Assembly: GCA_028279645.1 (NCBI GenBank)
Contig: JANQNJ010000012.1
Location: forward strand, 1-51,860
Length of the DNA: 51,860 nucleotides
DNA from: Thermoplasmatota archaeon
GTDB taxonomy: Archaea; Thermoplasmatota; JAKEGO01; JANQNJ01
Direction of reading: 5' to 3'
Shown here: positions 1 to 51,860 of the stretch, piece after piece
Position numbering within the stretch: the stretch's first letter is position 1
Layout: every line of letters begins with the position of its first letter
Position numbers and translations under genes: made by a program
The notes under the pieces: model-generated
What the model saw: only the letters and a program-made list of their open reading frames with translations
The model's database searches: none
What the model was told of the DNA's origin: nothing

Positions 1-2
1 CT

Positions 3-650
3 GGCGGCTACCTGCTGAAACACTACAGAGAGACACGCGAGGCCGCCAAGAAGGCACAGGAAGAGCGGGAGGAGAAGGAGGGGTCGGAGAAGGCCACCAA
101 GGAGGAGAAGCCCAAGAAGGCGCCCTCCAAGAAGGTGGAGAAGAAGAAGGTCAAGAAGGAGGCCAAGAAAGAGGAGCCGCCCGAGGAGAAGGAAGAGCCA
201 GAGGAGGAAAAGGCCGAGGCCGAACCGGAGGAGGCTGCTCCCTCGGAGGAGGACAAGAAGGGGGCCAAGGAACACGGGGACCTGGAGGTCTCCATCGAGG
301 GCCTTTCCGACACCGTCCTCGACGCCCTGGAGAAGGCCCTTCCAGGCGCCGAGATCCGGTCCGCCAAGCTCGAATCCGAGGACGGTATCACCCAGTACGA
401 GCTCGACGTCATGCACGAGGGGAAGCACTACGAGGTCGAGATCACGCCCACCGGCGAGATCATCGAGGTGGAGGAGGAGGAGGAGGACGACACCGAGCTC
501 TACGGCGCCGGCTCAGATGATGATGATGACGATACCGAGCTCATGGAGGAGGACCCGCGGAAGACCCGGGCCCAGGAGGAGGAAGCCGTCGTCGAGACCG
601 AGAAGGACCACGACGAGGATGAGGACGACGACAGGCGCCTAATGGGATGA
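3..650 (+). CDS. C-terminal part of a Lys/Glu-rich acidic protein with a PepSY-like segment (5' partial, runs off the window)
   Basis: Frame open from position 3 (GGYLLKHYRETREAAKKAQEE...); segment LEVSIEGLSDTVLDALEKALPGAEIRSAKLESEDGITQYELDVMHEGKHYEVEITPTGEI looks PepSY-like. Confidence 0.6.
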   Translation, partial: GGYLLKHYRETREAAKKAQEEREEKEGSEKATKEEKPKKAPSKKVEKKKVKKEAKKEEPPEEKEEPEEEKAEAEPEEAAPSEEDKKGAKEHGDLEVSIEGLSDTVLDALEKALPGAEIRSAKLESEDGITQYELDVMHEGKHYEVEITPTGEIIEVEEEEEDDTELYGAGSDDDDDDTELMEEDPRKTRAQEEEAVVETEKDHDEDEDDDRRLMG

Positions 651-800
651 TATCGGACCATCGGCACGACCTTTTTAAAGAACCGCTCACGGAGAAACGA
701 ATCCCGGCCGGAGAGTCGTAAATTCGGTCACAGGACCACTATTCCAGCCTTTACGCAACCTATATATACAGTATCCATCTTCGGTAGCTCAGGTGATATA

Positions 801-1334
801 TTGCGTAAAGCACTGTATTTGATGATGACGATCGCACTGCTGATGGCGCCTTTCGCAAGCGCTGCCGACGAACCGACCGTAACAGATCACGAGTTCAGCC
901 CGTCCTCCCCAGAGGTCGACGACGACTTCACGATCAATCTCACTGTGGACAACTATGAGAACATCACGAGCATCACGGTCGATTGGTGCCAGGACGATAT
1001 CTGCCACACACCGAAGGACATGACCGAGGTGGCCAATGGCAGCTACACCTACACCTACGACGGAGACACCTTCGAAGAGGGCGAGATCAACATCAGCGTG
1101 ATCATTGAGTATACGTACCTCAACGATACCAACGTGACCGTAACCGACGATGTCCTCTGGTACAAGCTCGTCGATGTGGACGCTGACTCGGCCGGCAACG
1201 GCGGGAACGGCGGCAATGGCGGGAACGGCGGCGACGACGACGATGACGACGACGACGGGATCCCCGGCTTCGACGCTGTCATCGTTGCTGGTGCAGCCAT
1301 GTCAGCCATCGTCATCTTCTCTCGAAGACGATAG
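801..1334 (+). CDS. Secreted protein with PGF-CTERM-type archaeosortase sorting signal
   Basis: TTG start after AGGTGAT; signal peptide; (GGN)n and poly-Asp linker; C-terminus GIPGFDAVIVAGAAMSAIVIFSRRR (PGF, TM, basic tail). Confidence 0.75.
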   Translation: MRKALYLMMTIALLMAPFASAADEPTVTDHEFSPSSPEVDDDFTINLTVDNYENITSITVDWCQDDICHTPKDMTEVANGSYTYTYDGDTFEEGEINISVIIEYTYLNDTNVTVTDDVLWYKLVDVDADSAGNGGNGGNGGNGGDDDDDDDDGIPGFDAVIVAGAAMSAIVIFSRRR

Positions 1335-1354
1335 GCACGACGTGTATGAATGAA

Positions 1355-1391
1355 AGCGGGAGCTTCGCTCCCGCTCTGTATTCTTTTTTCT
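1355..1391 (+). terminator. Hairpin AGCGGGAG-cttcg-CTCCCGCT followed by T-run
   Basis: Perfect 8-bp stem 1355-1375 then ttcttttttc, just after the 801-1334 CDS. Confidence 0.6.
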
Positions 1392-1412
1392 ATCATCGAT
1401 AAATCCAGCGTA

Positions 1413-1500
1413 GCGTGGGTGCCGGCGATATTCTAGCATGGGTGCAAGCATTCTCCGGCATGGGTCCAAGAAATGTCCCGGCGTGGGTTTGGAGTGTCAC
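1413..1500. repeat. Degenerate tandem repeat, ~22-23 nt period, core GCRTGGGT (locus A)
   Basis: GC[A/G]TGGGT at 1413, 1436, 1458, 1481. Confidence 0.55.
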
Positions 1501-1586
1501 TAAGTACATGGAAAGACAATTGCATTGAACATATGCACGATACATACTTATAATACGAATGCAATTATCCGCGGGGGCGTGGGTCG

Positions 1587-1871
1587 GTGATGAATCCCAT
1601 ATTCGAAGGACATCAGTTGGTTCCAACACGATCAGCAATGGTGGAGATGTTCAGGTTCCGATTGGATATGAACGATGTCAAGGATATCCTTGAGCTCGGA
1701 TATGATTGTTCAAGGTCCAGGAGATCAGGAGGAACGATAGAGAGGTGCGTCGACATCAAGGATAAAACCCTGAGAGCGGTCGTTGTACAATCTTTCAACC
1801 ACTCTCTCGAGGAGGATGTGTGGGTGATCACACATGTTGGTTTGACCGCAGGACCGGGTGTGAGGAAATGA
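1587..1871 (+). CDS. DUF4258-like putative toxin
   Basis: ERCVDIKDKTLRAVVVQSFNHSLEEDVWVITHVG resembles DUF4258; 4-nt ATGA overlap with a zinc-ribbon/AbrB gene. Confidence 0.5.
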   Translation: MMNPIFEGHQLVPTRSAMVEMFRFRLDMNDVKDILELGYDCSRSRRSGGTIERCVDIKDKTLRAVVVQSFNHSLEEDVWVITHVGLTAGPGVRK

Positions 1872-2188
1872 CAATAAATGGCATGAAATGCACATCGTGC
1901 GGCAAAATTGCACAACCAGATAGACTTCGGTTCCAAGGGATCGAGATAGACGGCTGGAGATGCAATTGCGGAGAGGACTATTTCGATCCCGAACAGGCCC
2001 AAAGGATCCTTCTGCTGAACAAGGTCCGATCTAAGGAATACGAGGTCACGATCGGCCAGATAAGGAGCAATCTGATCATCAGGATACCGACAGAACTTGC
2101 AGAGGCCCTTGATTTCCACAAGGGTGAGAAGGTCCATCTGAAAGCTGAAAGCGAGAACTCGCTGCATGTCGAAGCCAGCTCATTGTGA
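1868..2188 (+). CDS. Zinc-ribbon plus AbrB-like domain, putative antitoxin
   Basis: CTSCG...CNCG ribbon followed by YEVTIGQIRSNLIIRIPTELAEALDFHKGEKVHLKAES (swapped-hairpin AbrB-like); ATG overlaps upstream TGA. Confidence 0.55.
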   Translation: MTINGMKCTSCGKIAQPDRLRFQGIEIDGWRCNCGEDYFDPEQAQRILLLNKVRSKEYEVTIGQIRSNLIIRIPTELAEALDFHKGEKVHLKAESENSLHVEASSL

Positions 2189-2212
2189 ATACGTTGGGCA
2201 TGATCCCCGAGG

Positions 2213-3052
2213 TCACTTCCCCTTCGTCACCTTCGTCGACCTCGTCGAATGCAGCTCGATGCCCCCCCCGTACCTATCCTGTTTCACGACGGCATCCCTT
2301 ACAACGATCTCCTCGCCGATGACGACGTTGCATTCATTCATGGGGTCGGAATCCCAGAACACGGCGGCGATCTCGCCGGTCCCGTCGAACAGGGTCAGCC
2401 TCTTGATGGTGCCTGTGGTGCCGTCCCTTCGTCCGAACTCCTTCAGGGGCATGTCCGACGTGATGACGCCCTTCACCGAGCACCAGGCTCCCTCTTCAAG
2501 AGAGGCGATGTCGGCAGTAGCGACACCTGAACCCTGTCCAAAGGCGCCCTCGGTCATCTTGATCAACGAGCCTGAACCGAGATGGACCTGCTTGGATCGA
2601 CTATCTCCGTCCTCCTGGCGCACTGAGCCGTTGATGATAAGTATCTCGTCGCCTGGCTCAGCGGAGGCCATCGCCTCCATGTCCGCAGGGCGCCACAGCT
2701 TCAAGCGAATACGCCCGGTGGCGTCCTCGACGAGGAGGCTCGATGCGATATCATGCGCGTCATCATCGGCCTTCTCTTCGTCCTCGCATACCCCCTCGGC
2801 CGCGGCAGCCGCACCATAGACGTTGACGACGGATGCGGTGAAGTTCACGAAGCCGGTCCTGATCGCCGATATCGATGTCATCTTCCCCTTGATCGCTCCC
2901 ATCTCGGAGATCACGAACCAGGCGGCTGCGTCGCGGGTGAACGATGGGTGTTTTCCGACGAGGGCATCTACCTGTTCGTCGAACTCGCTCCGCTCTAGCT
3001 TCTTCTTGACAAGGCGGTATGCTTCGTCTGCTGTAAGGAGCGGCGCTGCCAT
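2213..3052 (-). CDS. OB-fold single-stranded DNA-binding protein (RPA-like)
   Basis: Two OB-like segments (VNVYG..., CSVKGVITSDMPLKEFGRRDGTTGTIKRLTLFDGTGEIAAVFWD). Confidence 0.7.
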   Translation of the reverse strand: MAAPLLTADEAYRLVKKKLERSEFDEQVDALVGKHPSFTRDAAAWFVISEMGAIKGKMTSISAIRTGFVNFTASVVNVYGAAAAAEGVCEDEEKADDDAHDIASSLLVEDATGRIRLKLWRPADMEAMASAEPGDEILIINGSVRQEDGDSRSKQVHLGSGSLIKMTEGAFGQGSGVATADIASLEEGAWCSVKGVITSDMPLKEFGRRDGTTGTIKRLTLFDGTGEIAAVFWDSDPMNECNVVIGEEIVVRDAVVKQDRYGGGIELHSTRSTKVTKGK

Positions 3053-3106
3053 CCCGTCTGAACTGGTGAGATAACTATTTAAGTTGATTCATCGTATTCC
3101 GCAGTG

Positions 3107-3556
3107 ATGGCCCATCTGCGGAGGTTCGAGAAGAAGGACCTCACAGCTGTTATGAGGATCGTGGAGAAGACCTTGGGCGAGAACTACGATCCTAACCTCT
3201 ATATCACGTTCTTCAACCTCTGGCCCGAGGGCTTCATAGTCGCAGTGCAGAACGGAAAGGTCATCGGTTTCGCCCTGGGCGCTCTAACAGAGCCAAAGGA
3301 GGCCCGTCTTCTCATGTTATCGGTGCAGAAACAGCACCGTGGGACCGGGCTCGGACTGCTCCTCTGGAAATGGTTCCGGAAGGCAGCCCTGATGAAGGGC
3401 GCCGCCAAGATCACGCTGGAGGTCCGGATCACCAACAAACGTGCCATACGCTTCTATCAGCGGCAGGGGTTCACCATCACCGGGATCATCTCCAACTACT
3501 ACTCGACCGGAGAGAGCGCCTACACCATGGTCAAGAAGCTCTCCGATACCCCCTGA
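3107..3556 (+). CDS. GNAT N-acetyltransferase, RimI-like
   Basis: LSVQKQHRGTGLGLLLWKWFRKAAL...ITNKRAIRFYQRQGF. Confidence 0.8.
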   Translation: MAHLRRFEKKDLTAVMRIVEKTLGENYDPNLYITFFNLWPEGFIVAVQNGKVIGFALGALTEPKEARLLMLSVQKQHRGTGLGLLLWKWFRKAALMKGAAKITLEVRITNKRAIRFYQRQGFTITGIISNYYSTGESAYTMVKKLSDTP

Positions 3557-3796
3557 TGGACCCATGTTCGACGATCACAGGTCGATTTTTCCAAAGCCCC
3601 TGATTTCCGGCGAAAAGCTTATTACCACCTTCTATCCAAGACCGTATCATGCAGACATCGGCGGCCTGTCGGTCGCGATCCGAGAAAATACAGCCGAAAA
3701 CGGCGAAAACCCGGCCTAGGGCTGGTGGCAGCAGAAAGCAAAGTATATATAGAATGAGTTTTAATAGTAACTTTCATATCACTTCGGGGGTCCCAT

Positions 3797-4213
3797 ATGA
3801 CCGAATTAACGTTGAATGAGTTGACGACAGCCATACGCAACTCAATAGAGTCCGGAAGGATCGGCGAGGATGAGGCCAAATCGCTCGCTGAGCACGTACT
3901 GAACTTCTTCGGTTACAACAACCGGATCATAGACAACATCCTCCAGCCCGAGGACCGCGACGTCTTCTACATGATGGAGGACTCCGGGATCCTCACCACA
4001 GAGCGGGAGGAGACCACCCTCTACGACGGCCGGGAGTGGCGGATCCACTACTGGATCTTCCAGAAGGAGAACATCGACCGGCTGATCTCCATCGAGTCCG
4101 ACGAACCCGACGCCGCCCTCACCGATTGCGTCTATCAGGAGATCTTCCAGAACGCGAAGGTGATGGACGACATCTGGGGACGGAAGGACGACGAAGAGGA
4201 AGAAGAGGAGTGA
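3797..4213 (+). CDS. Conserved hypothetical protein (DUF6015-like)
   Basis: Paralogous to 4306-4695; LAEHVLNFFGYNNRIIDNILQPEDRDVFYMMEDSGIL. Confidence 0.55.
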   Translation: MTELTLNELTTAIRNSIESGRIGEDEAKSLAEHVLNFFGYNNRIIDNILQPEDRDVFYMMEDSGILTTEREETTLYDGREWRIHYWIFQKENIDRLISIESDEPDAALTDCVYQEIFQNAKVMDDIWGRKDDEEEEEE

Positions 4214-4305
4214 GCGGGTCCGTTAGGCCGTTCTACCCCATAGCGATGCAACTGTCTTAGAGCCTATGCTATCGGAATAAGGATGACGGATCGGGGGAGC
4301 TTAAC

Positions 4306-4695
4306 CTATTCCTGCTCCTCTTCGTCCTCGCTGTGCCTGTGCCACATCTCCTCGTCGAGGTCGCTGTAGACAGAGACCTCCGCCTTCTTCTCGGGCTTGC
4401 TCTCCGCAAGGGCGATGAGCTTCTTCTTCTTCAGGACCCAGTAGTTCAGGCGCCAGTTCTTCCCCTCCAGGAGCTTGACCTCGTCCTGAAGCGTTCCTAG
4501 AAGGCCGGCCTCCTCGAGGCTGTAGAAGATGTTCCTCTCCTGGGGCGTGAGGCGGTTGTCGGGGATGTAGTCGTCGAATCCGAAAAGGTTGACGATGAAC
4601 TCGGCGAGCCTGCGCTGCTCAGAATCCTCGAGCCCGCTCGTGTCAGGTACCTTCTTCAATACCTTCACCATCGTCTCCAGCGAAACCTCTTCCAT
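4306..4695 (-). CDS. Conserved hypothetical protein (DUF6015-like), paralog of 3797-4213
   Basis: LAEFIVNLFGFDDYIPDNRLTPQERNIFYSLEEAGLL. Confidence 0.55.
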   Translation of the reverse strand: MEEVSLETMVKVLKKVPDTSGLEDSEQRRLAEFIVNLFGFDDYIPDNRLTPQERNIFYSLEEAGLLGTLQDEVKLLEGKNWRLNYWVLKKKKLIALAESKPEKKAEVSVYSDLDEEMWHRHSEDEEEQE

Positions 4696-4853
4696 AGCAT
4701 CCTCGCCTCCTGACCGGTCCTAAAATCCAGGTGTGGCTATTTAGACTTTTGGTAGAATGGAGAGTTCGGGACCGGCTTTTTCTCGCTCCTGATATAAAAG
4801 ACAATTGATATAAGGATGAAATCCCATACCCCTTGGTAGCAGGTGAAGGTAAG

Positions 4854-5399
4854 ATGGTCGTCAACATTCGGATCGGCATCACAGGGCTACCTAGGGTAGG
4901 TAAGACCCAGGCCCTCATCAAGGTAATTCGCCTGCTGGAGGAGGAGGAGATCTCGGTGGGAGGGATGGTCACGGAGGCCATCATCAAGAACGGGCAGAGA
5001 CAGGGCTTCTACGTCATGGACTGGGAGACCAGGAAGAAGGGGGTCATGGCGAAGAAGGGGCTGGTGTCCAAGGTCAACGTCGGCGAGTACGGCGTCGACC
5101 TCGAGACATTGGAGGCCATCGGGGTCGCTGCCATCGAGCGAGGGCTCGAGACCAAGGACGTCGTCGTCATCGACGAGGTAGGGAAGATGGAGGTGGAGAG
5201 CAAGCACTTCGTCGAGGTCGTCAAGGACGCCTTCGAGACTACCACCCCGATGCTTTTAACGCTGCACAAGAAATCGCGGAACCCGCTCCTGCAGGACATC
5301 CGGCGCAGGGACGACGTGAGGATCCTGGAGGTGACCGAGATCAACAAGGACTTCCTGCCCTTCAAGATCCTGCGCCTCCTAAAGGGTGAACAGCTTTGA
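4854..5399 (+). CDS. Nucleoside-triphosphatase, THEP1 type
   Basis: Walker A GLPRVGKTQAL, VVVIDEVGKMEVESKHF. Confidence 0.8.
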   Translation: MVVNIRIGITGLPRVGKTQALIKVIRLLEEEEISVGGMVTEAIIKNGQRQGFYVMDWETRKKGVMAKKGLVSKVNVGEYGVDLETLEAIGVAAIERGLETKDVVVIDEVGKMEVESKHFVEVVKDAFETTTPMLLTLHKKSRNPLLQDIRRRDDVRILEVTEINKDFLPFKILRLLKGEQL

Positions 5400-6562
5400 C
5401 CGTCGAGAAGGTCACCGTCACCGAGGGACTTACCAGACTTGAGATACCAAAGCGCACCGAGAGGAAGGGCCCGAAATCGTCCCGGACCCCGGGCTTCTTC
5501 AATCCCGACATGGTCGTCAACAGGGACATGTCGGTGATGATGTCGCGATATCTTCATTACAGTTCGAGGGAGGGTCCGGTGGCCTATCTCGATCTGTTCT
5601 CGGGCTGCGGAGCGATGGGATTGCGGGTGGCCATGGAATCGGGTGCTGCGGTTGATGTTACATTCAACGACAGGAGCTCCAGTGCTCTCGGTTTTGTGAA
5701 GAGCAACATCGCTCTCAACAGGTTGGATGCGGGCACTGGCCAGCCTCCAAAGGTAATATGCCGGGAGGCGCAGTCGCTCCTCGGTGATGAACGGTTCGAG
5801 CACATCGATATCGATCCGTACGGAACCCCGGCGCCGTTCATCAGGCCCGCTATGTCGTCACTTGCCTTCACACGAACTGTTCTTGGGGAGAGGGGAGCCG
5901 TTGTCTCCTTGACGGCAACCGATACAGCTCCTCTATGCGGCACATATCCGAAGGTGGCGTTGAGACGATACCGTGCAGTCGTAAGGAAGACCCCGTTCAT
6001 GAAGGAGGTCGGTCTTCGCGTTCTGATCGGCTATGCCGTGCTGGAAGCGGCGCAGCTCGACCTCGCCGCAATACCTATTCTCTCATTCTATCACGGACAC
6101 TTCTTCAGGGTGTTCACCGGAGTCCGTCCTGGAGCGGAGCCGGCGAACGATCTGATCGGTTCGATGGGATACATTCAGTACGATCCAGAACGCTATACCT
6201 GGAGCATCCTTCCCTACGGCCGGACGGACCTACCAGCTGACAGAGATGGTATCCTCCTGGGGCCCATGTGGATGGGCGACATGGTCCTGCCGGCGCTTCG
6301 GAAGAACCTGTCTAGGATGTCTCATCCCCAGTTCTCGCAGACAACGCTCAGAGTGTTGGGGAAGTTGACCGACGAGATCGAGACCCGGTTCCACTACGAG
6401 GTCAACGAGCTTGCATCGATAGCCGGTGTGAGCACACCTAGAAGGGACGTGCTCCTCTCTCGGATAAAAGATGCCGGACACAGGGCATCGGTGACGCATT
6501 ATTCTCCTACCTCGATCAAGACCAGTGCATCAACGGAGGAACTGGTCGAGCTGATGGGATGA
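5396..6562 (+). CDS. trm1: tRNA (guanine-N2)-dimethyltransferase Trm1
   Basis: LDLFSGCGAMGLRVA, HIDIDPYGTPAPFI, SLTATDTAPLCGTYP; overlaps the upstream gene by 4 nt. Confidence 0.85.
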   Translation: MTVEKVTVTEGLTRLEIPKRTERKGPKSSRTPGFFNPDMVVNRDMSVMMSRYLHYSSREGPVAYLDLFSGCGAMGLRVAMESGAAVDVTFNDRSSSALGFVKSNIALNRLDAGTGQPPKVICREAQSLLGDERFEHIDIDPYGTPAPFIRPAMSSLAFTRTVLGERGAVVSLTATDTAPLCGTYPKVALRRYRAVVRKTPFMKEVGLRVLIGYAVLEAAQLDLAAIPILSFYHGHFFRVFTGVRPGAEPANDLIGSMGYIQYDPERYTWSILPYGRTDLPADRDGILLGPMWMGDMVLPALRKNLSRMSHPQFSQTTLRVLGKLTDEIETRFHYEVNELASIAGVSTPRRDVLLSRIKDAGHRASVTHYSPTSIKTSASTEELVELMG

Positions 6563-6614
6563 ACACGGAACCTGGGTCCAATTAAGTTATAGAATGCTGA
6601 AAGCTGGATCGAAC

Positions 6615-9600
6615 TCATTCTAGGTTCGACGAAACGAAACACTTGGTGCTGTAGCCGGTCCTCTCCACCGTGATCTCTCCGGACCTCTCCAGCTCGGAGA
6701 TGTGGTAGTTGACCAGCTGCCGGCTGACGCCGACGACCCTCGCGATCTGGGACTGCGACAGGCCGGGGGTACCCATGATGCTCCGGAGGATGCTCTTCCT
6801 CAGCCTCTCGCCGGACCCCTCGCCGTTCATGTTCTCTCCGGGATAGGGGTAGAACTTGGCCACCGACTCGCCCCAGTGGGATGCCACCTTGCCCCTGTCG
6901 AGGTAGAAGTACCTGTGCCCCTTGTTCCTGATCGAGTGGACGAACCCCTCCTTCTTAAGGACCTCGAGATGGTAGACGAGGGTCCCGTTCTTCATGTTGA
7001 GGCCCTTCTTGATCTCCATCAGCGATGCGCCTGCGTTGACAAGGAGGTAGTCGCAGATGTCCATCCTCTTGTCCTTGAGGATGTCCTTCTTCTTCAGTTT
7101 GGAATAGAGCGGGAACAGCAGCAGTAGCAGGGCGTACTTGCCTATCTCGGTTGCTGCTATCGCAGAGAAGATCGCAACTCCTCCGATCACCACCGGCACC
7201 ATCGATGGTGATTCGGGATCGGGTACGACGGGTTCCTCTACGGGCGGGATGCCCTCGACGAAGATCCAGACGTAGCCGCTGTCTCCCTCCTGCGAGTGCT
7301 GCTCGAAGTCGCTCTCGATGACGTATATTATCCTGTGAGGTCCGGTCTCGTCCAGGTTCCAGGTGAAGCCCAGCGTGGCCTCCTCACCTGCGTCGAGGGT
7401 CCTGTCGATGGAATGAAGCTCGTGGGTGCGGTGCGCCTCGTCGAGATAGAACCGGACGGTCATGGCGCCTTCCTCGTCACCGGCATTGACGATGGTGATG
7501 ACGGTCTCCGCCTCGTCGAAGTGAACGAAGCCGCTTGTCACGACTGGTCCCTCGACGACCTGGAAGTCCGGTGCCCGGACATGGAACGTGATGGTATCCG
7601 AAGCATACCTGTGCCTAACTCCGGATAAGGAGACCTCGAGGCGGTGAACGCCGGGTGCCAGCTCGTGCGTGAAGGTCCTCGTCGTCGAAATGATCGCGCC
7701 GTTGTCCTTCCACACCAGCTCCTGGTCGTTACCGGCATACGCGGTGAACGTGCCGAAGTCGAATACGGTGTGGTCGCCGCCTACATCCGGAAGAGCTATA
7801 GCGACGACGTCGTCGGAGATCTTGAGATCAGGGATAAGGCTCAAGGGTCTGAAGTCGGCAGCGAGGGCTGGGCCGTCGATGTAGACGACGCTGTCAGCGA
7901 AACCCCCATCGGTCGATCTCTCCCTTCCCGACCAGTAGTTCCCTTCAACATCCCGCCACTTGTTCGTGGGTCCGCTGTCGTAGGCATGGGCAATGGTGCC
8001 GTTGCCGTTATTGAGGAACGCGTTCTCGTGTATGACGGAACCTCCGCCATCCTCCAACCGTATACCATATACCTGGTTCTTGTGGATGATGTTCTCGGTG
8101 ATGATATGGTCATCGGAGCCGTCGATATGGATGCCGTCCCCGTTCTGAGTGATCGTATTTCCGCTGATCGTACATCCGTCGGCCTCGTACTTCAGCCTGA
8201 TACCAGCAGAGCCTGAACCCGAGAACTCGTTCCTGTCGATCAAGGTGGCTCCCTTATCGACCCGCAGACCGACGTCGTTCTCCCGGAAGACGTTCCCTGT
8301 GAGCGTGATCCCCTCCCCATCCCATATCTCCAGACCCGAGCCATCACTACCAGTTATGGTGTTGTAGCCGATCGCTCCCGCGGTTGCCCTGTCGATCTTG
8401 ACTCCTGTATTTGTGCAATCGATGATATCATTCCCATTGATCCCGATGTCTGTCACCGTGGCCAGGTCCAGTCCGATGTTGCATCCCGTTATCGTGCTTT
8501 TAACAATATTCAGGCCGTCCACCGATGTGGAGGAAACGCCGTAATTGCTTTCGGCAATAATCGCAGATGATAACTTGACACTGCTTCCGATGGTCATTGA
8601 CACACCGAAACTGCCTCCGTCGATCTCCGCACCGGTGATGGTGGCAGCCTCGACGTCCTCTAGCAAGATGCCCGTCCCATACCCCTTCACATGGACCTCA
8701 TCGACAGTTATCCCGATGGAATCGATGATCGCCAGACCTGTGGAATCCGCAATTACCTGGTCTTCCGGGACAGTGATGGTGATCTCATCGAGGTCCAATT
8801 GATCGGAGTTTATTATCTTGATCCCGTCCGATCTCTCCTCTATGATTATCTCCGAAATGTCGAGGTCGATGCTCTTGTCGATATAAATGGCATCGAACTT
8901 ATCGTGAACAATGTTCGAGAACGAGGCACCATCGATGGATACGCCGTTGACAGATGTGATAAGTATACCGTAACCTCCCGACGTAAAGACGTTGTCATCC
9001 AATGTCACGGTGCTGCCCGATGAGATCTTGATCGAACCGAGGGCGATGTCCTGGAACCGATTGTCGTTGATGGTGGCATCGATGGCCGACACGGTCCTGA
9101 TCCCGCGGGACATGCCGGTGAACGAGTTGTCGTTGATCACAGAGGATCTGATCTCCCCTATCTCCATCCCAACGGTGGACGATGAGAGCTCGTTCCCCAT
9201 CATCGTCATGGCGGATATCTCCTCGGCCCAGATCCCATACTCGTTGTCTCGGAGCTCATTGTCGGTGACGGAACCTCCCAAGCTATCGGCCATGATCGCT
9301 CGCGAGGTGTCGTGGATAACGTTGGAATCGAAATACGAAATCGTGGAGAACGCCATCTTGACACCGATCTCGATATCGGATATCGTGTTCGATCCGATGT
9401 TCATGGACGAGGTCACTAGGCTGATACCTCTTCCCACATCCTCCTCCGCGGTCCCTGTGATCGAATTATCATAGACCGAGACAGAATTGGATCTGGAGCA
9501 GTCGATGCCAGTCTCGACCCCTTCCAGGACGTTCGAACTGATGACCGTTTGTGACGATTGAAAGAGCTCGATGGCCTCATCTACGTCCTTGAACCTTGAG

Positions 9601-10550
9601 CCTGTGATTACGCTCCGTCCACTATAGGCCAGATGAACGCCATCGCTCGATCCACTGATCTCTGATCCCATAAAATTCGTACCACCGGCCCATTCCAGAT
9701 AGGCCGCGGTGTCATCATGATCGTTGAAGGTACATCCGTCGATGTCAAGGTCCGAGGCATCGTAAACGAAGATGCCGAATGCGCCACCAGTGAAGCTCGA
9801 GCTCTGGATAAAGCCGGTATCAATGCGACGCATATCGATACATGCGAGATCGTCGGGTTGCTCCTCCCCCTCGGGCATGATCACCTCGAACTCGGTCGAA
9901 TCGATGATCAGGTCGTTGGAATCCCAGAGGAACAATCCGGTCGCTGCCCTTATCTCGGTGCCATTCAGGGTGATCTCGTCGATGTCCTTCGCGTAGATGC
10001 CGTATGAGCTTGCAGAGATGACCGTGTCGATTATCGACACCTCTGCACAGTCATCGAGATCGATCCCGGTGGACCCGGCATCGATGACAACGTCCTTGAT
10101 GAAGAGGTCATTGATATCGACGGCCTTTATTCCCCTTCCATCTTCAATGTCCAGGCGTACGATACTAATGCTTTGAATGGTCACATCCTCATGCGTGATC
10201 AGAACGATGTTCCCTGCGTCCGACTCTATGACCGTCGATCTTGCTCCGTCACCGAGGAGGGTCACCGGTCTGTCTATGAGGATCGATTCACCATAGGTTC
10301 CCTGGTGAACTTGGATCGTATCATGATCCTCGGCAGCCTGTATCCCCTCCCCGATCGTCTGGAACGGGCTGTTTTCAGAACCGTCGCCGCCTTCGGCGGC
10401 GCCGGCGTCGACGTGGATTTCATCCGCTGCGGCGGTTAGACTGAACAGAATAAATATAGCCAGAGCTGCGACGATGAGGCTCAGAACCGATGTTCTACGG
10501 GCTTCTGCCAACATAGCGCCTCCTTGGTCTAATAAATTAATACATTGCAC
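6615..10550 (-). CDS. Signal peptide, right-handed beta-helix repeats, CARDB-like region, membrane segment, tandem winged-helix domains
   Basis: Many NosD/CASH-type repeats; VPVVIGGVAIFSAIAATEIGKYALLLLLFPLYS; C-terminal MDICDYLLVNAGASLMEIKKGLNMKNGTLVYHLEVLKKEGFV... and ...LSQSQIARVVGVSRQLVNYHISELERSGEI. Confidence 0.8.
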   Translation of the reverse strand: MQCINLLDQGGAMLAEARRTSVLSLIVAALAIFILFSLTAAADEIHVDAGAAEGGDGSENSPFQTIGEGIQAAEDHDTIQVHQGTYGESILIDRPVTLLGDGARSTVIESDAGNIVLITHEDVTIQSISIVRLDIEDGRGIKAVDINDLFIKDVVIDAGSTGIDLDDCAEVSIIDTVISASSYGIYAKDIDEITLNGTEIRAATGLFLWDSNDLIIDSTEFEVIMPEGEEQPDDLACIDMRRIDTGFIQSSSFTGGAFGIFVYDASDLDIDGCTFNDHDDTAAYLEWAGGTNFMGSEISGSSDGVHLAYSGRSVITGSRFKDVDEAIELFQSSQTVISSNVLEGVETGIDCSRSNSVSVYDNSITGTAEEDVGRGISLVTSSMNIGSNTISDIEIGVKMAFSTISYFDSNVIHDTSRAIMADSLGGSVTDNELRDNEYGIWAEEISAMTMMGNELSSSTVGMEIGEIRSSVINDNSFTGMSRGIRTVSAIDATINDNRFQDIALGSIKISSGSTVTLDDNVFTSGGYGILITSVNGVSIDGASFSNIVHDKFDAIYIDKSIDLDISEIIIEERSDGIKIINSDQLDLDEITITVPEDQVIADSTGLAIIDSIGITVDEVHVKGYGTGILLEDVEAATITGAEIDGGSFGVSMTIGSSVKLSSAIIAESNYGVSSTSVDGLNIVKSTITGCNIGLDLATVTDIGINGNDIIDCTNTGVKIDRATAGAIGYNTITGSDGSGLEIWDGEGITLTGNVFRENDVGLRVDKGATLIDRNEFSGSGSAGIRLKYEADGCTISGNTITQNGDGIHIDGSDDHIITENIIHKNQVYGIRLEDGGGSVIHENAFLNNGNGTIAHAYDSGPTNKWRDVEGNYWSGRERSTDGGFADSVVYIDGPALAADFRPLSLIPDLKISDDVVAIALPDVGGDHTVFDFGTFTAYAGNDQELVWKDNGAIISTTRTFTHELAPGVHRLEVSLSGVRHRYASDTITFHVRAPDFQVVEGPVVTSGFVHFDEAETVITIVNAGDEEGAMTVRFYLDEAHRTHELHSIDRTLDAGEEATLGFTWNLDETGPHRIIYVIESDFEQHSQEGDSGYVWIFVEGIPPVEEPVVPDPESPSMVPVVIGGVAIFSAIAATEIGKYALLLLLFPLYSKLKKKDILKDKRMDICDYLLVNAGASLMEIKKGLNMKNGTLVYHLEVLKKEGFVHSIRNKGHRYFYLDRGKVASHWGESVAKFYPYPGENMNGEGSGERLRKSILRSIMGTPGLSQSQIARVVGVSRQLVNYHISELERSGEITVERTGYSTKCFVSSNLE

Positions 10551-10642
10551 CGTTTATAAATCGTTTGGTCGTTTTTTACAGGTATGTCAATCGTTGACAT
10601 ACGCCTGGAACGGCAGTTTACAGCCGTTTGGGGCCGATTTCC

Positions 10643-10972
10643 TTAGATCAGCTTGAACTCGAGGACGTTCTTTTCGTACATCTTTGTGGGCTCTATGGTG
10701 ATAAAGCGCTTTTTGCGGTCTGCGAGCGCTGGACCCATCCATTTCTCCATGACCTCGTAGAACTCGTTCCGTTCCTCCCTGGAGTCGGTTGGACGCACCT
10801 TTATGACGTGCAGACCGTCGTGTGCGAAGTGCCCCCAGAGCACTCTATCCTCAATAGCGACAAGGTGCCATTTTCCCACTTTCGGGAGCCGGTTCCTCTT
10901 GGCGGTGTTCGGCTGTCCGAGGTCGATGTACGGCTGCTTGTCGAAGTTCAGCTTGACGAAGTACTTGTACAT
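10643..10972 (-). CDS. Conserved hypothetical protein
   Basis: Start at MYKYFVKLNF preferred over 11053 because the upstream extension runs into repeat locus B. Confidence 0.45.
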   Translation of the reverse strand: MYKYFVKLNFDKQPYIDLGQPNTAKRNRLPKVGKWHLVAIEDRVLWGHFAHDGLHVIKVRPTDSREERNEFYEVMEKWMGPALADRKKRFITIEPTKMYEKNVLEFKLI

Positions 10973-11041
10973 CTTGTAGATCCCCCTTCTCTTGTGAGCC
11001 GGAATGGATTGGTTCTCATGGATATTTAATGATATCGCGGC

Positions 11042-11160
11042 GACGACGCCCACGCCGGGAAAACGCTTGTGGGAGAAGCCGATCTCGATTAGTGTAAGCT
11101 CGGCTTCTCCTTAGAGAAACTGCGGTTTCTCTACCCATGCTTCATATAGCTTGGACCCGC
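11042..11160. repeat. Dispersed 23-nt-type repeat with inserted double hairpin (locus B)
   Basis: Minus-strand units GCATGGGT...AAGCGTTTTCCCG and GCGTGGGCG; GAGAAGCCGA/TCGGCTTCTC and AGAGAAAC/GTTTCTCT inverted repeats between the two unit halves. Confidence 0.55.
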
Positions 11161-11250
11161 CCAACGGTCAGCGTCACGATCTCCAGCATATAAATATCAA
11201 TTCCGACAGATTAATAACCTGTCAAACCGATTCTTAATGGGGATGTTATC

Positions 11251-11631
11251 ATGGCATGGAATGTAAGATATCTCCCAGAAGAAGGCATAATCGAAGAGAC
11301 CTTCACTGGCTATGTGACCGCTGCCGAGGTGGGGGCAAGTGAGAAGGAATGCTTCAAGATCGCTGCCGAGAAGGATGTCTGGCTATTCCTCACTGATATG
11401 AAAAATGCAGACATCAAGGTGAGTGTAACAGAGATCTTCAATGTCTGCCAAGGGTATTCCACCGAGGAAACGAAGCGATCGATGAGGGTCGCCACCATCC
11501 GGCCGACCGATCACAAAGGAAGGGAATCAGTCGGTTTCTATGAGACCGCTTGCACCAATCGAGGGTGGTTCGTCAAGAACTTCGACGAAAGGGATGCCGC
11601 CATCGAATGGCTGCGTGGTTTCCAGGATTAA
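11251..11631 (+). CDS. STAS/SpoIIAA-like small protein
   Basis: MAWNVRYLPEEGIIEETFTGYVTAAEV...DVWLFLTDMKNADIKVS. Confidence 0.45.
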   Translation: MAWNVRYLPEEGIIEETFTGYVTAAEVGASEKECFKIAAEKDVWLFLTDMKNADIKVSVTEIFNVCQGYSTEETKRSMRVATIRPTDHKGRESVGFYETACTNRGWFVKNFDERDAAIEWLRGFQD

Positions 11632-11734
11632 GATCCGTTGAACAGGATAGAAGCGGACATCGAACCGATAGGTGGAGCTGCTCTCCTCAATGGCCTCGTG
11701 CAAATCTTGTTAATATTATCTAATAAGAGATCGG

Positions 11735-11905
11735 CGTACGACGACGCCCTCGCTTGGAAAACGCTAGCACCCATGCTAGCATTCAGTTGGGACCCGCCCA
11801 CTACGGATCCCGCGCTTGGAAAACGCTTTGACCCATGCCGGGAAAGCAAATACACCCTCGCCTGAATGCAGCTTGCACCCGCGCCTCCGCCTAACGGTTT
11901 CAGGG
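11735..11905. repeat. Dispersed degenerate 23-nt-type repeat (locus C)
   Basis: Minus-strand units GCATGGGTGCTAGCGTTTTCCAA, GCATGGGTCAAAGCGTTTTCCAA, GCGCGGGTGCAAGCTGCATTCAG. Confidence 0.55.
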
Positions 11906-11957
11906 CAAGATTAAAAACGGACGGAACGATTGTACATCAGATACAAGGTGATGCATC

Positions 11958-12362
11958 ATGGAAGCGGACCTCGAGCTGATCGGAAAGTTCCACGGGCATG
12001 TCGGACCGTACGTAGTGCTGGGATACAGGATGGGGCAGCTCGCCAGTGAGCAGCTCGGCTCCAGCGCCTTCGACAAGACCGTGACCGTGTACACCGGTAC
12101 CAAGCCGTCGTTATCATGCCTGATAGACGGTATTCAGATCGGGTCGGGATGCACGCTGGGCAAGGGCACGGTCGAGGTGGTCGATGAGAAGGTGGCCAAG
12201 GCCGTATTCAAGGGCAAGGTCGAAGGAGAGGTGACCATCACCTTGAAGCAGGAGATCTCCGACAGGATCAAAGAGGTGTTCGAGGCCCACACTGGAGAGG
12301 AATACTCCGAATGGATCATGAACGCTGGCTACGACGAACTTTTCGATATCGACGTTTACTAG
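11958..12362 (+). CDS. FmdE-family protein (formylmethanofuran dehydrogenase subunit E-like)
   Basis: KFHGHVGPYVVLGYRMG...CLIDGIQIGSGCTLGKGTV. Confidence 0.75.
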   Translation: MEADLELIGKFHGHVGPYVVLGYRMGQLASEQLGSSAFDKTVTVYTGTKPSLSCLIDGIQIGSGCTLGKGTVEVVDEKVAKAVFKGKVEGEVTITLKQEISDRIKEVFEAHTGEEYSEWIMNAGYDELFDIDVY

Positions 12363-14707
12363 AACGAGCTCAGACCGTTCTCCTTCCAGTAGGTTCCCGA
12401 CTCTCGGTATATTGTAGTCACCACAACATGATACGGGACGTTGTCGCCGTCGTCGGTGCTGCCGGTGCCGACGAACAGTTCCCCTGCGTCCCGGATGCCG
12501 TCGTCGTCGAGATCGATCTGAATATGCTCGACGCAGTCCATTTCTCCTGCCTCCTGGATATAATAATTGTAGCGCGCGCCGTTGGTCCCGTCGGTGAACG
12601 TGTAGCCGGCGTACAGGTCGGCGGTCCCACCGGTGTTGTTCCAGTACACGGTCAGGTTCAGGTACTCCATGTCCGTTGTGATATCGATGGGCTGGTAGTC
12701 GCGGAACGCTCCGTCGCTCGAGCCGTCCCATTCGAGGTCGACGCGCTCGGCCCTGAGATCGACATCGAGCTTGTCGGATACCCTCCACATGAGGTCCTTC
12801 GACAGGTTCAGCGCCTCCCAGGACGGAAGGACACCTGGCTGATATAGACCGTCCTGGTACATGTCGATGGCCTCGTCGATGAGGCCGAGCACCCTTTCGG
12901 AATCCTGATACCATTGTCCGGAGATCGCGTTCCTGCCCTTGGATAACAGCATCTCGTAGACTATGTCGACGTTCCGCCGGGCGTCGTTGGTGTTCTCCAT
13001 GATGTGGCCCCGGGCGATCTGGTCCATGTCGAGTCCGTCGCATCGATATGTGTGGGTGCGGTACGACATGATCGTGGCGCTCTGGTCCCACAGCCAGTGC
13101 TGGGCGCTCCTGTAGTCGCCGTCGGTCCCGTCCGTGCCGTGGCTCCTGATATAACCGTCATGGGGATGATGCAAGCCCCAGAAGTGGCCGCACTCGTGTG
13201 CTCCCGTCGATGTCCATGGGAACACGCCCTCGCCTGGAGCATCCCAGTCCTCTGTCCGCCTGTGGAACTCGTTGTTGGACTGGAGCACGCCCCAAGGCGT
13301 CCCGTCCGGCGAGTTCATGGCCACACCCTGTGGAGCGACGGGCGCTGCAAATGTATAATGGCTGTCCTCGAACTGGACGAACCCGGCGAAGATGTTGAAT
13401 GCTTCCTTCGGTCCCAGATAGTACTGGTCCCTGTTCGTCTCGACCTGCCTGATGACCGGCTGGGCGTTGACGTACGTGTAGCCGCCGTCCTCCTTCCCCT
13501 GCTCCAGGGCGTTGTACATCCCGTGGTCGTCGTTGGGCAGATCGTAGATGTGGACCTCGCCGTTGATCGTGCACCAGGGGAACGATTGATTGAGACGGTT
13601 CATCATGTCCTCGAAGTCGAGCTCGATCCTGGCGTCCTGTACAACCCCCTGCTCGTAGTAAACGTGGGCGTTGATGTAGTATTCGTCGGCGAACTCGGGA
13701 TGGTAGATGTATGACGGCGAGAATCGGAAGTTCAGGGCGTAGTGAAGGTCTCGGGCGTTGTTGTCGTTGAAGTCGTCGACGTTGAACGTCCCTGGTGCAT
13801 AAGCAGGAACAGGATTGCCTATATCCCATATCGGCGGGTCGTCGTCGGCTGAGCCCCACATCAGGTCGTCGTCGACGACCTCGTAGAAGTTCGGCGCCGC
13901 ACCGACGTCGAGCCAGAGGAAGCCGTAGTCGCCTCCCCACGACCTCATTGTGTGCACGCCTCTCCGTATCCAGTCGGCCTCGTAGAACTTGTAATAGTGA
14001 TACTTGTCCACCGGCAGGACGTTGCCGAAATCGGATTCCATCCTGGTCCAGGAGTCGATGAGGAAGTAGGTATAGGAGTTGGACTCGAACTCCAGGCCGT
14101 AGTTCGAGCGGTTGGAATCGATCCACTGCTCCAGTTTGACCGCGTCTATGAACTGGACGTTCTCGTCGACAACGATGCGGTTGTGGTGGGCGTGAAGAGG
14201 ACGGGTATCGTACTCCTTGAGATACTCGTAGTTCTCCTCGTCCATGTGGACGCGCCCCTCATCTCCCAGATCGCCCCATTCGGATACGCTGTCGGCGTAG
14301 TTGAACAGGTCCTGCGCGAACTCGTCGGGTGCGGTATGGAACGTGAAGTTGTAGTGCATCAGCTGCGGCTCATGGAACCGCGGGAATCCGTTGATGGCCG
14401 ACCTGATCGTGTCCACCGGCCTGTATTCCGTTGGCAGACGGTCTATCATCACCTGCTCATCGATGACCCCGTCCTCGAACCCGACCAGGACTATGTGGTA
14501 CTCCATCCAGTGCTCGATCACCTGCGGCGACCTGATGCCGTGAGTGGGGAGCTTCCTGCCCTTGCTGTCGCCGTCGTCGGGACTGTACGCCCACATCGCT
14601 GCAAGGATGAGCATGAGCACGACGAAGACAGGCAGGGCTGCCTTCTTGAGGTTCATTCCCTCCACGACCTCTGCCTCTACGATGACGTCTTCCCCGCTCT
14701 CTGACAT
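12359..14707 (-). CDS. Membrane-anchored, surface-exposed metzincin-like zinc metalloprotease
   Basis: N-terminal TM AALPVFVVLMLILAAMWAYS; HECGHFWGLHHPH matches HEXXHXXGXXH. Confidence 0.7.
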   Translation of the reverse strand: MSESGEDVIVEAEVVEGMNLKKAALPVFVVLMLILAAMWAYSPDDGDSKGRKLPTHGIRSPQVIEHWMEYHIVLVGFEDGVIDEQVMIDRLPTEYRPVDTIRSAINGFPRFHEPQLMHYNFTFHTAPDEFAQDLFNYADSVSEWGDLGDEGRVHMDEENYEYLKEYDTRPLHAHHNRIVVDENVQFIDAVKLEQWIDSNRSNYGLEFESNSYTYFLIDSWTRMESDFGNVLPVDKYHYYKFYEADWIRRGVHTMRSWGGDYGFLWLDVGAAPNFYEVVDDDLMWGSADDDPPIWDIGNPVPAYAPGTFNVDDFNDNNARDLHYALNFRFSPSYIYHPEFADEYYINAHVYYEQGVVQDARIELDFEDMMNRLNQSFPWCTINGEVHIYDLPNDDHGMYNALEQGKEDGGYTYVNAQPVIRQVETNRDQYYLGPKEAFNIFAGFVQFEDSHYTFAAPVAPQGVAMNSPDGTPWGVLQSNNEFHRRTEDWDAPGEGVFPWTSTGAHECGHFWGLHHPHDGYIRSHGTDGTDGDYRSAQHWLWDQSATIMSYRTHTYRCDGLDMDQIARGHIMENTNDARRNVDIVYEMLLSKGRNAISGQWYQDSERVLGLIDEAIDMYQDGLYQPGVLPSWEALNLSKDLMWRVSDKLDVDLRAERVDLEWDGSSDGAFRDYQPIDITTDMEYLNLTVYWNNTGGTADLYAGYTFTDGTNGARYNYYIQEAGEMDCVEHIQIDLDDDGIRDAGELFVGTGSTDDGDNVPYHVVVTTIYRESGTYWKENGLSSF

Positions 14708-14797
14708 ACGAATCGAAGTTAGTTACCTTCTTTAATATATATTTTGGTAAAGAGGTTCTGTGAATGTACCCTGACGATCCATTATTGATGGCGATTC

Positions 14798-14824
14798 GGC
14801 CTGGCGGCATACAGCCGCCAGGCC
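14798..14824. repeat. Perfect 11-bp inverted repeat, intergenic
   Basis: GGCCTGGCGGC-ataca-GCCGCCAGGCC. Confidence 0.7.
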
Positions 14825-14993
14825 TCGCGGTCCGTAACCCATCGAAACGTACTGGACATGTGCAAATCGACCAACAGATTTATATCAGTGAACATCAACA
14901 ATAAATACCAGCAGGGGGATAACTGGATACGTGGGGGATCCTTAGTTGATCTGTGATCATATTTCCTCATGGGAGACTATATGGCTGCCGTCG

Positions 14994-15323
14994 ATGAAGA
15001 GGGAGGACCTCAGCACGCTGCAGTCCTACAGGTACTGCCTCCATTGCGGTCAGGTGAGGGAGCGGACGGGTAGGCCGTTCGGCTACTTCATCGACTGCCT
15101 GAAGGAGGTCCAGTTCCAGCTCGGTCTCAGAGGAAGGAAGTTCGGAACGAGGGCGTTGACAGAGGCGGAGAACAGGCTGGCGGTAAGGGAGATACAGGAG
15201 TCGGTGATCTATGCCGACCCCTACGGGGTCCGGTTCGAATGCCAGTGCGAGGCCTTCACCGAGATGATCAGGAGGTACAGGCCCGGGGTCCCCGAGAGCC
15301 TGATCGAGGACATACTGTGGTAG
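14994..15323 (+). CDS. Hypothetical protein with CxxC
   Basis: MKREDLSTLQSYRYCLHCGQVRERTGRPFGYFIDCLKEV. Confidence 0.45.
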   Translation: MKREDLSTLQSYRYCLHCGQVRERTGRPFGYFIDCLKEVQFQLGLRGRKFGTRALTEAENRLAVREIQESVIYADPYGVRFECQCEAFTEMIRRYRPGVPESLIEDILW

Positions 15324-15415
15324 GCCGCCGGGACAACCGATCCCGATGTTGGGAGATGAGGAGAAGGCCGGAGGTCCCAGCGGATGCCATGGTCAATTAA
15401 TCGGGAGGAAATAAA

Positions 15416-15811
15416 ATGAGCGATAACAAAGAACAGCCGTTCCAGGTGAGATATTCGAAGATGCTTCTACTTGAAAGATACAGTGCGTACAAGAAGGGAT
15501 TGTTCATTGCAGGTCTGATATTCTTCATATTGACTGTGATCATGGCGTTCTTGCACTGGTTGCACTATAACGATCATGTATACTGGGATTTTGATAGTGT
15601 GTTCGATATCTATCTCATGTACCGTGTATTCTCGGCCTGCATGATCTTCACCATCTTCATAACGGTCATGAAGATGTTCGAACTGAATATCGATATGCAG
15701 CGAATGGACTCGGACCCGCGGGGAGAGTTCGTTGTGGACGCGAAGAGAGGGGCGCATTACAACTATCATCAGGTCCACGATGAGACGCGGGGGCGGGGGC
15801 CGGGGCGGTGA
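15416..15811 (+). CDS. Membrane protein, two TM
   Basis: Hydrophobic segments; FITVMKMFELNIDMQRMDSDP resembles the 17334-17834 product. Confidence 0.5.
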   Translation: MSDNKEQPFQVRYSKMLLLERYSAYKKGLFIAGLIFFILTVIMAFLHWLHYNDHVYWDFDSVFDIYLMYRVFSACMIFTIFITVMKMFELNIDMQRMDSDPRGEFVVDAKRGAHYNYHQVHDETRGRGPGR

Positions 15812-15851
15812 GCAAAAGACACATCAATGACCAGAACGTTCTGGAGATCGT

Positions 15852-16130
15852 ATGCCCGTCCTGAAGAAGACGAAGAAGCGAGAGGAGCTCAACGAGATCC
15901 TCAAGGCGTCGTTCAAGAAGTGCCCGCAGTGCGACGGCGAGCTGGAGTTTGCCTACTTCGGGACAGGCTACCCGTTGATGTACGGCCAGCTCGACAGGAT
16001 GTCCGGCGTCAAGAGGCCCTTTATCATATTGTCTGGACTTGGTGGCCCGATCCAGGCTGTGCCTGCTGCGCTGTGTAGACATTGTGGTATAGTTATAGGA
16101 CAGGTAAGGGACAAGGACGAACTTGTCTGA
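15852..16130 (+). CDS. Small zinc-ribbon protein
   Basis: KCPQCDGELEF...LCRHCGIVIGQV. Confidence 0.6.
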   Translation: MPVLKKTKKREELNEILKASFKKCPQCDGELEFAYFGTGYPLMYGQLDRMSGVKRPFIILSGLGGPIQAVPAALCRHCGIVIGQVRDKDELV

Positions 16131-16142
16131 TCCACAGGAGAG

Positions 16143-16421
16143 ATCGATATCTCAAAGAAGGAAACACGGGAGGAATACAGGGAGGAGCTCGAAGCGTCCT
16201 TCCAGCGATGTCCCAAATGTGGAGGTCCTCTGGAGGATGGCTATGTCGGTTCAGGTTATCCGATCGCCTGGGGGAAGATCGGTAAAGCGGGTTTCTTCAA
16301 GAAGCCCTATGTTCGACTGACCTACTTCTGGGCGCCGATCAATCAGATCCCGACCTTGCTCTGTCGCCGTTGCGGCATCATCATCGGACAGGTGAGGAAG
16401 GGGGGCGAGCTGAGCAAGTAG
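16143..16421 (+). CDS. Tandem zinc-ribbon paralog of 15852-16130, no canonical start codon
   Basis: IDISKKETREEYREELEASFQRCPKCGGPLEDGYVGSGYPIAWGKIGKAGFFKKPYVRLTYFWAPINQIPTLLCRRCGIIIGQVRKGGELSK; absent from ORF track; AGGAGAG just upstream. Confidence 0.55.
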   Translation: MDISKKETREEYREELEASFQRCPKCGGPLEDGYVGSGYPIAWGKIGKAGFFKKPYVRLTYFWAPINQIPTLLCRRCGIIIGQVRKGGELSK

Positions 16422-16438
16422 TGTGATCTGGAGGTTCA

Positions 16439-16993
16439 ATGATCGATCAATCGCGGTTTCGAGATATGTTCATCCTGATCACAATATGTTCGATACTTAT
16501 GGTATCAAGTATTGGCTGCATCGGTTCCGATGACGACGACGAACCGGACCGCTATCACAATCTTTCGATCACGCTGGTCCCGAAGGACCTTGCCGAGAAC
16601 GGGTCCGAGAACTACACCGTGATCCTGCCTTTTCCTCTCGGCGACGATGATGTCTTCTTCTATCTGAACCGTTCGTTCGTCTTTCCTGGCCTGAGCCATC
16701 TGGAATACTACGTCCATGGAAAGGACCAGATCCGGTTCGAGATCGGCGAGAACGTCTCCTTCGAGATCGTCTGCGATTATCACAAGTTCGTGGATAAGGA
16801 CGATGTCTACAGGGACGGGTCTGGTCCTCATAAGAAGTTCAACATCTACTATTCAGGCGATTACGACTCTGTCGAGGTCTATTACTTCGAACGATTCGTT
16901 CGAGACACCGAGCTCATCGAGGCGCAGAAGGAGACGACGATAACATCGGGCTGGACCGAGATCAAGACGGAGTACAAGCACCGGGTCGATTGA
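16439..16993 (+). CDS. Putative lipoprotein
   Basis: Signal with lipobox-like SSIGCIG. Confidence 0.55.
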   Translation: MIDQSRFRDMFILITICSILMVSSIGCIGSDDDDEPDRYHNLSITLVPKDLAENGSENYTVILPFPLGDDDVFFYLNRSFVFPGLSHLEYYVHGKDQIRFEIGENVSFEIVCDYHKFVDKDDVYRDGSGPHKKFNIYYSGDYDSVEVYYFERFVRDTELIEAQKETTITSGWTEIKTEYKHRVD

Positions 16994-17072
16994 TCCCGGG
17001 GTTGTAAGAAGCACCGCTTCTCCACTGATTAAGTGACGATGAAGCCATCCTTTCGGGCATGCTGTATATGAG

Positions 17073-17183
17073 GTGCCGGAGGTCGGGGTGGGGCTGGTAG
17101 GCGGAACGATCCTCGGCGGAGCGGCACTCTGGATATTCAAGAAATGGAAGGACTCCCGGAACAAGAGCGGATCGGAGAGGTAA
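17073..17183 (+). CDS. Small single-pass membrane protein (36 aa)
   Basis: MPEVGVGLVGGTILGGAALWIFKKWKDSRNKSGSER, GTG start. Confidence 0.35.
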   Translation: MPEVGVGLVGGTILGGAALWIFKKWKDSRNKSGSER

Positions 17184-17186
17184 TCG

Positions 17187-17303
17187 GTGAAGGAGAAGGC
17201 TATTATCGTTGGAGGTGCTATATTCGTTCTGCTGGTATCATGCTTCATGATCAAGGTCTGGCGCGAGGCGAAGCGTCAGAAGGTCATCGTTGACGATCCA
17301 TAG
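17187..17303 (+). CDS. Small single-pass membrane protein (38 aa)
   Basis: MKEKAIIVGGAIFVLLVSCFMIKVWREAKRQKVIVDDP, GTG start. Confidence 0.4.
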   Translation: MKEKAIIVGGAIFVLLVSCFMIKVWREAKRQKVIVDDP

Positions 17304-17333
17304 AGGAAGTAATTTCAATAGGAGGTTAAAACA

Positions 17334-17834
17334 ATGGAGAGAAAGAACGTCTCTCAAGAGAAGGAGAAGGCCGGACAAGTGGACGGTCAAAATTCGAAAG
17401 TGAAATGGGATAAGAAGAAAACAGACGAGGTAGATCTGGGCTCCCCGATCGACATCCCTAAGCTGAAGCTCGTGTACAGTTACACCAAGGACAAGGAGCT
17501 GCTGGAACAGATCGGATTCACAGCGATCGCATTGACCCTGATCCTGTCCCTGTTCAGGGTCGGATATACCACGCTTGGGACAGCGACCATGACCCAGCTG
17601 CTCATCGTCGATCTCATCATCCTGATAACTTTCCTGATCTTCCTGATGGTGCTGTTCCAGATATTCATCAAGATGTTCGAGCTGCACCTCAATCTGGTCC
17701 GGTTCGAAGCAGTACCCGATAGCCGTGATACAATACTTCAGCCTCGACTGGACCCCCGAAAGAGAATAACGAAAGGAGCGAATGATTACCTTGAAATTGA
17801 TCCCGTTCGATACGAGAGAACACAGGGTCTCTGA
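17334..17834 (+). CDS. Membrane protein, two TM
   Basis: Two TM; IKMFELHLNLVRFEAVPDS. Confidence 0.5.
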   Translation: MERKNVSQEKEKAGQVDGQNSKVKWDKKKTDEVDLGSPIDIPKLKLVYSYTKDKELLEQIGFTAIALTLILSLFRVGYTTLGTATMTQLLIVDLIILITFLIFLMVLFQIFIKMFELHLNLVRFEAVPDSRDTILQPRLDPRKRITKGANDYLEIDPVRYERTQGL

Positions 17835-18399
17835 TGTCGCTGATCTCATTTACGAGACCGACATCGGCCTGATGCAATTCATCTTTGGCAAGAACAGGGA
17901 GAAGGCTCGGGCCAAGATCGGGAAGCTGATCATGGCCGGGAACAACTCCTTCGGGAAGGAGAACATCTCTGTTGCTCTCGATGGTGAAGAGATCGTCGGT
18001 ATAGCGATCACGCACAGTACGATGGACCATGACACAGAAAGCAAGGTGTATTCGAAGAACTTCGGTCTATGGGACCTGATGAAGCTCGGGTTGGTGGTCG
18101 AGCCCGCTGTGAAGAGGTTGTTGACGACTGAGATCTCATCGACCGAGCTTTATCTCAGCAATCTCTGTGTTGATGGTGATCGGAGGGGTCAAGGGGTGGG
18201 GGGTTTCATCATGGAGAAGGTTATCGAGATGGCTAGGGAGAAGGGCTATAACAGAGTAGTGCTGGATGTTTCTGCTGACAATCCTGGAGCGAAGCGGTTC
18301 TATGACAGGGTCGGGTTCGTAGTTACGAAGGAGAGGCATGCGAGGATATTGGGGGAGAAGGCGGGGACGTTTCAGATGGTCTATGAACTTGATGCGTAG
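17782..18399 (+). CDS. GNAT N-acetyltransferase
   Basis: LCVDGDRRGQGVGGFIMEKVIEMAREKGYNRVVLDVSADNPGAKRFYDRVGF. Confidence 0.75.
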   Translation: MITLKLIPFDTREHRVSDVADLIYETDIGLMQFIFGKNREKARAKIGKLIMAGNNSFGKENISVALDGEEIVGIAITHSTMDHDTESKVYSKNFGLWDLMKLGLVVEPAVKRLLTTEISSTELYLSNLCVDGDRRGQGVGGFIMEKVIEMAREKGYNRVVLDVSADNPGAKRFYDRVGFVVTKERHARILGEKAGTFQMVYELDA

Positions 18400-18756
18400 T
18401 GCAATAAGAACTGAGTAGTTGGTTTGGACCTGACCCCCATTATCCCTCATCGAGATGTTCCGAGGACGGTGTGGCTAGTGAGTGAATGGACCTTAGGAAA
18501 TGAAGTGAAATGCCCTAGCTGCGGTAAGTACAATACATGCAGCTTGCACAAATATGCATACCGTAAGTATGTAGAAAACCGAAGAAAAGGGATCGCCAAG
18601 TTCATAGGTGTCTCAGAGGACGAAACAACTGTTAGAGAAGATAATGCGTGAAGAGCAGATATCTTGATCATGTATAGCTTTCGTTGAATCCTTAATCGAC
18701 TTTCACCGCCCCCGCTCCACAACGCCTATACCTCACTCCACCCATGAAATCATAGA

Positions 18757-19191
18757 ATGCCCAAGAAGAACCAACCACTACGGCTACGACGTGACAACCA
18801 CACAGCATCCACCCTGACCGACCACATCGTCTTCTCACCGAAATACAGAAAACCGGTACTGAAGGGCAAGATCGCTCGAGCCTGCGACGAAGAGATCAGA
18901 CGAATATGCCGAAGATTGAATGTACATGTGATCGACCTCGCCGTGACCGAAGATCATGTTCATTTGTTCATCAGATATCCTCCTAAGCTTTCGCCGAGCG
19001 TGATCGCGCAGAGGGTGAAGGGGGTGTCCAGCAGGAGACTGAGGAGGAGGTTCCCGGAGCTGCGGATGTGGTGTCCGAAGGGGTTGTGGGCGCCGGCGTG
19101 CTATCATGGGAGTGTTGGTCAGGGGGTGGAGGTGGTGAGTGCGTATGTGCGGGCGCAGGATCCGTTGCGGTGGGATACGCGGAAAAGGTAG
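18757..19191 (+). mobile_element. tnpA: IS200/IS605-family Y1 (HUH) transposase TnpA
   Basis: DHIVFSPKYRKPVL, EDHVHLFIRYPP, GLWAPACYHGSVGQGVEVVSAYVRAQ. Confidence 0.8.
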
Positions 19192-19206
19192 CTTGGTCTG
19201 AGGCAT

Positions 19207-19230
19207 AGTGCGGGGTGTATACCCCGTACT
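19207..19230. repeat. Hairpin downstream of TnpA (possible IS right-end hairpin)
   Basis: AGTGCGGGGT-gtat-ACCCCGTACT; AGTGCGGGGTAT recurs at 19271. Confidence 0.5.
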
Positions 19231-19363
19231 TGTTCTCGGATAGATCTTGTACTAACAGGCCTTGTAGTTCAGTGCGGGGTATCTTAGATATTGCTTATAT
19301 TAGATGATAGAAGATAATATACTGCTTTGATAGATCAATATAGCTGATATAAGCTGTATTGTG

Positions 19364-19382
19364 ACTCAGGCGGCGAGCGGAT
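19364..19382 (+). repeat. R0: right-end half-site of the cassette repeat opening the array
   Basis: actcaggcggcgagcggat, identical to the right end of R1-R5. Confidence 0.8.
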
Positions 19383-19400
19383 TAAGGAAAGGCGATAGAT

Positions 19401-19862
19401 ATGAACGAGAAAAAGAAGTATCTTTATGGATTACTCTGTTTCATTTCTGCGCTTGTTATTCCGGTTTTAACCTTCATCGTTACTGGATTGTTAATAGAAT
19501 TACTTGGAGACACCGGTTTTGAAGATATGATCTTCTTTGCTGCAATGTTTTCTCTCCATCCGGTTTTAACCTTAATGGGTTTATACATCATTAGAGGAAC
19601 GAACGGAAAACGAAAAAATCTCAATATGTTTCTTACGGTGATTACGTCATTTTACATTCTAACATATTTCCTTTTAATCGCTATGGAAGCCCATTTCATG
19701 GGATTATCCTATGCAACATATTGTTGGCTAAGCATTGTATTCTTAATATTGCAGATCATGATGCTCATCCTACTAATTGAACGAGTTATCTATTGCTTCG
19801 GAAGATATGATCATTATAGATATCCATTGATGAGCGAGCCGCCCCGGCGGGAACAGACTTAA
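19401..19862 (+). CDS. Cassette 1: multi-TM protein, C-terminal tail encoded by repeat R1
   Basis: Several TM segments; ends SEPPRREQT inside R1. Confidence 0.65.
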   Translation: MNEKKKYLYGLLCFISALVIPVLTFIVTGLLIELLGDTGFEDMIFFAAMFSLHPVLTLMGLYIIRGTNGKRKNLNMFLTVITSFYILTYFLLIAMEAHFMGLSYATYCWLSIVFLILQIMMLILLIERVIYCFGRYDHYRYPLMSEPPRREQT

Positions 19863-20059
19863 AGCAACGGTAGCCGACCGTGGATGCCTCGCCCCGAACG
19901 AGCCGTCCTTCGAACAACGAGAAGCCAGGCGAGGAGGGGTTGGGTTGATATGAATACCAGTGCCGCCTTAAACCCAATCCCATGGGAGAGGATATCAACC
20001 TCCTAACGACGCCTCGACCGTTCAGGACGGGGAGGTCGTCACTCAGGCGGCGAGCGGAT
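19834..20059 (+). repeat. R1: full-length cassette repeat, subfamily A
   Basis: gcgagccgccccggcgggaac...actcaggcggcgagcggat. Confidence 0.9.
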
Positions 20060-20073
20060 AAAAATGTGATTTA

Positions 20074-20622
20074 ATGAACTGTCCTAAATGCGGAAAAACT
20101 TCGCGGCATATTGCTTACTATAATCGATACTATTGTTATCAGTGCAATGAATACTTGAGAAATATCCGCTATAGTATCATTATAGTCGTCATATTTATCG
20201 TATTATTGATCTCTTCTTGTACGGTCCTATATTACTGGGCTGTATCATTTTCTGGGCGTCCTCATGACGCCCCGAGAGGTGCATTATGGGCTCAAAAGTT
20301 TTCCAATAACTGGACAGTAAAGGTAACTACATGTTCCCCTCCTGTGAATTTCAAAGATATCTTGTTCAAGTTTTATCCAGTGAACGGATCCTTTGATTAT
20401 TTCTATTATGAATGGGATCCTTATAATAAAACAACAAAAGAATTATCGTTCGAGAGTGAATTCATATCCATTATCGATCAGAATAATGACGGTAACCTGA
20501 GCAGTGGGGACAGAATAATCCTAATTAATGTAGAGAATAATGGCATTTTTAAAAAGGACGACGTGATGGAAATATATTATAAGCCTACAAAAACTACAAT
20601 AACCCGAGTGGTGCTTGAATAG
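20074..20622 (+). CDS. Cassette 2: N-terminal zinc ribbon, TM, extracytoplasmic domain
   Basis: MNCPKCGKTSRHIAYYNRYYCYQCNEYL then TM; matches chromosomal zinc-ribbon module. Confidence 0.65.
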   Translation: MNCPKCGKTSRHIAYYNRYYCYQCNEYLRNIRYSIIIVVIFIVLLISSCTVLYYWAVSFSGRPHDAPRGALWAQKFSNNWTVKVTTCSPPVNFKDILFKFYPVNGSFDYFYYEWDPYNKTTKELSFESEFISIIDQNNDGNLSSGDRIILINVENNGIFKKDDVMEIYYKPTKTTITRVVLE

Positions 20623-20626
20623 CAAA

Positions 20627-20852
20627 GCGAGCCGCCCCGGCGGGAACGATGAATAATTAACGCAAGCCGACCGTGGATGCCTCGCCCCGAACGAGCCGTC
20701 CTTTGAATGACGAAAAACCAGGCGAGGAGGGGTTGGAGCGGAGATGTATAAGCGCCGATCGAGCGAACAATCCCATGGGAGAGGATATCAACGTCCCAAC
20801 GACGCCTCGACCGTTCAGGACGGGGAGGGCGTCACTCAGGCGGCGAGCGGAT
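20627..20852 (+). repeat. R2: full-length cassette repeat, subfamily B
   Basis: Same ends as R1; interior gatgaataattaacgc and ggttggagcggagatgtataagcg. Confidence 0.9.
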
Positions 20853-20868
20853 CTAGGATTGATTTGAT

Positions 20869-21495
20869 ATGAAATTGAATAAGCGAGTACTAATTGGATT
20901 CGTCATCATCAATATCCTGATCATAATCTCTGCATCTTATCTTAGTATGATAAATTCACAACAGGATTCTAATGATCGAATACACATTGAGGGAACCTCC
21001 ATAATTTTGAGTACAAGTGGAGGAACTCCAGGAATTCCCCTCCCAATATCAGTTGATAGTACAACTGTTTCAGATCTAGGTAATTCAACTTTTCTTATAA
21101 GAATCACCATTGGAAACTCCAACTTCTCAAATGAGTATCAATTTCATTACAACGATAACATATCAAATCCTCGATTATTTGTAAACGATTCGGCATATCA
21201 AAGAAAGATTCATTGGTATATGGGAATCGAAGCTGAGACATTCTACAACTTTTCCATTGAGGGAATAGTACAATCCGACAATCCCTCGATTAAGAACATT
21301 ACATTTTTCAACGGTACCAATTCAATAAATGGATGGTTCTTTTATCGGCGGAACTATTGGGATGGAGCCCAAATTGACACATTAGAGAATATTGGAATTG
21401 GATCTAATTACATCAATGGTGTCTGGAACAATGAGATTACCGCAAATGGTTTATCATTTGGAATAATAAGTAAATACAACTATTTTCGGGCGTAG
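20869..21495 (+). CDS. Cassette 3: signal-anchored extracytoplasmic protein
   Basis: N-terminal TM MKLNKRVLIGFVIINILIIISASYL; stop overlaps first base of R3. Confidence 0.65.
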   Translation: MKLNKRVLIGFVIINILIIISASYLSMINSQQDSNDRIHIEGTSIILSTSGGTPGIPLPISVDSTTVSDLGNSTFLIRITIGNSNFSNEYQFHYNDNISNPRLFVNDSAYQRKIHWYMGIEAETFYNFSIEGIVQSDNPSIKNITFFNGTNSINGWFFYRRNYWDGAQIDTLENIGIGSNYINGVWNNEITANGLSFGIISKYNYFRA

Positions 21496-21719
21496 CGAGC
21501 CGCCCCGGCGGGAACGATGAATAATTGACGTAAGCCGACCGTGGATGCCTCGCCCCGAACGAGCCGTCCTATGTGTGCCGCCAAACCAGGCGAGGAGGGG
21601 TTGGAGCGGAGATGTATAAGCGCCGATCGAACGAACAATCCCATGGGAGAGGATATCGTAACCAAGCGACGCCTCGACCGTTCAGGACGAGGAGGGCGTC
21701 ACTCAGGCGGCGAGCGGAT
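21495..21719 (+). repeat. R3: full-length cassette repeat, subfamily B
   Basis: Near-identical to R2 outside the variable loop. Confidence 0.9.
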
Positions 21720-21736
21720 GTAAAGAAGGTGATAAA

Positions 21737-22972
21737 TTGCTAACAAAGCATGGAATATTCCTATCGATATTTCTTATTACCCTTTCAGTCTATTGCACAG
21801 TAACTGTTGATGCTAATCCATATTATTCCTTCGAGAGATCAGTGTTTTCTCAAGATTGCAGAATTGATGCAATTGATGTTTCAACAAATGGCACTCATCT
21901 TGTTTTCGGTAATGTATTGTATTCAACAGCACAGGCAATGGATATACAGAGCGGAGTTATTCGATCCCTTCCTCAGTATGACGATGATATTGATGAAGTA
22001 CAATATTCGAAAATGGGCGACCTTGTTGCGATTAGTAATCATGACACTGTGATGCTCTACCAATCCACAACCTTCGATGAGATTGTGGAGTTTAGATTCA
22101 ACGACACCATTTTTGATATTGAGATATCCAATGATGACCGATTACTCGCAATTGGGCATGGTGACGGTCTTTCAATAATATATCTTGAAAACCTCACGTA
22201 TTGGAACATAACAAATGGTCCTGCCGTATTACGTTTGACCTTCTCATATGATAACCATCGATTAGCCTGCTGGACGTCTGACACTGGCGTGATTAGCTTC
22301 TGGAACACACGGACCTGGGCATTAATTCATAACTTCTCCTTCCAATTTCTAAACATCACTCTAAATTCGATAAAAAATCTAATATTTTCACCTACTCATA
22401 ATCACTTATATCTTTATACATGGCTCAATCCAACAACATTCGAAGATATCCATGAGATTCAAGTCCTAGACACAGCAAACTATTCCGTGATTAGGTCATT
22501 GAGACTCTATGATTGGCCTGTGAAAATGATTGTTACAAAAGATGGAAGTCATTTAATGTATATCGGGTTTAACAAATTCATAATCCAACGACTATATGAT
22601 GGTAAATTGATTCAAAAAGTAACACTTAATCAAGAAATCTTAGATTTTGCGATCTGTAGTGATGAAAAGGACATCTATTTATCTCGATATGTAGGTGAAG
22701 ACAAGAGATACAGTTGTAGAATTGAATTATGGGGCCTAGACTTCGACAAGGATGGATGTCCAAATTCGTTGGATGCTTTTCCTCGCGATTCAAACGAATG
22801 CTCTGATTTAGATGGCGATGGTATCGGGGATAATGCGGATCCTATTCCGAGTTTCAAGTATATACGATCTTGGTGGGAGATTGGAGCCATTACCATGTTC
22901 ATTGGCATATTTTTTGTCTGGAAGCACAAGATGAAAAAGCAAAGTGAGCCGCCCCGGCGAAAGCAGACTTAA
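21737..22972 (+). CDS. Cassette 4: WD40-like beta-propeller, Ca-binding (DxDGDG) repeats, C-terminal TM, repeat-encoded tail
   Basis: TTG start after AAGGTGAT; LDFDKDGCPNSLDAFPRDSNECSDLDGDGIGDNADPIP; TM; ends SEPPRRKQT inside R4. Confidence 0.65.
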   Translation: MLTKHGIFLSIFLITLSVYCTVTVDANPYYSFERSVFSQDCRIDAIDVSTNGTHLVFGNVLYSTAQAMDIQSGVIRSLPQYDDDIDEVQYSKMGDLVAISNHDTVMLYQSTTFDEIVEFRFNDTIFDIEISNDDRLLAIGHGDGLSIIYLENLTYWNITNGPAVLRLTFSYDNHRLACWTSDTGVISFWNTRTWALIHNFSFQFLNITLNSIKNLIFSPTHNHLYLYTWLNPTTFEDIHEIQVLDTANYSVIRSLRLYDWPVKMIVTKDGSHLMYIGFNKFIIQRLYDGKLIQKVTLNQEILDFAICSDEKDIYLSRYVGEDKRYSCRIELWGLDFDKDGCPNSLDAFPRDSNECSDLDGDGIGDNADPIPSFKYIRSWWEIGAITMFIGIFFVWKHKMKKQSEPPRRKQT

Positions 22973-23169
22973 AGCGACGATAGCCGACCGTGGATGCCTC
23001 GCCCCGAACCAGCCGTCCTTTGGGTGTCGAGAAGCCAGGCGAGGAGGGGTTGGGTTGATATACATGGGGACAACGGCTTAAACCCAATCCCATGGGAGAG
23101 GATATCAACCTCCCAACGACGCCTCGACCGTTCAGGACGGGGAGGGCGTCACTCAGGCGGCGAGCGGAT
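22944..23169 (+). repeat. R4: full-length cassette repeat, subfamily A
   Basis: gtgagccgccccggcgaaagcagacttaa...actcaggcggcgagcggat. Confidence 0.9.
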
Positions 23170-23186
23170 TTAAACGGTGACAGAAT

Positions 23187-23848
23187 ATGTTTCCAATGGA
23201 TTCACTGGAAGATAGAGTTCAATCCAAGAAAATTGAAACAGAGCAATTCATAGCACGTGAAGAACTATTAAGGAAGCATAAGTCAAATCTACATAAGAAG
23301 CCACGCCCTAATAGACATCTGATTATAGCTATCGTCATAGCTATCATCTTTATTCATGTCTGATATACTATTACCAATATTCTTATCGTTATAATAGGTC
23401 CAATAAAGAATACAGCATTAATATAGAGACAAATGCTACGAATGAATATACTATCTATGTTCCGGTCGCTCAAATGAATAGTAAAGAAATATCTGATGTC
23501 ATGAAGGATATCAATAAGAAGTCAGTCAAGATGATAAACACGAATTATGGAAAAGCGTTAAGGATTACAACAATTGGAAACTTCTCAATTTCATTATCAA
23601 CTTCAAAATACGAGGACGAAGTTAATATTCTTTCAATGCGGTATTTTAATGAAACCCATCCTAGACGGAAGTTAATGATAAGGATTTATTATAATGGGAC
23701 AGAAGACATCCATTTGTCTATCGAATGCAGATCGGATGTATATGGTTATAGATCATCCAGTGATCATAGGGAATGGTGTGATAGGGTCAAGATTTCTGAA
23801 AACGGATGGCATCATATCGAATTTAGGTCTGAAGGTGGCGGTGACTGA
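23187..23848 (+). pseudogene. Cassette 5: apparent frameshifted single-TM protein
   Basis: ATG 17 nt after R4; MFPMDSLEDRVQSKKIETEQFIAREELLRKHKSNLHKKPRPNRHLIIAIVIAIIFIHV* then +1-type shift into ...IYYYQYSYRYNRSNKEYSINIETNATNEYTIYVPVAQMNSKEISDVMK... Confidence 0.5.
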
Positions 23849-23869
23849 TAATTAATAAATGCTATTAGA

Positions 23870-23947
23870 GCGAGCCGCCCCGGCGAAAACCGACTGAAAA
23901 CAACGGTAGCCGACCGTGGATGCCTCGTACTCAGGCGGCGAGCGGAT
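23870..23947 (+). repeat. R5: cassette repeat with internal deletion (78 bp)
   Basis: gcgagccgccccggcgaaaac...gtggatgcctcg joined to tactcaggcggcgagcggat. Confidence 0.85.
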
Positions 23948-23997
23948 TAAAGCAATCTATAAGTATTATAAGTGATATAGAACCTATAGGTGTTATA

Positions 23998-24180
23998 ATG
24001 GCAACAACAATTGCTATTTCACAAGAGACCAAGGAAACACTTCGTTCTTATGGAGAAAAAGGCGAGAGTTACGAGAAGATCATAAACCGTCTCTTGCACG
24101 ATGCAGCTTGGAAGAAATTGGATGAGCGATGGAACAGAATTCTGGAAACTGAAGAATTTATTCCATTGGATGAATTGTAA
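23998..24180 (+). CDS. Cassette 6a: putative antitoxin
   Basis: MATTIAISQETKETLRSYGEKGESYEKIINRLLHDA, ribbon-helix-helix-like; adjoins RelE-like gene. Confidence 0.65.
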   Translation: MATTIAISQETKETLRSYGEKGESYEKIINRLLHDAAWKKLDERWNRILETEEFIPLDEL

Positions 24181-24455
24181 TGTATTCGGTAACTACATCT
24201 GAAACCTTCAGAAAGCAGTTAAGCAAGTTGGAGACTAAGGATAAGAATCGAATAAGAAAGGGTCTTCAATGCCTCTGTGAGGATCCTATAACACCTAGAT
24301 CCGGTGCGGATATTTTACTGATGGAACGTACTGATCCTCCGAAGTATAGGATTCGGATCGGCAATTTCAGGGTTGTATACAGGATCGAGAAGAAGGTCGT
24401 TAAGATTATTGAAGTATTCCCGAGAGGTCGGGGATATCGAATAATAATACCATAG
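24180..24455 (+). CDS. Cassette 6b: RelE/ParE-family toxin
   Basis: TTSETFRKQLSKLETKDKNRIRKGLQ...YRIRIGNFRVVYRIEKKVVKIIEVFPRGRGYR. Confidence 0.8.
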   Translation: MYSVTTSETFRKQLSKLETKDKNRIRKGLQCLCEDPITPRSGADILLMERTDPPKYRIRIGNFRVVYRIEKKVVKIIEVFPRGRGYRIIIP

Positions 24456-24477
24456 CGAGCCGCCCCGACGAGCGGAT
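24455..24477 (+). repeat. R6: minimal cassette repeat (23 bp)
   Basis: gcgagccgccccgacgagcggat. Confidence 0.7.
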
Positions 24478-24870
24478 AATAGGTGATGAAATCTCCGAAA
24501 AGCATGATCGATTCAACTATTTCGCAACTCCGTATATTCTCGTCATAGTTGGGTTAATATCTCTTATTGACGGGCTAGTCAACTCATCGCTTTCAAAGCT
24601 ATTGCTAGGATTCCTTCTAATTAGTCTTGGTGTAATTGTTTTCTTAATCATGGGAAATGCTGGGAAGACCGAACGGCCCAGACGCTAGCAGAAGTGATCG
24701 AATGGCCGCCTTTCAATAATGATTCAACACAGCCTAAAGGGCACGCCGACGTCGATCGAACAATATTCAAATCCATCACCAATAAACTTAAGTAACGCAA
24801 TATTCCAGGTTTTCTCAAGGGAGGGAGTAAGTACGATACGCCGTTCAACGATCGATCTGGAGGTAGCGGA

Positions 24871-26214
24871 ATGAGAGGAAAGGTCCAGGGCACGATCAGA
24901 CCGAAGATACTGGTCCTGGTCGCTCTTCTCTCTATGATAATGGTCTCATTATCAGGATGCGTTAACGAGACGCATCAGTACAAGTATGACTATGAGAACC
25001 TGAACATGACCATCGACGAGGACGGGAACGTCCATGTTGTCTGGCAGCAGATCAAGAAGGGAACTGCAAGGACCTACTACAACAAGATCGCGAACGATGG
25101 AAAGGTGCTGGTAAAGCAGAAGCTGCTCCATGCCGGCAATTCATCCAGACACGAGACAAGGCCCCAGTGGTTGATCGATCCTGATATCGCCATGGCCCAC
25201 GACGGCGACGTCCTGATAGTGTTCTCGGACAACTGGGAGATCTACGTCACGAAGCTGGACAATGACGGGGCCTTCATCATCACTCCCATCGTGATCTCGG
25301 GCGATCGGATCTCATCCGATGCCAGGGCCGTGGTGGACAGCCTGGGGCGGCTGAATGTAGTTTATACCGTTGATAACGGCACTATGACCGATCTGGTCCA
25401 TGTCGTGATCGACGGCAGCTTGACCATGGTCTCCTACCATGTCCGGACCGGACGCGATTACTTCGATCCATCTATCGTCATGAGCCCAACGGGCGATATC
25501 TACGTCTGCTATGGGCATGAATGGACCTATTCACCATGGTTCCTAGGCAGCTATAAGATCCAGAACCTTCACGTGACCCACTATGACCCGACAGGCGACC
25601 TTGTCGACCATCACAATATCTCGAAGGCGACAAATGACCAGTCGGTCTATTCACCCGAGATCTGCATCGGTCCCGATGACAAGATCGGCATCGTTTACAA
25701 CAACGACTCGGGACTGAAGTACTATCCCTTCGATAATCATACGGCGATCATGAGCTCGGGTGTCCGTTACAACGGAATGGTCCGAGAGAACACCTCCATT
25801 CACAAACCTGCTGTTTCCTATGACGGGTTCAGCGGGTACGACATAGTCTGGCAGGATGAGAGTTCGGAGAAGCAGAGCGTCTATCATGCCAGGATCGACT
25901 CCAGTGGAAGGATGTTCACATTCCCCCATCGGCTCTCACCAAAGTCACACAACGCCCATGATCCCGCGATCGTCACCGATGAGCAGGGAGACTCGCACAT
26001 CACATGGGTACGTACCATCGGTGGAGCACAGAAGCTCTGGTACATGAAGCTCGATAGGACGGGTGAGGTCCACGTCATGAAGAACATCATGATCGGGGAT
26101 GACGAGATCGAGCGGATCGTGTTCAGCGAGTTCCTGCTTTATGGGACCGCGATCACGATCGTAATGGCCGTTGCCTTCGGGGTCGTTTACAGGCGGGACT
26201 ATCCAGATGAATAG
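24871..26214 (+). CDS. Lipoprotein with beta-propeller-like (sialidase/BNR-like) repeats and C-terminal TM
   Basis: LVALLSMIMVSLSGCVNE; repeated DGNVHVVWQ, GRLNVVYTVD, GDIYVCYGHEW, GDSHITWVR; TM near C-terminus. Confidence 0.65.
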   Translation: MRGKVQGTIRPKILVLVALLSMIMVSLSGCVNETHQYKYDYENLNMTIDEDGNVHVVWQQIKKGTARTYYNKIANDGKVLVKQKLLHAGNSSRHETRPQWLIDPDIAMAHDGDVLIVFSDNWEIYVTKLDNDGAFIITPIVISGDRISSDARAVVDSLGRLNVVYTVDNGTMTDLVHVVIDGSLTMVSYHVRTGRDYFDPSIVMSPTGDIYVCYGHEWTYSPWFLGSYKIQNLHVTHYDPTGDLVDHHNISKATNDQSVYSPEICIGPDDKIGIVYNNDSGLKYYPFDNHTAIMSSGVRYNGMVRENTSIHKPAVSYDGFSGYDIVWQDESSEKQSVYHARIDSSGRMFTFPHRLSPKSHNAHDPAIVTDEQGDSHITWVRTIGGAQKLWYMKLDRTGEVHVMKNIMIGDDEIERIVFSEFLLYGTAITIVMAVAFGVVYRRDYPDE

Positions 26215-26282
26215 ACTAAACGTCGCTGCTTCCATCTGCAGCACGAACATTGAAGAGATCACTACAGGAAAGAGATGATACT

Positions 26283-26501
26283 ATGCGACCTCCAAGTCGA
26301 GTTCCGTTGGCATACTACTATGACTACGGTGAAGGCATGGATCAGAACAGGTACTCTGCATTCGAGCGATCAGAGATCGAGAGTTCGATGCGCGAGTCCG
26401 AGATCCCGAAGAGGAAGTTGGAGGATAAGGCCTCAACGATCATCATCATCGCCGTCGTCGTGTTCTTTCTACTGGTATTCATCAATCTGTTTGTCCTTTG
26501 A
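26283..26501 (+). CDS. Tail-anchored small membrane protein
   Basis: MRPPSRVPLAYYYDYGEGMDQNRYSAFERSEIESSMRESEIPKRKLEDKASTIIIIAVVVFFLLVFINLFVL. Confidence 0.5.
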   Translation: MRPPSRVPLAYYYDYGEGMDQNRYSAFERSEIESSMRESEIPKRKLEDKASTIIIIAVVVFFLLVFINLFVL

Positions 26502-26648
26502 CCGTTCCACCATGGTGACCGCATCTGCGGGACAGGTGGAAACGCAATCGCCGCAACTATTGCCTTTTTCCTGATCGCTATAAAACTTCCCGTCGACGTT
26601 CTCCCTTGCCTTGATTTTACGCGACGCATCCGTCCATGGGTTCGACAC
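26469..26648 (-). pseudogene. Ferredoxin-like short ORF lacking the first cluster cysteine
   Basis: VSNPWTDASRKIKARENVDGKFYSDQEKGNSCGDCVSTCPADAVTMVERSKDKQIDEYQ. Confidence 0.4.
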
Positions 26649-26771
26649 CTTTCACCAGCTCCCATTTGGAATAGATGATAAGCTTAGGGACAGAATCTAC
26701 CTGAAATTCAGTTATCAGAGCGTTAAGATTATAATCAATTGAAATTATTATCATGTGCAAGGAGGAAAGGA

Positions 26772-27464
26772 ATGGTCCTGGAGCAGAGATCCGTGAGCGA
26801 AGGAGTAAGAGATCTTATCGAGTATCTCAAGGTCCAGAAGATGTACGTCGAGGGCGTCATCAGGGACACCGAGGTCGGCGATATCATGAAGGTGTTCCGC
26901 GAGGTGTCCGAAGAGAACGGGTTGAGGGTAAAGATGAGCAATCACACCGAGGACGACGGCCAGCATCTGGCAGTTCGCGGCGGCGGTCTTACCGGGACCG
27001 TGGTGAACCTTCTTCCGCTCGGAGACCTTACCCGGACCGGTTCCCGGGAGGCGATCGAGATGAACGTCGCAAGGTTAGAGGACGACCTCGTCGTGGACAT
27101 CTCCGTCGTGCCTTTGATGATCCTGATGGACGATGAGGAGGCCTTCGTGTTCACTCAGGGGATATTCGAGAGGTTCACCGACAAGAAGAACGTGAAGGAG
27201 ACCTTCGACGGCATCCTGTACAGCCTGAAGGCGAAAGGCATCGAGCTCAAGAATGACGTTCCAGGAGAGTACCGGGAGACCCTCGCCTCATCGGAGTTCA
27301 TGTACAATCCGAAGAAGAACCACTACTACCTGATGCACCAGATGAAATGTCCGAAGTGCGAGTACGAGTACAGATCGAGGACAATACTGGGATCGAAGCG
27401 GGACCTGAAGGGGTTGTCGACCTGCACGAAGTGCAACGGTAGGTTCAGGGTGACGCTGAGCTGA
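26772..27464 (+). CDS. Hypothetical protein with C-terminal zinc ribbon
   Basis: MKCPKCEYEYRS...STCTKCNGRF at C-terminus. Confidence 0.5.
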   Translation: MVLEQRSVSEGVRDLIEYLKVQKMYVEGVIRDTEVGDIMKVFREVSEENGLRVKMSNHTEDDGQHLAVRGGGLTGTVVNLLPLGDLTRTGSREAIEMNVARLEDDLVVDISVVPLMILMDDEEAFVFTQGIFERFTDKKNVKETFDGILYSLKAKGIELKNDVPGEYRETLASSEFMYNPKKNHYYLMHQMKCPKCEYEYRSRTILGSKRDLKGLSTCTKCNGRFRVTLS

Positions 27465-27476
27465 TGGTCAGATCCT

Positions 27477-27872
27477 ATGCACGTCGATGAATATCTGAAA
27501 CGGATGCGCGCGATCCACTTCGGAGCGATCCTGTTGATAACAATTGTCTTCGTGATGATCTTTGCGGGAATGAGGCCTCCTAAAGGACCTTTCGGCCAGC
27601 TCCTGACGATCATGTTCATGCTGATCGCGATCCCACTCGTTTCGTATCGATCAAGGGTCGGAAAGGCACTGAAGTATCAGTGTCCCGACTGTAACGCGGT
27701 GAACGAATACTCGATCATCAATAACGAGACCACTGATTGGGAAGTGACCGAGATAAAGCGCATCATCAAAGGATGGGAGCTGGTTCGATGCAACGGATGC
27801 TATTCGGAATACCGGCTGGAATATCATCGATATCAGGACCTCGCACCTGATTATTCGGACCTGATCGATTGA
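27477..27872 (+). CDS. Membrane protein with zinc ribbon
   Basis: Two TM then YQCPDCNAVNEYS...VRCNGCYSEYRL. Confidence 0.55.
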   Translation: MHVDEYLKRMRAIHFGAILLITIVFVMIFAGMRPPKGPFGQLLTIMFMLIAIPLVSYRSRVGKALKYQCPDCNAVNEYSIINNETTDWEVTEIKRIIKGWELVRCNGCYSEYRLEYHRYQDLAPDYSDLID

Positions 27873-27891
27873 GTTCAGAAGGAGGTATCAA

Positions 27892-28128
27892 ATGGACCTG
27901 GATTATACATGCCCTGTATGCGGATCGAAAGAACCCTACTTCGCCGAGGTCTATGCACGGTACAAGGTAAAAGCATCGATATTCACACCAACGATAGACC
28001 AGGTGATCTGCGGCAAATGCGGCTTTGTCCGCGACTTCGTCAAACAGGAGTACCTTGAAAAGATGAGGAAGAAGTACGAACGGATCGATCCGTCCGGTCA
28101 CAAAACGGAAGGAAAGGCCGGGACGTAA
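27892..28128 (+). CDS. Small zinc-ribbon protein
   Basis: YTCPVCGSKEPYF...VICGKCGFV. Confidence 0.55.
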   Translation: MDLDYTCPVCGSKEPYFAEVYARYKVKASIFTPTIDQVICGKCGFVRDFVKQEYLEKMRKKYERIDPSGHKTEGKAGT

Positions 28129-28157
28129 CATGTGTGGTAGGTTGAACAGGTGATCGA

Positions 28158-28742
28158 ATGAAGATGCCCGAGGAGAGAAATAGGCAGGACTGGCGCATCA
28201 TCGCACTGATCTTGATCATCAACATCATCTTCTTAGGAAATAGTCTCTATTCGTTGTATAGACCGGCACCGATCGACATGTTCATCATGGAAACAGACAC
28301 CATCGGGAAGGTCATCAACGTGACCATGACAGATGGACATTCCATTCGCTACTCCATCGAGAACCTTTCCGATGGGGATCAGGACGACAATCTATACCAA
28401 GTCAAGGTCAGGTTCTATCTTCGGGGCCAACGGAGAGTGGACATCGGCTCCGACAGCATCGAGCTAAGGATCGAGAACTGGACCAATCGCTCTGATCTCA
28501 GGTACATTGGTACGGATCGTTACTTTCACCGGATCGCGGAGATACACGATCTGAACGTGTCATATGCCAAGTTCGAAGAGAGCGTCCATCCGAAGGACGA
28601 TCCACATACCCGCATCTACATGTTCAGGGTCCCTCGGGGATTCGATGCAAAGCGGATCCGGATCGATGACGGGGCGTCCCATGGATCCCAACGCCTGTTC
28701 CCGAAGATCGATTGGAAAAAGGTCAGTGAAGGTTATCAATAG
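28158..28742 (+). CDS. Signal-anchored hypothetical protein
   Basis: N-terminal TM IIALILIINIIFLGNSLYSLY. Confidence 0.5.
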   Translation: MKMPEERNRQDWRIIALILIINIIFLGNSLYSLYRPAPIDMFIMETDTIGKVINVTMTDGHSIRYSIENLSDGDQDDNLYQVKVRFYLRGQRRVDIGSDSIELRIENWTNRSDLRYIGTDRYFHRIAEIHDLNVSYAKFEESVHPKDDPHTRIYMFRVPRGFDAKRIRIDDGASHGSQRLFPKIDWKKVSEGYQ

Positions 28743-28804
28743 GGTCCGACAAGGTCCAGAACCAGAGGGAAAACCTCATCATCCATCACATCGATGCGGT
28801 AGCA

Positions 28805-29143
28805 ATGGCGGAATATACGGGACCCTCGGACCGATTGGAGCTGTACGACAAGCTTGTCAACTCGGTGGAAGGCTTCGAGCGCAAGGGAAAGACGATGCCG
28901 TACACCTCTCACAACGGGCACATGTTCTCACACCTTTCGAAAGAGGGTACGCTGGGGATCAGGCTCCCCAAGGACGAGCATGCTGCCTTCATCGAGAAGT
29001 ATGATGCGGAGCAGTACATGCAGTTCGGGAAGAAGATGAGAGGGTATGTCGCCGTTCCCCGCGACCTGCTCGAGAGGACCGATGAGCTGAAAGCGTATCT
29101 TGAGATGAGCTTCGAGTACATCAAGACGCTCGAACCGAAATAG
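28805..29143 (+). CDS. TfoX/MmcQ-like small protein
   Basis: GHMFSHLSKEGTLGIRLPKDEHAAFIEKYDA...GKKMRGYVAVPRDLL. Confidence 0.5.
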   Translation: MAEYTGPSDRLELYDKLVNSVEGFERKGKTMPYTSHNGHMFSHLSKEGTLGIRLPKDEHAAFIEKYDAEQYMQFGKKMRGYVAVPRDLLERTDELKAYLEMSFEYIKTLEPK

Positions 29144-29248
29144 AACAGATAATTCGGTCGATCTTCCGTTTGGTCATTGCCTACGACCAGAACCTTATCA
29201 GATTTGAACCATGATAATATCGAACTATGATCTCCTCGGGGGTGTAAG

Positions 29249-30187
29249 ATGAGATGCGGTAACTGCGGTAAACCTGCGAACTACGTCGACGAATATTCAA
29301 GATGGTACTGCTATCCATGCCAGCAGTATCTGCCTGAGGATGCTGTTAGAGCGGTGGAGAGGGAGCACGCAATGATCGACCTTCCTTCGTTGGTCTTGAA
29401 GGCACGGGATTCCAACGATCAGCACCTGATCGACACGATCCACACCCGGGTTCTGAGCGCCTATCAATGGTTCTATATCACCAAGGACCCAGCCCATACT
29501 ACCCCCTCCGATGGCCCTGCACAGGCTCCCGTCATGACCGGTCTGGAGGATGGGAAGAGGTCGATGTTCCTCTTTACCAGCACCGATCGATTGAACGATT
29601 TCATGAAGAAGGAAGGGATGGTAGGCGAGGGAGGGGATCAATGGGTGATCGCCACGACGCCGATATCGATCATAAACAGTTCCGAGCAGCATGCAAAGGA
29701 CGGCATCGATGTGATCCTGGTCAACGACAACTGGGAGATGCCCATGGCCAGCCTCCGTTCCACATACTATCATTATGTGAAACCCCACGACTTCAAGACC
29801 TTGATAGAGACAGCGACGAGGACGGATGCAACAGAGGATTACGGTAATCTTTGGAAGGCCGTGTTCGATCTTCCGATGTGGTTCTTCATAGGACGTCCCG
29901 AGGACGGCGTTCTGCTGATGACCGGCGGTCCCGGCCGGTTCGAGGTCCATCTCTATCTATCCTACGCTCTCGCGGAGAAGGAGCTGATATCGGTCAACCG
30001 ATCGAAGCCGGGGATGAACTTCAGGGTATTCCCTCTCACACCCGACGAGTCGTTGGGATTCCTCAGACATCTTGGCGAGTCCGTCAAACCTGCCGGTCTG
30101 CTTCTGCGGGACGAGGGCGCGACCACGGGGATAACGTTCACGAAGATATTCGATATCAAGCGCTTGATGGACCAGAACGCCTTCTGA
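29249..30187 (+). CDS. N-terminal zinc-ribbon module plus larger C-terminal domain
   Basis: MRCGNCGKPANYVDEYSRWYCYPCQQYLPE. Confidence 0.6.
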   Translation: MRCGNCGKPANYVDEYSRWYCYPCQQYLPEDAVRAVEREHAMIDLPSLVLKARDSNDQHLIDTIHTRVLSAYQWFYITKDPAHTTPSDGPAQAPVMTGLEDGKRSMFLFTSTDRLNDFMKKEGMVGEGGDQWVIATTPISIINSSEQHAKDGIDVILVNDNWEMPMASLRSTYYHYVKPHDFKTLIETATRTDATEDYGNLWKAVFDLPMWFFIGRPEDGVLLMTGGPGRFEVHLYLSYALAEKELISVNRSKPGMNFRVFPLTPDESLGFLRHLGESVKPAGLLLRDEGATTGITFTKIFDIKRLMDQNAF

Positions 30188-30248
30188 GCCGGTGAGGAGA
30201 TCGATCTCAACACGGAGAGATTATTATGGACCATGACGAAGTGATCGG

Positions 30249-30728
30249 ATGAGGACGGAACGACCGCCCGATCGACAGGGCGATGAATGGCTGGTATCCG
30301 ACCATGGACGGACCATGGGCCCAATGCCGTGGGGCGAGGTAATGAACGGTCTGCATTCCGGCCGGATATCGAACGCCGCTCATATCAAGAACGTTCATCA
30401 TCGGGACTGGGCGCCGCTCATGCAACTCCTACATCCGCCTCAGGCCCCCTCCGAGTTGGACGGGTTGCTGCCAAGCCGCTATGATGCGCTCTTCTACCTG
30501 GGGGTCGGCATCTTCATGATCGGCATCGCGCTCATCTTCGATCATCCGCTGATCGGACTCTCACTGCTCACGGTTTCTCCCGGGATCGAGGTCCTTGCTC
30601 TGATCCTCGAGGCGAGGGACAAGAGGACCACGATCGCCGGCGCCATTGGTAATGTGATGGCCATTCTGTGGATCATCGTCCAGGTCATCGTCACATACTT
30701 CATGGCGGAGACCTGGGTGTTCAATTAG
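30249..30728 (+). CDS. GYF_2-like domain plus TM protein
   Basis: EWLVSDHGRTMGPMPWGEVMNGLHSGRISNAAHIKNVHHRDWAPLMQL; TM segments. Confidence 0.6.
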   Translation: MRTERPPDRQGDEWLVSDHGRTMGPMPWGEVMNGLHSGRISNAAHIKNVHHRDWAPLMQLLHPPQAPSELDGLLPSRYDALFYLGVGIFMIGIALIFDHPLIGLSLLTVSPGIEVLALILEARDKRTTIAGAIGNVMAILWIIVQVIVTYFMAETWVFN

Positions 30729-30753
30729 GACCCTATTCAACACGATGCCCGGC

Positions 30754-30975
30754 TCACCTTTTCTTCGCCATTATGGCCGGGATATAGCCGATGAGCTGGA
30801 TCACACCGACTATGATCAGATACAGTCCGACTATCAGCTCTATCGTCACTATCTCCAGGAGGACGATCACTCCAAAGATTATCGTGACGATGGCAGCGAT
30901 CATTCCTGTTATTCCCAGTTTTCCGAATATCTTTCCAACGGTGTCGTCGATCACATTTTCCGACATGTTGACCAT
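30754..30975 (-). CDS. Small two-TM membrane protein
   Basis: IAAIVTIIFGVIVLLEIVTIELIVGLYLIIVGVIQLIGYI. Confidence 0.6.
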   Translation of the reverse strand: MVNMSENVIDDTVGKIFGKLGITGMIAAIVTIIFGVIVLLEIVTIELIVGLYLIIVGVIQLIGYIPAIMAKKR

Positions 30976-31091
30976 CTCTTTGTGATGACCCGGTTCGGAT
31001 GATATAAGGATTTACGCTATCATCTTCGACCGATCTCGATCGGGTTGGCTGATCATGATACACACAGAGAAGCAACACAGGCCGTGATAGG

Positions 31092-31283
31092 ATGCCAGTT
31101 CGAATAGGTAGCATCGAGGACCGCATCATCCGGGTGATGCTGGCCATCGGTCTCCCGGCCGTGATGATCTGTACCTGGTATCTTGCCACGAACAGCCTCC
31201 AGGACCCTTTCGACGAGGAACTGGCGATCCTCATCATCGTCCCCTTCTTCACAACCTGGCTTTACCTGACACGAAGAAGGTAA
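31092..31283 (+). CDS. Small membrane protein
   Basis: VMLAIGLPAVMICTWYLA...LAILIIVPFFTTWLYLTRRR. Confidence 0.55.
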   Translation: MPVRIGSIEDRIIRVMLAIGLPAVMICTWYLATNSLQDPFDEELAILIIVPFFTTWLYLTRRR

Positions 31284-31362
31284 TGGGCGATACGAACCTA
31301 TATGTGAACCGGGGTCCATATATCATCTGAGGCGGGGACGCCACGAGATCAGAGGTGATCAC

Positions 31363-31704
31363 ATGGACCTACCATCGGGTCATTCCGTAGTTATCGATGT
31401 CAACGAGTACGTCAGGCTCACGCCTGAGAAGTGGATCAACTACACCCTCACGCCGGTGAACGATTGCTTGCTGAGGCTGGGGATCTTCGAAGGGGAGTTC
31501 CACTGGCACCATCACGACGATGAGGACGAGGTCTTCTTCGTCCTCTCCGGCGAGCTGATCCTGGACGTGGAGGACGAGTCGTTCAGACTTGGACCGAACC
31601 AGGGTTACACTGTACCTCGTGGGGTTGAACACCGGACCCGGGCCGAGGTCAAGACGGTCTGCCTGATGATCGAGGGGAACACCGTCGATCCCAAGGGCGA
31701 CTGA
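31363..31704 (+). CDS. Cupin-domain protein
   Basis: FEGEFHWHHHDDEDEVFFVLSGELILDVEDESFRLGPNQGYTVPRGVEHRTRA. Confidence 0.8.
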   Translation: MDLPSGHSVVIDVNEYVRLTPEKWINYTLTPVNDCLLRLGIFEGEFHWHHHDDEDEVFFVLSGELILDVEDESFRLGPNQGYTVPRGVEHRTRAEVKTVCLMIEGNTVDPKGD

Positions 31705-31761
31705 GCGAGGAGGGGTCCAGGGTCGGAACCGGTCCCTGAAAGTAGTTAACAATCGAGGAGG

Positions 31762-32535
31762 ATGAAGGAGATGATGAAGAGCTGTCCCAAGTGCAGGGGA
31801 CCGATCCCGTTCGAGGGGGACGAGGAGTGGATCGAATGTAGACCATGCAGGACCAAGGTCCTGGTGAAGAAGGTCACATACCAGCCGATCTGCATCCGAT
31901 GTCCGTCCTGCGGTAACCAGTTCCTTGCCCATGCGGAGAACAAACATATCGTTTGCACCCGGTGCGGGGCAAAGGGAATGCCACGGGGAACGAAGGGGCC
32001 TGGACCGGATTCGGAGCTGGTCGACTGCCCCCGTTGCAGGACAGATTTCGAGATCGGCAAGGACGATACCAGGCTCAAGTGTCCGAAGTGCGGGCTTACA
32101 GGAACCAGGGTGTCCAAAGAGGAACCAGCTCCCAAGCCACCGCCACCGAAGAGTACCGGCTCGGAATTCCTGGACGATGTTCCGGTTTCAAGTACCAGGA
32201 AGCCCTCTGGTGGACGTATGGACCTGAGAGCGAACCCTGAAGCGACCGGCAACGTCATCGATTATCACGACGGAGCCGTAGTGAGCAAGACAGTCATTGA
32301 CAAGCCGGTGGGAACGGTCACGTTCTTCGCCTTCGACAAGGGGGAGGGGCTGAGCGAGCACACCGCTCCATACGACGCGATGGTGCAGATCATCGAGGGG
32401 GAGGCGGAGGTCACCGTCTCATCGGTCGAGCACAGGATGAAGGCCGGCGACATCATGATCATGCCGGCCAACGAACCACACGCCCTTCTTGCAGTGGAAC
32501 GTTTCAAGATGATACTCACCATGATCAGAGCCTGA
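31762..32535 (+). CDS. Multi-zinc-ribbon protein with C-terminal cupin
   Basis: Four CxxC pairs; GLSEHTAPYDAMVQIIEGEAEVTVSSVEHRMKAGDIMIMPANEPHAL. Confidence 0.75.
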   Translation: MKEMMKSCPKCRGPIPFEGDEEWIECRPCRTKVLVKKVTYQPICIRCPSCGNQFLAHAENKHIVCTRCGAKGMPRGTKGPGPDSELVDCPRCRTDFEIGKDDTRLKCPKCGLTGTRVSKEEPAPKPPPPKSTGSEFLDDVPVSSTRKPSGGRMDLRANPEATGNVIDYHDGAVVSKTVIDKPVGTVTFFAFDKGEGLSEHTAPYDAMVQIIEGEAEVTVSSVEHRMKAGDIMIMPANEPHALLAVERFKMILTMIRA

Positions 32536-32551
32536 CGGAACCGTGGGGAAG

Positions 32552-34189
32552 ATGGACATCTCGAATGAGATCGGATCGCTGAAGGCCTCGCACGAACCCT
32601 CCTATTCGAGAAGCCTCGTCCGTATCGCAAAGAGAGCCGTCAACGAGGGACTGGACCTCGGCCTGATCATCGAGGCCGCCAGAGGAATGAAGGATCCATA
32701 TTATATCGCATCTACCCTAAGCGGCGTCGGCAAGCTCACGGGTGATGCATCACTTTTCAAGGACGCCATCGGGATCGCCTCCACCGTTGAACCGCAATGG
32801 CGGAGGGCTGAGATCGCCGGCAGGATGATCAAGGACATGGTCAAGGGCGGAGCCCGCGACCTCGATGCCGCCATCCCGGTCGTCCTCGGATTGACAGAGA
32901 CGGAGCCAAGGAGGGAGGCGGTCAAGGACCTTATCAAGGGGATGACCAGGACAGGGAGCCTGAGGATGACGAGGCTCCTAGACTCCGCATCCGACCCCCG
33001 CGAGATGGTCATGATCGTCAAGAGCTCGGTCTCGGGCACCATCAAGCACGAGGGCGGAGACCTATCCGGCATCGAGGCCGGGATACTCGAGGTCGGGGAC
33101 CCGATGGTCCGGGGCAAGTCGCTTGCCTATCTCGGGTCCAAGGTCTATCGCGAGGTCCCCTCACGGGGAAGGGACCTCATCGAGTCGGCACTTGACGGGA
33201 TCACAGAGATCGAACCGGTGGAGGACCGCCTCGACCTTCTGCGCGATGTCGCGGACAAGCTGCTGTCGATCCATTCCAAGGAGCTCCGGAAGGGTAAGAT
33301 CCCTCCCGAGGGTTCCGCAGCGATCATCAAGACCCTGTGCGGAAAAGCGAAGGTCCTCGACGGGATCCACGATCGAGCATCGTATCACGGCTACCTCGCG
33401 GGGAGGATGTCAAAGTACGGTATCGATGGCTATCCTGTCCTCTTCGAGGAGGCACTGGCCATGGCCGATGGCATCGAGGAACCGGATATCAGGGACAGGG
33501 TCCGCAGGAACATCGCCAAGGGCATGGACAGATCCGGTATCGAACTGCCCGACGATCTCTCTTCCCTGCTAAAGAGGGAGGTGGAGGAGGGTGAGGTTCA
33601 ATGCCGGACCACGCCCGAACCTGGGAGAACGATCGAACGGGACGTCGGCGACGACCATGTTTCCGTGGGACGTCCTCGTCCGGTCCTGGGACTCTACAAC
33701 ACCTACGAACGAAAGCTCGCCCCCGCCCACGTGCGAGCCGTTGCCAGGGCGGCCCCGCTCTGCATCGCCTTCGATCTCGACCTCGCTCTCATCGGATTCC
33801 CGTTCGGATCGAATGAAGAGGTCGTCCGGCGGGTGAGCGCAGATACCAACGTCGGCAAGGGCGGTGAATATCTGGGACAGCTCGCCGATCAGGACCGGCT
33901 CTCCTTGTATGAGGATATCAACGTAATGGGAGATCACACTCTGATCGCTACCACATCACACCCTGACGGAAAGAAGTTGTTAAGGATATCAAAGGATGCC
34001 GGGATCCCGGCTGATGTCGTACCGTCCGGAGCGGTCTACCTGCTTGGCGTTGGCAAGGCGGGACTGCCCGGATCGGTCCTGGCGCGGGCGGATAAACACC
34101 TCGAGTTCACAGGCAAGAACATCCCGCTCGAGACCGGCACCGCCATGGGCGTGCTGGCAAACATTCTGAAGGGAAACCCTGCGGAATAG
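32552..34189 (+). CDS. HEAT-like repeat protein fused to DUF531-like domain
   Basis: N-terminal alpha repeats; C-terminal LGLYNTYERKLAPAHVRAVARAAPLCIAFDLDLALIGFPFG. Confidence 0.6.
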   Translation: MDISNEIGSLKASHEPSYSRSLVRIAKRAVNEGLDLGLIIEAARGMKDPYYIASTLSGVGKLTGDASLFKDAIGIASTVEPQWRRAEIAGRMIKDMVKGGARDLDAAIPVVLGLTETEPRREAVKDLIKGMTRTGSLRMTRLLDSASDPREMVMIVKSSVSGTIKHEGGDLSGIEAGILEVGDPMVRGKSLAYLGSKVYREVPSRGRDLIESALDGITEIEPVEDRLDLLRDVADKLLSIHSKELRKGKIPPEGSAAIIKTLCGKAKVLDGIHDRASYHGYLAGRMSKYGIDGYPVLFEEALAMADGIEEPDIRDRVRRNIAKGMDRSGIELPDDLSSLLKREVEEGEVQCRTTPEPGRTIERDVGDDHVSVGRPRPVLGLYNTYERKLAPAHVRAVARAAPLCIAFDLDLALIGFPFGSNEEVVRRVSADTNVGKGGEYLGQLADQDRLSLYEDINVMGDHTLIATTSHPDGKKLLRISKDAGIPADVVPSGAVYLLGVGKAGLPGSVLARADKHLEFTGKNIPLETGTAMGVLANILKGNPAE

Positions 34190-34220
34190 AACGATCATTT
34201 TCCTTTTTATATTGTCCGGG

Positions 34221-35141
34221 TCAGCGTCCCGGATAGTACCTGTCGCATCGCTGACAGTACATGTCCCTGCTTCCCCTCACCTGGTCCATGGGGAAGTAGC
34301 ACTCGGGACATTCGGCGGCCTGTCCCGCCGGTCTGTACGGCTGGGGTCTGTCGCCTTGAGGGCCTCCCATATGGCCTCCGGCGCCCGGGCTTTGGCCGCC
34401 GTGGCCGGGCACCTGTTGACCACCGCGCCCTGGAGTTACACCTCCGCGGACAGGCTCTGGTCCTTGGGCTCGCTGCCCGTCCATCGGGTAGCCTTCTGGG
34501 CCTGGCCCATCATCTTGATATCGGTCCCGGCCTGGGCCATGGTCATGATCGTGATGAGGACCATGTTCGGGGGGACCTCGTTCGAACCCGCCCTGATCGT
34601 AACCTCCGCCCTGTTCCTGCCACTCCTGCGGACCGCGATCGAACCGGCCGCCGCCGGACCCATGCCCCTGAGGATCATGGCCGTGATGCCCTGCAGGGAC
34701 ATGATGATCCTCCTCTTCGTCATCGTACCCGTCGTCAGCGTACTGTCGGTACTCCTGACGGTCCTGCGGTCCCCGTCCATGGGCGTGCCTGGGCGGTTGA
34801 CCGTATCCTCCCTGCTGGTATCCGCCGTGCTGGGGTCCTCCTCTGCCGTATTCCGGATAGTGCTGGGGCCCGCGTCCGTGGCGGTGATCCTGACGGTAAC
34901 CGCGGTCATCGTATCCGCCGTCGTACCGCTGCTCCTTCTTGACCGCTGAATAGTTGAGCAGAAGGAAGACCAGGGCGACCACCATGCCGATGGATGCCCC
35001 GATGAAGGTCCACATCGCCGCGATATGAAGCCAGTTCATCGACAGGACTATGCCCACGATGTAGGCGATGAAACCGAGTATCATGAATATCAGACCTATC
35101 AGTCCGGTAGGTCTCCTAAAATCTAATCTGGCGCTTCCCAT
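34221..35141 (-). CDS. Two-TM protein with long Gly/Gln/His/Asp/Arg-rich region and C-terminal zinc ribbon
   Basis: Low-complexity region followed by AECPECYFPMDQVRGSRDMYCQRCDRYYPGR. Confidence 0.65.
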   Translation of the reverse strand: MGSARLDFRRPTGLIGLIFMILGFIAYIVGIVLSMNWLHIAAMWTFIGASIGMVVALVFLLLNYSAVKKEQRYDGGYDDRGYRQDHRHGRGPQHYPEYGRGGPQHGGYQQGGYGQPPRHAHGRGPQDRQEYRQYADDGYDDEEEDHHVPAGHHGHDPQGHGSGGGRFDRGPQEWQEQGGGYDQGGFERGPPEHGPHHDHDHGPGRDRYQDDGPGPEGYPMDGQRAQGPEPVRGGVTPGRGGQQVPGHGGQSPGAGGHMGGPQGDRPQPYRPAGQAAECPECYFPMDQVRGSRDMYCQRCDRYYPGR

Positions 35142-35193
35142 ATACCGGGTAACGCCGTTTACAGTAAAAAAGATTTACTGAAGGGCGCCCGAT

Positions 35194-35394
35194 CTAGGCG
35201 CCCTTCTCCAGCTCCGCGATCGCCTCGTCGACCCCCTTGGTCTCCTTGACGAGCCATTCGCGGTACTGCTTCATCTTCTCTACTTTCTCCTCCCGGGAGA
35301 GGAAGTGGCGGCCGCAGCCGCAGTGGCCCTTCCCCTTTCCGGGATGGTGTCCATGGCCCATACCGGGCGCTCCGTGACATCCTCTGTGATGCAT
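35194..35394 (-). CDS. Small His/Cys-rich protein (DUF5320-like)
   Basis: MHHRGCHGAPGMGHGHHPGKGKGHCGCGRHFLSREEKVEKMKQY. Confidence 0.5.
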   Translation of the reverse strand: MHHRGCHGAPGMGHGHHPGKGKGHCGCGRHFLSREEKVEKMKQYREWLVKETKGVDEAIAELEKGA

Positions 35395-35442
35395 CTTCTT
35401 TCCTCCTGGGGCCCCGGGAGGTCACATCTGTCGAAAGCAACC

Positions 35443-35556
35443 TATCGGATTCCCGATATCGGTTATGCGACAACGTCTACTTAAGCATATCGGTTATCCG
35501 ATAGAACTCACATCCTCCAACAGACCACCCAACCCTTTAATATCGGCTATACGATA
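35443..35556. promoter_or_regulatory. Cluster of TATCGG-N4-CCGATA operators between divergent genes
   Basis: 35443-35458 TATCGGATTCCCGATA; 35457-35472 degenerate; 35488-35503 TATCGGTTATCCGATA; 35541-35556 TATCGGCTATACGATA. Confidence 0.7.
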
Positions 35557-35566
35557 AGTACGATCG

Positions 35567-35965
35567 ATGATCCCGGACGAACGTCCGCACATGGGAAGGC
35601 GTTTCGGAAAGCACCGTCATCCCCATAATCATCCGCACTCCGGCCACGGTCATCCGGCGCACTGCCATATGAAGGGCTTCCTGTCCTTCCTAATCCTCTG
35701 GATGATCAAGAAGCAGAGCATGAACGGGGCCGATATCGCCACGGAGATGGAGAAGCGCAAGGGCCGAAGGCCGAGCCCCGGCACACTCTATCCAGTGCTG
35801 AAACACCTACGGGATGCCGGTCTTGTGGAGATGGACGAGAACAAGGTCTATACCATCACAGCAGAGGGGGAGAGGGAGCTTGAGACGTCCATAGAGTCGT
35901 TCTTCAACACCTTCTGGGACATCGACGAGATGCGGGCGCACTGCGGATGCAAGGGGCATAAGTAA
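35567..35965 (+). CDS. PadR-family transcriptional regulator
   Basis: GADIATEMEKRKGRRPSPGTLYPVLKHLRDAGLVEMDENKVYTITAEGERELE. Confidence 0.85.
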   Translation: MIPDERPHMGRRFGKHRHPHNHPHSGHGHPAHCHMKGFLSFLILWMIKKQSMNGADIATEMEKRKGRRPSPGTLYPVLKHLRDAGLVEMDENKVYTITAEGERELETSIESFFNTFWDIDEMRAHCGCKGHK

Positions 35966-36018
35966 TTGAAATAATAGGGCCGGTCAGTTCCGGTAATGAA
36001 AGACATGGGAGATCGTAC

Positions 36019-36384
36019 ATGAGGTACACCGATATCTATCTAGAGGCGGACATCGAGCATACCAAGCAGGTGGTACAGGGTGTGTTCCAACAGAACAAGT
36101 TCAAGATCCAGTGGACGAGCCCGTATTCTGGAACTGCCTCCAGGGGCAGTAAGGGATGGAACGTTGTCGGCGGAGCTCTTGCTCAATACTACGAGGTCGG
36201 ATTCCAGATCTACGAAGCGCCGGAAAGCCCTATCACGGTCAGGTTGACGAAGATGAACATCGGAGGGTTCGGCGGCCTCACCGGAACTGTGATGGTTGAC
36301 AAGAAGTTCGAGGATATCGTGAAGGCCTTCGCCGACCACTTCATACAGATCGGCCTTTACAGAGGATATCACAACGGAAAGTGA
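36019..36384 (+). CDS. Conserved hypothetical protein
   Basis: Good ORF, no recognised family. Confidence 0.5.
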   Translation: MRYTDIYLEADIEHTKQVVQGVFQQNKFKIQWTSPYSGTASRGSKGWNVVGGALAQYYEVGFQIYEAPESPITVRLTKMNIGGFGGLTGTVMVDKKFEDIVKAFADHFIQIGLYRGYHNGK

Positions 36385-36399
36385 CCGAGGGTCGATGAT

Positions 36400-36897
36400 A
36401 TGCAGTGCGGAGTTTGCGGGAACGAAACAAGTTTCATAGAGGAACATTCCAGATGGTACTGCTACACCTGCGAATATTATCTGGAGGAGGAGCAGGCTCC
36501 CCGTGGCGAGCTCATCGAGAAGCGGTACCCGATCTCGAAACCTGCCCCCAACAGCAGCCATTTCCTCTTCATGTCATGTCAGGAGATGATCGTTGTCCGC
36601 ATCGACACCAGCCCCCATGGATACTTGACCGAATCACAGAAGGCCCTTGATCAGTGCGAGACCATCGAGGAGCTCAAGTACGAGTTCTCCAACGGATGGA
36701 TCATCCCGCATTCGGTCATCGACCACATCGATATCAAGGACAGGACCATCCTGGGTCCGAAGGTCACCGTCGGTTATCTGAACGCCCAGGATAAGGTGGT
36801 GACCCTCAAGTTCGGCATCGACCGGGAGAGCCTGGCCGAGCTGATGCCGACGTTCCAAGCGCTCTATGGAGAGAGGCTGAACACATCATGGAGCTGA
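36400..36897 (+). CDS. N-terminal zinc-ribbon module protein
   Basis: MQCGVCGNETSFIEEHSRWYCYTCEYYLEE. Confidence 0.6.
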   Translation: MQCGVCGNETSFIEEHSRWYCYTCEYYLEEEQAPRGELIEKRYPISKPAPNSSHFLFMSCQEMIVVRIDTSPHGYLTESQKALDQCETIEELKYEFSNGWIIPHSVIDHIDIKDRTILGPKVTVGYLNAQDKVVTLKFGIDRESLAELMPTFQALYGERLNTSWS

Positions 36898-36927
36898 GAA
36901 CTCCATGACGTACAGGCCCTTGGAGGG

Positions 36928-37443
36928 ATGATCGTTCCGTTGACCCCCTTCCATCTTGGACCTGGTCTGTTCATCGGCGTGGCGCTCCGGAAGCGCGTTG
37001 ACATCGTTGCCGTGCTGCTGTCGAGCGTTATCATCGACATCAGAACTGCAGTATGCTATTTCACCGGGTGCGAACCACTGCACGGTCCGCTTCATACCCT
37101 CATCGGCGCGACCGTGTTCGCTCTCATCCTAACAATAGTTCTGCTCAAGCTAGGGCGATTCATTGAGCACATCACTGCCATTTTCCATATCGAAAGACAA
37201 GGCTCCTGGACCGCTGTGGTCTCCGGTTCCCTTATCGGAGCGTGGGTCCATATCCTATTGGACAGCTTCCTCTACTCGGATATCAGACCTTTCTATCCGT
37301 CCTCATGGAACCCTCTTCTTGATATGGTCGGGCGTGAGATCGTCTACATTGCGAGCATATTCCTGCTATTGGCGGGAGCAGTCCTTTATCTGATCACGTT
37401 AATACCGTACCTGCAGAACAAGGGAGAACCCTCGGAGAAGTGA
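36928..37443 (+). CDS. Membrane protein, YdjM/DUF457-like metal-dependent hydrolase type
   Basis: TPFHLGPGLFIGVAL...GCEPLHGPLHTLIGAT...HILLDSFLYSDIRPFYP. Confidence 0.55.
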   Translation: MIVPLTPFHLGPGLFIGVALRKRVDIVAVLLSSVIIDIRTAVCYFTGCEPLHGPLHTLIGATVFALILTIVLLKLGRFIEHITAIFHIERQGSWTAVVSGSLIGAWVHILLDSFLYSDIRPFYPSSWNPLLDMVGREIVYIASIFLLLAGAVLYLITLIPYLQNKGEPSEK

Positions 37444-37594
37444 TCTTATCGACCTGACCTGCTTCGATTGCGCCCACATCGACGGGACGAAGTGCGGCCA
37501 CCCCGACAGCCCCAACGTCGGCAAGGAGCTGACCATCTTCATGCACTGCGAGCATTTCAAGCCCGGACCGCAGGTCCAGTGGGTCCGGGATTGA
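37442..37594 (+). CDS. Short Cys-rich ORF without canonical start codon
   Basis: LIDLTCFDCAHIDGTKCGHPDSPNVGKELTIFMHCEHFKPGPQVQWVRD; frame open from 37403 with no ATG/GTG/TTG. Confidence 0.35.
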   Translation, partial: DLIDLTCFDCAHIDGTKCGHPDSPNVGKELTIFMHCEHFKPGPQVQWVRD

Positions 37595-37652
37595 TCGGGC
37601 AACTGCCCATGGAAACTGTCATACGCAACTGTCCCAGCCTGAGCTCTGGTTC

Positions 37653-37695
37653 TGTTTCCGAGGAGAACCTATACCCTGTTTGATCCTCGGAAACA
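37653..37695. promoter_or_regulatory. 12-bp perfect inverted repeat upstream of msrB
   Basis: TGTTTCCGAGGA (37653-37664) and TCCTCGGAAACA (37684-37695). Confidence 0.6.
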
Positions 37696-37743
37696 CCGTG
37701 TCGGGATTCCATATATATACTATTATCAACAGATTGGTCGATA

Positions 37744-38166
37744 ATGGAAGGAACTGCGGGATCGAGGGAGACCTCGACCGATATCGAGAAGGAGATGCGG
37801 GACCGGCTCACCCGGCTGCAGTACCACGTGATGAGGGAGTCCGGGACGGAGAGGCCGTTCAGCGGCGAGTATCTGCATACTGATGAGAAGGGGACCTATC
37901 GATGCGCCGCATGCGGCCACGAGCTGTTCTCGTCCGAGGCGAAGTTCGACTCGCACTGCGGGTGGCCCGCTTTCGACGCTCCAATGACCGATGAAAGCGT
38001 CACCGAGATGGAGGACCGGTCCCACGGCATGGTCCGGGTCGAGGTCAGGTGCCCCAACTGCGATAGCCATCTGGGCCATGTCTTCAACGACGGACCGACA
38101 TCCACCGGGATACGGTACTGCATCAACTCGTGCGCCCTGGACCTCCAGCGGGAGGAGAGCAAATGA
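37744..38166 (+). CDS. msrB: Peptide-methionine (R)-S-oxide reductase MsrB
   Basis: [56 protein letters not shown]. Confidence 0.9.
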
Positions 38167-38645
38167 GCGAGACCGCCACAATTGCGGCCGGCTGCTTCTG
38201 GGGCGTAGAGGAGGCCTTCCGTACCACGCACGGGGTCATCAGCACCGTTGTCGGATATACGGGAGGAAGGACGAAGGATCCGACCTACTCCCAGGTGTGC
38301 ACCGGCAGGACCGGCCATGCGGAGGCGGTTCGCATCGAGTTCGATCCGGAGATCGTCGAGTACGAGCAGCTTCTAGAGATCTTCTGGAGGATCCACGACC
38401 CCACCCAGATCAACAGGCAGGGGCCCGACGTAGGGACCCAGTACCGATCCGCGATATTCTATCACGACGATCAGCAGAAGAGGGAGGCGGCAAGGTCCAA
38501 GGCCGCGCTCCAGGAGAGCGGCAGGTTCAGGGTTCCGGTCGCAACCGAGATCGTTCCCGCACCCGAGTTCTACGAGGCGGAGGAATATCATCAGAAGTAC
38601 ATCCAGAGGACAGGAATGGCGTCCTGCCACAACGTGAGGATGTGA
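38163..38645 (+). CDS. msrA: Peptide-methionine (S)-S-oxide reductase MsrA
   Basis: [28 protein letters not shown]. Confidence 0.9.
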
Positions 38646-38840
38646 ACCGGAGCTAAGCTATGTGGTGTGTCCGTGGCTCTTCGAGAACACTCAAACAGGG
38701 TATAACGTCCTCTAATGGGCGGTTAGGCCTGTATCATCCCTTATCATGCTATTGCACAGGTATTTATAAGAGTACTTTGTTGCACACATCGCCCAAGATG
38801 GATGGCCAAGGCCATCCGGGCCAATAATAGGAGAAATAAA

Positions 38841-38984
38841 ATGTATCAAGAGAGAGAAATGCACAAGGCGGTTTGCGCCGACTGTGGTCAGGACTGCGAA
38901 GTACCGTTCAAGCCCGACCCCAACAGGCCAGTTTACTGCCGGGATTGTTTCCAGAAGCACAGACCCCCGAGACGCAGGTACTGA
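38841..38984 (+). CDS. Small zinc-ribbon protein, CxxC-x17-CxxC type
   Basis: KAVCADCGQDCEVPFKPDPNRPVYCRDCFQKH. Confidence 0.65.
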   Translation: MYQEREMHKAVCADCGQDCEVPFKPDPNRPVYCRDCFQKHRPPRRRY

Positions 38985-39048
38985 GAAACCGTCCTGAGCC
39001 TCGAATGTCCGGCACGGCCGGACACCGAATCTAAATAACCGCCTGATG

Positions 39049-39102
39049 CCTGGATCGCCCTCTCCCCTTCGGGATCGGGGGTCCAGGTGCTTTTCAATTT
39101 TT
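39049..39102 (+). terminator. Strong hairpin followed by T-rich tract
   Basis: CCTGGA...CCCC-ttc-GGG...TCCAGG then cttttcaattttta. Confidence 0.5.
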
Positions 39103-39287
39103 ATCAACTTCAACAGGAGGTAGCGGCCGCTCTATCCATCCTCTTGTGGCGTGCAGCTTATCGGTGGGGGCCATATTGCAGATCCAGGGCTCGGAATGTG
39201 AGGCCCTGCCCGTGATGGCGAAAAAGCGAAAGTTATTAATGTTCTCAAACCAATATATTAATGCGATCACGATACAGAGGTCTGTCG

Positions 39288-39389
39288 ATGTACCTGTATC
39301 ACCTCAAGTGCGAAGGATGTGGGCGTCCGTTCACTGCAATGTCCGGATATCAGAGGTATTGCGATACCTGCGACCAGATAAGCTGGTGA
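39288..39389 (+). CDS. Small zinc-finger-like protein (33 aa)
   Basis: MYLYHLKCEGCGRPFTAMSGYQRYCDTCDQISW. Confidence 0.5.
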   Translation: MYLYHLKCEGCGRPFTAMSGYQRYCDTCDQISW

Positions 39390-39487
39390 TCGGCATCCAC
39401 GGTCAAGCCCCTAGCCAACAACAACTAGGTTAGGCCATATTTTCAAATATCGTCACCACACAGGTCAGACCATCGGGAAACAGGCTT

Positions 39488-39784
39488 GTGCTTCATATGA
39501 GCTCTGATAGGATCATAACACTGCATCCGGAAGGCAAGGCTGGAGTGAACATCGAGGTCGATAAGTACGATGCTGTGAAGGTAGCGATCATCACGTCGCT
39601 GACGACCCGAGGACCGATGACCTTCAGCGATCTCGGAACGAAGGTGGCAGACCACGTTGGAGAAAGCTTCGATGGATCGATCAGCTGGTACTACACCACC
39701 GTCAAGCTTGATCTTGAGGCAAGGGGTATGATCAGGAGGATACCGGGGTCCAGGCCGCAGATGATCGAACTCGTCCAGCATTAG
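39488..39784 (+). CDS. Winged-helix-like protein (DUF6958-like)
   Basis: YDAVKVAIITSLTTRGPMTFSDLGTKVADHV...SWYYTTVKLDLEARGMIRR. Confidence 0.55.
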   Translation: MLHMSSDRIITLHPEGKAGVNIEVDKYDAVKVAIITSLTTRGPMTFSDLGTKVADHVGESFDGSISWYYTTVKLDLEARGMIRRIPGSRPQMIELVQH

Positions 39785-39819
39785 GTCATGGACCTCTGAA
39801 GATATCCAGACTGGATGGA

Positions 39820-40509
39820 TCAATCGGTGAGATCGACGTAGATCCGCTTGTTCCTCGCTCCCTTCGACTTGTATTCCGACAGGACCATCGTGCCGATCTC
39901 TGAAGTGTTGGCAACGTGGGTGCCTCCGTCAGCCTGCATGTCGAACCCCTCGATCTCCACGATGCGGAACTCCTCGAACTTGTCGTATAGATGTCCGGCC
40001 ACCCGCATGAGCTGAGGCCTGGACCTGAACTCCTCCTTGGAGATGTAATACGCCTTTACCGGCAGCCCGCGCTTTGCAGCTGCATTGGACGCCTCTATGA
40101 TCTCCTCCGCCAGCTCCCTTGTCATATTGTCGAAGGAGAGGTCCAGTCTTCCGCGTGCTGGATACAGCTGGTTCCCGGTGATATCGACGCTGTACTCCTT
40201 GTACGCGATCCCGTCGATGACATGGAGGGAGGTATGGGCCCTCATGATCTGGTGGCGTCGCTCCCAGTCGAGAGCGGCCTTCACCGAGGTCCCTGCAGGC
40301 GGTATGTCACCCTTGCAGATGAGCCGATCGCGCTTCCCTTCGACCTCGCATGATCCTCCATCCCATTCGAGCCTGCCGGTATCCGACGGCTGTCCTCCGC
40401 CTCCTGGATAGAATGCGGTCCTGTCCAGTAGGACCCTGTCCTCCTCGACCTCCTGCACCACTGCGTCGAACTCCTTGAGGTAATGATCGGCAAGGTAGAG
40501 CTTCTCCAT
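39820..40509 (-). CDS. alaX: Alanyl-tRNA editing protein AlaX
   Basis: TAFYPGGGGQPSDTG...MRAHTSLHVIDGIA...DMQADGGTHVANTSEIG. Confidence 0.85.
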   Translation of the reverse strand: MEKLYLADHYLKEFDAVVQEVEEDRVLLDRTAFYPGGGGQPSDTGRLEWDGGSCEVEGKRDRLICKGDIPPAGTSVKAALDWERRHQIMRAHTSLHVIDGIAYKEYSVDITGNQLYPARGRLDLSFDNMTRELAEEIIEASNAAAKRGLPVKAYYISKEEFRSRPQLMRVAGHLYDKFEEFRIVEIEGFDMQADGGTHVANTSEIGTMVLSEYKSKGARNKRIYVDLTD

Positions 40510-40783
40510 GATATCGGTCACCAACCGCCTGATACGGATATCAACGTTTCCATCATACCTCAATGGCTGTAAGATAAGGTCCTGCCGAGGGGAAACCATC
40601 AAAAATCGCAACTGTTCCCGGCTGTCCCTTAACATTTTTCCCCAGAACCTCTCGAAGGTCCATACGTCCAGCCCCACTAGCCTACTTTCAAGGGAAATTG
40701 TTAATAACGGCTACGTAATCCCCTGTTTCACGGGAGAGCACCTACCTCTCCGATCGGGTAATGACCACACAGGATCGAGGTGC

Positions 40784-41269
40784 ATGAGCGAGAACGTCAT
40801 CATCAGGAAGGGGCGCATAGCCGACTGGAAGGATGCCTTCGAGATATGGCTGCAGCTCGTAGACTATCACAGGGAGCTCGCCGACCGTCCAGGCTTCGAC
40901 CTGGCCGACGATGTGGAGGAGCAGTACCGGATGATGTTCAGCAAGCACATCAGGTCGAGGAAATCCGCCATCTATATTGCCGAACGGAACGGGGATGTCG
41001 TCGGCGTGGTCCAGGGCACCATCGAGAAGCGAATGCCGCTCCTGAAGGTAAAGGAACAGGCCATGGTGGAGGAGCTCGCGGTCCGTGAAGGGGAGCGCGG
41101 CAAGGGGATCGGCAAGATGCTCCTGGACAGGTTCCTCGAGTGGACCGAGGAGAAGGACCAGGAGTTCGCCATCCTGTACGTGATCCCGGAGAACGAGCCC
41201 GCTCTGAAGCTGTACGAGAGGACCGGTTTCCAGACCGGCATCCTTCTTCAGCGCAAGCACATGAAGTGA
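40784..41269 (+). CDS. GNAT N-acetyltransferase
   Basis: ELAVREGERGKGIGKMLLDRFLEW...YVIPENEPALKLYERTGF. Confidence 0.8.
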   Translation: MSENVIIRKGRIADWKDAFEIWLQLVDYHRELADRPGFDLADDVEEQYRMMFSKHIRSRKSAIYIAERNGDVVGVVQGTIEKRMPLLKVKEQAMVEELAVREGERGKGIGKMLLDRFLEWTEEKDQEFAILYVIPENEPALKLYERTGFQTGILLQRKHMK

Positions 41270-41355
41270 GGGATCTATCCCACTTCTTCCCGAACAGCTT
41301 TTTATCATGCTAATGGATATAGGGGACCGTATCAAAACGATCGAGGTGGAGGACG

Positions 41356-42036
41356 ATGAGACCAAGGGTGATAGTCCACAACATGACGAGCATCGACGGC
41401 AGGATAACGGGTTTCGATATCGACATGGAGACCTACTACGGCCTCGTCTCCACCTGGTCCGAGGACGCGACCCTTGCCGGGAGCGACACGATCCTCAGCA
41501 CCATGGAGGAGATCCCGCCGGAGACCCCGGCAGATATGGAACCGGTTGAGACCGGGCCTGACGACGCCAGGTCCATCATGGCCATCATAGACAGCGGAGG
41601 CCGCGTCCGGATATGGCACATACTCAAGCAGTTCGGCGCATGGAAGGGCTATGTCGCACTGGTGTCGGAGACCACGCCCGTGGATTATCTCGATTACCTC
41701 GCGGAAAGGCATATCGACCACATCGTGTGCGGACCCGACAAGGTCGATGTGTCCATGGCACTCGAGATGCTCAACGAGAGATACGGCGTCGAGACGGTAC
41801 GGGCCGATTCTGGCGGGACCCTGAACGGGATCCTTATCGAACGAGGTCTCGTGGATGAGGTCTCCGTCCTCGTCAGCCCCCACGCGGTCGGAGGCGAGGC
41901 ATCGAAGACGATGTTCGATACCGACGAGGCCTTCGTCGAGGGAGCGGGTATGAGGCTGGAGCTATTCCATTTCGAGAAGCTCAAGAACGGTATCGTCTGG
42001 CTCAGATACAACGTGAAAGGAACTGATGGAACATGA
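41356..42036 (+). CDS. RibD C-terminal / dihydrofolate reductase-like protein
   Basis: MRPRVIVHNMTSIDGRITGFDIDMETYYGL...VRADSGGTLNGILIERGLVDEVSVLVSP. Confidence 0.75.
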   Translation: MRPRVIVHNMTSIDGRITGFDIDMETYYGLVSTWSEDATLAGSDTILSTMEEIPPETPADMEPVETGPDDARSIMAIIDSGGRVRIWHILKQFGAWKGYVALVSETTPVDYLDYLAERHIDHIVCGPDKVDVSMALEMLNERYGVETVRADSGGTLNGILIERGLVDEVSVLVSPHAVGGEASKTMFDTDEAFVEGAGMRLELFHFEKLKNGIVWLRYNVKGTDGT

Positions 42037-42245
42037 TCGATCCAAGGTACTTCTCCATCAAGATCGAGCTGATCGTTCTCGCCGTCGTCGTCGCCGTGTT
42101 CGCAGCGGCAATGATGCATTTCGGACCATCGGTCCTCATGCTGGCCGCTCTGATCCTTCTTCTTCTGATACTCGGCCACCGGATCACCTGGAAGCTGATC
42201 GGCAGCTGGCGTAACACACACGGCGGAGGGAGGGACGAGGACTGA
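42033..42245 (+). CDS. Small membrane protein
   Basis: TM segments; 4-nt overlap with upstream gene. Confidence 0.5.
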   Translation: MIDPRYFSIKIELIVLAVVVAVFAAAMMHFGPSVLMLAALILLLLILGHRITWKLIGSWRNTHGGGRDED

Positions 42246-42760
42246 TGCTGACGATCGGGACCGCTGTGATCGAGGACCTCGACGAGGTGCTCGCCCTCGT
42301 CCGCGAGGCCATAGCCGATATGAACGAGAGAGGGATCCATCAGTGGAACGAGCAGTATCCTCAGGACTATCTTATCAAGTGGGACATCGAGAAGGATATG
42401 CTGCATGTTGCCCGGGATGGAGATGTCATCGTCGGATCGATATCCCTGACCTACGAGGGCGACGTCGAGTACCGTGATGTCGAGTGGACCGACATCGACG
42501 GGAAGTACCTCGTCGTTCACCGGCTTGTCGTACATCCCGAACATCAACGGTTAGGGGTTGCCTCAACATTGATGGAGCACGCCGAGAAGATGGCCCGCGA
42601 CACTGGCTGCACCTCCATGCGGCTCGATACGTTCAGCGAGAACCCGCGCAGCCTCGCATTCTTCACGAAGCAGGGCTACGAACGGAAACCCGGCCATATC
42701 CATTTCCCGGAGAACGTCGAACCGTACTTCTGCTTCGAGAAGGTCTTCCAGACAGATTGA
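42245..42760 (+). CDS. GNAT N-acetyltransferase
   Basis: HRLVVHPEHQRLGVASTLMEHAEKMA...TFSENPRSLAFFTKQGYE. Confidence 0.8.
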   Translation: MLTIGTAVIEDLDEVLALVREAIADMNERGIHQWNEQYPQDYLIKWDIEKDMLHVARDGDVIVGSISLTYEGDVEYRDVEWTDIDGKYLVVHRLVVHPEHQRLGVASTLMEHAEKMARDTGCTSMRLDTFSENPRSLAFFTKQGYERKPGHIHFPENVEPYFCFEKVFQTD

Positions 42761-42857
42761 GAATTCGAGCATTTGGTCAGTATTATTCTCTCTATTTGGT
42801 GTGATTATTGCACAAATCGTAAATACAGTCGACCGAAATTCACAACCTGCATAGGAG

Positions 42858-43454
42858 GTGATCGAATTGAACTGTCCGAGCTGCAGCGGTGAGGCCAGTT
42901 ATATCGAGGAACATTCGAGATGGTACTGCTATAGTTGTGAGGAATATCTAGAGGAGGGGTTGCCGGGACCAGAGACCGCACCGGCGCCGACCGGGGTCAT
43001 GGTCATCGAATCGAGGAAGATCGCCTACAGCGTCGGGTTGATCGTCGTGGGCTTTCTGGCTCTCCTAACACTAACGATGGAACCGTATCTGCTCATGATC
43101 ACATTGCTCACCCGTTTCATCATGTTCATCGCCTGCCTGATATCGGCCATCCTGTTCCTTCTGCCGGTCCGGCTCATCGTCGACCCGGCCGGGATCTCGG
43201 TGAACAGTTCCAGGCCGACGGTCGGTCAGGGCAGCCAATACACCCTGCCATGGAACACCATCCACATGATAACATCCAAGAGCGGGCTGTATCGCACCAT
43301 TACACTGACATCGACCCTGGGCGACCAGGTGATCAGCGAGAAGGACTTCAAGACCGGGGAGCTCAAGAAGATCCTGAAGTTCGTCAGGGAGGAGTACATA
43401 CCATATTACCGCCACATCCAGTTCCACGACACCCTGGGTTGGTCGTACAAGTAG
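42858..43454 (+). CDS. Zinc-ribbon module plus TM and PH-like domain
   Basis: LNCPSCSGEASYIEEHSRWYCYSCEEYLEE; tandem paralog of next gene. Confidence 0.65.
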   Translation: MIELNCPSCSGEASYIEEHSRWYCYSCEEYLEEGLPGPETAPAPTGVMVIESRKIAYSVGLIVVGFLALLTLTMEPYLLMITLLTRFIMFIACLISAILFLLPVRLIVDPAGISVNSSRPTVGQGSQYTLPWNTIHMITSKSGLYRTITLTSTLGDQVISEKDFKTGELKKILKFVREEYIPYYRHIQFHDTLGWSYK

Positions 43455-44045
43455 GTGATCGAATTGAACTGTCCGAGCTGTAGCGGAGGTACCCATTACA
43501 TAGAGGAGCATTCGAGATGGTATTGTTACGCCTGCGAGGAATACCTGCCTGAAGGGCTGCCGGGACCGGAAGAGGTCCAGGCGCCTTCGGCTGTCTTCGT
43601 TATCAATTCAAGGAAGGTGAAGCAAGGCCTCGGAATGATATTCTTGGGGTTGTTCATATTCCTGACAACGATCACGGACACATTCATCATCCTGGAGTTC
43701 TTCATCATCGAGATGGTCCTTGTGCTCATTGCCATCATCATGGGGATCATTCAGTTCCTGCCCATGGACGTTACCGTCGATGCAGAAGGGATCTCGGTGG
43801 ACAACTTCCGTCTCTCGACGAGGTCAGGTAGATGGTCTTTTCCCTGGAACACCATCACCATGATCGAGACCAAAGGCGGTACGCAAAAGACCATGACCAT
43901 CACTACGACGACCGAGAGTTACCTGATCAAGGAGAACGATCTGAACCCCGAGGACATCAAACGTCTGGCCCATTTCATACGCTGGAACTATCTGGGATAC
44001 TACAAGCACATCCAATTCCACGATAGGGCCGGATTAGGCAACTAG
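43455..44045 (+). CDS. Zinc-ribbon module plus TM and PH-like domain, tandem paralog
   Basis: LNCPSCSGGTHYIEEHSRWYCYACEEYLPE. Confidence 0.65.
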   Translation: MIELNCPSCSGGTHYIEEHSRWYCYACEEYLPEGLPGPEEVQAPSAVFVINSRKVKQGLGMIFLGLFIFLTTITDTFIILEFFIIEMVLVLIAIIMGIIQFLPMDVTVDAEGISVDNFRLSTRSGRWSFPWNTITMIETKGGTQKTMTITTTTESYLIKENDLNPEDIKRLAHFIRWNYLGYYKHIQFHDRAGLGN

Positions 44046-44078
44046 GCGAGGCCGCGATCCTCGATACTGCCGCTCCTA

Positions 44079-44621
44079 TCAGTGGAAACCTACGCCCATC
44101 AGTATGGCCGCCATTATCATGGCGAATCCGAGCAGTATGTACGGCTGTCTCTTGTCCTTGGGGTTGGCCCTGAGATACTCACCGACGAATCCGGTGAAGA
44201 ACATGATCAGAAGGAACGCTCCGACGTAGAACAGGATCGCTCCCACGATCCCCAGTCCTCCTGCCGTTCCTCGGCTGAAATCGTTGAACCTCGTGTAATA
44301 GGTCGAGATGCTCTCGAGCATCCCTCCCAGGAGCATCAGTCCGAGACCGATGCCCATGGGCATCATGAGACCGGTCTTGCCTTTCATGAAGTCGAGACCT
44401 GATGGCTCTCTCGGCGGACCATACTGCTGCTGCGGACCGTAGTTGTAGCCGCCCTGTCCTCCGTATCCCTGTCCACCTCCGGGCGGTCCCCTGTTATCGT
44501 AGCTCTCGGAACCCTGTCCGTAATGACCCTGAGGACCCTCGCCCCGGCCGCCGCCCTCGGGCGGGCGGTCCTGTGGTCCAGGGCCTCCTTGAGGTCCATC
44601 CTGCTTCTGTTGATCTTCCAT
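44079..44621 (-). CDS. Membrane protein with Gly/Gln/Pro-rich N-terminus
   Basis: Low-complexity N-terminus then three TM. Confidence 0.6.
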   Translation of the reverse strand: MEDQQKQDGPQGGPGPQDRPPEGGGRGEGPQGHYGQGSESYDNRGPPGGGQGYGGQGGYNYGPQQQYGPPREPSGLDFMKGKTGLMMPMGIGLGLMLLGGMLESISTYYTRFNDFSRGTAGGLGIVGAILFYVGAFLLIMFFTGFVGEYLRANPKDKRQPYILLGFAMIMAAILMGVGFH

Positions 44622-44690
44622 GGTTCACACCCTGTGGGCTGAATGGGAATGGAACGTATATAAAAGGATGCGGGGAGGCGCCTCTGGAGC

Positions 44691-46103
44691 TCAGTACTGG
44701 GACAGCTTGGTCCGGGGGTCGGTATCCCTTATGATGGTATCGACGGAGTCCTGGTCGAAACCCTTGTAGCCGTCGTTCCGTTCTATGATCTCCATATGGC
44801 TGCCCATGATGGGATAGGTCCTGACCTCGTAGAACTGCTCGTTCATGAGCTGCTCGGCCTCGAAAAGTGAACGGGCCCTCTTCTTCAGCGCCATCCATCC
44901 GTCGCCCTCGGTGAACGACTGCTTGAGATGATCGTAGTACGAGAACGGCTCCATTACAGGGACCTTCAGGCGCGGCAGGACCGAACGAAGGGCCGCATGG
45001 TTCGCCCTGAGGGCGAGGTGGTGCATACCGGCCGTGAAGATCGAGTCGCCGTGGAGGGCGCACCAGATGCCGATGGTTCCCAGCTTGTGGCTCTGTCTGA
45101 GTGGCTCGACCGCGAGGTTCACATCCTTTTCGTTCGGCAGTAGGTCGACGTCGGCAAAGACGACGCATCCGGCCTCCGCGTTCTCCAGGACCTGGGCCCC
45201 CCATCCGGCCTCGTCGCCGGCATAGAACCTCTCCCTCTCCTCAAGGCCGATGAGCTTGAGGAGCTCCAGGAGGTCGACCATGTTCTCCCTGGACGATCGG
45301 AAGGCATGATGATCGTGATTGGCCAGGCCGAGGCCGAGGTTGTCCTGCCTCTTCTTCTGGATGCGGCCTGCCTTGTTTCGCCGGAGCCAGAACGCCCTCT
45401 CCGCCCTGAGGAAGGCCTGCGTCAACCTGGGCCGGGAAAGGCCGGAGAACCTGTCCTCCACCGTTTCGTACAGGTCCCTCAGCATGCCGAGCCTGTCCAC
45501 CGGTTCCAGACCGCGCTTCCTGGTCTCCCTTGTCTTGAAGAACCTCACGGCCTCCTCGTACAGGTTCATGTCGGTCTCGGGCTGGACGACGAACCCGCTG
45601 TATCCGTTCCTCTCCACCGCCGAGAAGATGAAATAGTCCTGGCGGGCCATCACGACATGGGAGAACGGGGCGTGGCTCCTGCCCATCTTCGGGTCCTTTG
45701 TCGCATGGGTCTTCGTGAAGCTGTCCAGATGTCCGACCCTGATGGCGAGCTCCTCGATGCCGCCGGGCCTGACGATGATGGGGAATATCGTACTCCCCTC
45801 GTGCCTGAACAGGCGGCCGTCCTGGATGAGCCGCTCATCTTTGACCTCGGTGAAGCCGAGATCGGTCAGGACCTTCGTATCGAAGTCCTCCTCCGCAAGG
45901 ACCATGTGATCGACCCAGTCGATGAACCGCGTGGAGGTCGCCCTCTCGATGCGGCCGGCAAGCTCGGTGACGTACTTGTGGTAGTTCATGAAGAGCTTGA
46001 CACGCGCGGCTAGGAACTTCCACGCATCGGGGTAGAGCTTCCATCTACCCATGTCGAAGGTCTCCTCGCCGCCGATCATCGTTGGATTAATGCCGCATTT
46101 CAT
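44691..46103 (-). CDS. Large conserved hypothetical protein
   Basis: 470-aa ORF with a consistent coding pattern; no recognised family. Confidence 0.55.
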   Translation of the reverse strand: MKCGINPTMIGGEETFDMGRWKLYPDAWKFLAARVKLFMNYHKYVTELAGRIERATSTRFIDWVDHMVLAEEDFDTKVLTDLGFTEVKDERLIQDGRLFRHEGSTIFPIIVRPGGIEELAIRVGHLDSFTKTHATKDPKMGRSHAPFSHVVMARQDYFIFSAVERNGYSGFVVQPETDMNLYEEAVRFFKTRETRKRGLEPVDRLGMLRDLYETVEDRFSGLSRPRLTQAFLRAERAFWLRRNKAGRIQKKRQDNLGLGLANHDHHAFRSSRENMVDLLELLKLIGLEERERFYAGDEAGWGAQVLENAEAGCVVFADVDLLPNEKDVNLAVEPLRQSHKLGTIGIWCALHGDSIFTAGMHHLALRANHAALRSVLPRLKVPVMEPFSYYDHLKQSFTEGDGWMALKKRARSLFEAEQLMNEQFYEVRTYPIMGSHMEIIERNDGYKGFDQDSVDTIIRDTDPRTKLSQY

Positions 46104-46278
46104 TGTTATAGCTTATCGTTGAACAGGGTCTACCTCGGGGCTCCTCCGGGCGGTTCTATCTTTGGCATATCCATCGCTCCATGCTCATTTACCTTTGATA
46201 TCCTCCCGGAAACAACGTTATTAACCACGACCTGCATATCATCGAACGGGGAGGTGGCGACGGGCGGACGATGCATGG

Positions 46279-46929
46279 ATGGTGATGTTGCGAATGGCGG
46301 TACCCGAAGTGTACAAAGGCGAGCTGGTGGCCTCGATCTCCGATATCGACATCGACGGGATATGGCGTATGCGCAGCTCGCTCCAGGCGCTGAGATCGAT
46401 CGCTGAGGATATCGACGGTCCGAACGGTGAGCGCGTCGAGCTGATGCTCGATACCAGCGCAGACCTTCTGAGGCTCATGAACTCGCTGGAGACGACCTCG
46501 AAGGCTGCGGATTTCAACAGGCTGGCGAGGCTCCTCAACACCGGCGGGGAAGCGATCAATGCCGCGGAGGAGATCCTCACGAAGGAGGATGCGAGCTTCG
46601 CCGAGATCCTGGTGAACGGTCTGACCGTTTCCCTGGGCATGCTCGGGAACACCGCCTATGTCAGCTCGGCTCTTCAGGGGTCTGAGATGGCTGTACGTAA
46701 CCAGGCGACCCAGTTGTACGATACTCTCTGGGAGTTCATGCGTATACACAGGGAGGGGATCGGGGCTGACGAGGTCGAGGATGTTCGGAAACAGCTCGAT
46801 ACGGTATTCGATCTTCTAAAGGATAACGACACGGCAGTGGATGCACGGGCTCAAGCACTCGTGCTCCTGTATAGGACGCTCATCATTGCAGGCGTGACCG
46901 ATCTCGTTCAGCGCGTGCAGTGGGAGTGA
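46279..46929 (+). CDS. Helical hypothetical protein
   Basis: Long helical ORF, GTG/ATG start near 46279-46291. Confidence 0.5.
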   Translation: MVMLRMAVPEVYKGELVASISDIDIDGIWRMRSSLQALRSIAEDIDGPNGERVELMLDTSADLLRLMNSLETTSKAADFNRLARLLNTGGEAINAAEEILTKEDASFAEILVNGLTVSLGMLGNTAYVSSALQGSEMAVRNQATQLYDTLWEFMRIHREGIGADEVEDVRKQLDTVFDLLKDNDTAVDARAQALVLLYRTLIIAGVTDLVQRVQWE

Positions 46930-46950
46930 GCCATCAGAAGGTGATGATGG

Positions 46951-47067
46951 ATGGACCTGGGATTGACATCGGGCGTCCTCGGTCCCGCTCTCATCGTCGG
47001 AGGCATCGTCGCTGGCATTATCATCTACTTCATCGTCAAGATGCTCAGCGAGAGGCACGAGCATTGA
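46951..47067 (+). CDS. Small single-pass membrane protein (38 aa)
   Basis: MDLGLTSGVLGPALIVGGIVAGIIIYFIVKMLSERHEH with RBS GGTGATG. Confidence 0.5.
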   Translation: MDLGLTSGVLGPALIVGGIVAGIIIYFIVKMLSERHEH

Positions 47068-47093
47068 GACGTTCTCATTCAAGGTGGCATCCA

Positions 47094-48068
47094 GTGGGTA
47101 AGTCTGTCGAAAAGAAAAGGAGTGTCAAGAGGCCGCCAATCGATGTCATTGCCATCGTTGTACTGCTCATCATTCCCTCACTGATCGTTATAGGTTCTGA
47201 GGCCGGTCCGGGCAGGGTGCGAGTCGGAATAATGATGACCGACGACAGGGTCCGAGAAGATGCCGAGATCGCGAAAGATGCGTTCAACGATTTCCACGGG
47301 ATATTCGATGCCATCATCGTCGACGAGCTGTTCAACGAGTCCGGCGTGCGGCAGAAGAACGGCCTATATCTCACTAATGACTATCACGACATCGATGTGG
47401 GAGATGATATCCGTAGGAGATACGACGTGGATATCGTACTTATCATCACCTTCAGATCGATCAACAACTGGCTGGGAAGCGGGCTCGCTCATTACGGTCA
47501 TGCCAGCATGGAGACCTCCATGGCCATGATGACGACCAAGGAGTACGTTGATGACGATGCCAAGCACATGAGGTATATACAGCAGGTCTCCGTTCACGAG
47601 GTCCTCCATCTTCTAGGGTACGAACACCATGAGCGAGAGAAGGACTGTATCATGGTCTACGGCATCAGTTCCACCGAGCTCTGCAGCGAGGACGAAATGG
47701 AGCTGGACCTTCGAGCCTCGTTCTGGAAGGCCGGCGCCGGCAAGGAGTTCTCTCGCGGCGTGTTCGTCATCAACCTTCTGGTAACGATCATCATCGCCAT
47801 GTATGTCGCTGCCCTTCTGCTGGTGGTGAGAAGGGTCATCAAGCGGTATCTCTACAAAGGTAACGATATGGGGCTCAATCCAATGATATTTGGAGCAGGT
47901 ACCCTGATCATGGGCGTCATCCTCGTGTCCAGGTTCAGGGCGCTGTTCTACGGCAAGGTGGTCTTTCTGCTGCTTGCTGTTGTACTCTATGCACTGATGG
48001 AGCTCGGAGCGAGGGAGATGCAGCGCGGGAAAACCATTTCAACAGGTAAGGAGATGGAGAAGCAATGA
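47094..48068 (+). CDS. Archaemetzincin-like membrane metallopeptidase
   Basis: HEVLHLLGYEHHEREKDCIM; C-terminal TM segments. Confidence 0.65.
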   Translation: MGKSVEKKRSVKRPPIDVIAIVVLLIIPSLIVIGSEAGPGRVRVGIMMTDDRVREDAEIAKDAFNDFHGIFDAIIVDELFNESGVRQKNGLYLTNDYHDIDVGDDIRRRYDVDIVLIITFRSINNWLGSGLAHYGHASMETSMAMMTTKEYVDDDAKHMRYIQQVSVHEVLHLLGYEHHEREKDCIMVYGISSTELCSEDEMELDLRASFWKAGAGKEFSRGVFVINLLVTIIIAMYVAALLLVVRRVIKRYLYKGNDMGLNPMIFGAGTLIMGVILVSRFRALFYGKVVFLLLAVVLYALMELGAREMQRGKTISTGKEMEKQ

Positions 48069-48754
48069 AGATCATCGGACTCATCGGAGGTATGAGCTGG
48101 AAGTCATCAAAGGATTACTATTCTGTAATCAATGAGTATGCCAACGAGCTGAGAGGCGGTTACGATACCGCACCATGTGTGTTGTACTCATTGAACTTCG
48201 GCACCATCGATCGGCTGCAGCGTGAAGGGAACTGGTCGAAGCTCGCGTCGCTCATGATCTACGGAGGCAACCGGTTGGAGGACTCCAACTGCGAGGTCAT
48301 CCTGATCTGCGCCAACACCATGCACAAGCTGTACGACGATGTCTGCGGCGGACTGCATACTCCGGTCCTCCATGTTGCGGATTGCGTCGCTGACAAGATA
48401 AAGGAGCAGGGTCTGGCCACCGTCGGACTGCTGGGAACGAGGTTCGTCATGAACGAGAGCTTTTACGTCGATAGATTGGCCCAGAACGGAGTGACGGCAC
48501 TTGTTCCGGAACCAGTCGAGAGAACGCTCATCGACAGCGTGATCTACGACGAACTGGTCCACGGCGTGATACACGAGGAGTCGAAGAAGGCTTATCTTGA
48601 GATCATCGAGAAGCTGAAGAGCAAGGGTGCCGAGGGGATCATACTCGGGTGCACCGAGATACGTATGCTCGTCGGTCCGGATGACATCGACGTTCCTGCT
48701 TTCGATTCGCTCGAGATCCATGCGAAGGCCGCAGTGGATGCGGCGATGAAATGA
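48065..48754 (+). CDS. Aspartate/glutamate racemase family protein
   Basis: MKIIGLIGGMSWKSSKDYYSVINE...LICANTMHKLYDDV...GIILGCTEIRML. Confidence 0.85.
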   Translation: MKIIGLIGGMSWKSSKDYYSVINEYANELRGGYDTAPCVLYSLNFGTIDRLQREGNWSKLASLMIYGGNRLEDSNCEVILICANTMHKLYDDVCGGLHTPVLHVADCVADKIKEQGLATVGLLGTRFVMNESFYVDRLAQNGVTALVPEPVERTLIDSVIYDELVHGVIHEESKKAYLEIIEKLKSKGAEGIILGCTEIRMLVGPDDIDVPAFDSLEIHAKAAVDAAMK

Positions 48755-48835
48755 GCGATGAAGCTGAATGAAGCCTTCGCTGGTTCCTGAATTAAGGAGA
48801 AGCTCTTGGTCGTCGTAGAGCTCGATCTGTTCATC

Positions 48836-49297
48836 TTAGATCTTGCACTCTCTCCCGATCTCCCTCACAAGCATAACAGGACAGCAAGCGTGCCTCGACA
48901 CCTTTTCCGCGTTCGATCCGAGGAAGAACGAAGCCACCGCCCCGTGCCCCATGCTGCCGATGATCACTAGGTCGTGATTCGAGGATTCCTTGACGATCTC
49001 GTCGGCAGTATGTCCGATCAGGACCTCGGACGTGATCTGTACTCCGGCCTCCTCTCCGAGATGAACGTACTTGTGCAGCATCTCGGCGATGTCACCCTTC
49101 TCGTCGATATTGACGCCCTCTCCCGTGGGCATGTGGGACGGTTCGAACGGGTCGACCATGCCCAAGTGCGGCTCCAGAACATGGACCACCTTGATCTCGC
49201 CCTCGGTGATCTTGGCGAGCTCGAGGGCCTGCTCGAAGGCCATCTTGGACATCTTTGAACCGTCAACGGGAACTAGGATCTTCTTATACCTCTTCAT
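48836..49297 (-). CDS. Universal stress protein (UspA family)
   Basis: MKRYKKILVPVDGSKMSKMAFEQALELA...LVIIGSMGHGAVASFFLGSNAEKVSRHACCPVMLV. Confidence 0.9.
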   Translation of the reverse strand: MKRYKKILVPVDGSKMSKMAFEQALELAKITEGEIKVVHVLEPHLGMVDPFEPSHMPTGEGVNIDEKGDIAEMLHKYVHLGEEAGVQITSEVLIGHTADEIVKESSNHDLVIIGSMGHGAVASFFLGSNAEKVSRHACCPVMLVREIGRECKI

Positions 49298-49430
49298 TTC
49301 AAGTCACCTGGTCGTCAATCCTTTGTTGCATATATGAAGTTTCAGCCGAAAATGCAGTATATCCATTTATTGAGATGGGGGATGATGATCGACTTGGACA
49401 GGCTCCTCATTGACCTGTTAGGGATCCAGG

Positions 49431-49982
49431 GTGTCCTGTTCGGAAGAAACCTTTTCATTGAGAAGAGGAATGATATGGTCAGTGAGCCCGAACTACCCCA
49501 AGCTGCTGGACGAGGCCGAGAGCCTGCCTGACATATTCGAGGTCGTGAAGAAGGCTGTACGCCGGGTGCTTAACAGGAGCCGGGGCGGCCTGATGCTCGG
49601 ACTCGCCAACCTCGGCAATCAGCCCAACGGCTTCTTCGGCGGGTTCCACTACGTCGGGTCGAATGTCATCGTCATCAACAGGATCCCGCTTGAACGTATC
49701 CGACAGACCGACCCCGAACTGTACAAACCCTACGTGTTCCACGTCCTGCTCCACGAGTACATCCACACATTGGGCTTCCTCGACGAGAAGGAGGTCAGGA
49801 GGATCGCCCTCGATATCTCCCGGCAGCTGTTCGGAGATGATCATCTGACGACGCAGGTCGCCGCCGATCCGAGACAGTTCTTCCCCAACCTGGCATTCCC
49901 CTACGTCGGCTGGCAGCCGGACGGCGTCGGCATCGAGCTCGTGGAGGGCTTCGACAGGTCCAGCGTCTCCTATATCGGATGA
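49431..49982 (+). CDS. HEXXH zinc-peptidase-like protein
   Basis: HVLLHEYIHTLGFLDEKEVRRIA; start uncertain, ATG 49476 possible. Confidence 0.6.
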   Translation: MSCSEETFSLRRGMIWSVSPNYPKLLDEAESLPDIFEVVKKAVRRVLNRSRGGLMLGLANLGNQPNGFFGGFHYVGSNVIVINRIPLERIRQTDPELYKPYVFHVLLHEYIHTLGFLDEKEVRRIALDISRQLFGDDHLTTQVAADPRQFFPNLAFPYVGWQPDGVGIELVEGFDRSSVSYIG

Positions 49983-50092
49983 GCATCGGCACTGTCCCTG
50001 TGATCCTTATCTACTTCAACAGTTTGCTCGGCCGCGCGTACGCGGGCCGGGGAAGTTATACATTCAGATGGGTTGGTGGATGCGAGGTCGAC

Positions 50093-51220
50093 CTAGAGCC
50101 AGAAATGCTTTATTATCCCGATGACGGAGACCGCGGCTGTGATCGCAACGGCTGCCACCTTGGCCCATGAGATTGGTTTGTATCCGTGCAGTTCACCCGT
50201 CTGTCCATTGATCAGGAAGTGGTACAGCTTGCCTTTGTAAATGTAGGAGGCTGTCCATATCGGCAGGAGTATGTGCTTGTAGGTGATGTCGCTGAACTTC
50301 GTGTTGACATTGAGGTTCCTGTATGTGTCTCCGGGAACGTCGTTCCCGCATCGTTTGTACTCGTCCTTCTTGACGTTGTCCTTGGCGATGTACCATCCCT
50401 GCCTCACTCCGATGGAGTACTCCTCCGCAAGCCATCCGCTGAGATACTCCGGTTTGTAGGTGACAAGACCGTCGAGGTGGAACGGGTAGATCTCGAACAT
50501 GAGGTGGTAGTCGATACCCTTCGAGGCCACTATCAGCTGGTCGTCGTAGAACCCCTTTCGAGATCCGGAGGACGGATACCAGCGGACCTTCCTTACCCGT
50601 CTGGTCTTGCTGACCCTTTCTCCGTTCTCCCAGGTGGTGTAGGACTCCGTCTCGTAGTAGTAGTCGCCGCTGGTCGCCGTCCACTCCGAATAGGTGTGAC
50701 AGTCATAGGTCCAGAACGGTGTGTATATCCCCTTCAGCTTGTCCAGACGGGCGACCTTCTTGAGGTTCCCTGGTCTGAAGAACCCGCGGCCGATCCAATG
50801 GAAGTAGAGGGTCCTGGCCTCGTCGTGGTCGATCCTGAACGGCACCAGGTTCTCCGGAGTGATGATGTCCTCGTGCTGCGGCAGCCTCTTGATCATGGGC
50901 GAATCGCAGAAGGCGCATTCATCGGCCAGTTCGACACCGAGGACCGTTGTGGCACCACAGCTTTCGCACTTGATCGTCGTCGCCTTCCTCTCCCATCCGG
51001 TCCTCGATGGGACCTCGTCAAGGCGATGTTCAACTATCGGGTCCTTGACCCTTTCCACTCGTACCATGGTGCCGCAATATGGGCACTTCATCGCCTGCTC
51101 GTCGGCATCGAACTCCAGGTGGGCTCCGCATCCATCGCAATCGAACTGCATTCTCCCGTTGATGACAATGCCTTTTGGATGCTTATCATTTTCTACATAT
51201 GTCGGCGGGGAAACCTCCAA
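50093..51220 (-). CDS. Zinc-ribbon (TFIIB-type-like) protein with C-terminal TM
   Basis: FDCDGCGAHLEFDADEQAMKCPYCGTMVRVE; IKCESCGATTVL...CAFCDSPMI. Confidence 0.65.
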   Translation of the reverse strand: MEVSPPTYVENDKHPKGIVINGRMQFDCDGCGAHLEFDADEQAMKCPYCGTMVRVERVKDPIVEHRLDEVPSRTGWERKATTIKCESCGATTVLGVELADECAFCDSPMIKRLPQHEDIITPENLVPFRIDHDEARTLYFHWIGRGFFRPGNLKKVARLDKLKGIYTPFWTYDCHTYSEWTATSGDYYYETESYTTWENGERVSKTRRVRKVRWYPSSGSRKGFYDDQLIVASKGIDYHLMFEIYPFHLDGLVTYKPEYLSGWLAEEYSIGVRQGWYIAKDNVKKDEYKRCGNDVPGDTYRNLNVNTKFSDITYKHILLPIWTASYIYKGKLYHFLINGQTGELHGYKPISWAKVAAVAITAAVSVIGIIKHFWL

Positions 51221-51267
51221 CGAAGGGGTTATATCCGAAATCGGCGATCGAGTTACGGAGATATTGC

Positions 51268-51860
51268 ATGGGAACGAAGCCTACCACGGCATCACGGACC
51301 GTCCTGCAGATCATAATCATTATCACGATCGCCTTGCTGATCGTCATACCCGTCATTGCACTTACCCGAACCGTCAGCGATGAGGCTCCGACCTTCGACG
51401 AGGTGGACATCGACGGGAAGCGCATCGATCTCGAGGATCATATCGGTGACAGGGTCATCGTCCTGGACTTCATGTTCACCGACTGCACAGGCTGCAAGGC
51501 GCAGATGCCGATCCTGGTCGATATCGAGGACCAGTTCGGCGATGATATCCTGATGGTCACCCTGGACGTGTACCATGGGGATTCAAAGGACGACGTCGAC
51601 GAATTCAGGGACGAGTACAACGCCGATTGGTCGTTCGTTCTCGCTGCTGGCACGTCGATCCCGACAGATTTCGAGGTGACGGAGACCCCGATGATCGTGA
51701 TCATAGATCTGGAGGGCAGGATATCGTTCAGGGAATCGGGGGTCACCAGTGAGAAGGTCCTCGAGGAGGAGATCGAGGATGCCATGGAGACGAGGTCCGA
51801 TCTCGGATGGATGATCGTCGTCGAGCTTATCCTTCTGATCCTCATGATCGGGCTGATCTA
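51268..51860 (+). CDS. Membrane-anchored TlpA/AhpC-like thioredoxin protein (3' partial)
   Basis: N-terminal TM; APTFDEVDIDGKRIDLEDHIGDRVIVLDFMFTDCTGCKAQMPIL; open to window end. Confidence 0.75.
   Translation, partial: MGTKPTTASRTVLQIIIIITIALLIVIPVIALTRTVSDEAPTFDEVDIDGKRIDLEDHIGDRVIVLDFMFTDCTGCKAQMPILVDIEDQFGDDILMVTLDVYHGDSKDDVDEFRDEYNADWSFVLAAGTSIPTDFEVTETPMIVIIDLEGRISFRESGVTSEKVLEEEIEDAMETRSDLGWMIVVELILLILMIGLI

Follow-up and report, generated by a model that had tools for sequence, protein, structure and literature searches.

An integron-like array of gene cassettes linked to an IS200/IS605-type transposase in a Thermoplasmatota archaeon

To our knowledge, integrons are the only described platform on which promoterless gene cassettes are stockpiled in ordered arrays, and all of them operate with one integrase family. 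The IS200/IS605 family is characterized by strand-specific chemistry on single-stranded DNA. Here we analyse a 51,860-nucleotide stretch of contig JANQNJ010000012.1 from a Thermoplasmatota archaeon (assembly GCA_028279645.1), referred to below as the window, in which a cassette array follows a transposase gene of the IS200/IS605 type. The 16S sequence of the window genome gives its highest score with the archaeal model. Other genomes from the same phylum are denoted by G numbers, the window genome being G000; six of them, from several families, carry a head site of the window type. A literature search covering sources other than preprints turned up no account of a system of this kind.

As in integrons (Ghaly et al. 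2022, PMC9668308), the cassettes are short ORFs pointing in one direction with one recombination site each, the head site lies by a recombinase gene (here not IntI) and cassettes change there (here by comparison only), the sites fold as single strands, and toxin-antitoxin and acetyltransferase genes are among the cassettes. In contrast to integrons, the window system has no IntI (in an assembly that is 82% complete) and no attC core; its type of site is ~200-260 nt long, with cassette-specific arms and the core GTNACTYRGG; the hairpin of its head resembles the one in the elements; the top strand, not the bottom strand, appears structured; and an HUH Y1 enzyme is the candidate recombinase. Because IntI and attC are both missing, the system falls outside the integrons despite its integron-like organisation. 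Members of the IS200/IS605 family such as IS608 and ISDra2 also have a Y1 HUH TnpA with intact residues and subterminal hairpins, but here tnpA does not appear to be located between two ends of its own, the head takes many unrelated cassettes, and the elements are long and complex; no TnpB was seen beside the window tnpA. REP elements and their RAYT enzymes share with this system a stand-alone Y1 enzyme and many non-autonomous hairpin elements, whereas window-type elements bear genes and are lined up in ordered arrays, and the window TnpA reaches only 23.5 bits against the NCBIfam RAYT model (cut-off 80). Finally, CALINs, which are attC clusters without an integrase, recall those of our cassette arrays that have no nearby integrase, although the window elements contain no attC motifs. 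The features of the window are as follows.

18757-19191, plus strand: tnpA, an IS200/IS605-type Y1 (HUH) transposase of 144 aa (Pfam Y1_Tnp, 8e-29)
19254-19282, plus strand: head-site hairpin motif AACAGGCCTTGTAGTTCAGTGCGGGGTAT, 8-bp stem, matching conserved heads
19283-19360, plus strand: AT-rich head spacer with AGC/TATA-like motifs, layout conserved in head alignment A5
19361-19367, plus strand: head core GTG^ACTC, with the head to the left of the junction and cassette 1 to the right
19364-19382, plus strand: R0, the 19-bp right module at the 5' end of cassette 1 (exact repeat)
19364-20040, plus strand: cassette 1, membrane-protein ORF (19401-19862) and element R1 (19833-20040)
20041-20833, plus strand: cassette 2, zinc-ribbon/TM ORF (20074-20622) and element R2 (20625-20833)
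20834-21700, plus strand: cassette 3, ORF (20869-21495) and element R3 (21494-21700)
21701-23150, plus strand: cassette 4, beta-propeller ORF (21737-22972) and element R4 (22942-23150)
23151-23928, plus strand: cassette 5, ORF (23474-23848) and R5, an element with a deleted interior (23868-23928)
23929-24478, plus strand: cassette 6, antitoxin-like DUF7557 and ParE toxin ORFs (23998-24180 and 24180-24455) and remnant R6 (24454-24478)

The 19-bp module ACTCAGGCGGCGAGCGGAT, which a first-pass annotation had placed at 19364-19382, is present there and is repeated exactly at 20041, 20834, 21701, 23151 and 23929. Allowing up to two mismatches, these six sites are the only ones in the 2.24-Mb genome, all within the window array, and a reversed-sequence control over the same genome returned no match; the exact pattern was likewise absent from the collections of genome contigs and viral contigs that were searched. 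Copies 2-6 form the right end of each preceding element. Alignment of the elements shows that R1-R4 are full copies (~210 bp plus the module), that R5 lacks the interior and that R6 is a remnant, and it bears out the earlier claim that the homology of R0 and R5 begins exactly at ACTCAGG; the first ORF also starts 18 nt past R0, at 19401, as had been stated. The core reads GTC-ACTC in the full copies, GTG-ACTC at the head and CGT-ACTC in R5. The cassette ORFs have 35-40% GC compared with ~52-55% in their surroundings, and the two genes of cassette 6 match Pfam DUF7557 (1.8e-8) and ParE (8.6e-8). The last two elements (23868-23928 and 24454-24478) show progressive deletion, R5 having retained its left 60 nt, which are rejoined exactly at ACTCAGG.

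R0 had been described as an attI-like half-site preceded by unrelated AT-rich sequence, with the TnpA at 18757-19191 as the nearest recombinase. The position of the enzyme is confirmed, and comparison between genomes strongly supports an attI-like head linked to a Y1 transposase. R0 itself, however, opens cassette 1, and the role of an attI-like site falls to a conserved stretch of ~110 bp on its left side: the supposedly unrelated sequence at 19254-19363 matches conserved heads in G323, G358, G394, G396, G400 and G081. R0 would be better renamed the left end of cassette 1, with 19254-19363 as the head. This ~110-bp head comprises the hairpin, the AT-rich spacer and then GTG^ACTC, and is matched by our head model with 65.5 bits over 19254-19370. 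Aligned heads from G000, G323 and G358 all read AACARGCCTYGTCT..GGRCGRGGTAT, an AT-rich stretch and GTGACTY; the same layout is seen in nine heads, which together with the G081 head represent seven genomes, and GTGACT is invariant across the nine aligned heads. The 8-bp stem is 97% paired on the top strand, by way of many G-T wobbles, and the hairpin loops are GNRA-like. Covariation in the head hairpin alone, which is mostly conserved and shows wobble changes, is not significant relative to shuffled alignments. The AT-rich spacer is a possible cassette promoter.

A protein search finds TnpA with at least 45% identity in 5 of 392 genomes of the phylum (G000, G358, G081, G018 and G323), nearly all others being at ~40% or less, and the tnpA neighbourhoods of G323 and G358 contain arrays of the same design as that in the window. 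A covariance model built from the left 64 nt of the element gives strong matches in three of the 392 genomes (G000, G323 and G358), and a head model, scanned separately, matches strongly only in the same three and more weakly in G081; both models were trained on genomes already found, and diverged arrays without TnpA would escape them. That the three element genomes all lie inside the five TnpA genomes has a chance of ~1e-6 if the two are independent (hypergeometric), a figure that overstates the case because the model was trained on arrays near TnpA. In a scan of the order containing G323 and G358, the element model also matches G399, G400 and G402. BLAST of the element against 99 relatives hit its own genome only, apart from a weak G081 match that led to the other arrays. 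Element-model matches of low score, among them the weak ones in G215 and G216, were treated as chance.

Head, array and clade TnpA occur together in G000, G323 and G358. Moreover, the clade TnpAs of G394, G396 and G400 were found by protein first, and a head lies 0.15-1.3 kb away in each case, while the head on G081:C48 was found by the head model alone, and a C-terminal remnant of tnpA ends ~100 bp before it. These two tests of the linkage are not circular, and the co-occurrence in other genomes that the first-pass annotation had proposed as a check is observed in these four. Altogether, a head lies within ~1.3 kb of a clade Y1 transposase in seven genomes and in both relative orientations (co-directional in G394, divergent in G396 and G400), with tRNA genes between tnpA and head in G394 and G400. 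Arrays tied to another recombinase, which the annotation had named as counter-evidence, were not seen; some heads (G323 C85, C67 and C73; G358 C12) have no TnpA nearby and are flanked by unrelated genes, and a single TnpA may serve several heads. Heads without TnpA on the same stretch of sequence were noted in G323 C85, C67, C73 and C49 and in G358 C12, C67 and C41; some of them look solitary, no element being detected after them. The tRNA genes between tnpA and head (Phe, Phe and Leu in three genomes) are at L051 8858-8944, in L139 and at L136 2358-2444 (reverse complement).

The window TnpA is a complete Y1 transposase with H67-V-H69 and Y130 intact, scores 118.5 bits against NCBIfam transpos_IS200 (cut-off 55), and is the only Y1_Tnp protein in the G000 assembly. 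The profile of its clade matches the IS608 TnpA structure 2a6m (E 6e-27), and the HxH motif and catalytic tyrosine are conserved among the head-linked TnpAs. Every head-linked TnpA that could be placed falls in a single clade of 14 rows (support 98/95), which also includes the TnpAs of G018 and G401, both located at contig ends with no confirmed head; in G018, a hairpin follows the close TnpA and the contig ends there. The tnpA beside the head is frameshifted in G323 (L051 9689-10074) and reduced to a C-terminal remnant in G081 (L157, reverse complement, 333-542), suggesting that arrays outlast the decay of the enzyme gene beside them. A search of viral contigs for the clade TnpA and the head pattern found neither. 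On the basis of the intact active-site residues and the repeated linkage, TnpA is the best current candidate for the enzyme that moves the cassettes, and probably does so. In G081, at least five dispersed, IS-like copies belong to the same TnpA clade and are not tied to heads; these copies (L046, L047, L048, L050 and L052) are ~77-90% identical in DNA over ~400-790 bp, and ATTCACTT lies immediately upstream of tnpA in several of them.

Alternatively, the cassettes might be moved by a tyrosine recombinase, either the host XerA or an IntI encoded in the unassembled part of the genome, with tnpA as a passive neighbour. G000 does encode a XerA-like recombinase, integron integrases are relatives of XerA, the metagenome-assembled genome is 82% complete, and the TnpA-less head on G358:C12 has a tyrosine recombinase at a distance of ~4 kb. 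The only Phage_integrase protein in G000 is, however, an archaeal XerA encoded on another contig, which scores 280 against recomb_XerA_Arch (cut-off 220) and 185 against integrase_gron (cut-off 265). In addition, R1-R4 contain no pair of the attC motifs RYYYAAC ... GTTRRRY, whose count in the array is not above that in shuffled sequence, and tyrosine recombinases are not consistently found beside heads, whereas the clade TnpA is in seven genomes. We regard this explanation as unlikely.

Past the head, the arrays consist of AT-rich ORFs in the same direction between structured elements of ~200-260 nt. Of 40 cassette ORFs, 39 share one direction; their GC content is 0.38, the median cassette measures 704 bp, and there is one site per cassette. 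The genes encode ParE, MazE, PIN, HicAB, Fic and GNAT proteins and many membrane or secreted proteins, and are rich in toxin-antitoxin functions, a spectrum comparable to that of archaeal integron cassettes (PMC9668308). In each array, the ~60 nt that follow a core show complementarity to the sequence immediately preceding that cassette's own element, and these arms vary between cassettes. For the G323 arms (n = 21), the same-cassette duplex has a mean of -42.6 kcal/mol compared with -31.7 kcal/mol for other combinations, a value equalled in 0 of 20000 permutations (p < 5e-5); for G358 (n = 6), the corresponding values are -45.8 and -32.4 kcal/mol, with a p value of 0.0014 that is near the smallest attainable. 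Duplex energies for pairing across the physical cassette junction are no better than for other combinations. In the window, all cassettes have the same arms, which leaves the arm-matching test without power there. DNA folding likewise makes an element together with its own cassette start more stable than with the next start in 17 of 20 cases (p 0.0003). Such matching is expected if a cassette exists alone as a circle or moves as a whole.

The element hairpin beside GATGCCTCGCC covaries, with double changes at seven of seven pairs and a covariation score reached by 0 of 500 shuffles. Arm pairing on the top strand beats that on the bottom strand in 25 of 30 comparisons (p 5e-5), and the top strand gives the more stable folded circle in 16 of 20 (p 0.0015). 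An active site formed on the top strand fits IS200/IS605 chemistry, although an RNA role would yield an equal bias. Indeed, the ~200-nt elements could act as RNA (3' UTR, processing or regulatory structures bracketing ORFs) in arrays that arose by duplication, with the arms as mRNA structures: the favoured strand is the transcript sense, the element structure is complex and covarying, and GNRA-like loops occur in the head hairpins. We nevertheless think an RNA role improbable as the explanation, since Rfam searches of the window and related arrays place no RNA family, including group I and II introns and HEARO, on the elements, transferred cassettes are bounded by the core rather than by gene ends, element-free head sites recur beside TnpA, and the sequence to the right of the core is swapped between sister species.

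Comparisons between genomes show what has moved. A VapB-PIN (VapBC) cassette is common to G358, where it is third in the array, and G400, from another family (75% identity over 772 bp); the homology starts exactly at the core, the neighbours differ, and the preceding elements are unrelated copies. In the sister species G323 and G400, the tnpA/tRNA-Phe/head loci are 87-90% identical up to the core, after which different first cassettes follow, and the first G400 cassette begins with the same sequence as a cassette at another position in the G323 array. The array tails of these two genomes have one cassette in common (82.5% over 1.9 kb). The arrival of new cassettes at the head, which the first-pass annotation had suggested looking for, is thus seen by comparison, in that orthologous heads of sister species bear different first cassettes.

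A further possibility is that the arrays reflect no dedicated platform but tandem, MITE-like, non-autonomous IS200/IS605-type insertions that carry passenger ORFs and have a target in common. An IS200 TnpA is present, IS-like copies of its clade are scattered in G081, and every junction could be the next target. Against this, the head is separate and conserved, tnpA varies in orientation, and tRNA or other genes intervene, so that tnpA and head do not make up a single fixed transposon; the arrays are also strongly clustered and same-direction, and the arms are cassette-specific. We consider this explanation rather improbable. Chance or an assembly artefact is most improbable, for although these are metagenome assemblies with contigs that break at repeats, the same architecture recurs in assemblies from several genera and families, and six exact module copies stand against no control match; the recurrence refutes this reading.

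The cassette unit and its head site are thus well supported, and we hold them to be very probably correct. For the broader reading, in which the locus is an integron-like archaeal cassette platform based on IS200/IS605-type single-strand recombination and not an integron, our rough estimate of the probability is 0.6. A more specific version, which we favour slightly over its negation, is an HUH-enzyme counterpart of the integron, evolved independently of those with tyrosine recombinases, in which a Y1 transposase shuttles folded, single-stranded ORF cassettes between ~200-nt sites and the head, and cassette-specific arms re-form the site within the circle after excision. Each cassette comprises an ACTC/ACTT core, a start arm, an ORF, an end arm, a ~200-nt structured element and a C, and the head beside tnpA (hairpin, AT-rich spacer, GTG^ACTY) is their joining point. 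TnpA may recognise both the head hairpin and the cassette elements through their folded top strands and cut at the ACTY core. The cassette would then be released as a single-stranded circle, with its own arms closing the element hairpin, and inserted at the head, as IS200/IS605 TnpA treats its own ends.

If this is true, an enzyme of a different class drives a second platform, and the stockpiling of cassettes evolved more than once; archaea would gain a gene-capture route, and the single-strand, hairpin-addressed insertion site could be an attractive tool. The system is testable, with head, elements, cut core and enzyme each delimited at single-base resolution. Were the mover not TnpA, the arrays would still constitute a cassette system that is not an integron and that requires a recombinase. 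Were they only tandem non-autonomous insertions, the system would be a variant of the IS200/IS605 family; a new category presupposes a platform. Among minor observations, a head-like hairpin, CCTCGCC..GGCGGGGCATG, lies at an array tail (L135 2315, G323:C19) next to the gene for ornithine carbamoyltransferase, and a solitary hairpin at L133 4652 resembles it.
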